From Limnomonas spitsbergensis (Eukaryota; Chlorophyta; Chlorophyceae; Chlamydomonadales), in the NCBI GenBank assembly GCA_037349105.1, contig JAYJMM010000113.1, positions 2,170,001-2,234,000 of the forward strand: a DNA stretch of 64,000 bases. Reading direction: 5' to 3'. Made by a program: the position numbers and the translations under genes. The number at the start of each line of letters is the position of its first letter. Position 1 is the first letter of the stretch. Below are positions 1 to 64,000 of this stretch, one piece after another. Under the pieces are notes generated by a model. That model was given only the letters and a program-made list of their open reading frames with translations. It was not told where the DNA came from and did not search any database.

Positions 1-1
1 G

Positions 2-118
2 CTGAATGCTGGCAGAGCCTCTAACAAGAGGTCTGTCATCAGCCCTGTTGCCAGCCCCTCCAAAGCCATGGATGGCTCTCCCTCCTCCAGCCAGCCTGCC
101 AAGGTGGCAAGACGATAG
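2..118 (+). CDS. C-terminal fragment of an unidentified protein
   Basis: The frame starting at base 2 is open from the left edge to a TAG at 116-118, giving about 38 residues. The peptide is rich in Ser, Pro and Lys/Arg (it contains SPVASPSKAMDGSPSS) and ends KVARR, which resembles the disordered, possibly nuclear-localising tail of a eukaryotic protein. No domain is visible. The bulk of the gene, if real, lies left of the window. The composition fits a coding tail better than random sequence, but the stretch is too short to prove it. Confidence 0.3.
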   Translation: MNAGRASNKRSVISPVASPSKAMDGSPSSSQPAKVARR

Positions 119-230
119 GGTTCTGTGGGGCTGTTATGCCAGCTGACACAGCTGCTAGGGTGGCAGCCTGCCCCCCAACAGCAGCTAGGTAGCAATAGCC
201 AGCCCAGTAGCAACAACATGTCTGCTAGCA

Positions 231-300
231 GCAGCCAGCCAGTAGCAGCCAGCCAGCCAGTAGCAGCCAGCCAGCCAGTAGCAGCCAGCCAGCAGCAACC
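231..300. repeat. 18-bp CAGC-rich microsatellite/minisatellite
   Basis: About three and a half copies of AGTAGCAGCCAGCCAGCC lie in tandem, with (CAGC)n-like flanks. Open frames across it are simple translations of the repeat (Ser-Gln-Pro-Val-Ala-Ala) and are not accepted as genes. It may lie in the 3' untranslated region of the fragment ending at 118. Confidence 0.8.
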
Positions 301-330
301 AACAAGCCAACCAACCAAGCAGCCAACAGT

Positions 331-1239
331 CCAGTAGCAAATAGTATGTATGCTTGGCCTGCCTCTTCTGCAGCCAGCTTGCATGCCTGAAACAGGAACA
401 CCCGAGCGGTGGGTGCCCTGTCAAGGGTGCATAACTGGATGAGCTGAAGGAGGCAGCAGCCAAGAGGATGGGCAGGAAGGCTAGGGACTTAAGTGCAAGG
501 GACTACCTCGGGCACCTCAAGAGGTAAGTTCATGCAGGCCAATGTGTTCAAATTGCATGTCCATTATTACTTGATAGCCAATTTTCTGATGTATGGTGTG
601 CCTGATTTTATCCGACCCTTACTTGGACAGCCGAATGATTGTGACTCCCCCACAACTGTGTGCTTTAAACGTCCAACCTTGGCATCTGACCTCATGTGTT
701 GCATTATGTGCCATACAGGCACGACACCAAGGCCTTCATGAAGATCTCTTTCTCTCCAAGGATGCTTGAAGAAGGATGGAAGCTTTAGATAGATGCCATG
801 CATAGTAGTGTGAATATGGGCCATGCAAGCCGGAACTTGTAGGTGACCAACAGCTAGGGACAGTCAGCCATTTTGTTTCGAATATAATTTTCACTTATTT
901 AACACCAGGAACTGTTCCCTAATTGATACATGGGGCCAGACATTATGTTGTAGGGGGGAAATTTGGGGGGGAATTCTCACTCTGCATTGGGTGATGCCTG
1001 TAGGAGCATTAGCCCTCATTTAATAATTTTCCCCTTTCCATTTCCCCCCCTCCCTTTCTTTTCCCCCCCTGGCTCCCTGGTAAATGCACTTTTTTTTCCC
1101 ACGGACATGGTAAACGCGCGCCATATTTTTCTTCGATAGCAGTGCGTGCTGCGAAAGAAGTATGGCAAATAATGGTTGTCGAACAGAGAAGCGCGATGCT
1201 GTCGCAGCCCGTGTTTTTGCTATACACGCTGCTGCTTCC
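331..1239. other. No gene seen
   Basis: The stretch holds only short overlapping frames on both strands and a pyrimidine-rich tract around 1030-1100. No conserved motif, RNA gene or clear transposon end was recognised. Confidence 0.5.
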
Positions 1240-1284
1240 ATGCTTACGAACGTCAGTAGCCCAAGTGCCTCAAAAGTTGAGTAG

Positions 1285-1798
1285 GTTTTTCAGGGTTTGG
1301 CGGATAGCTCTTTTAGGGTCGACTGCGTCCCCGAGGCTGTCATCGCGTCATGCCTGGCCAGTCTTGGAGAGATAAGTGGCATCACACTTTTTGTGTTAGT
1401 CGAACTATTCTTTCTTCTTGACCGTTCCTTCTTTGTTTGTCTTGCCTACGTTCGCATTGTAGTTACGAACGTCGTCAGGAGCCCAAGTGCCTCAGGTTTT
1501 TCAGGGTATGGCGGAAGAGGTCATTGGCTCATAGCGCTTTTAGGGTGGACTGCGTCCCCGAGGCAAACGTCGAGTCAGACCTGGCCCGTCTTCGAGGGAT
1601 TCGGACGCATCGTAACATCACACTTTTTATGCATGTCGAACTTTTCTTTCTTCTTGACCGTTCCTTCTATGTTTGTCTTGCTTACGTTCGGCATCCTAGT
1701 TACGAACGTCGTCAGCAGCCCAAGCCAGTGCTCCAGATTTTGGCGAAGTTTTTCAGGGTATGGCGGGTGGGGTCATAGCGCTTTTAGGGTGGACTGCG
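1285..1798 (+). repeat. Degenerate tandem duplication upstream of the lectin gene
   Basis: A block beginning with GTTTTTCAGGGT occurs near 1285, 1493 and 1748, giving two units of about 208 and 255 bp and a partial third. Each unit carries TTTTAGGGT(C/G)GACTGCGTC followed by a stretch containing TTTCTTCTTGACCGTTCCTT. The last copy runs directly into the lectin-domain exon. The TTTTAG before GGTGGACTGCGTC could be a splice acceptor, so the duplication may include an upstream exon or intron border of that gene. Confidence 0.65.
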
Positions 1799-4594
1799 TC
1801 GATTGACAACAGGCAGCTTTTCGAGAGTGCGATCCAGACTTGCGTCGCCCTCGGTGGCACTTTGGCCGACCTGACAAACGCCAACGCCAACACTTTGAGT
1901 ACCCTGTTCTCCAGCTACGCCAGCAAATCCGTGTCTACGGGCAACCGCCGGAAGTGCTCCTGGGTTGGGGTGACCAACGTCGCTGTCCTCGGCAAGCCCG
2001 ACTTCTCCACTATCACCGCCTCTTTTACGAGAGAAGTCTACTGGGCTAAAGATAATGGCTCGGTTTGTGGAGCGGTGAGTCAAGCTGTGAAGGCTCGATG
2101 GAAATGCCTTCTTACCACTTCACACGCCTCTGTTTGCCATCTCGTCCCATGCCCTTACCCAATTTGAAATCAATTATCTTACTTCTCTGTAACTTGGCTT
2201 CCACAGATTTGCGTTGCTGATTCCGGCACAACTGGCATTTACGCCCGCGACTGCGACTACGAGCCTGCTGCCTACATCTGCAAGGTGTCAAGCTCTACCA
2301 CCCCCCTTCCCCCTGCACCCCCTTCCTACCCTGCTGTGCCCTTCCCCTCTCCGGCTTCCCCACCCCCCTACCCTGCTGTGCCCTACCCCCCTCCGGCTGC
2401 CCCACCCCCTCCTAGCATGTACCCTCCCGTGTCCTCGGCTGTATCTACTCAAACTACCTTCACGAAGTGCATGGCGTTCTCTGGCTACACCTACTGCTCA
2501 TACAGCTCGGAGCCCTTTTCCTGGGCTGCGAGCGGGCCCCTGTCAGCCCCGCCCAGCTTGCTACCATCGGAAGTGACGCAGAGCTGGCCTGGATCATGTC
2601 CAACTTTCCCACTGGGGACGCCACTGCCGGCTACTGGACAGCAGGATTCAAGTCCAAGTACATCACCTCCCCCAAGTTCTTCATGCCCTCATCGTCCATC
2701 ATGACTGCTAGCAACACTTGGCTGGCCAGTGCCTCCATTTCCGCTTTGTCTACCTCCACCAACTGGGTCCTTTCGCAGTTGAATCTGTATCCAGTCAGGT
2801 CAAACCAAAACATGGTTGGATACAGGGGCAACTGTGCAAGTGGATTTGGCTGTGGTGTTGCCCTCACCAAGACTAGCAATTCCCTGCAGTATGTGGATTA
2901 TAACATCCCGCTCTACACACTTTGCAAGATTGCCTCTTCTTCTCCCGGCGGCGCCTACCCTCCCCCCCCCCTCCCTCCCTTCCCCCCCTTCCCCCCAGCT
3001 GCCCCTCTGCCCGCCACCAACACGGCCCCCCCCTCCACTGCCTCGACCCGTTCTGCCGGAGCTGCATACGTTACTCTGGCAATGACGACCACTCTCTCTC
3101 TTTCTCTCAATGCTTGCAACAATATCGTGAGTTTCCCTGCCCCTTTCATCTACCAGTTCACCGACGCCACAGCTGCTGCTTGGAACAACACCATGGACGT
3201 TAATCCCTCCCTGTATGCAGCACTGTCCAACACAGGGACCCCTTACATGAAGGCTGGCGACACTATCGTCCGGTCCACAAGTCCCTCTTGCATCGCCCGC
3301 CGTTCTCTGCTGGCTTCATCGGTGGCCGTCAGTTCCGAGGCCAACATGCCTAATGGTTTCACTGGGGCCATGGCCTTAGTCGCCAAATCCGACTTCCAAG
3401 GCCAGTCTACAAAAACCTATGCCTCCGGTCAGATGGCCGCCAACTACGCTGTCACAGGCGCAACCATCACTGTCTCCGACCCAGTTACCAACACTGCCTT
3501 CGGCACCTACCCTTCTCCTAGCGGCACCTACCCTCCTCCTTATCCTCCCTTTCCTCCCCCTCCCCTCCCTCCCCTCCCCCCATCTTCTCCACTGCCCACC
3601 ACCAACACTGCCCCCCCCTTCACTACCACGACCCGTGCTAACGGCGCTACGTACGTTTCTCTGAGGATGGAGACTACACTGCAACTCGGAAATCTGGCCG
3701 CTTGCAATAGCATCACGAACTACCCCATCCCTTTCTTCTACCACTTCGCTGTCGCCACGGGTATTGCTTGGAACAACACCATGGACGCCAAACCCTCCCT
3801 GTTTGCAGCACTGTCCAGCACAAACACCCCTTACATGCAGACTGGTGACACAACCATCCAGACCACAAATCCCTCTTGTATCGCCCGCCGTTCTCTGCTG
3901 GCTTCATCGGTGGTTGTCGGTTCTCAGGCCAACTTGCCTAACGGCTTTACAGAGTCCATGGCTTCAAGTGCCAACTCCAACTTCCCAGGCCAGGCTGTGA
4001 AATCTTACACCTCCGGTCAGATGGCTTCCAACTATGCCGTCACAAGCGCCATTGTCACCGTTCTGTGACCCTGTTACCAACAGTTACTCTGCACCCAGCA
4101 GCAGCAGTGACAACAGCAAGGCGCCGGCCATTGGTCTCGGTGTGGGTTTGGGTGTTGGCATTCCAGTAATTGCTGGATGTGCATTCGCGGCCTACACTTG
4201 GAGCAAGAAGAGGGGCGCGCAGGAGGTTGCCCCCGGTGGTAGTACCTTAAGTGGGTGTAGGTGGGGCATAGACGGAGGCATTGCCACCATCCCTGGGTCA
4301 TTTGGCCAATCCAACATGCAGATATGGCCTTCCATGTGGCCCACATCATGGCTGTCTTTGATGGATTGGAATTCACTCCAAACCTGTCTGATTGCTATGA
4401 TGTCTGGTGATTCAGAGAGCCTGCGAGTAGCCCAATGTCTGCACCATTCCCCACTCCTGAGGCTGCAAATTTGGGGCAACGGTGGCTTGTCAGGAAGTCA
4501 TGCCCCTTGCCCCATGCAGCCCATCAGCCATGCAAGCTCCCACATCACTGCTACTGAGTTCCAGAATGCCTTATGTCAGGTATCCACTCTTTAG
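1760..4594 (+). CDS. C-type lectin-like, proline-rich single-pass membrane protein (two apparent frame breaks)
   Basis: A probable cell-surface or wall glycoprotein. Exon 1 (start uncertain; ATG at 1760 used) holds a C-type-lectin-like fold with CVALGGTLADL and KCSWVGVTN. A 132-bp phase-0 intron (2075-2206) splits it, and exon 2 completes it with CDYEPAAYICK. A Pro-rich linker leads to a second lectin-like region (FSWA, then QLATIGSDAELAWIM, then YTLCKI). Two copies of a roughly 150-residue domain follow, each preceded by another Pro-rich linker and containing PSCIARRSLLASSV and SGQMA.NYAVT. A Gly/Val/Ala transmembrane helix with KKRG stop-transfer charges sits near 4110-4225. The frame slips by one base near 2530, inside the second lectin domain, and again near 4062, where the first domain copy reads ITVSDPVTNT but the second hits TGA. 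These are either sequencing errors or pseudogene lesions. The 3' end after about 4237 is uncertain and may be another splice donor. The identity of the duplicated domain is not recognised. Confidence 0.6.
2075..2206 (+). other. Spliceosomal intron in the lectin gene
   Basis: The donor is GCG|GTGAGT at 2074/2075 and the acceptor is TTCCACAG|ATT at 2206/2207. Removal joins TGTGGAGCG to ATTTGCGTT in frame (phase 0) and restores the C-type-lectin C-terminal half. A pyrimidine-rich tract precedes the acceptor. Confidence 0.75.
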
Positions 4595-5401
4595 TCACAC
4601 ATCTTGATTTTCATGTCCTTTATTCCAGGCCCCCCTTCTTATCTGAGCTGAGCCAGCCAGATATGCTGAGGACTGGTTTTGCGAGAGGATGGAAAAAACA
4701 GCACTGGTGATTTCAGAGCCACAACCTTAGGCTTTACATCATGTAATACTTCAGCTATGGAGGCCAGCATGGCAATATAACATCCTCAAAAAATTAGAGG
4801 CAGGCCCCTTAGCATGGCCAAGTTATCTCAAAACATAAATTTATTGGAGTTGGTGATTTTGTCAAGTGGACTCCTTAAGCCCATTGTGTTTGCGTTTGAT
4901 TATCTCAAGGGACAGTTGGTGCCTACCAGTATTAGTGCACTGCTAGCAATCAGGTTGGAGCTCAGTCAATGTGTAACTGATATCAAGTCGTGACCTAACG
5001 TCCTTGCACTGATGGGCTTGTCCACGTTTTTACGATACACATGACCCGCCTTGTCCGGGATATGCAAGTGCTGACACTGAAGGTCGCTCGGCAACAACAC
5101 GTAGGAAAATGCGTCTTCCTAAAAGGAACAAGATGCCGTAAAATTGAAAACGTTGCGTGCAAAAAGAAGGCGACGGTTTGGCAAACATTCGGAAGTTTAC
5201 AAAGGAGGCAAGCGCGACAGCAACAAGAAGGACGATTCGAACTCTACCGGATATCATACCAAAGATCCATGATCCTGCATCTAGGCGAAGGGAACTGTGA
5301 ACTATGCTGGAACTCATAAAGTGTCATGACTGAACATGAAAGAGTGAAAGATAGGGTAAAAGTGAACGAAGCGGCTCGGTATCCTCGCTATCCCAAAAGC
5401 C
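4595..5401. other. No gene seen
   Basis: Intergenic or 3' sequence with only short unsupported frames. No repeat family or motif was recognised. Confidence 0.5.
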
Positions 5402-5404
5402 TTA

Positions 5405-8400
5405 CAACACGTTTCTGATTGGACCTTGGAAAGAAGCGTATACGACGGCGGGTCTTCTGGTCTTCGAGAGATTTCCGGGGTGGGTGTTTCTGCAAACATG
5501 CTACCTTCGTGGCGGGGTCATACCCTCTATGAAGACACCGTATAAAAGAAACATGTATAATAGCATATGAACAGAAGGGCATGCGCACGTTTGTTTTTTT
5601 GCGGAGTGTTGGCGTAATGTGCGAAGGACATTGCGCTGCACTAGCGCACAACAATATTTTGTGGTACAGAAAGTGTAGGTTTTAACATGAGGTTGACATT
5701 TCGTTATTTCTTTCGATTGATATCCTGTATAGAGCAACATAAACAAAGCATCGCGTCCATTCAGATTTCCAAGCAAGACACAGCCATGGCTGCAGCCATT
5801 CTGCCTACCAACCTCCCCAACCGACCGCTGTTGGAAATCCTGCTGTTGAAATGTCACGAAGCAGACAATGACGAACGGGTGATGTTTCGAAATTGCAAAT
5901 AAGGTCTGTTACACCACCTATCTCGTCCTCTCATGGAGTAAGCGACACAAGCCAGAAAAGTCATGGCTCGTGTCTTCGTTCGAATCCTGGGCGGGCAACA
6001 CACATGTTATTAGTATTACAAGAGACAAGGAAGGTAAAAACAAAAACAGCATATAGAAGATTAAAATGCATACAAGAGCAGATCAAGTAGTACATTGCAT
6101 ACCATACCGTAACCACGTCCTCGTCTTCGAGGAGCTCCTCCTCGCCGTCCAACACGGTACCTTCTTCCTCGAGTGCATCGAGTGACGCCATCCTAAGGAG
6201 GTGTAAACTGTAGTCAGTCATTGTTGAATACAGGACATGCAGCAACACGGTACCTTTTACTCCCACCACCGCCAGGTATATGAGATTAAGCAAGAGACAT
6301 GTGAAATACGCCAAAAGACACTTCTTTTTCAATAACAAATTAGAAGGAAAGATCTCGCAGGATCACCTTTCTTGTACGCGCTCACTGCAGGGTTTCATGA
6401 AAGGTTTCATGACACATTAGGGTTTCATGACACATCACAGATGCGGATGATCGTTCTGTTCACAATCAGGGTTCCACGATTTCTTCCTTACAGTCAGGGT
6501 TCGGCGACGAATAAGTCTGGCTCGCTTCGGCAATAGAGCGTCACAACATGTACCTATACAGATGCTCAACAAAAGCCTTTGCAATTTAAGCATTTACTTA
6601 CACACACGGGCTCACACTTTGAAAAGGTGCGACTCAGCTACGTCAAACTATACAAACCCGTAGGGTATGAACACCCCGGAGCCAGACACCGGAACGTGAG
6701 GCCGCGTAATCTTGCGTGGTTCAGGGTTTACTGCGATGTTGCCAAATGTGTGCCTATATGTTATCTGCGCTGTTACTGATGCTGTTGCTGCTGCTGATGA
6801 TGATAAGGATGATGATACGGATGACTAGCTCGCGAAGTGACCAAGGCCGAGGCGGTCCGCGGCCTTTCTGCAGGATCACCCTCATCACTATTGCCCGATA
6901 CGTTTATGGGAAGAAACATGTTCCGGTACCCAAGCCAAAGGGCAGTCCTGCAATCAAAGACGATTATAGGGGTATTGCCGTCGGAACTGCCCTATCCAAA
7001 TTATATTCCCTCGTCTTGATTCTTGGGCAGAAAGTCAGGGTTTCAGAGCCGATGGCCAGGCAGGTTTTCGGCATGGACGGGGAACACCTGATAATGCTTT
7101 CATTCTTAACCACATTATTGAAAAATACCATTTGGAGAAAAAATCGATTTTTGCTGCTTTCATTGATTTTAGGAAGGCATATGACTGCATTGACAGAGAT
7201 TTATTGTGGCGGAGTTTACAGAGCATGGGTGTGCACGGCCGGATTTTAGAAAGTTTGAAGGAGATGTATCAGGATGTAAAAATCCGTGTACGGGTTGGTG
7301 GTAAACTGGGAGATAGTTTCTCCTCCTTTATGGGTGTTAAACAAGGAGACCCGCTGTCCCCTCTATTGTTTGGCCTGTTTATCGACCGTTTCGAGAAGTT
7401 TGTCGCAAATGAGTGCCCTGATATTGGCGCCCGTCTTTCACATGCTTTGGTCAGAGTTTTACTGTATGCTGATGATCTGGTGTTATTCGCTGAATCGCCG
7501 GATGATCTGCAAAAACTTCTTGATGCTCCCCATATTTTTTGTCGCCACAATGCCTTGACAGTCAATATAAAAAATCTGAAGCAGTTGTTTTTAACCAGAA
7601 CTATTGCAGTCATTTGGCATCTCTGTCTTATGACGGAAGCGTTCTTGATATTAAGCCCTTTTTCATCTACTTGGGTATGTTATTTGATGAGGCAGAGGGT
7701 ATGAAGGGAGCAGGTAGACGTTGTGTCAACAAAGGGAGGGCAGCTTTGTATGCCATGGTCCGGAGATGTCATGAGCTTGACATACACAATGTTCACATTA
7801 AATGTCATCTTTTTGACTCTTTAGTGAAGCCTATTCTGTTTTATGGGTGTGAAATTTGGGGACCAGGTCTCCTTGCGAAAGGAGTTGGCTTGACAGATAC
7901 TGGTTTCTCTAGAGATTTGGAGGTAATTCACAAGGGTTTCCTTAGGCAGTGTCTGGGTCTTCGCAAGTCTGTGGCCGAGTATGTTCTCATGAGTGAACTG
8001 CACCGTGAACCCCTTATCTTAAGTCTTTTTCAGCAGACCCTGAGTTTTTGGAATATAAATAATCTGAGGCCTAACAATGACCTTGTGAAAATGGCTATGC
8101 AGGAAAGTTGTGATTTGGCGAAGGCTGGAACTTCACTTTGTTGGGCTGGTTTTCTGTCTACCATATTGATGACTCTGGGTATTGATTTATTGACTGCATC
8201 AGCCAATACCTCTTTGGATATTGAGGTCATTGTGAATTCAGCTAGGGATCAGTGGCTTTCCAAAATTTCCAGGGACATGCCACGTACGGCCCTGTCAGTA
8301 CGTGCTGCTCCTGACTCGGAACGCTCGGGGTTCAAATTGTTTACGTTCTCTAAGTGGTTCCAAATTAAGCGTGATGTGAAGGAGACTTTCTGGTACAATT

Positions 8401-9266
8401 TGAGTAAGCCTAATATTATTTTCGCTGTAGCCCGGTATCGGATGGGGTCGCATTGGCTGAATGTTGAGACGGGGCGCTTTGAGAAACCCTGTGTGCCTCG
8501 TAGCGAGAGGATTTGTAGATGTTGCAATCTTAAATGTCGGGAGGATGAGCTTCACATGATTTACTGCCCGTTCTATACAGACCTTCGTTTTCAGTTTAAC
8601 CTTACTTTCCATAATTTCCTAGAGGACGAGGATGAGGCCATGAAACGGTACGTAAATGGAGTGTGGGGCAAACTAAATGCAGCGGATTCTGCATATGTGT
8701 TCTGGAAGATATTTGGTTGTTTTAGCTTTCAGTGTATGCTGAAAAGAGAGAATCATCTCAAAACTCTGCCAAAATTCCTGTCTCCCCCCTAACTCTCTAG
8801 GCGGTGCTCAAACGAACTCTTATGCACCCACGTCATGTTTTATGGCTGGGGCTTATCTTCTGCTCTATGGGGTTCATTCCCACGCCACTGTCGTGGTTGT
8901 GTGCTAGTTGCTTGCCCAGGGGGGTCACTGGTTTTCGCTTTCTGTCCTAGTGTATCAAGTGCTTGTACCGGTTTACGGGCACATGTCCCATGCATCAAGT
9001 GTGATGCTCTGTTGGACTGTAAAAACTTCACAAACTTCACATGCGGCGATTAACATTTGTGAATAAAAGCATTTCGAAGGCCTGAAAACTCTCCGGGGCC
9101 TTTGGAATTTCCGGAAAGGGGGGGATGTCCCCGGAAAGACAAGAGACGTACTGTACGATTCATGTTGGTCTAAAGGGCCCGGAGATTTTCCGGGGTCCAG
9201 TGTTTCTGCTCAAAACGACCCGGAAACAACCCGGAAAGTTTCCCAGGTCCAATCAGAAACGTGTTG
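5405..9266. mobile_element. 3.9-kb terminal-inverted-repeat element (Harbinger-like ends, TTA duplication)
   Basis: The segment begins CAACACGTTTCTGATTGG and ends with the exact 21-bp reverse complement (9246-9266). TTA triplets lie immediately outside at 5402-5404 and 9267-9269. A 3-bp TTA target duplication is typical of the PIF/Harbinger superfamily. No transposase frame was found inside. The interior instead carries a LINE remnant (about 6866-9080) and filler with short repeats (AACACGGTACCTT near 6149 and 6244; AGGGTTTCATGA copies near 6390-6430). The simplest reading is a non-autonomous element into which a LINE inserted. Its end sequence is related to the element at 11030-11665. Confidence 0.65.
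6866..8792 (+). pseudogene. LINE (non-LTR) reverse transcriptase, 5'-truncated and frameshifted
   Basis: Reverse transcriptase motifs appear in the family order: PVPKPKG and DDYRGIAVGTALSKLY, then GFRHGRGT, AAFIDFRKAYDCIDRDLLW, GVKQGDPLSPLLFGLFID, and the catalytic LLYADDLVLF. A long C-terminal region ends in a zinc-binding motif, CRCCNLKCREDELHMIYCPF, common in L1-type elements of algae and plants. The frame slips near 7035 and again in an A-run near 7567-7573, where the conserved VNIKKSEAVVF is split between frames. The endonuclease region is absent upstream. The 3' flank contains AATAAAAGC near 9060. The catalytic box is intact but the protein cannot be made as one chain. Confidence 0.85.
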
Positions 9267-9390
9267 TTAGACCGTGTTTCCCTGGCGATTCCCGACCCAA
9301 CCGACACGGATTAAGGACGCTGAATGAGGCAACCGACGGCAACTGACACGGATTAAGGACGGATTAAGCCTCCGAAAAAAGAATAGCTTA

Positions 9391-9880
9391 CAGTGTGTTT
9401 CCATTGGAGGAATAGCGAGGCAACTGCCGCCAACCGAACGATTTGTGTTTCCATTGGCGAAAGAACAGTGCAGGAATAGGCCTGCCAAAACGTGTTCTTC
9501 GAGTTCTTTTGGACCCCCGTCCACAAGCAGGGGGTAACTCTGTTCCAAAAGAATAGTCGACAGCGTGGCACCGTACAAAATCACAAAGAACGCTTGCATT
9601 CCTGTGTTTGTGTTCATTCGTCCTGGTCTAACAAGCAGCGCGATGTCATGGAACTGAACTTCATTCGCGAGGCAGACGAGTGACGCGTGCTACTTTCCAA
9701 GCGCGCCTTGATAGGATGAGTCTTTGCGAGTAATGCATCGTGTTAAACAGTTCATTGTGCACATTTGTATCGACGCGAAAGCTCTGGGACAAATGAATGG
9801 AACAGCCGTATCAACCGAAGAACAGTGCGTCAAACTGACAGGAACAGAACTGTTCCCAAACCTCCAATGGAAACACACTG
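9391..9880. mobile_element. 490-bp MITE, TTA duplication
   Basis: Perfect 20-bp terminal inverted repeats, CAGTGTGTTTCCATTGGAGG (9391-9410) and its complement (9861-9880), are bounded by TTA at 9388-9390 and 9881-9883. There is no coding capacity. An internal copy of TGTGTTTCCATTGG near 9445 suggests an older related end nested inside. The right TTA is also the left TTA of the next element. Confidence 0.8.
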
Positions 9881-9883
9881 TTA

Positions 9884-11026
9884 GGGGGTGTTTCCATTGG
9901 CGTTCCTACGTTTCCTACGTCTAGGCGGCTCGAAATCGGTTGGTCGCGACTCTGCTTACATTTCTCATACATTTGTCGTGTGTTTCCATTGGCTCCAAAA
10001 TTTTCGACCAGTCAGAGTAGTCATTTCCCTTCTTATACGTGTATGATTGCTTCTGCTGCGCTGTTGTGATCGAGGGTGAGCTACAGATGTTGCAATTCCC
10101 CAGCCAGGCCCAGGGGCGCGTTCACATTGGGGGTGATCCGAATCAAAAGTGGGCGCCGTACAGAATTCTGAGATGATCCGAACTACATCCACACTAGAGG
10201 CGCGAGTTGGGCGACAGTTAGTCGTTGTACTTTTGTGTACATCTAGGATCATTTCAGAAACGACCTCCCGAGGTAGTGTCCAAGAATGATCCAAATGATC
10301 CTGCCACGCTGGCTAGGTCAGGGTTCACGCAAACTCAAAACTATTTCGATTGAATGCATACTTGTCTCATTCGCTTACGTGCTTGTTATTTTGGAGCGGG
10401 TGTGATTAAGCAAAATGTTTCATCGAGGAGGAAAGGTGCTGTGCGATGGCAAAATGGAGAGTCTCGGTCGGTACATGCTCCGGTACAAGCTTGAGATCCC
10501 TGCGCGATTTCTCTCGTGTTCACAGCAACAGTGATAAGCGCGCCACGACGATTGTGGTGTGTTGATATCAGAACTTGACAGTGAAATCGTCTGTGGCTGA
10601 CGGATTCCTGCAAGTAGCTGAAACTTGCGAGAGAGCGGGCAAACAAGATCCATACTAATGCAACGAAGAATCCCAACGACTGGATTAGAGCCAATGTGAA
10701 CGCGCCCCAGATCGGAGCCCAGACGGCGCCAAACGGGCCGAATCTGACCGACTCCACAAGCCTCGGCTCGAACTTCGAACATATCAGAAAAAATGGCGCC
10801 TTTAATGATAGACAATCTTCCGCGACGAGGTACTAAATATGACAGGTGGCACAACCATCCTCAACCACCCTTTGATGTAGCTTAATCCTGGGCTCCGACC
10901 TTAAATAGCTTACATCAAAATCGGCCGCGATTTTGGGCTTACATCAAGGCAGTTGGCGTCGATTGCCTCCCTACATTTCCTACATCACGACGGTTGGTTC
11001 CTACATTATCCAATGGAAACACCACC
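9884..11026. mobile_element. 1.14-kb MITE-like element, TTA duplication, carrying a nested element
   Basis: The ends are GGGGGTGTTTCCATTGG (9884-9900) and CCAATGGAAACACCACC (11010-11026), matching at 16 of 17 positions, with TTA on both sides (9881-9883 and 11027-11029). No transposase was seen. A different inverted-repeat element sits at 10114-10707. An unpaired TGTGTTTCCATTGG near 9980 marks a further partial end. Short TACATC/TTGATGTA motifs recur near 10870-10990. Confidence 0.75.
10114..10707. mobile_element. Nested 594-bp inverted-repeat element with candidate CAG duplication
   Basis: Perfect 17-bp inverted repeats, GGGCGCGTTCACATTGG (10114-10130) and its complement (10691-10707), are each flanked outside by CAG (10111-10113 and 10708-10710). 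The end sequence differs from the surrounding TTA family, although ATTGG is shared. There is no coding frame. Confidence 0.65.
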
Positions 11027-11029
11027 TTA

Positions 11030-11665
11030 CAACACGATTCTGATGCGTGGAGGAACTTTCGAAACCACCCTTTCGAAAGTTCCTCCACCCGATCTCGTGG
11101 AACAGGTCTGGAGGAACGGGTGGAGGAACTTTCGAAAGGGTGGAATAACGCATTCTTTTCCGCGGGGGGGGGAGTCCGCGGAACTATTGAACTATTGAGC
11201 TCATTGCCAGCGTGGCCGAGATAATTTCTGCGCCCTTTCCTTTCTACATGAAGTTAATCGCAAGTTCTTTCTTTAACTTTTGATGTCTTTGCGGCGATTT
11301 GGCGTGGATGAAGGGAGCAAACGACGGCTCTTTCGATGCTGGAGCGAGCGATCTACAGTCACACAAGACTGCGAGCGATCTACAGCCACAAAAATAATGT
11401 GCGACATCCATAGTCGGTCTGCTAGAGAGAATAACAGAACGATAAGCAGAAATGATATACACTGCAAGAAAGAATGCACGAAATAATTGAAACAAGCGGC
11501 AGGAAAGAGCACTGTGAAGATCTCCCGTACAGAACTCCAACCTTCGCCATTCTTCCTCCATCTCACGTCTCGTGGAACAGGGGTGGAGGAACGGGTGGAG
11601 GAACTTTCGAAAACTTTCGTATTTTTCCTCCACACTTGTTTCCTCCACCAATCAGAATCGGGCTG
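11030..11665. mobile_element. 636-bp MITE with CAACACGATTCTGAT ends, TTA duplication
   Basis: The ends CAACACGATTCTGATGCGTGGAGG (first 24 bp) and the complement of CAGCCCGATTCTGATTGGTGGAGG match at about 20 of 24 positions. TTA lies at 11027-11029 and 11666-11668. Internal copies of GGAGGAACTTTCGAAA in both orientations (11050-11140 and 11590-11620) form secondary inverted repeats. The ends resemble those of the 5405-9266 element, implying one family. Confidence 0.7.
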
Positions 11666-11696
11666 TTAATCCTCGTCGAGGATCAGGATTAGCTTA

Positions 11697-12144
11697 GGGG
11701 GTGTTTCCACTGGTGCCTTAAACCAGCGCGGTTTGAATCCGGTTTCTCGCGACCGTGATTTTTTCACGCCTTAAACCAAAACTGTTTCCACTGAAATCCA
11801 GGAAGTTCACAGCGAACTTCCTGCTGCCAGATGTCTGATCTAGGGGCGCCGAGACGTTCTGCGACGATTCGTGACCTCGGAACCACAAATGTCGCCGCTT
11901 ATTTCGATCTGGCTAAAGAAATGGCGTCTTTAATGCCGAACGATCTTTCGCGCTGAGATGGTTCCTTAAACCAAGAGGCAACCGACTCACAGAATAGCTT
12001 AAACCTGGTCATCGACGAGGTATAGGCTATACTCGAATGCGTGGTTTCAGAAAGGCCTAAACCGTGTCGGTTTGCGGCAGTTGGGTTGAAATTGGGCCTT
12101 AAACCGTGTCGGTTGCCCGACAGAATACCAGTGGAAACACGACC
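11697..12144. mobile_element. 448-bp MITE with GTGTTTCCACTGG ends, TTA duplication
   Basis: It begins GGGGGTGTTTCCACTGG (11697-11713) and ends CCAGTGGAAACACGACC (12128-12144), with TTA at 11694-11696 and 12145-12147. The interior repeats CCTTAAACC several times. It is a sister family to the element at 9884 (CACTGG versus CATTGG). Confidence 0.75.
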
Positions 12145-12147
12145 TTA

Positions 12148-12614
12148 ATTCGGAAGTTGGTTGTCGACTTTGTCATTATGCGCTCACAACGTTAACGATC
12201 TTAGCATGCTTTCGCCGCTATTTTACTTGTCTGATAGAAACCAGAGGCGGCACTTGTGGTGCGGAGAGCGCAAAGGTGCATCATCGGTGCGTAATCGGTG
12301 CACAATGGATGGCGACAAAGCACCAGGCATGTGGGATTACAAGGCGCGCACTAGTTCCCGCGTTTGAGTAGTTGCCTTCTGTACTTGCGAGAAAGCTAAG
12401 TCGTGCAAGCATGGGACAACATTGCTATGGCATGAAGTACCATTGTGCGGACTTTCGACCGCTTGATGTCGCCATGCAAGAGGATTCGTTCCATTTGAGG
12501 TCCGATCTAGATCGTGTAGGGGTGGCACGGCAGCTGGCTGTAGCATTCCTTCGTTGGTTCCAGTCCAATTTCAGTGGAAACACCAAACAGATTTAGGAAT
12601 CCTTCGCGGCCAAC
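12148..12614. other. No gene seen
   Basis: Only short frames. A solitary AGTGGAAACACC near 12572-12583 resembles the right end of the MITE family, but no partner end was found. Confidence 0.4.
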
Positions 12615-12686
12615 TGCATTTCAACCAACCCCGATTAAGAAATCCAAACTCGCCAGTGGAAATTAATCGGGGTTTGTTGAAATGCA
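12615..12686. repeat. 72-bp inverted repeat (hairpin)
   Basis: The left arm (12615-12638, TGCATTTCAACC...GATTAA) and right arm (12663-12686) are complementary at 23 of 24 positions around a 24-bp loop. It could be a small foldback transposon or transcribed hairpin. No flanking duplication is evident. Confidence 0.75.
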
Positions 12687-12694
12687 GGCTGGAG

Positions 12695-12950
12695 ATGACC
12701 ATCACCCATGCCACTGCCCTCGCCACCGCCCCGGCCTCTGCTCTGCTGGCCACTGCCCTGGCCATCACTCTAGCCATTGCCCAGGCCACCACCCTAGCTA
12801 CCGCTCTCCCCTCCGCCCTAGCCACCACCAAGGCCACTGCCCATGCCTCCACTCGCTCTGGCCACCACCCAAACCACTGTCATGGCCACCAACCTAGCCA
12901 TCTCTCCAACACCTGTTCTTCACGGATTCTCGTACACCTGCCCTGCCCCT
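12695..12950. repeat. GCC/CAC-rich low-complexity tract
   Basis: Imperfect repetition of CCACTGCCCT, GGCCAT and GCCACC motifs. Translations are Ala/Thr- or His-rich in every frame and are treated as repeat shadows. Confidence 0.7.
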
Positions 12951-14564
12951 ACCCCTACCCTAAAACATACACCTTTTAAAACCTGAACATACACGCTAAA
13001 CCCACTGGCGGTCCTGACTACCTCCACCCCGAACACGTCCACCTCGCACACGCACACCTCCACCTACACGATGGGGCTTCCTTTCTCTTACTGTCCCCCG
13101 TACACAAACACACCCATTTCTTGCACCCTACACTTTGTGTCCAGACTCCAAAGGTGTAAATATCATTGACACTTGTTGTCCCCTTTCTGGGTTTTCCTGA
13201 CGTACTGTCTAACAGGTTTTTCATTTTCTCCCTTGAGGAGGATATGGACGGGCTTGGTTTCTTCTAAAGTCCTTAAGTGTATCGGATGGTCTTTTTACGT
13301 TTGTTCCTGTCCTTTCCCCTCGAATCTCGAATTTATCTCCTCACGACCAGACGGTTGGGTGCCCATGTGGCAGATCCTTTGCATCATGGCCCAAATGTGT
13401 AGGTCATTGACTTGCTCCTACACCTCCCCTAAGTACACCTATATTTATATCGTACCCCTCAACTTGTGGGACTGGAATAAGGGTTAATGACACAACAATG
13501 TCGGAGGACGATTTAAAGCTGCTGATTAGTTTGTTGGCCCAGCGTTTTCATACCTCTGATCTTGGCATAAATACCACCATTCTGTCGACCATGGCTTGAA
13601 AACAATGCAGCTATCAGTTCCATGCATGTCTTTTAAATCCTGGAGCTTCGTTAGGTTTGGGACCTTGCCGTGTCACCGTCTGACAAGCCCTACCTATCTT
13701 GCACTTCATGGCCCTGCTGAAGAGTGGACTGCTAGCTGCGCACACAGCCCCCACCCGGAGAGGATATCATCAACAATATTTACCCCAGAACGCGCCATGC
13801 TCCAGCGGCAACCCCCCGGCTGTCAAATTAATATATAAAGTCAACTTCGATGCAGAAACGACTTTGTCCGCAGAGTCTCTGTAGGGAGAGAAAGTGGCAA
13901 AACAACTGAAGATGTTGTCATTGCGCCCACCACCTCCCCAGTAGGAAGGAACATGTATACCCTGTCGGCGCGGATCCCTCAAACGGCTTTTGCCTCAGGC
14001 GACCTGGTCCGATGGAAGGCTCAGGTATGGCCTGCAATCCTGCATGTCCTCACTAAATGCTGTAAATTTTGTAGTCATGTTTCAAAGTCCTGGCGACGAC
14101 ACTTTACAAACGTGAGCATATGCAAGACAGCAATAAAGGGGCACACCTAGAAGCTGTCTGGAAGCTAGAAAACTATTGCAAGGATTGCATCAATACATGA
14201 TTCTTAAACATGGAATGCTGGATCTGGATCTTTCTTTTAAGTTTGGATCTGTTTGGTGGGTCTGGATTTTGCATGGACTTGTCAAGCTCCGTGTCTTCGT
14301 CTTAACTGCTCGTTCATCGCGGAAAGTGATGGCATTGTGATAATCTGTGTTTTCCCTTGAGCCTTCACATGTACTTACTGACTGGGTAGTTGAGATTTAA
14401 AATGCAATTCCTCATTTTATGTCCAGTTTGACAAACTCACAGGTGGCCCTTCCTCTTAACACACGACCCCCTCCCCGAAGCAGCCCTTCCTCATTAAAGG
14501 CTGAACATTTTCACTGACCTTTAGTCCAATTAAAATCACCTTTTCTTCTCCCCACACCCAATCT
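12951..14564. other. No gene seen
   Basis: The region has CACAC-rich tracts near 13030-13110 and short frames under 105 codons, without recognisable domains or consistent splice structure. Confidence 0.45.
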
Positions 14565-14858
14565 GATGTACTCTGATGTATCCTGATGTGCTCTGATGTA
14601 CTCTGATGTATCATGATGTGCTCTGATGTACTCTGATGTACTCTGATGTTTCCTGATGTAATCTGATGTAATCTGATGTACTCTGATATATCCTGATGTA
14701 ATCTGATGTACACTGATGTATCCTGATGTGCTCTGATTTACTCTGTTGTATCCTGATGTACTCTGATGTACTCTGATGTATCCCCGGTGATGTAGGCTAA
14801 TGTACTCTGATGTATCCTGATGGGCTCTGATGTACTCCGATGTGTCGTGATGTTGAAG
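14565..14858. repeat. 10-bp minisatellite, block 1
   Basis: Tandem CTGATGTACT, CTGATGTATC and CTGATGTGCT decamers with few interruptions. Because 10 is not a multiple of three, all frames give the same pseudo-peptide periodicity (HQSTSEHIRIHQ on the minus strand). Confidence 0.9.
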
Positions 14859-15280
14859 TGATCTACTGCCCGGGAGGGGACAAAGACTACTGATACTAGG
14901 CTAGAGGCTGGGCTGGAAGACTAGGGAGGCGCACGTGGTGCGTGGGAGCTATGTCGACTCCGGGACTGGGGTGTGGGCTGAGGGGTTTGCAAGTGGGAGC
15001 CAAGTACTGAGCTTGGTAGAATGAACTTATCTCTGTCGAGAGACTCCCGGTTTACTAGCGGGGCGCACTATGTTGGCGCTCGGCGGCAGATGGCAAGCCC
15101 GGATAAGGCTCTAAAGGCTGGAAGGTTCATGTCGTACAACCGAAGGTTGTTAGAGATATTAACGACACGCAACTGCTCTCACACTGTTAGCTACGCAGTG
15201 TGACAACAGTTGTGTTTGCGTACTGGATACTAGGAGACATGTACTGAGTTTACTGGACTGGGGGGTCCAAGACCACTACA
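14859..15280. other. Insert splitting the minisatellite, with a perfect hairpin
   Basis: About 420 bp of unrelated sequence interrupts the decamer array. It contains the inverted repeat TCACACTG (15179-15186) and CAGTGTGA (15196-15203) around a 9-nt loop. Clear terminal repeats or a target duplication were not found, so its nature (transposon, solo LTR or original flank) is open. Confidence 0.5.
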
Positions 15281-15718
15281 GATGTACGCTGATGCACTCT
15301 GATGTATCTTCATGTGCTCCGATGTATCATGATGTGCTCTAATGTAGTTTGATGTATTATCTTGAACTCCGATGTTCTCTGATGTATCATGATGTGCTCT
15401 GATGTACTCTGATGTATCCTGATGTACGCTGATGTACTCTGATGTATCCTGATGTATCCTGATGTACTCTGATGTACTCTGATGTATCCTGGTGTGCTCT
15501 GATGTACTCCGATGTGTATGTCCTGATACTGTACGCTGATGTACTCTGATGTATCCTGATGTACTCTGATGTACGCTGATGTATCTTGATGTGCTCTGAT
15601 GTACTCCGACGTGTCCTGATGTACGTTGATGTACTCTGATATATCCTGATGTATGTATGCTGATGTACTCTGATGTATCCTGATGTGCTCTGATGTACTC
15701 TGATATAATCGGATGCCC
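15281..15718. repeat. 10-bp minisatellite, block 2
   Basis: The same CTGATGTRYN decamer family as block 1, slightly more degenerate, with a few ACGCTGATGT variants and insertions near 15515 and 15645. The minus-strand open frame of 187 codons across it is a translation of the repeat. Confidence 0.9.
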
Positions 15719-16944
15719 TCTATCTCATGGGTCACGGCTATGAACTGCCCGACCGTAAGGAAAGTTTCGTCCACGACCTGCCTCGACGAAAGCAAACAGC
15801 CCGAAGAACTTGCCGTTGCGCCGCACATCAAGGTAGCACAATCCGGATACGCTTCTGCTCCGCTCCGCTTCAATACGGCGGGTTAGGAGTATCAGTACTT
15901 TGCAGTCAAAAACTAATTTTAGGCACATACAAGCATACATACTGGCATACAGAGACATGCGGATGGTTGCATGCCAGCGACCAGCCCCATGCATGCCCAG
16001 ACGCCCCCCCCCCCCAATGGCCCCCAAGTATCCATGCACCATGCATGCATGCATAATTGTTAGGACCATGCAAAATGCTATGGCAAAACAGCCAATGATT
16101 GATTCAGTCCCCAACTCTTGAAACAGTAACAACCCCAGTTGTCAGTTTCCATGTATAACTAAATGTCCCCTCCCATTAGTTTCTACTTCAAATCTGCAAC
16201 CTCGCCTGGTAGTACTGGTATGCCGAATTTGGCTCAGGGTTCCCCGAGTGAAAGCCGGATTTTCCTACTTCGTGAAGTGCTGATCCATCGGACGAATATA
16301 ATATGTAGTTTGGCTATAATGTCGGATACCCATGGGTTAACTGGTGTCCAAGAAAGCCTAGCAAGCGGGCGGTCCGAAACATGACTGGAGACGAGAGCGC
16401 TACCGATTATGTATTTCTACCTGATTGCTTACCCTCCGAGGTCTTGGCTGATGTTATCGCACGAGCTTTGTCCTGATCCGACACCAATAGTTGGCGTAAG
16501 GCAGCCATGTCATCTGACCATCCCACGGAGTCGGACGTGCACACCTTCATATCTTTCCCCGTCACTTGCAGTGGCCTTAATCATACCGGAGCCAGATACA
16601 TCTAGCTTGCGTTGCTTCATTGCAACGCCATCGCGTATTGGAAGACAAGTTAGAGGGGTCAGAGGGTTTGGGCGTCTTCCCGAGGTTAACAACGAATCTG
16701 TCTAGAACGGCAACGATGTTTTCAGTTGTATCGGACATGTTCTGAATGCGTACTGTCGCGGGGTTGTTATAAACGCTGTCCTCTAAGGCGTCTAAGCCGC
16801 ACGTGTGCAGGGGATGCATGGCCCGCCCCGAAGGGCTGCAAAATAATTGCCTGCATGGTGTGCCGGATCGGAGCAGTTTTGCCGTATCCGGAGCGGAGCA
16901 GCGATCTGCTTCGGATACGAAACAAGTTTCGCCGTATTGTGCTA
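15719..16944. other. No gene seen
   Basis: Mixed non-coding sequence with a C-run near 16003-16015 and GCATGCATGCAT near 16041-16052. Short frames on both strands have no recognisable domain. Confidence 0.4.
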
Positions 16945-19615
16945 CATTGATGTCATCTGATCATGATTTCTGCCAAGAATCACATCCGTGCTAAGCCATC
17001 CATGTTTGATATAAGAATAACAAAAAACGGCCGAACATAAACAAAACCGTTTCGGCGTCAACCGAAAACAATTGGACTTGGCTGAAAGAAAAATTGGACC
17101 TTCGGATGGTCCAAGAAACGACCAAGACGGTCGAAGGAAAAAATGGCAGTTTCGGCGGTATCCGAAAAGAAAAGACGACTTTCGGCTGGATCCGAAACTT
17201 AAAAAGGGGCGTATAACTTACTTGGCCACGTGAGGGTCTCCAAAAGATACACGGTTACAAGTGAATCCCCACGTGATCTCCCGGTGCGCGCCCCGGAAGC
17301 TAAGGCAAGAGGCCCATAGCCGAACACGCTTTACTTATCCATAGTCCAGAAAGCAGCCTAACATGTACAATCTTGAGACCAACGTGTAGTCACTGAGCTC
17401 ACCCGTAGGCGTCCGTCACTGTCGTGAGGAAGAAGTCGCCCACGGATATAAAGCGCCTTTCTGTGTCCTTAAAAAGGACAACGCGTTTGGTGCCTGACCA
17501 GCCTCGGTCACCAGTTCATGCCAACGTTGTTTGCGCTGTGAATCTGATTTTTTGTTTAGAAAGCTAAATTCTGCCCTTAACAAACTGAAAATAGCATATA
17601 GCAGCAACCCTCAACTTGAAGAGTTGCCAAGTAAAGATCTAGCAAGGCCCCGGAAGTGGAATTCCGGGTAAGCCGAGTGGAGAGACTTGACGATCAAAGT
17701 TGAGGAATTATAAACCCATATTGATTGTTACATGTGCATTTGGATCAACGCTGGTGGTCGGACCGCGTGCATGCCAAGTGTTGACAGAAGTTAAGTTGTG
17801 GATCAGTGGATTGCTGAGTCTAAGTTTTAAGTGTTCTAGGATTGTGCGAAGGTAAGCAATTCTTGAGTAGCAACGTGACGTGAGCTGAAAGGATCTCCAA
17901 GCCCGACGTGCGATGTGAGGAGCGTGAATCTTGGAGCCCCACTGCATCAGAAGGTCAGGGAGAGTTAGGGGACACGGCTTAAAGACCGCCATTAAGCATA
18001 GTTTAAAAAAACAGGATTGGCAGTGGACCCATCGGAGGATTCCAATTTCAAAATGGACAGCTTGAGTGTACTCGCGGTACCTGCTCAAGGACAGCAATGT
18101 ACACTGATCCAAGGGGAGTGCGGATCTAGATTGCATGAAGTCCCAACTGAGATGGCGAGCGTTCACCATGCCGCAGTAGGCAAAATAACAGAGGCGTGCC
18201 TGACCCAAGCAGGACCCTGACCGGACCCTACACCAGAACGGACCATGGACCTGAACGGACCCCGACCCTAAGTGGACATTGATCTTGAGCAGACCCTGCC
18301 CCTGAGCGGACCCTGACTCCCTCATGCCAACACATAAGGAGCGCGCATGTGACTAACTGCCGCCTAAAGGCCGACATTCGAGAAACGTCGGGAATTCCGG
18401 AACCGGAAAGGAAGGCAGTACACAACTGTCATGATAACGGTAGTATCGAGTGACACCACTTTCTCCATTGGGCCCATTCAGTATTTGGCTTGGTTACTCT
18501 TGACCAAAATGGACCGCAACTACAACTCATTACATAAATACATGAACCGGTCTGAGCCCTTGGCATGGTCGCAGTTCAGAGCTGGGCTATCACTGGTTGC
18601 GAGGCTGGGTATTGTCACGCTCCGTATGGAGGACAGAAGTGCCCAACTAAGCTTCTTTGAAACCTCATCAGCTCTCCTCATGTTTGAGATCATGGCCATG
18701 GTATTGTGCGCGGGACTTCAGATTGCCGCTTTTGCGCCAACTCAGATTTAGCTTTGCACGTTCTCTTCTTTGTATTGCACACGATACATAGTATAAATAC
18801 TCGTTTATTATGGTTGAAGTTCCAGCGGCCATTCACCTCCGGGGCCTTTCTGTCGTCGCCCCGGTTAAGATTAAAGCACCAGCTGAGTGGCCCGGGCCAA
18901 CAGGGGGAGGCCGGCCGCCTAGGCCGCAATCCATTGCCATTCCGCGGGAGCAGCTGATGCCGTCGCGACTCACTCCAAGGGCAACACCGGCGACCACGGT
19001 GCACGGCATTCTGCTTTCCCAAACCCCGCCCAATCAGCCAGGCCCCCCCGGAGGATAGAGCCGCAGCTCAGAAGGAGTGTCTGGACCACCATATCAAGGC
19101 ATACAATACAAAGGCATTCCGCCGGAGCCTGCCCTCTAGGGATGACCTATGTATCATGATGGACGGGCTGCGAGGCACATCCCAACAGGCGGCGTTGAAG
19201 GAGGCGACCCGGGCAGTTCAATACTTCGCGGACCAATGTTTCCCACGACAACATGTTGATCATGATATGTCCGGCACATCGAGGTTAATGCCGATTGGCG
19301 GCCGAAGATTTTGGGACGGAAAGAATAAAAGCCGAAAGTCCCGGTAGGGGCTTTCTGCGGGAGCCGAAAGAAAAAAAGGGTGACTACGGCCGTAGGCCGC
19401 AAGTTATCGACGGTTGGGTTCGGCCGAAGGCCGAAGCCTGGCTGCGTTTTTGCCGATGTGTCGCCGACGTTTTTTGAACTTTGAACAAGCTCGACTATAC
19501 GAAAATGGTCGGGTTTGCAAGCGATGGTGCATCCGTTTTCACCGGCACCCTCAATCGTGTGGCCAAGCTTTTGAGACATGATATCCCATGGCTGGCTGCA
19601 GTCTATTGTGTGGCC
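16945..19615 (+). repeat. Tandem duplication copy 1 (2.67-kb unit, hAT-derived)
   Basis: Bases 16951-19065 align to 19622-21737 at a constant offset of 2671-2672 bp with scattered substitutions and small indels. The copy starts inside a hAT-like transposase segment (CHLIMI.AKNH) and continues through TTCGG/CCGAAA-rich sequence, a shared stretch near 17700-18425 with a 205-codon minus-strand frame, and a GC-rich end. The corresponding frame in copy 2 is broken, so this frame is not accepted as a gene. Bases 19066-19615 exist only in this copy. Confidence 0.8.
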
Positions 19616-19700
19616 CATCTATGTCATCTGATCATGATTTATGCCAAGAATCACGTCCGTGCTAAGCCATCCATGTTTGATATAAGAATAACAAAAAACG
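19481..19700 (+). pseudogene. hAT-superfamily transposase fragment
   Basis: The translation contains KMVGFASDGASVFTGTLNRV and, further on, AAVYCVAHLCHLI. These match the conserved GxxSDGASVMxG...CVAHRL block of hAT-type transposases related to ZNF862/KIAA1586 proteins. Only this catalytic-core segment is visible. The flanks degrade into CCGAAA-rich repeat, and no hAT dimerisation domain or terminal repeat was identified. The duplicated copy at 16945 begins partway through the same segment. Confidence 0.6.
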
Positions 19701-21737
19701 GCCGAGCAGAAACAAAACCGTTTCGGCGTCAACCGAAAAAATGGAATTGGCTGAAAGAAAAATTGGACCTTCGGATGGTCCAAGAAACGACCAAGACGGT
19801 CAAAGGAAAAAATGGCAGTGTCGGCGGTATCCGAAAAGAAAAGACGACTTTCGGTTGGATCCGAAACTTAAAAAAGGGCGTATAACTTACTTGGCCACGT
19901 GAGGGTCTCCAAAAGATACACGGTTACAAGTGAATCCCCACGTGATCTCCCGATGCGCACCCCGGAAGCTAAGGCAAGAGGCCCATAGCCGAACAAGCTT
20001 GACATATCCATAGTCCAGAAAGCAGCCTAACATGTACAATCCTGCGACCAACGTGTAGTCACTGAGCTCACCCGTAGGCGTCCGTCACTGTCGTGAGGAA
20101 GAAGTCGCCCACGGATATAAAGCGCCTTTCTGTGTCCTTAAAAAGGACAACACGGTCTTTGCCTGACCAACCTCAGTCACCAGTTCATGCTAACGTTGTT
20201 TGCGCTGTGAATCTGATTTTTTGTTTGGAAAGCTAAATTCTGCCCTTAACAAACTGAAAACAGCATTTAGCAGCAACCCTCAACTTGAAGAGTTGCCAAG
20301 TAAAGATCTAGCAAGGCCCCGGAAGTGGAATTCCGGGTAAGCCGTGTGGAGAGACTTGACGATCAAAGTTGAGGAATTATAAACCCATATTGATTGTTAC
20401 ATGTGCATTTGGATCAACGCTGGTGGTCGGACCACGTGCATGCCAAGTGTTGACAGAAGTAAAGTTGTGGATCGGTGGATTGCTAATTCCAAGTTTAAAG
20501 TGTTCTAGGATTGTGCGAAGGTAAGCAATTCTGAGTAACAACGTGACGTGAGCTGAGAGGATCTCCGAACCTGACGTACGATGTGAGGAGCGTGAATCGT
20601 GTAGCCCCACTGCATCAGAAGGTCAGGGAGAGTTAGGGGGCACGGCTTAAAGACCGCCATTAAGCATGGTTTAAAAAACAGGATTGGCAGTGGACCCATC
20701 GGAGGATTCCAATTTCAAAAGGGACAGCTTGAGTGTACTCGCGGTACATGCTCAAGGACAGCAAGGTACACTGATCCAAGGGGAGTGCGGATCTAGATTG
20801 CATGAAGTCCCAACTGAGATGGCGAGCGTTTACCATGCCGCAGTATGCAAAATAACAGAGGCGTGCCTGACCCAAGCCGGACCCTGACCGGACCCTACAC
20901 CAGAACGGACCATGGACCTGAACGGACCCCGACCCTAAGTGGACATTGATCTTGAGCAGACCCTGCCCCTGAGCGGACCCTGACTCCCTCATGCCAACAC
21001 ATAAGGAGCGCGCATGTGACTAACTGCCGCCTAAAGGCCGACATTCGAGAAACGTCAGGAATTCCGGAACCGGAAAGGAAGGCAGTACACAACTGTTATG
21101 ATAACGGTAGTATCGAGTGACAACACTTTCTCCATTGGGCCCATTCAGTACTTGGCTTGGTTACTCTTGACCAAAATGGACCGCAACTACAACTCATTAC
21201 ATAAATACATGTACCGGCCGGCCTGAGCTCTTGGCATGGTCGCAGTTCAGAGCTGGGCTATCACTGGTTGCGAGGCTGGGTATTGTCACGCTCCGTATGG
21301 ATGACAGAAGTGCCCAACTAAGCTTCATTGCAACCTTATCAGCTCTCCTCATGTTTGAAATCATGGCCATGCTATTGTGCGCGGGACTTCAGATTGCCGC
21401 TTTTGCGCCAACTCAGATTTAGCTTTGCACGTTCTCTTCTTTGTTTTGCACACGATACATGGTATACATACTCGTTTATTATGGTTGAAGGTCCAGCGGC
21501 CATTCACCTCCGGGGCCTTTCTGTCGTCGCCCCGGTTAAGATTGAAGCATCAGCTGAGTGGCCCGGGCCAAAAGGGGGAGGCCGGCCACCTAGGCCGCAA
21601 TCCATTGCCATTCCGCGGGAGCAGCTGATGCCGTCGCGACTCACTCCAAGGGCAACACCGGCGACCACAGTGCACGGCATTCTGCTTTCCCAATCCCCGC
21701 CCAATCAGCCAGCCCCCCCCCGGAGGATAGAGCCGCA
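19616..21737 (+). repeat. Tandem duplication copy 2, truncated by an LTR-like end
   Basis: Homologous to 16945-19065. It stops exactly at CCGCA (21733-21737), where the LTR-like sequence begins with TGTCGC. In copy 1 the same CCGCA continues into GCTCAGAAGG, so the junction at 21737/21738 is an insertion or rearrangement point. Confidence 0.75.
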
Positions 21738-22612
21738 TGTCGCACCATAAAGCAGTAACTGCAAAACTATGGTAAATACCGTGAACTCCGGTCAGGACAC
21801 CTTAGAGAGGCGTCCTCTACTCACAACTACGGTACAGCGCCGTACACTCAGGCTCCTTGTACCACGTACAAGAGCTGTTAACAAGATACGAAAGGCACAG
21901 CCCTAGTAGGAGAGTCTTCCTGTCTAGTGCCTGACTGGGTGTCCCTGTCTCGTGGGTACCGCCCCTACTACTTTACTCGCGAGGTGCGCTTCAGGTCCGT
22001 GGCGGACTTCTTTCCTCACAACAGTGATGGACGCCTACGGGCAGTATCAGTGACTACTCACTGGCTGCGAGTGCTCAACGAGTTAAGCTGCGGAGCTGGA
22101 TAATTGTATGTCTAGCAAATGGCTTTGGGAGCGCAGGCCTTCAAGCCGTATGGGCGCGATCCAGCAGGGCTATGTAAAGGGGCACTTACCGCTCGTCACG
22201 CGGTGAGGTGTCCAAGGCGTAGTCTGCGTACTTCTTCTTCGGCAGAGGTCTCGGTCCTCAACTGAGGATTCTATCTCCTGCTATACCAGCGGAGGCTGTA
22301 TATGCTTGACTTGAGTTTAGGTACTGACTTATGGGAACGCAGAAGGTCTCATTCACAGATGACGGCCGGTGCTTGTTAAAATAGAGGTCTGTCCTTTAGA
22401 AAGGGACGAAGTAACTAGTTTAGGCAATTGCCGGGATACAGGGACCCGGCAGGCCCAATTCAGAGTACGGTAAACTATGCACTTCACCTGCGTAAGCGGG
22501 TTTCTAGGTCTCAGTTCAAATCAGGAGACTCCGCAGAGAAGCTGCGGAGGCTCCGTGGCCGCTAGTGGCGGCTCAAACGGTTCTGTCACGTATACGGTAA
22601 TATACTGTGACA
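21738..22612. mobile_element. Candidate LTR, 875 bp (TG...CA)
   Basis: The left boundary is fixed by comparison with a second copy: both start TGTCGCACCATAAAG but are preceded by different sequence. The right end, CTGTGACA, is an imperfect inverted match to the start. A near-palindrome (CTGTCACGTATA...TATACTGTGACAG, 22583-22613) sits at the right end. No internal coding region is attached on the left, so it may be a solo LTR or one end of the neighbouring gypsy element. Confidence 0.5.
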
Positions 22613-22614
22613 GC

Positions 22615-22857
22615 TGTCGCACCATAAAGCCGTAACTGCAATACTATGGTAAATACCGTGAACTCCGGTCAGGACACCTTAGAGAGGCGTCCTCTACTCA
22701 CAACTACGGTACAGCGCCGTACACTCAGGCTCCTTGTACCACGTACAAGAGCTGTTAACAAGATAAGAAAGGCACAGCCCTAGTAGGAGAGTCTTCTTGT
22801 CTAGTGCCTGACTGGGTGTCCCTGTCTCGTGGGTACCGCCCCTACTACTTTACTCGC
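22615..22857. repeat. Truncated second LTR copy
   Basis: Nearly identical to 21738-21980 over about 242 bp, then diverges after TTTACTCGC. It lies 2 bp right of the first copy, giving a partial direct tandem of the same terminus. Confidence 0.75.
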
Positions 22858-23435
22858 CCCCCGCTCCCCAGCGTTAAGCCCTCCAGGCATGCGCTGGGAG
22901 CCGGAAAAGGGGTGGTACTGAAAGAAACATCTGGAAAATATGTACGTAGAAGCTCACACTGTTTTAGCAAATCTGCCTGGTTCAGGCCTTCGTCAAAAAG
23001 AAAAATTCCACAGAGTTCAGCAGCTAATGCGCACATGCGCGGAATCCTACAAATCCTAACTGTTCAGCCCACTACCGGCTAGCAAACAGAGTTCTCTTCA
23101 AATTCATCAGGGCAGGCTAAGAATAACCGCTGCTCTCGCCCCACTGCGCCATAGACACCTGGTCTTCAAGGCCACAGGAAATGTGCGCCGTAGCAGCGGG
23201 GTCTGCCCCCCGCTCTGTTATCAACACACGAACTGACTAATTATCTTCATCCATCATCATATCCAGCATATGTACTACTGCAGCTTTGCTGCTACTTTTA
23301 TTTTGAGAAACAAATTTCAGACAGGCCGTGCTGCGTCTGGATATCTCTTCTGCTACACAGACGCCTGCCCGCTCCTTGCCGTTAACGCTCCGTGCTAAGC
23401 GGCCTTGCCGCTCTGGGCTCGGCCTTTCCTGAGGG
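22858..23435. other. Non-coding tail downstream of gypsy pol
   Basis: Sequence between the LTR copies and the end of the minus-strand integrase frame. A C-rich stretch at 22856-22872 would read as a purine run on the minus strand and could be a degenerate polypurine tract. No genes. Confidence 0.35.
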
Positions 23436-24608
23436 TCAGGTCTCAGCAGACCCTTCAAGTGCTGACTCTTCTTCCTCCTTTGCTGCTTCTTTGGCCACCT
23501 TAGCCCTTCTGGCTATTGCCCTCGGGGTGACATTGGCCTCTCCCCTGCCAGTGGTGTACGAGATGTCGTACAACCCGTTCGCCATTGGCCTTGCGATGCC
23601 CCGCTCCATTTGCCTTGTTGCTGGGTTGGTGGCCATAACTTCCACCTCAGGCTTGTCCATGACATTGGCCTCTGGAGCCGTTCTGGCAGCCGCTCTGGCT
23701 GCTGGGCTAGGCTGCCCCTGGCCCCCCGCACTGTGGGTTTCTGTAGCGGGCCCTGTTATCGCAGCGGGCCCAGCTCCCTTGTCTTCAAGCGCGCACCTTG
23801 GGCACACCCACTCGCCTGCAGGCACCTCTTCGAGTGCCGGTACCAAGCAATCCATGTGCCAACCTGTGTTGCAGACATCGCACAAAAGCATCACCTCCCC
23901 ACAATCAGGCAGCTGGCACACCTCGCACGACAGGCTGTTATTGGGCCTGGTTCCACTGAAATCAACCACTCCCCTGAGATTGGGCAAGTGGCATGGAGAA
24001 CAATTGACAGCATTCTCTGTTACTGTGAGGCCATCTGCCCCCTCCAGAACCAAGGTTCCCGTCGCCCCCATCTTTTTCACCCTGAGAATCTCAGGCCTAG
24101 CCTTGGGATCGAGGCTGCGGCGCTCAGATGAGTACCTCACATACACATAATCTCCCTCTGCGAAACGCCTGACCTGGGGGACATATCCTCCCCCACGTAT
24201 GCGTGCATACCGCAGCTTGTCGCGGTGCTGCGCAATTTTCAGATGCTCACCCGCGACTGGCAGTGCCTCCTTGATCCTGGCCACTCTGGCCAAGAGCAGG
24301 TCTGCCGCCTCCTCTGTTGTTGCCACCTTGGCTGTGTTCCACAGGTCCGCCCCCACTCTGGAGGGGAAGGTGGGTCTCTGCCCGAACAGCACCTCGTACG
24401 GCGCCATGCGCGTGGCCTGCTGCGACGAGCAGCGGAAGCCTAGAGCCACCCAAGGCACCATTTTGTCCCAGGATTCGTCGCTGCTGCCTTCCTCGCAGCA
24501 CTTGCGCATGCCTGCTTTGAGGGTCTGGACATCCCTCTCTGACAGCCCGTCTGCCTGGGGATGGTTGGCAGAAGTGGTGCGGTGATCAATGAAGCAGTCC
24601 AGCAACAT
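23436..24608 (-). CDS. Integrase C-terminal half with PHD finger (gypsy pol, 3' part)
   Basis: Starts just after the nonsense codon at 24630 in the same frame. ANHPQADGLSERDVQTLK contains the third catalytic residue (Glu) of the DDE integrase core. A target-site or GPY/F-like module follows (FAEGDYVYVRYSSERR...). A canonical C4HC3 PHD finger lies at about residues 204-252: CEVC, CDVC, H and C in GWHMDC, then CPRC. PHD fingers read histone tails, so this module could steer integration to chromatin marks (inference). The C-terminal tail is Ala/Glu-rich. Confidence 0.85.
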   Translation of the reverse strand: MLLDCFIDHRTTSANHPQADGLSERDVQTLKAGMRKCCEEGSSDESWDKMVPWVALGFRCSSQQATRMAPYEVLFGQRPTFPSRVGADLWNTAKVATTEEAADLLLARVARIKEALPVAGEHLKIAQHRDKLRYARIRGGGYVPQVRRFAEGDYVYVRYSSERRSLDPKARPEILRVKKMGATGTLVLEGADGLTVTENAVNCSPCHLPNLRGVVDFSGTRPNNSLSCEVCQLPDCGEVMLLCDVCNTGWHMDCLVPALEEVPAGEWVCPRCALEDKGAGPAAITGPATETHSAGGQGQPSPAARAAARTAPEANVMDKPEVEVMATNPATRQMERGIARPMANGLYDISYTTGRGEANVTPRAIARRAKVAKEAAKEEEESALEGSAET

Positions 24609-24629
24609 GTCTTGGAATTCACCCTGGAA

Positions 24630-25679
24630 TTATGTTCCCTGGTCTGTCACGACTTCTGCGCAACCCCCGAATCTTGCGACTACATTTTGAAAGAAAGCCA
24701 AGGCCGTCACATCTGACGCCTTGCTTGGAATGGGGATCAACTCCACCCATTTGGAATAATGCTCCACACAAACCATCACAAATCGATTGCCCCTGGAAGT
24801 GGTCGTGAATGGACCACACAGATCAACTCCCCATCGAAAAAACAACCCTTCAATGGGTAGCGGGTGCAGGTCGGGCTGCGTGTGATTGAACGTGGACGCC
24901 CTGGCCCTGTCACACACACCACATTCCTGCACCACCTTCTTGACTGCTGCTCTGAGTCCCCGCCACCAGTGTTGCTGCATGACCATGAAAGCCGTGCGGT
25001 GGCTGCCAAAATGGCCCGTACCAGCATGGGCTTCCTGGATCACTGCCAGCCTGTCCTCTGGCCTGGGCACCACGCAACGTCTACCGTCAGGCATGAGTCT
25101 CATCAGTACTCCTCCCCTCTCTGGTTCCCACTGGAATGGAGCGGCTCTGCGCTGTACCCTGGTCTGCTCTCCTCTCTCTGCTCCTGGAGCATGTGTCTTT
25201 TCGCGGAGAAACTGCAACACAGGCTCATCTGCCCATACATCCACCCTGGCCGATGGCCCTGCATGACATCCGGGAGGGTCTCTCTCACCCCCTTTGTCCC
25301 CTGTCACTTTGCTGCAAGCTTCTACTTTTGCCACAGGCTCGTTCCCACCTGGTTCTTGTGCTGCGTCGGCCCAATCTGCCGCAACAGACTCTCCCAGGCA
25401 CTGCCTGTACGACGCGGCCACCTCCCCACTGCCAGAGCACGCGTTTCCTGCGGTGGCAAGGGCGTAGTGGCTGGACATTAAAGTTGCACCAAGCGCATGA
25501 TCCCTGTCCGGACCCTGCAGCCGTGCTCTGCGTTTCAACTCCTCAGGTATGATTTTAGCACACGAGAGCGCGACATTGAGCCATGCTCCTAGTGCCCATG
25601 AATCCATGCACCTGCCCAGGGCTGCCCTACATGGCCTGCACAGCCTGAGCCGGTAGGCACATTGTGTCCACTCCTGCAT
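24630..25679 (-). pseudogene. Integrase N-terminal half (HHCC zinc domain and first two catalytic Asp)
   Basis: LMPDGRRCVVPRPEDR leads into the HHCC zinc-binding domain (AHAGTGHFGSHRT ... ECGVCDRAR). The core follows with FRWGVDLCGPF (first Asp) and AEVVTDQGT (second Asp). The next codon is TAA where gypsy integrases usually have Glu or Gln in DxGT(E/Q)F. The frame then continues intact as FQGEFQDM, so this is a single nonsense change. Its frame is +1 relative to the RT/RNase H frame, with a 53-bp overlap. Confidence 0.85.
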
Positions 25680-27354
25680 GTGAGTGCGGTGGCGTCACGC
25701 GGGGCAGGTCAGACAGTACATCACTGATCATATTCCTGGCTCGTTCCCGGTTGCTGAACGCCTGCTCTGTCGTGCTGACAGGCTGCGCCTGCTCATCGTC
25801 CTCAGTAGCGGCGTATGATATCTCCTGCCCCAACGAGGCTGTTACGCAAGCTGCCTCTGCAGCCCGCAACATCTGTACTCTCCTTCTGCCCTCCTGCGCC
25901 ATGCGCACCATCTGGTCTGCGTGCCACTGGTTCACTCTGCCCAACCCCGTGAGCAAAGCTACCTGCTTCCCACTTGCCTCCTCCTTCACTGCTGGCTCGG
26001 GGGCGGCTGTATCAAGCCTGGCCCCCGTGCGATCAGCTGCGGATGGGAGTGGCGACCTGGACGGGATGTCCGCATTCTGGTGGCATGCTCCTGAGCGGTG
26101 GACAATGGTAATGTCCAACTCTTGGAGCATGAGGGCCCACCTAGCGTGCTGGCCCACCAACGTCTGATTGTCCATGAGATACGTGAGCGGCTCATGATCA
26201 GTGATGAGATGCACCTTGCACCCAAACAGCATGTGGCGATACGTGCGTGCTGCATACACTGCAGCCAGCATCTCCCCCTGGAATGAGGAGTAGTTCTTCT
26301 CGCTCTTTTTCAGGGATCTGGATGTGCATAATGTGCATGCCACCATATATTCCCGCCCGCTGTCGTCACACTGCCCTAGCACTGCGCCAATGCCCTGCTT
26401 AGAGAAATCTGTGTACAACAAGAAGGGCCTTGGCGGCCCTCTGCCATCGGGCCCTGTCCCACTGTAATCTGGTCTGCGCAGAACTCTACCGCCCTCACAC
26501 ATCTCCGTTTTGATCAGCTGGAACGCCTGCGACTGCTCTGGCCCCCACACAAACGGGACCCCCTTGACCAGCAATGCGTTGATGCATGCCGCCTTTTTCG
26601 AGAAGTCTGGGATGTAGCACCGGTAGAAATTCAAGAATCCCATGACCTCCTGAATGTTCTTAACTGATGCGGGCTCTGGCAACGCCATAACCGCTGCTAT
26701 CTTAGCTGCGTGCGGCGTAAGCCCCTGGGCCGACACATTGTGACCCAGGTACTCTACCGTCGCACACCCAAACAGGGACTTGTCGGGGTGCGCCCTCAAC
26801 CCGACACTGTGGAGCATGTCCAACATCAGCTCCACATGCCTGATGTGTTCTGCTGGTGTATCACTGTACACTAGCAGATCATCAATGAATGCCACGCAGA
26901 ACGCACTCAGGCCTGCCCTGGCAATCTCCTCTTCCATCATACGCTGAAAGAAGGGAGGCCCATTGCGCAGACCGAAGTTGAGCTTTGTGTACATCCACAG
27001 CTCAGGCCCCATCCAGAAAGCTGTCTTAGGCTGGTCCTCAGCCTTGATCGGGATCTGCATGAATCCCGACCTAAGATCAACCTTGCTGAATATCTTGGCC
27101 GTGCCCAGGTTCTGAAAAATAGTCTCCATCCGGAGGATGGCAAACTCCTGCTTAGCCGTACGCAGGTTTAACCTGCGCATATCGTGCGCTATTCGGTGGT
27201 CAGTCCACTCGCCCGTCTCAGCACTCTTTTTGGCTGCTACCACTGAGTTGGCTGCAAACTTGATAGGCCCCCCCTGTGGCACATTGACGATGATACCTGC
27301 CTGTATCATTGGCTGGCATTTTTTCTTAAAAATGGCTGCCTTGGGAGGCGGCAT
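25627..27354 (-). CDS. Reverse transcriptase and RNase H (gypsy pol)
   Basis: RT motifs: IFSKVDLRSGFMQIPI (catalytic Asp), LNFGLRNGPPFFQRMM, AFIDDLLVYSD (catalytic Asp pair) and YLGHNVSAQGL. The RNase H active-site set is complete: FLLYTDFSKQGIGAVLGQ (Asp), SFQGEMLAAVYAARTYRHML (Glu), LITDHEPLTYLM (Asp) and CHQNADIPSR (His/Asp region). At 575 residues it is the longest intact piece of this element. The ATG at 27354 is not a natural start: the same frame continues upstream beyond a TAG at 27415. It would copy element RNA into DNA in cytoplasmic particles. Confidence 0.92.
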   Translation of the reverse strand: MPPPKAAIFKKKCQPMIQAGIIVNVPQGGPIKFAANSVVAAKKSAETGEWTDHRIAHDMRRLNLRTAKQEFAILRMETIFQNLGTAKIFSKVDLRSGFMQIPIKAEDQPKTAFWMGPELWMYTKLNFGLRNGPPFFQRMMEEEIARAGLSAFCVAFIDDLLVYSDTPAEHIRHVELMLDMLHSVGLRAHPDKSLFGCATVEYLGHNVSAQGLTPHAAKIAAVMALPEPASVKNIQEVMGFLNFYRCYIPDFSKKAACINALLVKGVPFVWGPEQSQAFQLIKTEMCEGGRVLRRPDYSGTGPDGRGPPRPFLLYTDFSKQGIGAVLGQCDDSGREYMVACTLCTSRSLKKSEKNYSSFQGEMLAAVYAARTYRHMLFGCKVHLITDHEPLTYLMDNQTLVGQHARWALMLQELDITIVHRSGACHQNADIPSRSPLPSAADRTGARLDTAAPEPAVKEEASGKQVALLTGLGRVNQWHADQMVRMAQEGRRRVQMLRAAEAACVTASLGQEISYAATEDDEQAQPVSTTEQAFSNRERARNMISDVLSDLPRVTPPHSHAGVDTMCLPAQAVQAM

Positions 27355-27414
27355 GTCCCTGGACTTCTGAAAGCACGAACTGACGTCGTCTTCTAAAGCC
27401 AGCGTAAACTCACC

Positions 27415-28731
27415 CTACGTGCCGCAGTAGCCTGGTAGATCCTCCATGGAGTAAGCGAACGCTCCTTGGCGATCCCTGAGGCTCTGCTCAAGGCTCTCCT
27501 GCTGTTCCGCCGTGAAGTCGGGGTGCTGGCCCAGCAGCCACCCCTCCTTGGTTTTGACGTACTCCGATGGCGGTTCCACCACTCCCCCCGGCTGGAACAT
27601 GTCGATCATCTCAGCCGCCTGAGGGTCGTCCTCCGCGGGCGGCTCTTCCCTGCCAGTGCTGCTGCTGCGTTGCCAGTCCTCATGCTGGCTGTAGGCACCC
27701 CCAGTCCTGCTGGCACCCCCCATGGGGATGACTGCTGGCGGGCGCAACCATCCAGATGACAGCTTCGCTGCTGCCCCTTGACCGGACACAAAAGCCCCCT
27801 GGCTCGCTGTAAATCCTCCCCCTCGCACTCCCTGCCCGGTGGCTCGCGCCCCTGGTACACACACCGACAGCAGGAGCCACACCAGTATCAGCCGGAGTGT
27901 CCCCGTAAGGATCCCCTTAAATGCTGTACAGGTCAGGAGTCCTCTGCAAGCTGGCAGCTGCCGCGTGTGTTCCTGCGGCTGGTGCGCTGTGGGCTGTACG
28001 CATGGCTCTGCACTCTGCGCTGGCCTCTGCTGCCCTCTGGCCCACGTGATCTCCAGGTCTACCTGGCTGATCCTGAGTGGTAGGACTGGGCAGTCCATTC
28101 CCGGCCTGCTGCCGCGGTCCCTGTCCGCGGCTGCCCTCTGCGCCTTGCTTGCACGTCGCCTAGCCTTCTTTGACTTTTCCCCCCGCAACTCGGCTGTGTC
28201 AGCCCAAGCCGTACCGGCCCTTTCTGGCCCTGCTCCTGGGTTCTGTCTTGTGTTGCCTTGTGCCAGCCGCTCCTGCCTGTGAGTGGCGCGCTGCACAGCC
28301 TTGTTGCTGCCTGCACACGTGGGTTCCTCTGGCCCCCAGCACTGTCGTATGGCTTCCCGAGCGTTGGCAACCTGCCTTGCTTGGCCCTCCATCTTGCTGG
28401 TTCGGGCTTGGCTGCCCTCCCATGTGGCTGCGTCCCCAGCCCGGCCCATTGGCCTGGACTGCTGCCAACCTGGGGCCTGGCTGCTGCGACTGTCCGACGA
28501 CTGTTGGGTGGCTACTCCCTTTGTTCCTGTCGTTCCTAGGGCTGATATTTTTCCTGCCAACTCCTCTTGCAGATCCCTGAGCGCCCAGTTGTACCCTCCC
28601 AATCTTGGGTCCGTATCGGGTGCTGGCAGCGCTCTCAGCTGGAACCGCAGGCTGAACTCTTGGCCTGCTTCCTGCAGTCCTATGTCCTGCCTCCTCTGCT
28701 CGTCCAGCTGATCTACGAAGGTCTTCAGCAC
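27415..28731 (-). CDS. Pre-RT region of gypsy polyprotein with hydrophobic segment
   Basis: The end carries the standard block before gypsy RT: EGWLLGQHPDFTAEQQESLE, then DRQGAFAYSMEDLPGY. TAG follows at 27415, after which the frame resumes as GEFTLALEDD and runs into the RT. Earlier parts are Gln/Arg/Ala-rich. Residues about 274-293 (LTGTLRLILVWLLLSVCVPG) form a single hydrophobic helix, unusual inside a gypsy polyprotein. No aspartic protease motif was found. Confidence 0.65.
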   Translation of the reverse strand: MLKTFVDQLDEQRRQDIGLQEAGQEFSLRFQLRALPAPDTDPRLGGYNWALRDLQEELAGKISALGTTGTKGVATQQSSDSRSSQAPGWQQSRPMGRAGDAATWEGSQARTSKMEGQARQVANAREAIRQCWGPEEPTCAGSNKAVQRATHRQERLAQGNTRQNPGAGPERAGTAWADTAELRGEKSKKARRRASKAQRAAADRDRGSRPGMDCPVLPLRISQVDLEITWARGQQRPAQSAEPCVQPTAHQPQEHTRQLPACRGLLTCTAFKGILTGTLRLILVWLLLSVCVPGARATGQGVRGGGFTASQGAFVSGQGAAAKLSSGWLRPPAVIPMGGASRTGGAYSQHEDWQRSSSTGREEPPAEDDPQAAEMIDMFQPGGVVEPPSEYVKTKEGWLLGQHPDFTAEQQESLEQSLRDRQGAFAYSMEDLPGYCGT

Positions 28732-28743
28732 AGCTGTCCAGCA

Positions 28744-29268
28744 TCATGTACTGTACGCTGCTGGGTCACCCCAGGGTTCCCTTGCCTGTGCTGACACTGG
28801 CGTGCTGGAATGGGCACCCCCTGGGCGGTCACTGCCTGCTCCGCAGGCTGCTGTAACTTCTGAGTCTGAGGTGTGTGGGGCTGCTGCCTGCCGCGGTTTG
28901 ACCCCCACTGCGGCTTGGCGCGCCCCAACCTCCAGCTCCCTCCTGCTGCTGCTCTCCTCATCGCGCGCAGCCTTCTCCTGACTAATGCTGCTCATCCACT
29001 CTTGCCGTAGCTGGTACAACTCCTCCTCGAGGCCCCACCCTGGACTCCCTGGTCCTGGGCCTGCGTCGGTTGGCTCTTCCATCTCATCCGCATCCCCAGC
29101 ATCTGCTGTGATGCTGCTCCTCTTCGGGGACGGGGTTCCGTCAGCGCCCCACTCCTCTTCTGACTCTGAATCCTGCACCAGTGATGGTGGCCCTTCCGAA
29201 GGGTCTTCGCTCTCTCCTCCTAGCAGTCCCGTGCCCTCCTGGCAGGAGTGAAGCTTCTCGCTGGACAT
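28744..29268 (-). CDS. Acidic accessory region of gypsy element
   Basis: 174 codons beginning MSSEKLHSC. It is Glu/Asp/Ser-rich and includes DSESEEEWGADG and a possible short coiled segment (ELYQLRQEWMSSISQEKAA). It lies between the pre-RT block and the gag-like frames. The function was not recognised; it may be gag linker shifted out of frame by one indel. Confidence 0.4.
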   Translation of the reverse strand: MSSEKLHSCQEGTGLLGGESEDPSEGPPSLVQDSESEEEWGADGTPSPKRSSITADAGDADEMEEPTDAGPGPGSPGWGLEEELYQLRQEWMSSISQEKAARDEESSSRRELEVGARQAAVGVKPRQAAAPHTSDSEVTAACGAGSDRPGGAHSSTPVSAQAREPWGDPAAYST

Positions 29269-29289
29269 TGGATCCCTGCTGTCCAGGTC

Positions 29290-29757
29290 TCATGCAAGTG
29301 GTCTGCTGGTACTGTCCGGGGGCGTCTGGGGCTCCGCCCGATCCCCGGGCTCAGCACCCATGGCTGACACCTCCATCTCCTCCATGGGCTCCAGCCATTC
29401 CCAAGATGATGCTGTTGCCCCGAGTGTGGTGACGAAGGCTACATGGACCCGTTCTGGTGGCTCGTACGTGTCCTGGATCGGTCCGTCGCTGTCAGCAGCG
29501 GGGTCCCAATAGTGGGCACCATGTCTGCCCACTATCCAGCACCCAGCACGGGCTGGGTCCTCAGCTCTTCCAGCTCCTCCTCTTATGTATCCGTTCCTGC
29601 TCCTCTGAACAAGGGATACAGCGTGCGCACCCCTGCCGGGTGCGCCTGCCTCCACAGCTGTACTGTCATGACGTTTGCCTGCCAATAAGGCACCACGCTG
29701 CTGGCCCTGTTGTCGCGCCATGCTCTTCTCTCTCATCGCACCCACTGGTGCACGCAT
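29290..29757 (-). CDS. Accessory/gag-like fragment 3 of gypsy element
   Basis: The second half (GCWIVGRHGAHYWDPAADSD... ASSWEWLEPMEEMEV) has protein-like composition. The first half is Arg/Gly-rich and may be out of true frame. No domain was recognised. It is offset by one base from the frame at 29733-30347. Confidence 0.35.
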   Translation of the reverse strand: MRAPVGAMREKSMARQQGQQRGALLAGKRHDSTAVEAGAPGRGAHAVSLVQRSRNGYIRGGAGRAEDPARAGCWIVGRHGAHYWDPAADSDGPIQDTYEPPERVHVAFVTTLGATASSWEWLEPMEEMEVSAMGAEPGDRAEPQTPPDSTSRPLA

Positions 29758-30347
29758 GCTTCCAACCGCTCCACTGCGAACGGTGAGCGCGCGAACTCAT
29801 CTTCGCCTTCCCACATGGGTCCATCTGCTGGCGACCTCTGGATCCCGTATGGCCATGTGGGGCAGTCTGTCATTTCCAGCGGCGCCCACTGATCATCCAC
29901 GCCCCACACATGCCGCATGGCTGCTGACAGCTGGCCCGGTAGCAGAACCCTTTGCAACGCCATGAGCATGACCGCCCATGTTGCTGGGTCTGCTCCCCTA
30001 GCGTGCGTATGTGCGTGGAATTCTGCGTCGTCGACTGATGCGCACTTGGTGATCGCTACGTTCCCTTCGCTCCAGGTTGCGAACAGGAAGACTGGCATGT
30101 CATCCTGCGACGCATGCATGTGGATCCATGCCTCTGAAACGGGCATTTCTCCCTCTTCCAGCTCCTCGTAGTAGTAAGTTACCAGCTGCTGAACTGGGAT
30201 GGCTGCCCTGGCTTCCCCAGGAGCCGCTCCCCCCTGCGACCATCCTGGGGATGGTGACCGACGCCTCAACGGTGGCCACACACCGCCTTGGCCTGTCGGA
30301 ATGGCACAGGCCTGCCCCGCCGTAGGTTCCATCCTCTGACCTGTCAC
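29733..30347 (-). CDS. Accessory/gag-like fragment 2 of gypsy element
   Basis: About 200 codons, aromatic- and acidic-rich (TYYYEELEEGEMPVSEAW; VWGVDDQWAPLEMTDCPTW). Composition supports real coding. It appears to continue the frame at 30100-30843 after a one-base slip near 30345. It could be a capsid-like part of gag, but no hallmark was seen. Confidence 0.45.
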   Translation of the reverse strand: MTGQRMEPTAGQACAIPTGQGGVWPPLRRRSPSPGWSQGGAAPGEARAAIPVQQLVTYYYEELEEGEMPVSEAWIHMHASQDDMPVFLFATWSEGNVAITKCASVDDAEFHAHTHARGADPATWAVMLMALQRVLLPGQLSAAMRHVWGVDDQWAPLEMTDCPTWPYGIQRSPADGPMWEGEDEFARSPFAVERLEACVHQWVR

Positions 30348-30843
30348 CCCCTCCGTGCCCTCCTAAGGCCTGCACGGGCACGTAGAAAGCGCGGTCTCTG
30401 AGGGCGGGGTGCTCCATCAACTGATGGACGCAGTCCTCCGCCCATGGCGTGCGCATGAACCCGGGCTGCGCGCCCTGCCACACCCCCTCGGTGCGCGTGC
30501 TGTCTGGCACGTCTGGGTGCGCCCTGTCGGCTGCGGCCACCGCTGTGATGCCTTCTTTGACGGCTAGGTCCACCATCTCGTTAACGCAGTATGCGTAGAT
30601 GGGATGCTGTGACCACCCCCTCTGCATATAATCCTCCATCCTTGTGCTGGGCTGTATGAATCCCTTGAGCGCTGCACCCAACATGACCGCGGTGACTGCG
30701 TCCCACGGGAAAATTATCATGGCCACGGCCTGCATGGCTGCCGCTATGTTTACACACGTCTGCGTCCTGCCTTCCAAGAGCCTGTGGTTCTGCAACATAC
30801 ACAGCCCGTCCTTGGACTGTGCTGGCAGAGTGATCATGGCCAC
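30100..30843 (-). CDS. Accessory/gag-like fragment 1, in frame with array unit 1
   Basis: The same frame as the array ORF ending at 30856; only a TAG separates them (GEEMP-stop-ASSSVAMITLPAQ). The helical-looking segment NIAAAMQAVAMIIFPWDAV, then MLGAALKGFIQPSTRMEDYMQ, may be capsid-like. The real coding probably ends near 30350, where the partner frame takes over. Confidence 0.45.
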   Translation of the reverse strand: MAMITLPAQSKDGLCMLQNHRLLEGRTQTCVNIAAAMQAVAMIIFPWDAVTAVMLGAALKGFIQPSTRMEDYMQRGWSQHPIYAYCVNEMVDLAVKEGITAVAAADRAHPDVPDSTRTEGVWQGAQPGFMRTPWAEDCVHQLMEHPALRDRAFYVPVQALGGHGGGDRSEDGTYGGAGLCHSDRPRRCVATVEASVTIPRMVAGGSGSWGSQGSHPSSAAGNLLLRGAGRGRNARFRGMDPHACVAG

Positions 30844-30855
30844 CGAAGACGACGC

Positions 30856-32130
30856 CTATGGCATCTCTTCCCCCAGGCGGTACCACTGCACGAAGCACCT
30901 GCTCTCCTGCGGTCTCTGCAGGTCTGGCCCGGGCCGAACACGCCTTCTGCTGCCCGACCTGCCGCGGCGACCCTCACCGGCCTGGCCGAACTGGGAATCC
31001 TCACTCCATGCAACGGGCCTCTCGTCCCTGCTGAGGCTGCGCTGCAGCCCTCTGTCCGCCTCTTCCCCCCTTTCAGGGTTGGACCGCGAGGTGGTACTGC
31101 GATGAGTCCTAGTGGCTTCTCCCGCTACCTCGCCGCCTGTGTCGTTGTTGCCCTCCGGGGTACCTGGGCAGAGCATGGCAGCTTCCTCCTCACGCAATGT
31201 TAAAGGAGCCTGAGGCTCGTAGCCTTCCTCTGAGACGTTGGAGCCGTCCCCACTGGAACTGGTCTCCCATTCGTCTTCTCTGTGCTGGAGTCCTGCCTCC
31301 CGCTCTAGCCTCTCAAACTCATCCATCTGGGCATCGTAGATGTCCCATTCTTTGGTGAGAAACTGCTGGAACATGCCAGGCCATCCCTCACACGGGGCCG
31401 GGCACCCCCTCTGCTGGAGGTTCCTGAGAAACTCCACTGCATGCGCCATGGATCTGGCTGACCCTGCGGGCCGGGTACCATAGTGATTCATGGCCATGGC
31501 CTCTACCGCCATCTGCCAGTGGTGCCTTTGCTGGGCCACCTGCCCCTCTGGCACCACCTGGAATGTTACAGGCATCGCTGCGGCTTGGTGGCCCACAATT
31601 TGTGTTGCTGCGTTCTGCTCAAATCCCTCGTGGACAGACATCAGACAAGTGTGCCTCTCTTGGCTGACCCACCTGGAATTGTATGACTGCCCTGCTAGCC
31701 CCGGCCGTCCCGGCGGGCCTGGCAGGTCACTCGGGCCAGCTGCCTCCTGCTGTTTTCTCCAGTCCTCATAGGAGACCACCTTGGCAGCCTCATAAGCCTG
31801 CCTCATGCTGTCTTCTGAGGCCTCTTGGCTCCTGCCAGGTCCCCTGACTCCCCAGCTCCGTTCTGGGCCTGCTGCTGCTCGCAACCGGTCAAACCGGTTG
31901 CTATCGCCTGGCTGCAAGGTGTCACAGCATATAACCGTAAACGATACAATACGGTATATATGGGTGAAGCGTGGCGATAACGGTAAGATCCCACCATAAA
32001 AGGAATCCAGTATATGTACGTACACCCCTCGAGGGTTGCCTAGAGTAGGGGAATTCCGCCAGCAGGGATCGACACCCACCTTGCGGTCCAGCCCGAGCCC
32101 TGTGCGGACCTTCCTGGGAATTTCCTTCAT
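30856..32130 (-). CDS. Array ORF, unit 1 (reads out of the array into the gypsy body)
   Basis: Shares the 486-codon array frame up to SGSRRRVR, then continues as PGPDLQRPQESRCFVQW to a TAG instead of joining TTSLEAEG. This is the parental, non-recombined right-hand context of the unit on the minus strand. Leader-derived residues occupy the first 75 or so codons, so translation more likely begins at MRQAYEAAKVV. The body has short helices (FQQFLTKEWDIYDAQMDEFE) and an acidic/Ser-rich tail. No known domain; gag-like by position. Variant state: LQPGD, HTCLM, AAAMP, EAMAM, EWET (type a). Confidence 0.55.
   Translation of the reverse strand: MKEIPRKVRTGLGLDRKVGVDPCWRNSPTLGNPRGVYVHILDSFYGGILPLSPRFTHIYRIVSFTVICCDTLQPGDSNRFDRLRAAAGPERSWGVRGPGRSQEASEDSMRQAYEAAKVVSYEDWRKQQEAAGPSDLPGPPGRPGLAGQSYNSRWVSQERHTCLMSVHEGFEQNAATQIVGHQAAAMPVTFQVVPEGQVAQQRHHWQMAVEAMAMNHYGTRPAGSARSMAHAVEFLRNLQQRGCPAPCEGWPGMFQQFLTKEWDIYDAQMDEFERLEREAGLQHREDEWETSSSGDGSNVSEEGYEPQAPLTLREEEAAMLCPGTPEGNNDTGGEVAGEATRTHRSTTSRSNPERGEEADRGLQRSLSRDERPVAWSEDSQFGQAGEGRRGRSGSRRRVRPGPDLQRPQESRCFVQWYRLGEEMP
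31881..31901. repeat. Perfect 9-bp-arm hairpin in array unit (representative)
   Basis: GCAACCGGT-CAA-ACCGGTTGC is a perfect inverted repeat with a 3-nt loop. It recurs in every unit at 1587-bp spacing, within the start of the gag-like frame, next to the C/G variant that distinguishes LQPCD from LQPGD. Confidence 0.85.
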
Positions 32131-32158
32131 CCCACTACACTAGTCAGGTACTGGATGG

Positions 32159-32205
32159 GATATAATGGATGGATACCATTATATCACGATGACCGAATTA
32201 TCGTG
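32159..32205. promoter_or_regulatory. Paired hairpins in the unit leader (representative)
   Basis: GATATAATGG (32159-32168) pairs with CCATTATATC (32176-32185) around a 7-nt loop. It is followed at once by CACGAT (32185-32190) and ATCGTG (32200-32205). They lie between the zinc-knuckle stop and the next gag-like frame in every unit. A TATATA stretch (31957-31962) lies further into the leader. Possible roles are promoter, terminator or RNA structure; none is demonstrated. Confidence 0.5.
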
Positions 32206-32383
32206 CGACAAAGGCCTCCCCCTGCTCTGGGCACGCATTAGCGTAGTGCCCCGGCTTCAAACAATTGAAGCAAACTCCCCCATCATGGGGTCCAAGGACG
32301 CTTCTTTGTCCACCCATCCAACTGCGCCCTGCCTGGGCCCTGCCCGGCGGACTCTGGCCGGAGGTTCCTCTTTTATCCTGCAC
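32198..32383 (-). CDS. CCHC zinc knuckle of gag, out of frame with the long ORF (repeated in each unit)
   Basis: The frame contains CFNCLKPGHYANAC, an exact CX2CX4HX4C retroviral-type zinc knuckle that binds RNA in gag nucleocapsids, and ends at GEAFVAR. It overlaps the end of the gag-like frame (DPMMGEFASIV) in a different phase. The same arrangement recurs at 1587-bp steps (33785, 35372 ... 54416), including the copy under the divergent gag at 54475. Access to it would need a frameshift; a G5 run (GATGGGGGAG) lies in the overlap. Confidence 0.7.
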   Translation of the reverse strand: MQDKRGTSGQSPPGRAQAGRSWMGGQRSVLGPHDGGVCFNCLKPGHYANACPEQGEAFVAR

Positions 32384-33717
32384 TCTCCCCTCCAGATGGT
32401 ATGCCCTGGCTTGACTACATGCGCCTCGCTCCTGCGACCTGCCCCTGGGCTGGCTCCCTCGATCCCTGCTGGGTGACCGCTGCCTTCTGCCTCTAGGCTG
32501 GTCGTATTTATCAGTGCGGTCCGAACACGCCTTCTGCTGCCCGACCTGCCGCGGCGACCCTCACCGGCCTGGCCGAACTGGGAATCCTCACTCCATGCAA
32601 CGGGCCTCTCGTCCCTGCTGAGGCTGCGCTGCAGCCCTCTGTCCGCCTCTTCCCCCCTTTCAGGGTTGGACCGCGAGGTGGTACTGCGATGAGTCCTAGT
32701 GGCTTCTCCCGCTACCTCGCCGCCTGTGTCGTTGTTGCCCTCCGGGGTACCTGGGCAGAGCATGGCAGCTTCCTCCTCACGCAATGTTAAAGGAGCCTGA
32801 GGCTCGTAGCCTTCCTCTGAGACGTTGGAGCCGTCCCCACTGGAACTGGTCTCCCATTCGTCTTCTCTGTGCTGGAGTCCTGCCTCCCGCTCTAGCCTCT
32901 CAAACTCATCCATCTGGGCATCGTAGATGTCCCATTCTTTGGTGAGAAACTGCTGGAACATGCCAGGCCATCCCTCACACGGGGCCGGGCACCCCCTCTG
33001 CTGGAGGTTCCTGAGAAACTCCACTGCATGCGCCATGGATCTGGCTGACCCTGCGGGCCGGGTACCATAGTGATTCATGGCCAGGGCCTCTACCGCCATC
33101 TGCCAGTGGTGCCTTTGCTGGGCCACCTGCCCCTCTGGCACCACCTGGAATGTTACAGGCATCGCTGCGGCTTGGTGGCCCACAATTTGTGTTGCTGCGT
33201 TCTGCTCAAATCCCTCGTGGACAGACATCAGACAAGTGTGCCTCTCTTGGCTGACCCACCTGGAATTGTATGACTGCCCTGCTAGCCCCGGCCGTCCCGG
33301 CGGGCCTGGCAGGTCACTCGGGCCAGCTGCCTCCTGCTGTTTTCTCCAGTCCTCATAGGAGACCACCTTGGCAGCCTCATAAGCCTGCCTCATGCTGTCT
33401 TCTGAGGCCTCTTGGCTCCTGCCAGGTCCCCTGACTCCCCAGCTCCGTTCTGGGCCTGCTGCTGCTCGCAACCGGTCAAACCGGTTGCTATCGCATGGCT
33501 GCAAGGTGTCACAGCATATAACCGTAAACGATACAATACGGTATATATGGGTGAAGCGTGGCGATAACGGTAAGATCCCACCATAAAAGGAATCCAGTAT
33601 ATGTACGTACACCCCTCGAGGGTTGCCTAGAGTAGGGGAATTCCGCCAGCAGGGATCGACACCCACCTTGCGGTCCAGCCCGAGCCCTGTGCGGACCTTC
33701 CTGGGAATTTCCTTCAT
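32257..33717 (-). CDS. Array gag-like ORF, unit 2
   Basis: 486 codons ending DPMMGEFASIV. This and the following copies fuse the unit body (to SRRRVR) with TTSLEAEGSGHPAG from the upstream gag. Variant state: LQPCD, HTCLM, AAAMP, EALAM, EWET (type b). Confidence 0.5.
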   Translation of the reverse strand: MKEIPRKVRTGLGLDRKVGVDPCWRNSPTLGNPRGVYVHILDSFYGGILPLSPRFTHIYRIVSFTVICCDTLQPCDSNRFDRLRAAAGPERSWGVRGPGRSQEASEDSMRQAYEAAKVVSYEDWRKQQEAAGPSDLPGPPGRPGLAGQSYNSRWVSQERHTCLMSVHEGFEQNAATQIVGHQAAAMPVTFQVVPEGQVAQQRHHWQMAVEALAMNHYGTRPAGSARSMAHAVEFLRNLQQRGCPAPCEGWPGMFQQFLTKEWDIYDAQMDEFERLEREAGLQHREDEWETSSSGDGSNVSEEGYEPQAPLTLREEEAAMLCPGTPEGNNDTGGEVAGEATRTHRSTTSRSNPERGEEADRGLQRSLSRDERPVAWSEDSQFGQAGEGRRGRSGSRRRVRTALINTTSLEAEGSGHPAGIEGASPGAGRRSEAHVVKPGHTIWRGECRIKEEPPARVRRAGPRQGAVGWVDKEASLDPMMGEFASIV

Positions 33718-33843
33718 CCCACTACACTAGTCAGGTACTGGATGGGATATAATGGATGGATACCATTATATCACGATGACCGAATTATCGTGCGACAAAG
33801 GCCTCCCCCTGCTCTGGGCACGCATTAGCGTAGTGCCCCGGCT

Positions 33844-35304
33844 TCAAACAATTGAAGCAAACTCCCCCATCATGGGGTCCAAGGACGCTTCTTTGTCCAC
33901 CCATCCAACTGCGCCCTGCCTGGGCCCTGCCCGGCGGACTCTGGCCGGAGGTTCCTCTTTTATCCTGCACTCTCCCCTCCAGATGGTATGCCCTGGCTTG
34001 ACTACATGCGCCTCGCTCCTGCGACCTGCCCCTGGGCTGGCTCCCTCGATCCCTGCTGGGTGACCGCTGCCTTCTGCCTCTAGGCTGGTCGTATTTATCA
34101 GTGCGGTCCGAACACGCCTTCTGCTGCCCGACCTGCCGCGGCGACCCTCACCGGCCTGGCCGAACTGGGAATCCTCACTCCATGCAACGGGCCTCTCGTC
34201 CCTGCTGAGGCTGCGCTGCAGCCCTCTGTCCGCCTCTTCCCCCCTTTCAGGGTTGGACCGCGAGGTGGTACTGCGATGAGTCCTAGTGGCTTCTCCCGCT
34301 ACCTCGCCGCCTGTGTCGTTGTTGCCCTCCGGGGTACCTGGGCAGAGCATGGCAGCTTCCTCCTCACGCAATGTTAAAGGAGCCTGAGGCTCGTAGCCTT
34401 CCTCTGAGACGTTGGAGCCGTCCCCACTGGAACTGGTATCCCATTCGTCTTCTCTGTGCTGGAGTCCTGCCTCCCGCTCTAGCCTCTCAAACTCATCCAT
34501 CTGGGCATCGTAGATGTCCCATTCTTTGGTGAGAAACTGCTGGAACATGCCAGGCCATCCCTCACACGGGGCCGGGCACCCCCTCTGCTGGAGGTTCCTG
34601 AGAAACTCCACTGCATGCGCCATGGATCTGGCTGACCCTGCGGGCCGGGTACCATAGTGATTCATGGCCAGGGCCTCTACCGCCATCTGCCAGTGGTGCC
34701 TTTGCTGGGCCACCTGCCCCTCTGGCACCACCTGGAATGTTACAGGCATCGTTGCGGCTTGGTGGCCCACAATTTGTGTTGCTGCGTTCTGCTCAAATCC
34801 CTCGTGGACAGACATCAGACAAGTGTGCCTCTCTTGGCTGACCCACCTGGAATTGTATGACTGCCCTGCTAGCCCCGGCCGTCCCGGCGGGCCTGGCAGG
34901 TCACTCGGGCCAGCTGCCTCCTGCTGTTTTCTCCAGTCCTCATAGGAGACCACCTTGGCAGCCTCATAAGCCTGCCTCATGCTGTCTTCTGAGGCCTCTT
35001 GGCTCCTGCCAGGTCCCCTGACTCCCCAGCTCCGTTCTGGGCCTGCTGCTGCTCGCAACCGGTCAAACCGGTTGCTATCGCCTGGCTGCAAGGTGTCACA
35101 GCATATAACCGTAAACGATACAATACGGTATATATGGGTGAAGCGTGGCGATAACGGTAAGATCCCACCATAAAAGGAATCCAGTATATGTACGTACACC
35201 CCTCGAGGGTTGCCTAGAGTAGGGGAATTCCGCCAGCAGGGATCGACACCCACCTTGCGGTCCAGCCCGAGCCCTGTGCGGACCTTCCTGGGAATTTCCT
35301 TCAT
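33844..35304 (-). CDS. Array gag-like ORF, unit 3
   Basis: Variant state: LQPGD, AATMP, EALAM, EWDT (type c). Otherwise as unit 2. Confidence 0.5.
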   Translation of the reverse strand: MKEIPRKVRTGLGLDRKVGVDPCWRNSPTLGNPRGVYVHILDSFYGGILPLSPRFTHIYRIVSFTVICCDTLQPGDSNRFDRLRAAAGPERSWGVRGPGRSQEASEDSMRQAYEAAKVVSYEDWRKQQEAAGPSDLPGPPGRPGLAGQSYNSRWVSQERHTCLMSVHEGFEQNAATQIVGHQAATMPVTFQVVPEGQVAQQRHHWQMAVEALAMNHYGTRPAGSARSMAHAVEFLRNLQQRGCPAPCEGWPGMFQQFLTKEWDIYDAQMDEFERLEREAGLQHREDEWDTSSSGDGSNVSEEGYEPQAPLTLREEEAAMLCPGTPEGNNDTGGEVAGEATRTHRSTTSRSNPERGEEADRGLQRSLSRDERPVAWSEDSQFGQAGEGRRGRSGSRRRVRTALINTTSLEAEGSGHPAGIEGASPGAGRRSEAHVVKPGHTIWRGECRIKEEPPARVRRAGPRQGAVGWVDKEASLDPMMGEFASIV

Positions 35305-35430
35305 CCCACTACACTAGTCAGGTACTGGATGGGATATAATGGATGGATACCATTATATCACGATGACCGAATTATCGTGCGACAAAGGCCTCCCCCTGCT
35401 CTGGGCACGCATTAGCGTAGTGCCCCGGCT

Positions 35431-36891
35431 TCAAACAATTGAAGCAAACTCCCCCATCATGGGGTCCAAGGACGCTTCTTTGTCCACCCATCCAACTGCG
35501 CCCTGCCTGGGCCCTGCCCGGCGGACTCTGGCCGGAGGTTCCTCTTTTATCCTGCACTCTCCCCTCCAGATGGTATGCCCTGGCTTGACTACATGCGCCT
35601 CGCTCCTGCGACCTGCCCCTGGGCTGGCTCCCTCGATCCCTGCTGGGTGACCGCTGCCTTCTGCCTCTAGGCTGGTCGTATTTATCAGTGCGGTCCGAAC
35701 ACGCCTTCTGCTGCCCGACCTGCCGCGGCGACCCTCACCGGCCTGGCCGAACTGGGAATCCTCACTCCATGCAACGGGCCTCTCGTCCCTGCTGAGGCTG
35801 CGCTGCAGCCCTCTGTCCGCCTCTTCCCCCCTTTCAGGGTTGGACCGCGAGGTGGTACTGCGATGAGTCCTAGTGGCTTCTCCCGCTACCTCGCCGCCTG
35901 TGTCGTTGTTGCCCTCCGGGGTACCTGGGCAGAGCATGGCAGCTTCCTCCTCACGCAATGTTAAAGGAGCCTGAGGCTCGTAGCCTTCCTCTGAGACGTT
36001 GGAGCCGTCCCCACTGGAACTGGTCTCCCATTCGTCTTCTCTGTGCTGGAGTCCTGCCTCCCGCTCTAGCCTCTCAAACTCATCCATCTGGGCATCGTAG
36101 ATGTCCCATTCTTTGGTGAGAAACTGCTGGAACATGCCAGGCCATCCCTCACACGGGGCCGGGCACCCCCTCTGCTGGAGGTTCCTGAGAAACTCCACTG
36201 CATGCGCCATGGATCTGGCTGACCCTGCGGGCCGGGTACCATAGTGATTCATGGCCATGGCCTCTACCGCCATCTGCCAGTGGTGCCTTTGCTGGGCCAC
36301 CTGCCCCTCTGGCACCACCTGGAATGTTACATGCATCGCTGCGGCTTGGTGGCCCACAATTTGTGTTGCTGCGTTCTGCTCAAATCCCTCGTGGACAGAC
36401 ATCAGACAAGTGTGCCTCTCTTGGCTGACCCACCTGGAATTGTATGACTGCCCTGCTAGCCCCGGCCGTCCCGGCGGGCCTGGCAGGTCACTCGGGCCAG
36501 CTGCCTCCTGCTGTTTTCTCCAGTCCTCATAGGAGACCACCTTGGCAGCCTCATAAGCCTGCCTCATGCTGTCTTCTGAGGCCTCTTGGCTCCTGCCAGG
36601 TCCCCTGACTCCCCAGCTCCGTTCTGGGCCTGCTGCTGCTCGCAACCGGTCAAACCGGTTGCTATCGCCTGGCTGCAAGGTGTCACAGCATATAACCGTA
36701 AACGATACAATACGGTATATATGGGTGAAGCGTGGCGATAACGGTAAGATCCCACCATAAAAGGAATCCAGTATATGTACGTACACCCCTCGAGGGTTGC
36801 CTAGAGTAGGGGAATTCCGCCAGCAGGGATCGACACCCACCTTGCGGTCCAGCCCGAGCCCTGTGCGGACCTTCCTGGGAATTTCCTTCAT
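35431..36891 (-). CDS. Array gag-like ORF, unit 4
   Basis: Variant state: LQPGD, AAAMH, EAMAM, EWET (type d). Same type as the next copy. Confidence 0.5.
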   Translation of the reverse strand: MKEIPRKVRTGLGLDRKVGVDPCWRNSPTLGNPRGVYVHILDSFYGGILPLSPRFTHIYRIVSFTVICCDTLQPGDSNRFDRLRAAAGPERSWGVRGPGRSQEASEDSMRQAYEAAKVVSYEDWRKQQEAAGPSDLPGPPGRPGLAGQSYNSRWVSQERHTCLMSVHEGFEQNAATQIVGHQAAAMHVTFQVVPEGQVAQQRHHWQMAVEAMAMNHYGTRPAGSARSMAHAVEFLRNLQQRGCPAPCEGWPGMFQQFLTKEWDIYDAQMDEFERLEREAGLQHREDEWETSSSGDGSNVSEEGYEPQAPLTLREEEAAMLCPGTPEGNNDTGGEVAGEATRTHRSTTSRSNPERGEEADRGLQRSLSRDERPVAWSEDSQFGQAGEGRRGRSGSRRRVRTALINTTSLEAEGSGHPAGIEGASPGAGRRSEAHVVKPGHTIWRGECRIKEEPPARVRRAGPRQGAVGWVDKEASLDPMMGEFASIV

Positions 36892-37017
36892 CCCACTACA
36901 CTAGTCAGGTACTGGATGGGATATAATGGATGGATACCATTATATCACGATGACCGAATTATCGTGCGACAAAGGCCTCCCCCTGCTCTGGGCACGCATT
37001 AGCGTAGTGCCCCGGCT

Positions 37018-38478
37018 TCAAACAATTGAAGCAAACTCCCCCATCATGGGGTCCAAGGACGCTTCTTTGTCCACCCATCCAACTGCGCCCTGCCTGGGCC
37101 CTGCCCGGCGGACTCTGGCCGGAGGTTCCTCTTTTATCCTGCACTCTCCCCTCCAGATGGTATGCCCTGGCTTGACTACATGCGCCTCGCTCCTGCGACC
37201 TGCCCCTGGGCTGGCTCCCTCGATCCCTGCTGGGTGACCGCTGCCTTCTGCCTCTAGGCTGGTCGTATTTATCAGTGCGGTCCGAACACGCCTTCTGCTG
37301 CCCGACCTGCCGCGGCGACCCTCACCGGCCTGGCCGAACTGGGAATCCTCACTCCATGCAACGGGCCTCTCGTCCCTGCTGAGGCTGCGCTGCAGCCCTC
37401 TGTCCGCCTCTTCCCCCCTTTCAGGGTTGGACCGCGAGGTGGTACTGCGATGAGTCCTAGTGGCTTCTCCCGCTACCTCGCCGCCTGTGTCGTTGTTGCC
37501 CTCCGGGGTACCTGGGCAGAGCATGGCAGCTTCCTCCTCACGCAATGTTAAAGGAGCCTGAGGCTCGTAGCCTTCCTCTGAGACGTTGGAGCCGTCCCCA
37601 CTGGAACTGGTCTCCCATTCGTCTTCTCTGTGCTGGAGTCCTGCCTCCCGCTCTAGCCTCTCAAACTCATCCATCTGGGCATCGTAGATGTCCCATTCTT
37701 TGGTGAGAAACTGCTGGAACATGCCAGGCCATCCCTCACACGGGGCCGGGCACCCCCTCTGCTGGAGGTTCCTGAGAAACTCCACTGCATGCGCCATGGA
37801 TCTGGCTGACCCTGCGGGCCGGGTACCATAGTGATTCATGGCCATGGCCTCTACCGCCATCTGCCAGTGGTGCCTTTGCTGGGCCACCTGCCCCTCTGGC
37901 ACCACCTGGAATGTTACATGCATCGCTGCGGCTTGGTGGCCCACAATTTGTGTTGCTGCGTTCTGCTCAAATCCCTCGTGGACAGACATCAGACAAGTGT
38001 GCCTCTCTTGGCTGACCCACCTGGAATTGTATGACTGCCCTGCTAGCCCCGGCCGTCCCGGCGGGCCTGGCAGGTCACTCGGGCCAGCTGCCTCCTGCTG
38101 TTTTCTCCAGTCCTCATAGGAGACCACCTTGGCAGCCTCATAAGCCTGCCTCATGCTGTCTTCTGAGGCCTCTTGGCTCCTGCCAGGTCCCCTGACTCCC
38201 CAGCTCCGTTCTGGGCCTGCTGCTGCTCGCAACCGGTCAAACCGGTTGCTATCGCCTGGCTGCAAGGTGTCACAGCATATAACCGTAAACGATACAATAC
38301 GGTATATATGGGTGAAGCGTGGCGATAACGGTAAGATCCCACCATAAAAGGAATCCAGTATATGTACGTACACCCCTCGAGGGTTGCCTAGAGTAGGGGA
38401 ATTCCGCCAGCAGGGATCGACACCCACCTTGCGGTCCAGCCCGAGCCCTGTGCGGACCTTCCTGGGAATTTCCTTCAT
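37018..38478 (-). CDS. Array gag-like ORF, unit 5
   Basis: Type d; identical in protein to unit 4, indicating a recent single-unit duplication. Confidence 0.5.
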   Translation of the reverse strand: MKEIPRKVRTGLGLDRKVGVDPCWRNSPTLGNPRGVYVHILDSFYGGILPLSPRFTHIYRIVSFTVICCDTLQPGDSNRFDRLRAAAGPERSWGVRGPGRSQEASEDSMRQAYEAAKVVSYEDWRKQQEAAGPSDLPGPPGRPGLAGQSYNSRWVSQERHTCLMSVHEGFEQNAATQIVGHQAAAMHVTFQVVPEGQVAQQRHHWQMAVEAMAMNHYGTRPAGSARSMAHAVEFLRNLQQRGCPAPCEGWPGMFQQFLTKEWDIYDAQMDEFERLEREAGLQHREDEWETSSSGDGSNVSEEGYEPQAPLTLREEEAAMLCPGTPEGNNDTGGEVAGEATRTHRSTTSRSNPERGEEADRGLQRSLSRDERPVAWSEDSQFGQAGEGRRGRSGSRRRVRTALINTTSLEAEGSGHPAGIEGASPGAGRRSEAHVVKPGHTIWRGECRIKEEPPARVRRAGPRQGAVGWVDKEASLDPMMGEFASIV

Positions 38479-38604
38479 CCCACTACACTAGTCAGGTACT
38501 GGATGGGATATAATGGATGGATACCATTATATCACGATGACCGAATTATCGTGCGACAAAGGCCTCCCCCTGCTCTGGGCACGCATTAGCGTAGTGCCCC
38601 GGCT

Positions 38605-40065
38605 TCAAACAATTGAAGCAAACTCCCCCATCATGGGGTCCAAGGACGCTTCTTTGTCCACCCATCCAACTGCGCCCTGCCTGGGCCCTGCCCGGCGGAC
38701 TCTGGCCGGAGGTTCCTCTTTTATCCTGCACTCTCCCCTCCAGATGGTATGCCCTGGCTTGACTACATGCGCCTCGCTCCTGCGACCTGCCCCTGGGCTG
38801 GCTCCCTCGATCCCTGCTGGGTGACCGCTGCCTTCTGCCTCTAGGCTGGTCGTATTTATCAGTGCGGTCCGAACACGCCTTCTGCTGCCCGACCTGCCGC
38901 GGCGACCCTCACCGGCCTGGCCGAACTGGGAATCCTCACTCCATGCAACGGGCCTCTCGTCCCTGCTGAGGCTGCGCTGCAGCCCTCTGTCCGCCTCTTC
39001 CCCCCTTTCAGGGTTGGACCGCGAGGTGGTACTGCGATGAGTCCTAGTGGCTTCTCCCGCTACCTCGCCGCCTGTGTCGTTGTTGCCCTCCGGGGTACCT
39101 GGGCAGAGCATGGCAGCTTCCTCCTCACGCAATGTTAAAGGAGCCTGAGGCTCGTAGCCTTCCTCTGAGACGTTGGAGCCGTCCCCACTGGAACTGGTCT
39201 CCCATTCGTCTTCTCTGTGCTGGAGTCCTGCCTCCCGCTCTAGCCTCTCAAACTCATCCATCTGGGCATCGTAGATGTCCCATTCTTTGGTGAGAAACTG
39301 CTGGAACATGCCAGGCCATCCCTCACACGGGGCCGGGCACCCCCTCTGCTGGAGGTTCCTGAGAAACTCCACTGCATGCGCCATGGATCTGGCTGACCCT
39401 GCGGGCCGGGTACCATAGTGATTCATGGCCATGGCCTCTACCGCCATCTGCCAGTGGTGCCTTTGCTGGGCCACCTGCCCCTCTGGCACCACCTGGAATG
39501 TTACAGGCATCGCTGCGGCTTGGTGGCCCACAATTTGTGTTGCTGCGTTCTGCTCAAATCCCTCGTGGACAGACATCAGACAAGTGTGCCTCTCTTGGCT
39601 GACCCACCTGGAATTGTATGACTGCCCTGCTAGCCCCGGCCGTCCCGGCGGGCCTGGCAGGTCACTCGGGCCAGCTGCCTCCTGCTGTTTTCTCCAGTCC
39701 TCATAGGAGACCACCTTGGCAGCCTCATAAGCCTGCCTCATGCTGTCTTCTGAGGCCTCTTGGCTCCTGCCAGGTCCCCTGACTCCCCAGCTCCGTTCTG
39801 GGCCTGCTGCTGCTCGCAACCGGTCAAACCGGTTGCTATCGCCTGGCTGCAAGGTGTCACAGCATATAACCGTAAACGATACAATACGGTATATATGGGT
39901 GAAGCGTGGCGATAACGGTAAGATCCCACCATAAAAGGAATCCAGTATATGTACGTACACCCCTCGAGGGTTGCCTAGAGTAGGGGAATTCCGCCAGCAG
40001 GGATCGACACCCACCTTGCGGTCCAGCCCGAGCCCTGTGCGGACCTTCCTGGGAATTTCCTTCAT
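38605..40065 (-). CDS. Array gag-like ORF, unit 6
   Basis: Type a markers (AAAMP, EAMAM), as in unit 1, but with the fused TTSLEAEG tail. Confidence 0.5.
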   Translation of the reverse strand: MKEIPRKVRTGLGLDRKVGVDPCWRNSPTLGNPRGVYVHILDSFYGGILPLSPRFTHIYRIVSFTVICCDTLQPGDSNRFDRLRAAAGPERSWGVRGPGRSQEASEDSMRQAYEAAKVVSYEDWRKQQEAAGPSDLPGPPGRPGLAGQSYNSRWVSQERHTCLMSVHEGFEQNAATQIVGHQAAAMPVTFQVVPEGQVAQQRHHWQMAVEAMAMNHYGTRPAGSARSMAHAVEFLRNLQQRGCPAPCEGWPGMFQQFLTKEWDIYDAQMDEFERLEREAGLQHREDEWETSSSGDGSNVSEEGYEPQAPLTLREEEAAMLCPGTPEGNNDTGGEVAGEATRTHRSTTSRSNPERGEEADRGLQRSLSRDERPVAWSEDSQFGQAGEGRRGRSGSRRRVRTALINTTSLEAEGSGHPAGIEGASPGAGRRSEAHVVKPGHTIWRGECRIKEEPPARVRRAGPRQGAVGWVDKEASLDPMMGEFASIV

Positions 40066-40191
40066 CCCACTACACTAGTCAGGTACTGGATGGGATATAA
40101 TGGATGGATACCATTATATCACGATGACCGAATTATCGTGCGACAAAGGCCTCCCCCTGCTCTGGGCACGCATTAGCGTAGTGCCCCGGCT

Positions 40192-41652
40192 TCAAACAAT
40201 TGAAGCAAACTCCCCCATCATGGGGTCCAAGGACGCTTCTTTGTCCACCCATCCAACTGCGCCCTGCCTGGGCCCTGCCCGGCGGACTCTGGCCGGAGGT
40301 TCCTCTTTTATCCTGCACTCTCCCCTCCAGATGGTATGCCCTGGCTTGACTACATGCGCCTCGCTCCTGCGACCTGCCCCTGGGCTGGCTCCCTCGATCC
40401 CTGCTGGGTGACCGCTGCCTTCTGCCTCTAGGCTGGTCGTATTTATCAGTGCGGTCCGAACACGCCTTCTGCTGCCCGACCTGCCGCGGCGACCCTCACC
40501 GGCCTGGCCGAACTGGGAATCCTCACTCCATGCAACGGGCCTCTCGTCCCTGCTGAGGCTGCGCTGCAGCCCTCTGTCCGCCTCTTCCCCCCTTTCAGGG
40601 TTGGACCGCGAGGTGGTACTGCGATGAGTCCTAGTGGCTTCTCCCGCTACCTCGCCGCCTGTGTCGTTGTTGCCCTCCGGGGTACCTGGGCAGAGCATGG
40701 CAGCTTCCTCCTCACGCAATGTTAAAGGAGCCTGAGGCTCGTAGCCTTCCTCTGAGACGTTGGAGCCGTCCCCACTGGAACTGGTCTCCCATTCGTCTTC
40801 TCTGTGCTGGAGTCCTGCCTCCCGCTCTAGCCTCTCAAACTCATCCATCTGGGCATCGTAGATGTCCCATTCTTTGGTGAGAAACTGCTGGAACATGCCA
40901 GGCCATCCCTCACACGGGGCCGGGCACCCCCTCTGCTGGAGGTTCCTGAGAAACTCCACTGCATGCGCCATGGATCTGGCTGACCCTGCGGGCCGGGTAC
41001 CATAGTGATTCATGGCCAGGGCCTCTACCGCCATCTGCCAGTGGTGCCTTTGCTGGGCCACCTGCCCCTCTGGCACCACCTGGAATGTTACAGGCATCGC
41101 TGCGGCTTGGTGGCCCACAATTTGTGTTGCTGCGTTCTGCTCAAATCCCTCGTGGACAGACATCAGACAAGTGTGCCTCTCTTGGCTGACCCACCTGGAA
41201 TTGTATGACTGCCCTGCTAGCCCCGGCCGTCCCGGCGGGCCTGGCAGGTCACTCGGGCCAGCTGCCTCCTGCTGTTTTCTCCAGTCCTCATAGGAGACCA
41301 CCTTGGCAGCCTCATAAGCCTGCCTCATGCTGTCTTCTGAGGCCTCTTGGCTCCTGCCAGGTCCCCTGACTCCCCAGCTCCGTTCTGGGCCTGCTGCTGC
41401 TCGCAACCGGTCAAACCGGTTGCTATCGCATGGCTGCAAGGTGTCACAGCATATAACCGTAAACGATACAATACGGTATATATGGGTGAAGCGTGGCGAT
41501 AACGGTAAGATCCCACCATAAAAGGAATCCAGTATATGTACGTACACCCCTCGAGGGTTGCCTAGAGTAGGGGAATTCCGCCAGCAGGGATCGACACCCA
41601 CCTTGCGGTCCAGCCCGAGCCCTGTGCGGACCTTCCTGGGAATTTCCTTCAT
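40192..41652 (-). CDS. Array gag-like ORF, unit 7
   Basis: Type b markers (LQPCD, EALAM), as in unit 2. Confidence 0.5.
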   Translation of the reverse strand: MKEIPRKVRTGLGLDRKVGVDPCWRNSPTLGNPRGVYVHILDSFYGGILPLSPRFTHIYRIVSFTVICCDTLQPCDSNRFDRLRAAAGPERSWGVRGPGRSQEASEDSMRQAYEAAKVVSYEDWRKQQEAAGPSDLPGPPGRPGLAGQSYNSRWVSQERHTCLMSVHEGFEQNAATQIVGHQAAAMPVTFQVVPEGQVAQQRHHWQMAVEALAMNHYGTRPAGSARSMAHAVEFLRNLQQRGCPAPCEGWPGMFQQFLTKEWDIYDAQMDEFERLEREAGLQHREDEWETSSSGDGSNVSEEGYEPQAPLTLREEEAAMLCPGTPEGNNDTGGEVAGEATRTHRSTTSRSNPERGEEADRGLQRSLSRDERPVAWSEDSQFGQAGEGRRGRSGSRRRVRTALINTTSLEAEGSGHPAGIEGASPGAGRRSEAHVVKPGHTIWRGECRIKEEPPARVRRAGPRQGAVGWVDKEASLDPMMGEFASIV

Positions 41653-41778
41653 CCCACTACACTAGTCAGGTACTGGATGGGATATAATGGATGGATACCA
41701 TTATATCACGATGACCGAATTATCGTGCGACAAAGGCCTCCCCCTGCTCTGGGCACGCATTAGCGTAGTGCCCCGGCT

Positions 41779-43239
41779 TCAAACAATTGAAGCAAACTCC
41801 CCCATCATGGGGTCCAAGGACGCTTCTTTGTCCACCCATCCAACTGCGCCCTGCCTGGGCCCTGCCCGGCGGACTCTGGCCGGAGGTTCCTCTTTTATCC
41901 TGCACTCTCCCCTCCAGATGGTATGCCCTGGCTTGACTACATGCGCCTCGCTCCTGCGACCTGCCCCTGGGCTGGCTCCCTCGATCCCTGCTGGGTGACC
42001 GCTGCCTTCTGCCTCTAGGCTGGTCGTATTTATCAGTGCGGTCCGAACACGCCTTCTGCTGCCCGACCTGCCGCGGCGACCCTCACCGGCCTGGCCGAAC
42101 TGGGAATCCTCACTCCATGCAACGGGCCTCTCGTCCCTGCTGAGGCTGCGCTGCAGCCCTCTGTCCGCCTCTTCCCCCCTTTCAGGGTTGGACCGCGAGG
42201 TGGTACTGCGATGAGTCCTAGTGGCTTCTCCCGCTACCTCGCCGCCTGTGTCGTTGTTGCCCTCCGGGGTACCTGGGCAGAGCATGGCAGCTTCCTCCTC
42301 ACGCAATGTTAAAGGAGCCTGAGGCTCGTAGCCTTCCTCTGAGACGTTGGAGCCGTCCCCACTGGAACTGGTATCCCATTCGTCTTCTCTGTGCTGGAGT
42401 CCTGCCTCCCGCTCTAGCCTCTCAAACTCATCCATCTGGGCATCGTAGATGTCCCATTCTTTGGTGAGAAACTGCTGGAACATGCCAGGCCATCCCTCAC
42501 ACGGGGCCGGGCACCCCCTCTGCTGGAGGTTCCTGAGAAACTCCACTGCATGCGCCATGGATCTGGCTGACCCTGCGGGCCGGGTACCATAGTGATTCAT
42601 GGCCAGGGCCTCTACCGCCATCTGCCAGTGGTGCCTTTGCTGGGCCACCTGCCCCTCTGGCACCACCTGGAATGTTACAGGCATCGTTGCGGCTTGGTGG
42701 CCCACAATTTGTGTTGCTGCGTTCTGCTCAAATCCCTCGTGGACAGACATCAGACAAGTGTGCCTCTCTTGGCTGACCCACCTGGAATTGTATGACTGCC
42801 CTGCTAGCCCCGGCCGTCCCGGCGGGCCTGGCAGGTCACTCGGGCCAGCTGCCTCCTGCTGTTTTCTCCAGTCCTCATAGGAGACCACCTTGGCAGCCTC
42901 ATAAGCCTGCCTCATGCTGTCTTCTGAGGCCTCTTGGCTCCTGCCAGGTCCCCTGACTCCCCAGCTCCGTTCTGGGCCTGCTGCTGCTCGCAACCGGTCA
43001 AACCGGTTGCTATCGCCTGGCTGCAAGGTGTCACAGCATATAACCGTAAACGATACAATACGGTATATATGGGTGAAGCGTGGCGATAACGGTAAGATCC
43101 CACCATAAAAGGAATCCAGTATATGTACGTACACCCCTCGAGGGTTGCCTAGAGTAGGGGAATTCCGCCAGCAGGGATCGACACCCACCTTGCGGTCCAG
43201 CCCGAGCCCTGTGCGGACCTTCCTGGGAATTTCCTTCAT
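41779..43239 (-). CDS. Array gag-like ORF, unit 8
   Basis: Type c markers (AATMP, EWDT), as in unit 3. Confidence 0.5.
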   Translation of the reverse strand: MKEIPRKVRTGLGLDRKVGVDPCWRNSPTLGNPRGVYVHILDSFYGGILPLSPRFTHIYRIVSFTVICCDTLQPGDSNRFDRLRAAAGPERSWGVRGPGRSQEASEDSMRQAYEAAKVVSYEDWRKQQEAAGPSDLPGPPGRPGLAGQSYNSRWVSQERHTCLMSVHEGFEQNAATQIVGHQAATMPVTFQVVPEGQVAQQRHHWQMAVEALAMNHYGTRPAGSARSMAHAVEFLRNLQQRGCPAPCEGWPGMFQQFLTKEWDIYDAQMDEFERLEREAGLQHREDEWDTSSSGDGSNVSEEGYEPQAPLTLREEEAAMLCPGTPEGNNDTGGEVAGEATRTHRSTTSRSNPERGEEADRGLQRSLSRDERPVAWSEDSQFGQAGEGRRGRSGSRRRVRTALINTTSLEAEGSGHPAGIEGASPGAGRRSEAHVVKPGHTIWRGECRIKEEPPARVRRAGPRQGAVGWVDKEASLDPMMGEFASIV

Positions 43240-43365
43240 CCCACTACACTAGTCAGGTACTGGATGGGATATAATGGATGGATACCATTATATCACGATG
43301 ACCGAATTATCGTGCGACAAAGGCCTCCCCCTGCTCTGGGCACGCATTAGCGTAGTGCCCCGGCT

Positions 43366-44826
43366 TCAAACAATTGAAGCAAACTCCCCCATCATGGGGT
43401 CCAAGGACGCTTCTTTGTCCACCCATCCAACTGCGCCCTGCCTGGGCCCTGCCCGGCGGACTCTGGCCGGAGGTTCCTCTTTTATCCTGCACTCTCCCCT
43501 CCAGATGGTATGCCCTGGCTTGACTACATGCGCCTCGCTCCTGCGACCTGCCCCTGGGCTGGCTCCCTCGATCCCTGCTGGGTGACCGCTGCCTTCTGCC
43601 TCTAGGCTGGTCGTATTTATCAGTGCGGTCCGAACACGCCTTCTGCTGCCCGACCTGCCGCGGCGACCCTCACCGGCCTGGCCGAACTGGGAATCCTCAC
43701 TCCATGCAACGGGCCTCTCGTCCCTGCTGAGGCTGCGCTGCAGCCCTCTGTCCGCCTCTTCCCCCCTTTCAGGGTTGGACCGCGAGGTGGTACTGCGATG
43801 AGTCCTAGTGGCTTCTCCCGCTACCTCGCCGCCTGTGTCGTTGTTGCCCTCCGGGGTACCTGGGCAGAGCATGGCAGCTTCCTCCTCACGCAATGTTAAA
43901 GGAGCCTGAGGCTCGTAGCCTTCCTCTGAGACGTTGGAGCCGTCCCCACTGGAACTGGTATCCCATTCGTCTTCTCTGTGCTGGAGTCCTGCCTCCCGCT
44001 CTAGCCTCTCAAACTCATCCATCTGGGCATCGTAGATGTCCCATTCTTTGGTGAGAAACTGCTGGAACATGCCAGGCCATCCCTCACACGGGGCCGGGCA
44101 CCCCCTCTGCTGGAGGTTCCTGAGAAACTCCACTGCATGCGCCATGGATCTGGCTGACCCTGCGGGCCGGGTACCATAGTGATTCATGGCCAGGGCCTCT
44201 ACCGCCATCTGCCAGTGGTGCCTTTGCTGGGCCACCTGCCCCTCTGGCACCACCTGGAATGTTACAGGCATCGTTGCGGCTTGGTGGCCCACAATTTGTG
44301 TTGCTGCGTTCTGCTCAAATCCCTCGTGGACAGACATCAGACAAGTGTGCCTCTCTTGGCTGACCCACCTGGAATTGTATGACTGCCCTGCTAGCCCCGG
44401 CCGTCCCGGCGGGCCTGGCAGGTCACTCGGGCCAGCTGCCTCCTGCTGTTTTCTCCAGTCCTCATAGGAGACCACCTTGGCAGCCTCATAAGCCTGCCTC
44501 ATGCTGTCTTCTGAGGCCTCTTGGCTCCTGCCAGGTCCCCTGACTCCCCAGCTCCGTTCTGGGCCTGCTGCTGCTCGCAACCGGTCAAACCGGTTGCTAT
44601 CGCCTGGCTGCAAGGTGTCACAGCATATAACCGTAAACGATACAATACGGTATATATGGGTGAAGCGTGGCGATAACGGTAAGATCCCACCATAAAAGGA
44701 ATCCAGTATATGTACGTACACCCCTCGAGGGTTGCCTAGAGTAGGGGAATTCCGCCAGCAGGGATCGACACCCACCTTGCGGTCCAGCCCGAGCCCTGTG
44801 CGGACCTTCCTGGGAATTTCCTTCAT
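43366..44826 (-). CDS. Array gag-like ORF, unit 9
   Basis: Type c body. At the right-hand end of this unit (45171) the DNA carries the GAC-to-ACAG change that gives EGSCHPAG in the next frame, shared only with unit 10. Confidence 0.5.
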   Translation of the reverse strand: MKEIPRKVRTGLGLDRKVGVDPCWRNSPTLGNPRGVYVHILDSFYGGILPLSPRFTHIYRIVSFTVICCDTLQPGDSNRFDRLRAAAGPERSWGVRGPGRSQEASEDSMRQAYEAAKVVSYEDWRKQQEAAGPSDLPGPPGRPGLAGQSYNSRWVSQERHTCLMSVHEGFEQNAATQIVGHQAATMPVTFQVVPEGQVAQQRHHWQMAVEALAMNHYGTRPAGSARSMAHAVEFLRNLQQRGCPAPCEGWPGMFQQFLTKEWDIYDAQMDEFERLEREAGLQHREDEWDTSSSGDGSNVSEEGYEPQAPLTLREEEAAMLCPGTPEGNNDTGGEVAGEATRTHRSTTSRSNPERGEEADRGLQRSLSRDERPVAWSEDSQFGQAGEGRRGRSGSRRRVRTALINTTSLEAEGSGHPAGIEGASPGAGRRSEAHVVKPGHTIWRGECRIKEEPPARVRRAGPRQGAVGWVDKEASLDPMMGEFASIV

Positions 44827-44952
44827 CCCACTACACTAGTCAGGTACTGGATGGGATATAATGGATGGATACCATTATATCACGATGACCGAATTATCGT
44901 GCGACAAAGGCCTCCCCCTGCTCTGGGCACGCATTAGCGTAGTGCCCCGGCT

Positions 44953-46413
44953 TCAAACAATTGAAGCAAACTCCCCCATCATGGGGTCCAAGGACGCTTC
45001 TTTGTCCACCCATCCAACTGCGCCCTGCCTGGGCCCTGCCCGGCGGACTCTGGCCGGAGGTTCCTCTTTTATCCTGCACTCTCCCCTCCAGATGGTATGC
45101 CCTGGCTTGACTACATGCGCCTCGCTCCTGCGACCTGCCCCTGGGCTGGCTCCCTCGATCCCTGCTGGGTGACAGCTGCCTTCTGCCTCTAGGCTGGTCG
45201 TATTTATCAGTGCGGTCCGAACACGCCTTCTGCTGCCCGACCTGCCGCGGCGACCCTCACCGGCCTGGCCGAACTGGGAATCCTCACTCCATGCAACGGG
45301 CCTCTCGTCCCTGCTGAGGCTGCGCTGCAGCCCTCTGTCCGCCTCTTCCCCCCTTTCAGGGTTGGACCGCGAGGTGGTACTGCGATGAGTCCTAGTGGCT
45401 TCTCCCGCTACCTCGCCGCCTGTGTCGTTGTTGCCCTCCGGGGTACCTGGGCAGAGCATGGCAGCTTCCTCCTCACGCAATGTTAAAGGAGCCTGAGGCT
45501 CGTAGCCTTCCTCTGAGACGTTGGAGCCGTCCCCACTGGAACTGGTCTCCCATTCGTCTTCTCTGTGCTGGAGTCCTGCCTCCCGCTCTAGCCTCTCAAA
45601 CTCATCCATCTGGGCATCGTAGATGTCCCATTCTTTGGTGAGAAACTGCTGGAACATGCCAGGCCATCCCTCACACGGGGCCGGGCACCCCCTCTGCTGG
45701 AGGTTCCTGAGAAACTCCACTGCATGCGCCATGGATCTGGCTGACCCTGCGGGCCGGGTACCATAGTGATTCATGGCCAGGGCCTCTACCGCCATCTGTC
45801 AGTGGTGCCTTTGCTGGGCCACCTGCCCCTCTGGCACCACCTGGAATGTTACAGGCATCGCTGCGGCTTGGTGGCCCACAATTTGTGTTGCTGCGTTCTG
45901 CTCAAATCCCTCGTGGACAGACATCATACAAGTGTGCCTCTCTTGGCTGACCCACCTGGAATTGTATGACTGCCCTGCTAGCCCCGGCCGTCCCGGCGGG
46001 CCTGGCAGGTCACTCGGGCCAGCTGCCTCCTGCTGTTTTCTCCAGTCCTCATAGGAGACCACCTTGGCAGCCTCATAAGCCTGCCTCATGCTGTCTTCTG
46101 AGGCCTCTTGGCTCCTGCCAGGTCCCCTGACTCCCCAGCTCCGTTCTGGGCCTGCTGCTGCTCGCAACCGGTCAAACCGGTTGCTATCGCATGGCTGCAA
46201 GGTGTCACAGCATATAACCGTAAACGATACAATACGGTATATATGGGTGAAGCGTGGCGATAACGGTAAGATCCCACCATAAAAGGAATCCAGTATATGT
46301 ACGTACACCCCTCGAGGGTTGCCTAGAGTAGGGGAATTCCGCCAGCAGGGATCGACACCCACCTTGCGGTCCAGCCCGAGCCCTGTGCGGACCTTCCTGG
46401 GAATTTCCTTCAT
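44953..46413 (-). pseudogene. Array gag-like ORF, unit 10, interrupted by a nonsense codon
   Basis: A TGG-to-TGA change at 45796-45798 converts the Trp of RHHWQMAVE to a stop. It splits the frame into 45799-46413 and 44953-45795. Other markers: LQPCD, HTCMM, EGSCHPAG (type e). Confidence 0.6.
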
Positions 46414-46539
46414 CCCACTACACTAGTCAGGTACTGGATGGGATATAATGGATGGATACCATTATATCACGATGACCGAATTATCGTGCGACAAAGGCCT
46501 CCCCCTGCTCTGGGCACGCATTAGCGTAGTGCCCCGGCT

Positions 46540-48000
46540 TCAAACAATTGAAGCAAACTCCCCCATCATGGGGTCCAAGGACGCTTCTTTGTCCACCCAT
46601 CCAACTGCGCCCTGCCTGGGCCCTGCCCGGCGGACTCTGGCCGGAGGTTCCTCTTTTATCCTGCACTCTCCCCTCCAGATGGTATGCCCTGGCTTGACTA
46701 CATGCGCCTCGCTCCTGCGACCTGCCCCTGGGCTGGCTCCCTCGATCCCTGCTGGGTGACAGCTGCCTTCTGCCTCTAGGCTGGTCGTATTTATCAGTGC
46801 GGTCCGAACACGCCTTCTGCTGCCCGACCTGCCGCGGCGACCCTCACCGGCCTGGCCGAACTGGGAATCCTCACTCCATGCAACGGGCCTCTCGTCCCTG
46901 CTGAGGCTGCGCTGCAGCCCTCTGTCCGCCTCTTCCCCCCTTTCAGGGTTGGACCGCGAGGTGGTACTGCGATGAGTCCTAGTGGCTTCTCCCGCTACCT
47001 CGCCGCCTGTGTCGTTGTTGCCCTCCGGGGTACCTGGGCAGAGCATGGCAGCTTCCTCCTCACGCAATGTTAAAGGAGCCTGAGGCTCGTAGCCTTCCTC
47101 TGAGACGTTGGAGCCGTCCCCACTGGAACTGGTCTCCCATTCGTCTTCTCTGTGCTGGAGTCCTGCCTCCCGCTCTAGCCTCTCAAACTCATCCATCTGG
47201 GCATCGTAGATGTCCCATTCTTTGGTGAGAAACTGCTGGAACATGCCAGGCCATCCCTCACACGGGGCCGGGCACCCCCTCTGCTGGAGGTTCCTGAGAA
47301 ACTCCACTGCATGCGCCATGGATCTGGCTGACCCTGCGGGCCGGGTACCATAGTGATTCATGGCCAGGGCCTCTACCGCCATCTGTCAGTGGTGCCTTTG
47401 CTGGGCCACCTGCCCCTCTGGCACCACCTGGAATGTTACAGGCATCGCTGCGGCTTGGTGGCCCACAATTTGTGTTGCTGCGTTCTGCTCAAATCCCTCG
47501 TGGACAGACATCATACAAGTGTGCCTCTCTTGGCTGACCCACCTGGAATTGTATGACTGCCCTGCTAGCCCCGGCCGTCCCGGCGGGCCTGGCAGGTCAC
47601 TCGGGCCAGCTGCCTCCTGCTGTTTTCTCCAGTCCTCATAGGAGACCACCTTGGCAGCCTCATAAGCCTGCCTCATGCTGTCTTCTGAGGCCTCTTGGCT
47701 CCTGCCAGGTCCCCTGACTCCCCAGCTCCGTTCTGGGCCTGCTGCTGCTCGCAACCGGTCAAACCGGTTGCTATCGCATGGCTGCAAGGTGTCACAGCAT
47801 ATAACCGTAAACGATACAATACGGTATATATGGGTGAAGCGTGGCGATAACGGTAAGATCCCACCATAAAAGGAATCCAGTATATGTACGTACACCCCTC
47901 GAGGGTTGCCTAGAGTAGGGGAATTCCGCCAGCAGGGATCGACACCCACCTTGCGGTCCAGCCCGAGCCCTGTGCGGACCTTCCTGGGAATTTCCTTCAT
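46540..48000 (-). pseudogene. Array gag-like ORF, unit 11, with the same nonsense codon
   Basis: Type e: the stop recurs at 47383-47385, one period from unit 10, with LQPCD, HTCMM and EGSCHPAG. The shared lesion shows that the duplication happened after the mutation. Confidence 0.6.
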
Positions 48001-48126
48001 CCCACTACACTAGTCAGGTACTGGATGGGATATAATGGATGGATACCATTATATCACGATGACCGAATTATCGTGCGACAAAGGCCTCCCCCTGCTCTGG
48101 GCACGCATTAGCGTAGTGCCCCGGCT

Positions 48127-49587
48127 TCAAACAATTGAAGCAAACTCCCCCATCATGGGGTCCAAGGACGCTTCTTTGTCCACCCATCCAACTGCGCCCT
48201 GCCTGGGCCCTGCCCGGCGGACTCTGGCCGGAGGTTCCTCTTTTATCCTGCACTCTCCCCTCCAGATGGTATGCCCTGGCTTGACTACATGCGCCTCGCT
48301 CCTGCGACCTGCCCCTGGGCTGGCTCCCTCGATCCCTGCTGGGTGACCGCTGCCTTCTGCCTCTAGGCTGGTCGTATTTATCAGTGCGGTCCGAACATGC
48401 CTTCTGCTGCCCGACCTGCCGCGGCGACCCTCACCGGCCTGGCCGAACTGGGAATCCTCACTCCATGCAACGGGCCTCTCGTCCCTGCTGAGGCTGCGCT
48501 GCAGCCCTCTGTCCGCCTCTTCCCCCCTTTCAGGGTTGGACCGCGAGGTGGTACTGCGATGAGTCCTAGTGGCTTCTCCCGCTACCTCGCCGCCTGTGTC
48601 GTTGTTGCCCTCCGGGGTACCTGGGCAGAGCATGGCAGCTTCCTCCTCACGCAATGTTAAAGGAGCCTGAGGCTCGTAGCCTTCCTCTGAGACGTTGGAG
48701 CCGTCCCCACTGGAACTGGTCTCCCATTCGTCTTCTCTGTGCTGGAGTCCTGCCTCCCGCTCTAGCCTCTCAAACTCATCCATCTGGGCATCGTAGATGT
48801 CCCATTCTTTGGTGAGAAACTGCTGGAACATGCCAGGCCATCCCTCACACGGGGCCGGGCACCCCCTCTGCTGGAGGTTCCTGAGAAACTCCACTGCATG
48901 CGCCATGGATCTGGCTGACCCTGCGGGCCGGGTACCATAGTGATTCATGGCCAGGGCCTCTACCGCCATCTGCCAGTGGTGCCTTTGCTGGGCCACCTGC
49001 CCCTCTGGCACCACCTGGAATGTTACAGGCATCGCTGCGGCTTGGTGGCCCACAATTTGTGTTGCTGCGTTCTGCTCAAATCCCTCGTGGACAGACATCA
49101 GACAAGTGTGCCTCTCTTGGCTGACCCACCTGGAATTGTATGACTGCCCTGCTAGCCCCGGCCGTCCCGGCGGGCCTGGCAGGTCACTCGGGCCAGCTGC
49201 CTCCTGCTGTTTTCTCCAGTCCTCATAGGAGACCACCTTGGCAGCCTCATAAGCCTGCCTCATGCTGTCTTCTGAGGCCTCTTGGCTCCTGCCAGGTCCC
49301 CTGACTCCCCAGCTCCGTTCTGGGCCTGCTGCTGCTCGCAACCGGTCAAACCGGTTGCTATCGCCTGGCTGCAAGGTGTCACAGCATATAACCGTAAACG
49401 ATACAATACGGTATATATGGGTGAAGCGTGGCGATAACGGTAAGATCCCACCATAAAAGGAATCCAGTATATGTACGTACACCCCTCGAGGGTTGCCTAG
49501 AGTAGGGGAATTCCGCCAGCAGGGATCGACACCCACCTTGCGGTCCAGCCCGAGCCCTGTGCGGACCTTCCTGGGAATTTCCTTCAT
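48127..49587 (-). CDS. Array gag-like ORF, unit 12
   Basis: The RRRVR motif reads RRHVR because of a C-to-T at 48397. Other markers: LQPGD, HTCLM, EALAM (type f). Confidence 0.5.
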   Translation of the reverse strand: MKEIPRKVRTGLGLDRKVGVDPCWRNSPTLGNPRGVYVHILDSFYGGILPLSPRFTHIYRIVSFTVICCDTLQPGDSNRFDRLRAAAGPERSWGVRGPGRSQEASEDSMRQAYEAAKVVSYEDWRKQQEAAGPSDLPGPPGRPGLAGQSYNSRWVSQERHTCLMSVHEGFEQNAATQIVGHQAAAMPVTFQVVPEGQVAQQRHHWQMAVEALAMNHYGTRPAGSARSMAHAVEFLRNLQQRGCPAPCEGWPGMFQQFLTKEWDIYDAQMDEFERLEREAGLQHREDEWETSSSGDGSNVSEEGYEPQAPLTLREEEAAMLCPGTPEGNNDTGGEVAGEATRTHRSTTSRSNPERGEEADRGLQRSLSRDERPVAWSEDSQFGQAGEGRRGRSGSRRHVRTALINTTSLEAEGSGHPAGIEGASPGAGRRSEAHVVKPGHTIWRGECRIKEEPPARVRRAGPRQGAVGWVDKEASLDPMMGEFASIV

Positions 49588-49713
49588 CCCACTACACTAG
49601 TCAGGTACTGGATGGGATATAATGGATGGATACCATTATATCACGATGACCGAATTATCGTGCGACAAAGGCCTCCCCCTGCTCTGGGCACGCATTAGCG
49701 TAGTGCCCCGGCT

Positions 49714-51174
49714 TCAAACAATTGAAGCAAACTCCCCCATCATGGGGTCCAAGGACGCTTCTTTGTCCACCCAATCAACTGCGCCCTGCCTGGGCCCTGC
49801 CCGGCGGACTCTGGCCGGAGGTTCCTCTTTTATCCTGCACTCTCCCCTCCAGATGGTATGCCCTGGCTTGACTACATGCGCCTCGCTCCTGCGACCTGCC
49901 CCTGGGCTGGCTCCCTCGATCCCTGCTGGGTGACCGCTGCCTTCTGCCTCTAGGCTGGTCGTATTTATCAGTGCGGTCCGAACACGCCTTCTGCTGCCCG
50001 ACCTGCCGCGGCGACCCTCACCGGCCTGGCCGAACTGGGAATCCTCACTCCATGCAACGGGCCTCTCGTCCCTGCTGAGGCTGCGCTGCAGCCCTCTGTC
50101 CGCCTCTTCCCCCCTTTCAGGGTTGGACCGCGAGGTGGTACTGCGATGAGTCCTAGTGGCTTCTCCCGCTACCTCGCCGCCTGTGTCGTTGTTGCCCTCC
50201 GGGGTACCTGGGCAGAGCATGGCAGCTTCCTCCTCACGCAATGTTAAAGGAGCCTGAGGCTCGTAGCCTTCCTCTGAGACGTTGGAGCCGTCCCCACTGG
50301 AACTGGTCTCCCATTCGTCTTCTCTGTGCTGGAGTCCTGCCTCCCGCTCTAGCCTCTCAAACTCATCCATCTGGGCATCGTAGATGTCCCATTCTTTGGT
50401 GAGAAACTGCTGGAACATGCCAGGCCATCCCTCACACGGGGCCGGGCACCCCCTCTGCTGGAGGTTCCTGAGAAACTCCACTGCATGCGCCATGGATCTG
50501 GCTGACCCTGCGGGCCGGGTACCATAGTGATTCATGGCCAGGGCCTCTACCGCCATCTGCCAGTGGTGCCTTTGCTGGGCCACCTGCCCCTCTGGCACCA
50601 CCTGGAATGTTACAGGCATCGCTGCGGCTTGGTGGCCCACAATTTGTGTTGCTGCGTTCTGCTCAGATCCCTCGTGGACAGACATCATACAAGTGTGCCT
50701 CTCTTGGCTGACCCACCTGGAATTGTATGACTGCCCTGCTAGCCCCGGCCGTCCCGGCGGGCCTGGCAGGTCACTCGGGCCAGCTGCCTCCTGCTGTTTT
50801 CTCCAGTCCTCATAGGAGACCACCTTGGCAGCCTCATAAGCCTGCCTCATGCTGTCTTCTGAGGCCTCTTGGCTCCTGCCAGGTCCCCTGACTCCCCAGC
50901 TCCGTTCTGGGCCTGCTGCTGCTCGCAACCGGTCAAACCGGTTGCTATCGCCTGGCTGCAAGGTGTCACAGCATATAACCGTAAACGATACAATACGGTA
51001 TATATGGGTGAAGCGTGGCGATAACGGTAAGATCCCACCATAAAAGGAATCCAGTATATGTACGTACACCCCTCGAGGGTTGCCTAGAGTAGGGGAATTC
51101 CGCCAGCAGGGATCGACACCCACCTTGCGGTCCAGCCCGAGCCCTGTGCGGACCTTCCTGGGAATTTCCTTCAT
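49714..51174 (-). CDS. Array gag-like ORF, unit 13
   Basis: Markers HTCMM, HEGSEQN, LQPGD; the C-terminal part reads GAVDWVDKE. The underlying change near 49772 (CCAATCAACT) also puts a stop in the zinc-knuckle frame of that copy (type g). Confidence 0.5.
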   Translation of the reverse strand: MKEIPRKVRTGLGLDRKVGVDPCWRNSPTLGNPRGVYVHILDSFYGGILPLSPRFTHIYRIVSFTVICCDTLQPGDSNRFDRLRAAAGPERSWGVRGPGRSQEASEDSMRQAYEAAKVVSYEDWRKQQEAAGPSDLPGPPGRPGLAGQSYNSRWVSQERHTCMMSVHEGSEQNAATQIVGHQAAAMPVTFQVVPEGQVAQQRHHWQMAVEALAMNHYGTRPAGSARSMAHAVEFLRNLQQRGCPAPCEGWPGMFQQFLTKEWDIYDAQMDEFERLEREAGLQHREDEWETSSSGDGSNVSEEGYEPQAPLTLREEEAAMLCPGTPEGNNDTGGEVAGEATRTHRSTTSRSNPERGEEADRGLQRSLSRDERPVAWSEDSQFGQAGEGRRGRSGSRRRVRTALINTTSLEAEGSGHPAGIEGASPGAGRRSEAHVVKPGHTIWRGECRIKEEPPARVRRAGPRQGAVDWVDKEASLDPMMGEFASIV

Positions 51175-51300
51175 CCCACTACACTAGTCAGGTACTGGAT
51201 GGGATATAATGGATGGATACCATTATATCACGATGACCGAATTATCGTGCGACAAAGGCCTCCCCCTGCTCTGGGCACGCATTAGCGTAGTGCCCCGGCT

Positions 51301-52761
51301 TCAAACAATTGAAGCAAACTCCCCCATCATGGGGTCCAAGGACGCTTCTTTGTCCACCCATCCAACTGCGCCCTGCCTGGGCCCTGCCCGGCGGACTCTG
51401 GCCGGAGGTTCCTCTTTTATCCTGCACTCTCCCCTCCAGATGGTATGCCCTGGCTTGACTACATGCGCCTCGCTCCTGCGACCTGCCCCTGGGCTGGCTC
51501 CCTCGATCCCTGCTGGGTGACCGCTGCCTTCTGCCTCTAGGCTGGTCGTATTTATCAGTGCGGTCCGAACACGCCTTCTGCTGCCCGACCTGCCGCGGCG
51601 ACCCTCACCGGCCTGGCCGAACTGGGAATCCTCACTCCATGCAACGGGCCTCTCGTCCCTGCTGAGGCTGCGCTGCAGCCCTCTGTCCGCCTCTTCCCCC
51701 CTTTCAGGGTTGGACCGCGAGGTGGTACTGCGATGAGTCCTAGTGGCTTCTCCCGCTACCTCGCCGCCTGTGTCGTTGTTGCCCTCCGGGGTACCTGGGC
51801 AGAGCATGGCAGCTTCCTCCTCACGCAATGTTAAAGGAGCCTGAGGCTCGTAGCCTTCCTCTGAGACGTTGGAGCCGTCCCCACTGGAACTGGTCTCCCA
51901 TTCGTCTTCTCTGTGCTGGAGTCCTGCCTCCCGCTCTAGCCTCTCAAACTCATCCATCTGGGCATCGTAGATGTCCCATTCTTTGGTGAGAAACTGCTGG
52001 AACATGCCAGGCCATCCCTCACACGGGGCCGGGCACCCCCTCTGCTGGAGGTTCCTGAGAAACTCCACTGCATGCGCCATGGATCTGGCTGACCCTGCGG
52101 GCCGGGTACCATAGTGATTCATGGCCAGGGCCTCTACCGCCATCTGCCAGTGGTGCCTTTGCTGGGCCACCTGCCCCTCTGGCACCACCTGGAATGTTAC
52201 AGGCATCGCTGCGGCTTGGTGGCCCACAATTTGTGTTGCTGCGTTCTGCTCAAATCCCTCGTGGACAGACATCATACAAGTGTGCCTCTCTTGGCTGACC
52301 CACCTGGAATTGTATGACTGCCCTGCTAGCCCCGGCCGTCCCGGCGGGCCTGGCAGGTCACTCGGGCCAGCTGCCTCCTGCTGTTTTCTCCAGTCCTCAT
52401 AGGAGACCACCTTGGCAGCCTCATAAGCCTGCCTCATGCTGTCTTCTGAGGCCTCTTGGCTCCTGCCAGGTCCCCTGACTCCCCAGCTCCGTTCTGGGCC
52501 TGCTGCTGCTCGCAACCGGTCAAACCGGTTGCTATCGCCTGGCTGCAAGGTGTCACAGCATATAACCGTAAACGATACAATACGGTATATATGGGTGAAG
52601 CGTGGCGATAACGGTAAGATCCCACCATAAAAGGAATCCAGTATATGTACGTACACCCCTCGAGGGTTGCCTAGAGTAGGGGAATTCCGCCAGCAGGGAT
52701 CGACACCCACCTTGCGGTCCAGCCCGAGCCCTGTGCGGACCTTCCTGGGAATTTCCTTCAT
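51301..52761 (-). CDS. Array gag-like ORF, unit 14
   Basis: Markers HTCMM, HEGFEQN, LQPGD (type h), intermediate between units 13 and 15. Confidence 0.5.
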   Translation of the reverse strand: MKEIPRKVRTGLGLDRKVGVDPCWRNSPTLGNPRGVYVHILDSFYGGILPLSPRFTHIYRIVSFTVICCDTLQPGDSNRFDRLRAAAGPERSWGVRGPGRSQEASEDSMRQAYEAAKVVSYEDWRKQQEAAGPSDLPGPPGRPGLAGQSYNSRWVSQERHTCMMSVHEGFEQNAATQIVGHQAAAMPVTFQVVPEGQVAQQRHHWQMAVEALAMNHYGTRPAGSARSMAHAVEFLRNLQQRGCPAPCEGWPGMFQQFLTKEWDIYDAQMDEFERLEREAGLQHREDEWETSSSGDGSNVSEEGYEPQAPLTLREEEAAMLCPGTPEGNNDTGGEVAGEATRTHRSTTSRSNPERGEEADRGLQRSLSRDERPVAWSEDSQFGQAGEGRRGRSGSRRRVRTALINTTSLEAEGSGHPAGIEGASPGAGRRSEAHVVKPGHTIWRGECRIKEEPPARVRRAGPRQGAVGWVDKEASLDPMMGEFASIV

Positions 52762-52887
52762 CCCACTACACTAGTCAGGTACTGGATGGGATATAATGGA
52801 TGGATACCATTATATCACGATGACCGAATTATCGTGCGACAAAGGCCTCCCCCTGCTCTGGGCACGCATTAGCGTAGTGCCCCGGCT

Positions 52888-54348
52888 TCAAACAATTGAA
52901 GCAAACTCCCCCATCATGGGGTCCAAGGACGCTTCTTTGTCCACCCATCCAACTGCGCCCTGCCTGGGCCCTGCCCGGCGGACTCTGGCCGGAGGTTCCT
53001 CTTTTATCCTGCACTCTCCCCTCCAGATGGTATGCCCTGGCTTGACTACATGCGCCTCGCTCCTGCGACCTGCCCCTGGGCTGGCTCCCTCGATCCCTGC
53101 TGGGTGACCGCTGCCTTCTGCCTCTAGGCTGGTCGTATTTATCAGTGCGGTCCGAACACGCCTTCTGCTGCCCGACCTGCCGCGGCGACCCTCACCGGCC
53201 TGGCCGAACTGGGAATCCTCACTCCATGCAACGGGCCTCTCGTCCCTGCTGAGGCTGCGCTGCAGCCCTCTGTCCGCCTCTTCCCCCCTTTCAGGGTTGG
53301 ACCGCGAGGTGGTACTGCGATGAGTCCTAGTGGCTTCTCCCGCTACCTCGCCGCCTGTGTCGTTGTTGCCCTCCGGGGTACCTGGGCAGAGCATGGCAGC
53401 TTCCTCCTCACGCAATGTTAAAGGAGCCTGAGGCTCGTAGCCTTCCTCTGAGACGTTGGAGCCGTCCCCACTGGAACTGGTCTCCCATTCGTCTTCTCTG
53501 TGCTGGAGTCCTGCCTCCCGCTCTAGCCTCTCAAACTCATCCATCTGGGCATCGTAGATGTCCCATTCTTTGGTGAGAAACTGCTGGAACATGCCAGGCC
53601 ATCCCTCACACGGGGCCGGGCACCCCCTCTGCTGGAGGTTCCTGAGAAACTCCACTGCATGCGCCATGGATCTGGCTGACCCTGCGGGCCGGGTACCATA
53701 GTGATTCATGGCCAGGGCCTCTACCGCCATCTGCCAGTGGTGCCTTTGCTGGGCCACCTGCCCCTCTGGCACCACCTGGAATGTTACAGGCATCGCTGCG
53801 GCTTGGTGGCCCACAATTTGTGTTGCTGCGTTCTGCTCAAATCCCTCGTGGACAGACATCAGACAAGTGTGCCTCTCTTGGCTGACCCACCTGGAATTGT
53901 ATGACTGCCCTGCTAGCCCCGGCCGTCCCGGCGGGCCTGGCAGGTCACTCGGGCCAGCTGCCTCCTGCTGTTTTCTCCAGTCCTCATAGGAGACCACCTT
54001 GGCAGCCTCATAAGCCTGCCTCATGCTGTCTTCTGAGGCCTCTTGGCTCCTGCCAGGTCCCCTGACTCCCCAGCTCCGTTCTGGGCCTGCTGCTGCTCGC
54101 AACCGGTCAAACCGGTTGCTATCGCCTGGCTGCAAGGTGTCACAGCATATAACCGTAAACGATACAATACGGTATATATGGGTGAAGCGTGGCGATAACG
54201 GTAAGATCCCACCATAAAAGGAATCCAGTATATGTACGTACACCCCTCGAGGGTTGCCTAGAGTAGGGGAATTCCGCCAGCAGGGATCGACACCCACCTT
54301 GCGGTCCAGCCCGAGCCCTGTGCGGACCTTCCTGGGAATTTCCTTCAT
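52888..54348 (-). CDS. Array gag-like ORF, unit 15
   Basis: Markers HTCLM, AAAMP, EALAM, LQPGD. Its C-terminal part comes from unit 14, so it still ends like the other array copies. Confidence 0.5.
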   Translation of the reverse strand: MKEIPRKVRTGLGLDRKVGVDPCWRNSPTLGNPRGVYVHILDSFYGGILPLSPRFTHIYRIVSFTVICCDTLQPGDSNRFDRLRAAAGPERSWGVRGPGRSQEASEDSMRQAYEAAKVVSYEDWRKQQEAAGPSDLPGPPGRPGLAGQSYNSRWVSQERHTCLMSVHEGFEQNAATQIVGHQAAAMPVTFQVVPEGQVAQQRHHWQMAVEALAMNHYGTRPAGSARSMAHAVEFLRNLQQRGCPAPCEGWPGMFQQFLTKEWDIYDAQMDEFERLEREAGLQHREDEWETSSSGDGSNVSEEGYEPQAPLTLREEEAAMLCPGTPEGNNDTGGEVAGEATRTHRSTTSRSNPERGEEADRGLQRSLSRDERPVAWSEDSQFGQAGEGRRGRSGSRRRVRTALINTTSLEAEGSGHPAGIEGASPGAGRRSEAHVVKPGHTIWRGECRIKEEPPARVRRAGPRQGAVGWVDKEASLDPMMGEFASIV

Positions 54349-54474
54349 CCCACTACACTAGTCAGGTACTGGATGGGATATAATGGATGGATACCATTAT
54401 ATCACGATGACCGAATTATCGTGCGACAAAGGCCTCCCCCTGCTCTGGGCACGCATTAGCGTAGTGCCCCGGCT

Positions 54475-55629
54475 TCAAACAATTGAAGCAAACTCCCCCA
54501 TCATGGGGTCCAAGGACGCTTCTTTGTCCACCCATCCAACTGCGCCCTGCCTGGGCCCTGCCCGGCGGACTCTGGCCGGAGGTTCCTCTTTTATCTTGCA
54601 CTCTCCCCTCCAGATGGTATGCCCTGGCTTGACTACATGCGCCTCGCTCCTGCGACCTGCCCCTGGGCTGGCTCCCTCGGTCCCTGCTGGGTGACCGCTG
54701 CCTTCTGCCTCTAGGCTGGTCGTATCAGTGCGGTCCGGCCGCTGGGCTCGAGCCTCAGGTGTAGGCACCACCCCGTGGCGTTCTACGTTGTGGGCCCTCT
54801 GCGCGCTCTTGCTGCGCTCTCTGGTCCCCTTGTTCTTTGTAGCATCTGGGGTTGTCCCCTTGTGCTGCGCGCGCTCCTCGACTCTGGCTTCCCTGGCCCT
54901 GCCACTGCCCCCTCGTCCTTGCTGACCAGTGGCCTGTTGCTTCTGTTCCTGCGGCTCCTCCTGGCCAAGACCCTCGTCCTCATCTGTGAGCGGGGTTGCG
55001 GGCAGAAGCATTTGTCTGATGTGTTCTGCCAGCTCCGGGTCTACTGGGCCCGAGGACTGCAGCGGCTCTCCTGCCTGCTGGTTCCCAAGGGCAGTGTACA
55101 GCTCCCGCAGCTGGTCTGCGCGCAAGATGTACTGTTGTTGTACCTCCGTGAGCCGTATATTGGCGTCCTGGAGACCTGTCCACCTGACATGCTGCAACCG
55201 CAGGTATTCGACTGTTGCCGCGGCCTGGCGGAATAGCTGCTCCTCTCTTGACTTGATGTCTTGCTGCAGCAAAGTCACTTGGTGCTGCAGCATCAGTACC
55301 TGCGTGTACTTCTTACTGGGCCTCTCTTCCTGGGTCTCTTCCTCATCTGAATCCTCTGGCTCTTCACTCTCCTCCTCGCTGCTAGGCTCCTCCTGGCCGC
55401 GGTTTGCTGTTACCCCCCGCGCTCTGTCTGCTGCCTCTGGAGCGTCTCCCCTAACTCCACCATCAGCCTCACCAGCCCTCTCGCCCCTGCCAGGAACTCG
55501 TACCTCCGAGCGCCTTATTGATCCCGCTGGTGCAGCTCTTCCTGCCGCGGCTGCCCCGAAGGCCACCTGTCGCGGCACAGAGGTGCACCCTAAGGAATGG
55601 GTGCACCAAGCGAAAAGAACACAAGACAT
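54475..55629 (-). CDS. Divergent gag-like protein at the right edge of the array
   Basis: 384 codons. After the N-terminus come an Arg/Gly-rich stretch, an acidic tract (SSEEESEEPEDSDEEETQEE), and a predicted coiled coil of about 75 residues (VLMLQHQVTLLQQDIKSREE ... RADQLRELYTALG). A Lys/Arg/Gln-rich linker follows, then TTSLEAEGSGHPAGTEG and the same ending as the array ORFs. The N-terminal 300 or so residues are unique; only the end is shared. This is the parental upstream gag that donated the end of each array unit. Coiled coil plus basic linker plus downstream zinc knuckle fits gag organisation. Confidence 0.6.
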   Translation of the reverse strand: MSCVLFAWCTHSLGCTSVPRQVAFGAAAAGRAAPAGSIRRSEVRVPGRGERAGEADGGVRGDAPEAADRARGVTANRGQEEPSSEEESEEPEDSDEEETQEERPSKKYTQVLMLQHQVTLLQQDIKSREEQLFRQAAATVEYLRLQHVRWTGLQDANIRLTEVQQQYILRADQLRELYTALGNQQAGEPLQSSGPVDPELAEHIRQMLLPATPLTDEDEGLGQEEPQEQKQQATGQQGRGGSGRAREARVEERAQHKGTTPDATKNKGTRERSKSAQRAHNVERHGVVPTPEARAQRPDRTDTTSLEAEGSGHPAGTEGASPGAGRRSEAHVVKPGHTIWRGECKIKEEPPARVRRAGPRQGAVGWVDKEASLDPMMGEFASIV

Positions 55630-55731
55630 TTAAACAAGTAATAATAAACTCTTACAAGGGTTATAGTAGGAGCTTTTCGATCCACTGCTGTAACTCAGTG
55701 AACTCAGCTCGATAACAGGTGATAGCTCTTG

Positions 55732-56691
55732 CTACTTCACCTGGACTTCTTCGATACTGTTGACAAGATCTCGTAAAGCCTCGACTTCTGAGGTACTTCT
55801 AGACTTCTTGGGACGACCTTGGGCGAATGTGGCCGTTGATCTGCTGTGGTGAGTCGCTTGCTTGGGGACTTCTGGTGACTGAAGATATCTCTGATGAATC
55901 AGATGGTCGACTTGGAGCCAAAGGAAAGGCTGTAGGTTGGATATGTGATGGTGGGTTGGTGGTAATATCCAGCTGTAAGGCTCGAGATATGCCTTGTTAA
56001 GAGGCAGGAATAACTCTAATTGCTGCAGATAGTCGACTGTTGGCCTACATGCTCTGCCAGCTTCGTATCAGGAGACTTGTTGATGTTTATAGGGTCGCTG
56101 TTGGCCTAACTGCTCTGCCAGTTTCCCCTTAGGGGGTGGTACCACCTTGGTTGTACCGCTTGGCATTCGTCGTTATAGAATACTCTTTTCAGTAGACCAG
56201 AGATAGAGCGCAGCTCGTCGTTGAAGACGCTTGCGTTCTACAGGGGTCGGCATAGGCAACATTGTGTCAGTGGTACGCCTCAAATATTGCATAGCATTAT
56301 TATCCAACCAGATATCTGCGAATGAATGAGACTCTTCCTCACGGGTCATGGGCTGCTCTATGAACTCAGCCGCTAAGGACTGAGCTGCATGTAAGATCAG
56401 GGAATCTCCAGCAGCAAATAAATGATTAAGCTGCTGAGATATCTGATCACCATCCCCCCCCCAGCTCCAGTCCTGAAGTGGCAAAGGAATGAGGGAGAAA
56501 ATTATTGAAAGCAGAAAAAATTTCCTGCGAAGGCGGAACAGCTGCAAATCGAACTGCGAGTCCAACAGCAAGCAGATGACTGACAGCATTAGCATCAAAA
56601 GCGCCTCCAACGATCCTGTGACGCACAGAAAAGACCAGATCTTGGCCAGCAGTACAGTCAGTCGCATATCCCATGGCACGTTCACGCTCAT
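55732..56691 (-). pseudogene. RNase H-integrase linker and integrase start, decayed
   Basis: FADIWLDNNAMQYLRR, then PTPVERKRLQRRAALYLWS, is the typical gypsy linker preceding the integrase zinc domain. An in-frame TAA at 56173 interrupts what should be ..L-RRMPSGTTKVVPPPKGKLAEQ. A TGA at 56068 follows, then about 110 further open codons to TAG at 55732, containing an AT-hook-like GRPKKSR. No HHCC or catalytic Asp residues are left. TTGGCCTA(C/A)..GCTCTGCCAG occurs twice (near 56040 and 56101), so KLAE.xGQQ is duplicated in two frames. The hydrophobic first part of the open frame (above about 56460) is a shadow of the methyltransferase gene. Confidence 0.6.
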
Positions 56692-57853
56692 GAATAGTCA
56701 GAGCGTGTCTAGTGACAACTCCTGTTTGATCTGTTTCCAAAACAAGTCCAGGTTCATATTCAGGGTTGGGACGGAACGCATAAGATTCAATTCTTGCAAC
56801 CATTGTAGGAAAAACTCGTAGAGGTTCGTTCAATATATTGGCTGGATGATATGGGTACCTGTTAACTTTGAAACATGTACGGGGTTCTCTTCCATGATCC
56901 AGTATGTTGGTCAGGCGCAATGAATCATCACGAACAAAGGACATCATCACCAACTGCAAAGAAGTGGGGGAACATATATTCTGCCAATAGTTACGCAGGC
57001 GGTGGGCATAGCTGCTTACAGCAACCGCGTCAAAGCAAACTGGGTGTCCCAGCCTCTCTGTAAGTTCCTGGAACCCTTCTATCATAGCCTGCGATTTTGC
57101 AATAGCAAATTGTACAGCAACATTCTCAATGAAGTACATGGGTGGTCGTCTCCCTTGCTGCATATGCTGGAGAAACCCTAGAATTTTAATAAGAGGAAAA
57201 AACGTGGAACTTTTCTCTCCTTGTAATCCTGTACGTCTTATAGCAGAAGACAGGTCAGTGCACATAAACCCTGCTGTTAGCATCCATTGGGTCCCATCAA
57301 GGCATCCAATGTCAATGAGATGTCTTTCATTAATATTGTAAACATTCTGCGGCAACCGATTGAATGTGTTAGCAATAGCATCATGACTCAGAAGATTGGG
57401 ATATTCCTCCATGAGCGACTTAAGTCTGTGTTTGGCACAAACCCTTGCGCCATTGTCAATGTCAGCATAGTAATAGTGGTTGATGCGAATACCATTTCTC
57501 AGCATGCATTCTAATCCTCCGCACATACCACCAAAAAGCTCAATCAGAGAAACACCTTCCTGCACAGCAGTAAGAATGCTGGTTTGAGGAACATGTGAAG
57601 AATTTATAGACTGAATTCCCTTCCCCACTGGATTGCCTTCTTGTGAATGCTCCTGCACCTGCAGGGAATTATAGTGAGAAGGAGGCAATTCCTGCAAATG
57701 CAGGCGGCAATCTTCAACTCTTGACGAAGCTGTTCCTCTCAAGGCTTTTTTGTTTCTCAGACAGAGAGTCCATCTGTGGTACATGAATACGGGTGGAAAA
57801 TGAAGCAATGCCATTAATTTCGAAATCAAAAGCAGCTGCAGTATCAAATGCAT
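56447..57853 (-). CDS. DNMT3-like cytosine-5 DNA methyltransferase within gypsy pol
   Basis: Transfers methyl from S-adenosylmethionine to cytosine C5. Motif I LIELFGGMCGG (residues 103-113) binds the cofactor. YYYADID (128-133) supplies the motif II acidic residue. Motif IV GFMCTDLSSA (195-204) keeps catalytic Cys198, with Met in place of the usual Pro. Motif VI is FIENV (241-245), motif VIII AVSSYAHRLRNYW (278-290), motif IX LTIHERERAMGYATD (385-399), and motif X-like RIVGGAFDANAVSHLLAVG (413-431). CTDLS, the AHRxRxxW pattern and the closing GxAFxxxAVSHL resemble DNMT3/DRM enzymes more than bacterial Dcm or DNMT1. All key motifs are present, so the domain could be active. It overlaps the RT/RNase H frame by 140 bp in the +1 frame; the first 80 or so codons are probably not native. 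The frame ends in a G9 run where one indel leads into the integrase linker. Confidence 0.88.
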   Translation of the reverse strand: MHLILQLLLISKLMALLHFPPVFMYHRWTLCLRNKKALRGTASSRVEDCRLHLQELPPSHYNSLQVQEHSQEGNPVGKGIQSINSSHVPQTSILTAVQEGVSLIELFGGMCGGLECMLRNGIRINHYYYADIDNGARVCAKHRLKSLMEEYPNLLSHDAIANTFNRLPQNVYNINERHLIDIGCLDGTQWMLTAGFMCTDLSSAIRRTGLQGEKSSTFFPLIKILGFLQHMQQGRRPPMYFIENVAVQFAIAKSQAMIEGFQELTERLGHPVCFDAVAVSSYAHRLRNYWQNICSPTSLQLVMMSFVRDDSLRLTNILDHGREPRTCFKVNRYPYHPANILNEPLRVFPTMVARIESYAFRPNPEYEPGLVLETDQTGVVTRHALTIHERERAMGYATDCTAGQDLVFSVRHRIVGGAFDANAVSHLLAVGLAVRFAAVPPSQEIFSAFNNFLPHSFATSGLELGGGW

Positions 57854-60086
57854 TACAGCAACTCATTTCATCCATGTCATAATCAGGATGCACGAGTGTA
57901 GTAGCTAACGAATGAATCTGGTTTGTAACAGATAGACCAAACGTGGGAGAGGGCCAAATAGCTCGGGTTCTAGGTAGGCCTGGCCACTCGGTTGGTGAAG
58001 GAAAAGACGCTTCAGCATCCTCAGAAATCATTTGTAATCCAAAAACAGCTTGCTCCTTATCAGGAGCTGGATCAGGATCAATTGCAGGACCAAAGGGTTC
58101 TATGGCAAATCCCCACGGGACTGCACTCTGGGGTGTTCTTGACAAACAAGCAGCCATGAGGGAATACGCTCTTTTAGAACTATTAGCAGTCAAATCAGTG
58201 TCTACACCTGATCCACAGAATGCAGAGTTGTAGTAAAAGGGCCACGTTGTCGCGAAGTGACTCTCTTTTGTGCCTGTCCAGTCCAGATCTGACTGAACAG
58301 GGAACCTGCTGGGGACATCGGCAACAATATGTTTAACACCCGGTTTGTATTCAAGCTCATAGGAGAATGGCGAAAGCATGACAGACCAGCGAGCATACTG
58401 CCCTTCTAACTCTTTATTAGACATTAACCAAGACAATCCTTTATGATCGCTTATTATTAAAAACGGTATTTTAGCCCCAAGCAGATAATAACGGAAGGCT
58501 CTCACTCCCCATACTGCGGCTAACATTTCACCCTTGTAAGACCCATAATTAGCCTCATGCACATTGCAAGTCCTGCTGATGCAGGCTACTAGATATTCCT
58601 TCCCATCATCATCCTTCTGACCAAGGACAGTTGACATGCCTTTCTGGGACCAATATGTGTGAAGGATGTAACGGCGATTTTTATCAGGTGTGCGCAATGC
58701 GTTACCAGGTTTGCAGAGTTCATCTTTTAGGTGTTCCCATGCCTTATCCCTCTCAGCTGTCCACAGCCAAGGAGTGTCCTTCTTAAACAACTCTGTAAGG
58801 GGGCTGGAGATGACAGAAAAGTTAGGAACATAGCATCGGTAATAATTAGCAAAGCCAATTACGCGGCGCAGTTCATGCACAGTAGTGGGCGTGGGTAAAG
58901 CCCTGATTGCCAAGACCTTGGTTTCACTAGGGGAAATACCTGTTGTTCCAATCATATGACCTAGGTACTCCAGGCTGTTGAACAGAAACTTGCATTTTCC
59001 TGGATGCACCTTCATATGACAGTTCTTGAGGGCAGCAAACAAGAGTTTAAGCGCCGCTTTGTGCGACGCAAGATCTTTGGTAAAGACCAGGATATCATCT
59101 ATAAAACATACACAACAGTGATCAAGGCCTGCTTCCGTTATTACAGTATTCATGACTCTCTGGAAGTATGCAGGCATATTAGTAAGGCCAAAGGTATTTC
59201 GGTTCGTTTTCCAACACCTATCATTCCACCAGAACGCAGTCATGTCCCTGCATTCTTCAGACAGTGAAGTTTGACCGAATCCTGATTTCATATCACAAAC
59301 AGAGAACACAGTACAACCTTCAGTCCTTCCAAACAATTCTTCAGGCAAGGGTAAAGGGTACACGTCGGGAGGTGTAAAGGCATTGATGCCTCCAGATGCT
59401 TTACCATAATTAATACAGCATATTTTATCGGTCCATGCACCAGTCACGGGATCTTTTTTGGCAGCTATAACAGCTTCATGTATCATAAGGGGCCGGGGAC
59501 ACTCACTGATAAATCCAGCTTCCATGAGAGGGGTCATGTGTTCGTCCATAACTTCCTTCTCCATGGGCGACCTCCTGCGAGCTTTTCTGAGAATAATACC
59601 TGGGGGCAAAGTTATAGTTTCTCCAGGGGGACCTATGGTGAAGGGAAGAACTGATCCTTCATAACATGTCAAGTCAGACAATTTATACGCACTTTGCGCC
59701 TGGATAATATCTCCTAGCTCGACCTGGAACTGCTGCCTCTCAATCTCGCTAATATCAGCATGATTGCCCAGGGTCCACCCTTGTTCCATCTTGAAATGTT
59801 TATTAGGTTCTACAGGGTCTGCTGGACTGTCAGGTGTCATATTATCTAGGGACCAAGATCCCTCAATATGGATTCCCTCATGAAACTCATCAGGTGACAA
59901 CAGGTCGTTCAGCAACGCTGGATCTGTGTAATGCTGAATACCTGCTGCGTAAGAGATACCTGTCTGCGTGACCAGTGAAGGTCCTAGTACTTCTCTTGAA
60001 TACTGGTCTCGTGCAATGCTGCGAGTTAGATCAAATACCTGAGCTGTGGCATTGTGAGTTGTCATACTGTTAACAGGTGTAAACAT
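57714..60086 (-). CDS. Reverse transcriptase-RNase H polyprotein of the methyltransferase-bearing gypsy element
   Basis: 790 codons. The pre-RT block has GWTLGNHADISEIERQQF. RT motifs are FSVCDMKSGFGQTSL (Asp), NTFGLTNMPAYFQRVMN, VCFIDDILVFTKD (Asp pair) and YLGHMIGTTGISP. In RNase H, the expected first Asp reads Tyr (LHTYWSQKGMSTVLGQ; TAT where GAT is expected). The Glu (SYKGEMLAAVWGVRAFRYYL), the second Asp (IISDHKGLSWLM) and the HIVADVPSR motif remain. The lost Asp should abolish RNase H cleavage. The C-terminal 180 residues after RNase H are acidic and unassigned. No gag or protease precedes the ATG at 60086. Confidence 0.92.
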   Translation of the reverse strand: MFTPVNSMTTHNATAQVFDLTRSIARDQYSREVLGPSLVTQTGISYAAGIQHYTDPALLNDLLSPDEFHEGIHIEGSWSLDNMTPDSPADPVEPNKHFKMEQGWTLGNHADISEIERQQFQVELGDIIQAQSAYKLSDLTCYEGSVLPFTIGPPGETITLPPGIILRKARRRSPMEKEVMDEHMTPLMEAGFISECPRPLMIHEAVIAAKKDPVTGAWTDKICCINYGKASGGINAFTPPDVYPLPLPEELFGRTEGCTVFSVCDMKSGFGQTSLSEECRDMTAFWWNDRCWKTNRNTFGLTNMPAYFQRVMNTVITEAGLDHCCVCFIDDILVFTKDLASHKAALKLLFAALKNCHMKVHPGKCKFLFNSLEYLGHMIGTTGISPSETKVLAIRALPTPTTVHELRRVIGFANYYRCYVPNFSVISSPLTELFKKDTPWLWTAERDKAWEHLKDELCKPGNALRTPDKNRRYILHTYWSQKGMSTVLGQKDDDGKEYLVACISRTCNVHEANYGSYKGEMLAAVWGVRAFRYYLLGAKIPFLIISDHKGLSWLMSNKELEGQYARWSVMLSPFSYELEYKPGVKHIVADVPSRFPVQSDLDWTGTKESHFATTWPFYYNSAFCGSGVDTDLTANSSKRAYSLMAACLSRTPQSAVPWGFAIEPFGPAIDPDPAPDKEQAVFGLQMISEDAEASFPSPTEWPGLPRTRAIWPSPTFGLSVTNQIHSLATTLVHPDYDMDEMSCCNAFDTAAAFDFEINGIASFSTRIHVPQMDSLSEKQKSLERNSFVKS

Positions 60087-60167
60087 GAAGGTCCGTGACC
60101 ACGGTATGTTCTCTCTGAGACGTTTCGGAATAGAATCTTAACGTTTCGGATATAATGTAATTTCGAC
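60087..60167. promoter_or_regulatory. 81-bp divergent spacer with a repeated ACGTTTCGGA motif
   Basis: Separates the start of the minus-strand pol frame from the ATG of the plus-strand OTU frame. ACGTTTCGGA occurs at 60120-60129 and 60141-60150, 21 bp apart, followed by TATAATG. It could be a bidirectional promoter or simply an element junction. Confidence 0.4.
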
Positions 60168-63100
60168 ATGAGACGACAAGACAACCCATATTGTCAAGCC
60201 TTGGAGGACCGACAGCTGGCTGCCCGAAGCTCGACCAACCAGGTCAAGACGAGAACAGCCAGTAAGGTCCAACGTTTACTTTTCTGCATCATGCACGTTG
60301 CTGCATACCTGCTGGCGTGGCCTAAAGCTTGCAGGGCAGGATACCCGAACCACTTTTCAGTCGAATCGTTCAAAGTTCGGGCCCTGTCTTGGAAAGTGAT
60401 CAATCCAGAAAGCGCTGTAACCAGGAGAAATCAAACACCAGACTTGACACACTGGGCACATCATGTTGACAACTTTATCCGCCATGCATCGTCGACCCAA
60501 CTTTTCAACGCAGAGATGCAGGTCGTGGGCATCGGTATCCTCACTGACCCACAGGACACGAACGTGAGAGATTGGGCTTCCCCACGGCCTCCTTTGAACT
60601 TAGCTTCGGCATCAAGAACCTGCATTTTCGAACGGGAACAGCTGACAGTCGACTCTTTGATTGCATCCTGTGCCAATCCCCACGACACGCGCTGCATACA
60701 TCCCTCTTCTGCCTTGAGGCCATGGCCAACCTTTCACCTTCTCGGCTTTTACAACCTTAATCTTTTGCTCCAACAGTTGCCTTGTGCCAGAACGATAGTG
60801 GAAACGCTAGACCTGACTTGTTCTTCGCGTATTGGCAACATCTTGACCCGCCATGCAAACATGCCGTGTCGGCAACTTCCTCACACAGGAGTGCACGCTA
60901 AATGTCATGCCGTTCCCTGCACTTACGGGGAATACCGGACTACCTCGCCTAACTTTGTACATGCTTGCAAATCGAATTGGGCTCCGCATACCTGCGCCAC
61001 TTCTGAAACGTCGGGAACGTCGATTGATATAACACCACACGTAAATAACAGCTCTTTCTATGCCCACATACCGCTGGGGGCCACCAACACGTGCTATCTG
61101 ATCGCGTACATGAACAAGATCACAGTGCTCTACAACGTGGACGATACTACGCAATCCTACCATACGCCCCTCCATGCCCCCGCCAGTGCCATCAGACCAT
61201 GCATGAGACTGCGTACCGAAACTTTTTCCATTCACCGGTTTGCAGAGGTACTCTCACACTATCACGTTTTCTCACTAGAACTCATCGCCCTCAGCCTCGC
61301 CGTTGTGTTATTTACTGCCTTCATAGGCCATATATGCTGTATAACTGCCGATCTGACTCACAAAATCCACCACCCCGACATGTCTTATCTCAGACACCCT
61401 GAGGCATCAGATCCCTGCCCTACCGATGTCACAACCCCCCATACCTCAGACATCTCCCTGCCCGAAACCTTTGATCCTCGCCCTCCCCAAACCTATGACA
61501 TTTCTCTCCACGAAACTTCGGATCCCTGCCCCCCTCAGACCTCTGACACTTTCCTCCCCGAGACCTCTGATCCCTGCCCCCCCCAAACCTCTGACATTTT
61601 CCTCCACGAGATCACTGATCCCTGCCCCCCTCTATCTGGCACCTCAACTCTTCCCCCGCCCGAGTCCCATGCTCTCCACTCGTCCGAACTATTTGACCTA
61701 TATTCAACAACCGAGCCCTCTAATCACTCCACCCCCGATGTTCCTAACCTAGGCCTCCTTGACAATTCTGACCTTGACTCACCCGGGGACCCCAATCATA
61801 GACCCTCAGAAACTTCTGACCTCTCCCCCCCTGAGGTCCGAAACCCTTGTCCCTCCAAGACCTCTGCTCTTAGCTCAAAAAAAAGAAAGAAAAAGGAAAA
61901 CAAATCGAAAACTGAGAAAAGAAAATCTGACTTGCGCCACATGCAACATAAATCAGCTAGAAATAACTACATCAAAATCAAGTATATTCATTTTGCGCAT
62001 ACGAATGCTCTCAGATGGGGCCTAAAATACAAGATGGGCAAGCAGATTCGGCACATATGGAAACAGCCTTTTCCAGTGAAGGGATTCAAAAGGCTCGTGA
62101 AGAATATGCCCCCTAGATACGTAAGTACGCCCACCTCCCGCTGCCAAAGTAAAAAGGCCCCTAAGGTCGAAGAGGCTAACTATAATGATGGATGCACAGT
62201 CTCCGAAACATGTTCTTGCCCTCCCCGCCCCCCTCCACCCCCCAATTCTTCCCCCCCGGAGATCCCAAATTCCACCAACCACGAGACCGATCTTGGCCCC
62301 CCTGATACCTCTGACCTCTGCCCCCTCGACACCGCCTCCGGTCTCTGTTCCCCGGAGACCCCTGGCCCAAAAAACTCCAGGACCCATGATGCCGGCCCCC
62401 CCAAGATGTTCAACCCCAGCCCCACCGAGGCCCCTGACTATCCTGCCTTCCGTAAGACCTCTGACCCTGGCACCACAAGATTCAGTTCCACACATCTGAC
62501 GCCCACCTCCCTCTGTAGCTGTAAGAATACGTTTAATCCGGTCGGGGGTGCTAAACCACGTCCCCCTAAAAACAAGGCTGCAAACCAAATCCAAACAAGA
62601 ATTACCCCGATCGACAAACTTTTGGCAGAAGAGCACCAGCTGAAAGCTGACCATACGTATAAATTTGTAGTAGGTGACTGCTACTTCGACTGCTTGCAGT
62701 ACCTCACTGGATACCCCAGCTTAAAGCTGAGACAAGCCGGCATCCTAAGCCTCCGGCATTCCATAGCAGCGAGTCTCGAAGACGCAATTACAAAAATCTT
62801 CAACATGCGCACGGTCAGACAAAGTGCCAATATGTCCCCAAGACAATACATGGATGCCATGCAAAAGAGCGGAGCAAACGCAGGACTCTGGGCTGACACC
62901 CTCATCGTCCACTTTACAGCACTGGCCATTCACACGAAGGTCCTCGTCTACATGCTTGATCGCAACGGACACATGAACGTACAGACCTGGGGGGCACAAG
63001 AAACTGACCCGGTATTGGGTGAACCCAAAGAGGTCAGGATTATGTTCTCAGGCCCGATGGACGCAGGGCACTACACACCCCTCCTTCCTTTAAACACGAG

Positions 63101-64000
63101 CCTACCGGGGGCAGCCAACGCTATAAGCGACGAAGCCACACATACCCTCCTTAATCAGCTACACGAGAAGGTTATCAAGGACCACACAGCAGAGGTGCCC
63201 CATACAGACCAACTCGAAAACATCATCCGGCGTCTGGCTGCGGATGCTGAAACGGGCCATGCACTAGAGATGCAAAACAAGACCGACGAGCTTGAGCAAC
63301 AGGTGGCATTCATCTTCCCACAAATCCCTGCAGACAATGATTCCAGAGCGCAACTGAGGGCAACCATAGTAAAAGTAATAGATCACATGCACGCTGCTGC
63401 CAACCGCGGCCGGACGGCGATTGCAGATCTCAGACTTGAACGCCGGACCTACGCCCCATCTAAAAAAGAAGACTCAGATAGCGACTTCGAGATCCTAGAA
63501 ATGCAGACTAAACTGCAGGAGGCGAACATGATTCGGAACAAGAACAAAAGGCCTGCAATGGTCCCAGTGGGGGGGAAACAAACAAGAATACAGCCTCCGG
63601 GGAATATTCAACGGACAAAAATAAACAATATTCCGACCGCCCCGCATTCCACGGTCGATGCTGGATATAGCCCCCCCGCCCCCTTAACAGGGCAATATAA
63701 CCCTGATAAAACAAAACCAAAGAAAACTATAATGGAGAAAAGAAGCTATATCAGAAAAATTATAAAGAAAAGACAAATTAAAACTCCAGGAGAGGACGAG
63801 CAAAACAAAAAACGAATGATCCAAACACTGATGTCAGCATTTGTAAAAGCCACGACTCCCCAGACAAGGAAGGCACCAGAACATTTGATACCAGAAGAAG
63901 AAGCTGACAAAAACAAAGTGAAACCACAAGAGGAAGCTGACAAAAATAAAATAAATAACGAGGACGACCAGCAAAAAGTCAACAAAAACACGACACACAC
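60168..64000 (+). CDS. Giant membrane polyprotein with OTU-like cysteine protease domain (runs off right edge)
   Basis: Open for at least 1277 codons from ATG 60168 with no stop. Residues about 34-52 (LLFCIMHVAAYLLAWPKACRA) form a signal or anchor segment. About 53-368 is a Cys-rich ectodomain with candidate N-glycosylation sites (NQT, NSS). About 370-392 (LELIALSLAVVLFTAFIG...) is a transmembrane helix. Pro/Thr/Ser repeats follow (ETSDPCPPQTSD, about 16-residue period), then a basic nuclear-signal-like run (SSKKRKKKENKSK), a second Pro-rich stretch, and an OTU fold at about 828-975. Its catalytic motif is VVGDCYFDC (Cys838), with GLWADTLIVHFTALAI and MDAGHYTPLLP (His968). The 130-residue Cys-His spacing suits OTU proteases, which cleave ubiquitin-like linkages or polyproteins. 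A helical, Lys/Glu-rich tail with EEADKNK repeats reaches the edge. An envelope-like head on a protease-bearing chain suggests a viral or retroelement polyprotein, but no replication domain is visible. The OTU call is strong; the whole-protein role is unknown. Confidence 0.8.
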   Translation, partial: MRRQDNPYCQALEDRQLAARSSTNQVKTRTASKVQRLLFCIMHVAAYLLAWPKACRAGYPNHFSVESFKVRALSWKVINPESAVTRRNQTPDLTHWAHHVDNFIRHASSTQLFNAEMQVVGIGILTDPQDTNVRDWASPRPPLNLASASRTCIFEREQLTVDSLIASCANPHDTRCIHPSSALRPWPTFHLLGFYNLNLLLQQLPCARTIVETLDLTCSSRIGNILTRHANMPCRQLPHTGVHAKCHAVPCTYGEYRTTSPNFVHACKSNWAPHTCATSETSGTSIDITPHVNNSSFYAHIPLGATNTCYLIAYMNKITVLYNVDDTTQSYHTPLHAPASAIRPCMRLRTETFSIHRFAEVLSHYHVFSLELIALSLAVVLFTAFIGHICCITADLTHKIHHPDMSYLRHPEASDPCPTDVTTPHTSDISLPETFDPRPPQTYDISLHETSDPCPPQTSDTFLPETSDPCPPQTSDIFLHEITDPCPPLSGTSTLPPPESHALHSSELFDLYSTTEPSNHSTPDVPNLGLLDNSDLDSPGDPNHRPSETSDLSPPEVRNPCPSKTSALSSKKRKKKENKSKTEKRKSDLRHMQHKSARNNYIKIKYIHFAHTNALRWGLKYKMGKQIRHIWKQPFPVKGFKRLVKNMPPRYVSTPTSRCQSKKAPKVEEANYNDGCTVSETCSCPPRPPPPPNSSPPEIPNSTNHETDLGPPDTSDLCPLDTASGLCSPETPGPKNSRTHDAGPPKMFNPSPTEAPDYPAFRKTSDPGTTRFSSTHLTPTSLCSCKNTFNPVGGAKPRPPKNKAANQIQTRITPIDKLLAEEHQLKADHTYKFVVGDCYFDCLQYLTGYPSLKLRQAGILSLRHSIAASLEDAITKIFNMRTVRQSANMSPRQYMDAMQKSGANAGLWADTLIVHFTALAIHTKVLVYMLDRNGHMNVQTWGAQETDPVLGEPKEVRIMFSGPMDAGHYTPLLPLNTSLPGAANAISDEATHTLLNQLHEKVIKDHTAEVPHTDQLENIIRRLAADAETGHALEMQNKTDELEQQVAFIFPQIPADNDSRAQLRATIVKVIDHMHAAANRGRTAIADLRLERRTYAPSKKEDSDSDFEILEMQTKLQEANMIRNKNKRPAMVPVGGKQTRIQPPGNIQRTKINNIPTAPHSTVDAGYSPPAPLTGQYNPDKTKPKKTIMEKRSYIRKIIKKRQIKTPGEDEQNKKRMIQTLMSAFVKATTPQTRKAPEHLIPEEEADKNKVKPQEEADKNKINNEDDQQKVNKNTTH

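Follow-up and report, generated by a model that had tools for sequence, protein, structure and literature searches.

At the right-hand end of the window, which is the whole 64,000-nucleotide stretch of Limnomonas spitsbergensis DNA analysed here, lies a long plus-strand frame that begins with a signal-like, cysteine-rich head and continues through linkers and a basic region into an OTU-like cysteine protease domain (Table 1). The frame is genuine and makes up the N-terminal third of a LINE's ORF. Its 1277 codons between 60168 and 63998 contain no in-frame stop, whereas over 60168-64000 the other two plus frames are interrupted 57 and 73 times, and the longest open run produced by chance in 300 first-order Markov simulations was 265 codons. 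Segment by segment, the head and the tail were never open by chance in 2000 simulations, the OTU-like part once and the basic segment twice; the two C-rich repeat segments were open in 7 and 85 of 2000 and are less telling, as their composition could suffice. Codon statistics, named beforehand as a check on the frame, point the same way: at most 10 of 2000 simulations reached the observed 3-periodicity in every segment but the basic one (298 of 2000).

The closest in-frame stop upstream is at 60153. On the source contig, the frame measures 1718 codons from stop to stop, or 1714 from the ATG at 60168, and ends at L009:2310-2312, L009 being the locus that carries the element past the window. The frame thus runs on to a stop of its own; the earlier note was right about its reality, and the 'unterminated' in its description is an effect of the window edge. 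The parts described there, among them the repeat linker, basic region and charged tail, are present, as are the GDCYF and GHY motifs.

Table 1. Features of the element, its insertion site and a related family (window positions unless a locus is named).
Feature	Position	Strand	Basis or remark
Insertion target: degenerate Ty3-type pol	56160-60137 (Ty3 stretch also given from 56447)	-	RT-RNase H, C5-cytosine-methyltransferase-like stretch
Target-site duplication, left copy (TGTAAACATGAAGGTCCGTGAC)	60078..60099	.	alignment with right copy
Filler, 52 bases	60100..60151	.	between duplication and common 5' end; absent from other copies read
5' leader, 16 nt	60152..60167	+	common to six copies; start codon at base 17
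LINE ORF, N-terminal 1277 codons	60168..64000	+	open frame, simulations, contig extension
Hydrophobic signal-like segment, residues 37-57	60276..60338	+	hydropathy; similar segments in C114 and C20
Cys-rich head region, residues 58-371	60339..61280	+	12 Cys within 58-372; motif common with C20
TM-like helix, residues 372-390	61281..61337	+	mean hydropathy 2.39, strongest in frame
P/S/T/D-rich linker, residues 396-567	61353..61868	+	24/48-bp tandem repeat at 61435-61632
Basic region, residues 571-680	61878..62207	+	net charge +24
Second proline-rich linker, residues 681-800	62208..62567	+	composition
OTU-like cysteine protease domain, residues 820-985	62625..63122	+	motifs, conservation, predicted structure
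Charged tail, residues 986-1277	63123..63998	+	leads into APE domain beyond window
Target-site duplication, right copy, 21 bases	L009:8660-8680 (contig C113:2241660-2241680)	.	alignment
Gag-like frame (by eye)	L009:9128-10000	-	beyond LINE, same strand as Ty3 target
Josephin-like domain, family C20 only	L013:9364-9921		after OTU-like domain; Pfam PF02099

Copies, ends and insertion site

The element is a repeated, mobile family. A search of the source genome (260 Mb, 124 contigs), in which 36 of 1847 first-look candidates were scored, returned at least 42 match rows that group into about 19 places, with identities from 100% to 39%, the low-identity matches often being stretches read across frame breaks. 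Among the loci examined, six of the nine places matching the 5' query start within a few bases of 60152, and their flanks are unrelated. The short leader holds a start-stop uORF (ATG at 60155, TAA at 60158; 60155-60160) in all six copies read. At the other extremity, the element ends at L009:8660, 11,509 bases from its 5' end and 7.7 kb beyond the window. The region ahead of this end folds better than all 200 shuffles (z -4.1), and a hairpin followed by a TTTC tail occurs at each of the four 3' ends read, those of the window copy, the copy on C122 and two C20-like copies, the last with a shorter stem and a different loop.

The 22/21-base duplication around the insert aligns over 22 columns at 91% identity, a score that none of 200 shuffles reached, and shows that the LINE inserted into a degenerate Ty3 element. 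The RT frame of this target is open to 60137 and changes frame near an A6 run (by eye), and its cytosine-methyltransferase match (PF00145, 4.4e-4) lies below the cut-off. That two opposed start codons stand so close together follows from the LINE having inserted there. No LTRs were found when the window, beyond which the 3' two thirds of the element lie, was compared with itself. About 6.7 kb to the right of the element, at L010:5354-7000, another C20-like element is represented by its 3' portion, with RNase H, CCHC and RLE-like parts.

Other features were noted in the window. A minus-strand Ty3-type pol at 23436-27354 carries a PHD finger (9.9e-10) after its integrase. In line with this pol (23.4-27.4 kb) stands a tandem array at 30930-54737, in which a 1587-bp unit recurs about 15 times at 99.5-99.8% identity. 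Most units carry a 486-aa ORF on the minus strand and a CCHC knuckle (by eye); the array is either a real gag amplification or an assembly artefact. A further, frame-broken LINE RT lies at 6716-8792 (RVT_1 1.2e-19), and arrays of a 10-bp repeat of the TCTGATGTAC type occupy 14562-15715.

Downstream domains and class of the element

Direct sequence searches with the frame found no relative, and the class of the element was read from what follows it. After the stop of the frame come three more long frames, separated by frame breaks in the window copy, for a coding span of about 3.8 thousand codons. Four pieces of this copy gave Pfam matches to Exo_endo_phos (APE; PF03372, 1.4e-10), RVT_1 (PF00078; 2.1e-10 on one piece and 1.8e-4, below the cut-off, on another), PHD (3e-4, below the cut-off), PCIF1_WW (2.8e-8; 0.0019 and below the cut-off in C20), RNase_H (PF00075, 3e-12) and PDDEXK_9 (0.005, below the cut-off), and the LINE-1 endonuclease was among the PDB matches of the first piece (4.2e-4). 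The APE and RVT_1 matches lie in successive pieces. The PCIF1_WW match falls at L009:6150-6500, about 69150-69500 in window numbering, and lacks the [NDS]PP[YFW] motif. The C-terminal piece contains a CCHC motif (CPLCGHPDSAGHITGGC) and QPD..EFKY, both kept in the second nearby family (L010); on these motifs, the PD..EFK stretch is best called RLE-like, after the restriction-like endonuclease. Overall, the domains run in the order head, linkers, OTU-like, APE, RT, PHD, PCIF1-like stretch, RNase H, CCHC and RLE-like. The copy on C122 has an uninterrupted frame of 2848 aa from the first repeat linker to the stretch before RNase H, with APE and RT inside this one ORF (by eye).

Dualen is described as encoding both APE and RLE, and Dualen/RandI as carrying RNase H, in the sections of PMC4640811 that treat these groups. 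The pairing of APE with RLE is the signature of Dualen/RandI and places the window LINE in that group. Extension of the contig to the right, suggested in advance as a way to look for RT, thus brought RT to light together with APE, RNase H and RLE-like parts, and the earlier pointer to a Dualen-type LINE proved sound. We regard it as probable that the locus holds a full-length, 11.5-kb Dualen/RandI-type LINE, inserted into the Ty3 element by target-primed reverse transcription.

The OTU-like domain

The candidate nucleophile is Cys838 (62679-62681), with His968 (63069-63071) and a conserved Trp908-Ala-Asp910. Across all three families C838, W908 and H968 are invariant, and C842 varies. The domain shares 57% identity with that of C20 at a dN/dS of 0.22, the value against C114 being 0.36; by these sequence measures it is under constraint. 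OTU proteases have a characteristic order of helices and strands, and the order predicted here, in a low-confidence model, is the same. A Foldseek search with this poor model placed OTU structures in the top three of 196 PDB matches, and OTU domains make up 31 of the 35 VIA-align rows listed. None of the OTU sequence-profile tests gave a significant match. Membership in the OTU family is likely, from motif conservation and the low-confidence model, and the OTU-like domain claimed for the frame is upheld to that extent.

Family C20 has two deubiquitinase-type domains in tandem, OTU-like and then Josephin-like. The Josephin match (PF02099) has an E value of 0.0022 and scores 18.3 bits against a cut-off of 26, and the sole PDB match of this stretch is Josephin-2 at E 1.1.

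The membrane-like head

The labels 'signal' and 'transmembrane' on the head denote hydropathy and position only; the signal-like segment has a mean hydropathy of 1.57 (residues 37-55). Comparisons with C114 and C20 indicate that the head evolves fast. In C114, residues 4-73 are kept at 56%, the hydrophobic segment included. The head of C20 has only a short stretch in common with that of the window, R-x-C-I-x-EREQLTV (BLASTP 5e-5), and yet it bears a hydrophobic segment of its own (1.61) near the start of one frame and, in the next, a TM-like segment (2.26) ahead of the basic region and the OTU-like domain. Additional sequence between these parts in the C20 copy resembles another element (by eye). 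Sequence searches found no homologue of the head and no link to any envelope protein. Of the 'envelope-like membrane head' proposed earlier, the topology stands, as hydrophobic N-terminal and TM-like segments recur in the divergent C20; its identity as an envelope is conjectural, the searches having found no homologue of the head. A drifting sequence with a kept topology fits an exposed ectodomain, and a structural gag-like part could give the same pattern.

Alternative readings and a possible mechanism

The frame might have belonged to something other than a LINE. It starts 81 bases from the start codon of the minus-strand Ty3 element, the two pointing away from each other, and planarian Burro elements offer a precedent for an env in frame (described in part of PMC6431247), so that a divergent envelope-like ORF of the Ty3 neighbour was considered. 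This is very improbable, as the frame enters an APE domain with LINE-type RT and RNase H next, other copies share its 5' end in unrelated flanks, a target-site duplication surrounds the insert, a gag-like minus frame (by eye) sits on its far side and third-position composition differs; the downstream LINE domains, the fixed 5' end and the duplication led us to reject it. An endogenised RNA-virus polyprotein, with a glycoprotein head followed by an OTU protease, would account for the order of these two parts, and several groups of RNA viruses have OTU-like proteases, as stated in part of PMC3968130. It is hardly credible beside the LINE-type 3' end, the duplication and the APE, RT, RNase H and RLE-like domains downstream. 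These domains exclude the endogenised virus, and the viral polyprotein reading falls with it, the frame being the opening portion of an ORF of LINE type. Within that ORF, the protease-like domain may be another cysteine-protease-like or non-enzymatic fold in which the GDC/GHY pattern arose by chance. OTU proteases usually show D-G-N-C, from which the D-C spacing here departs, and every sequence-profile test failed; set against this are the invariance of C838, W908-A-D and H968 across three families, an unbiased PDB search that ranks OTU specifically, and the second deubiquitinase-like (Josephin) domain next to it in C20. A domain outside the OTU family is an improbable reading.

A more serious contender, although still unlikely, keeps the same LINE and denies it a membrane phase: the hydrophobic segments would be helices buried inside a domain of gag-like or RNA-binding ORF1 type, active in the cytosol or nucleus. 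The lack of any head homologue in our searches, the fast divergence of the head, the 36 residues that precede the signal-like segment and a single cluster of N-glycosylation motifs (residues 293-296) all speak for it. Against it stand the 12 cysteines and the TM-like segment (2.39), directly followed by a linker and then by strongly basic sequence in the manner of a type-I membrane protein; this pattern recurs in C20 at almost no sequence identity. On the reading that we favour, the polyprotein would be synthesised at the ER, its head facing the lumen, and the OTU-like protease, APE, RT and nucleases would remain cytosolic. The OTU-like protease, joined in C20 by a Josephin-like activity, would deubiquitinate or cut the polyprotein, and the RT/nuclease part, thereby shielded from the proteasome and released, might enter the nucleus for target-primed reverse transcription. 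It is a long shot that a lineage of LINEs carries an enveloped-virus-like module at the front of its polyprotein, an ER-targeted Cys-rich ectodomain on a TM anchor linked to deubiquitinase-like proteases, with a retrotransposition machinery made on membranes and perhaps packaged in vesicles that pass from cell to cell.

To our knowledge, LINEs have been regarded as nuclear-cytosolic parasites with no membrane phase. If true, a secretory-type LINE head that keeps its topology and hardly its sequence across families would represent an initial step from LINE to virus-like element, and would make testable why several kinds of transposon bear ubiquitin or SUMO proteases.

Comparison with known systems

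A cysteine protease has reportedly been noted in Dualen by Kojima and Fujiwara in 2005. The Dualen/RandI group, as far as it is described in part of PMC4640811, shares with the window LINE the APE and RLE-like endonucleases, RT and RNase H, and part of PMC8226300 records Dualen families in all core-Reinhardtinia green algae surveyed. A Dualen-type LINE is thus a known kind. What appears to be new is a signal-like, Cys-rich and TM-like head, its membrane function putative, on a LINE polyprotein. Set beside partial descriptions of Dualen, the window LINE is distinguished by this head, its 11.5-kb span and the PCIF1-like stretch, and family C20 by the extra Josephin-like domain. In our literature searches, which covered sources other than the original Dualen description, we recognised no paper describing an envelope-like or membrane head on a LINE and nothing on PCIF1 in LINEs. 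With 11.5 kb, two nuclease domains, an OTU-like protease, a PHD finger and a PCIF1-like stretch, the element represents an extreme gathering of domains for a LINE.

The likeness to other systems is more limited. RLE-type LINEs with a Ulp1-like protease also bear an N-terminal deconjugase-type cysteine protease; they differ in that it is Ulp1-like rather than OTU-like and in having no APE, and the part of PMC4640811 that describes them mentions no membrane-like head. Ginger1 transposons and Helentrons likewise carry an OTU-type protease within a transposon protein (parts of PMC2836005 and PMC6431247), but are DNA transposons without RT-based copying. KnitGypsy-Dnmt3, whose Ty3 pol frame includes a cytosine methyltransferase (part of PMC5890265), resembles the Ty3 insertion target and not the LINE. 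Finally, the Burro elements of planarians are giant, Gypsy-like retroelements in which an envelope-like part shares the reading frame of the enzymes, according to part of PMC6431247; Burro is, however, an LTR element with env between gag and pol, whereas the element described here is a LINE with its head at the N-terminus.
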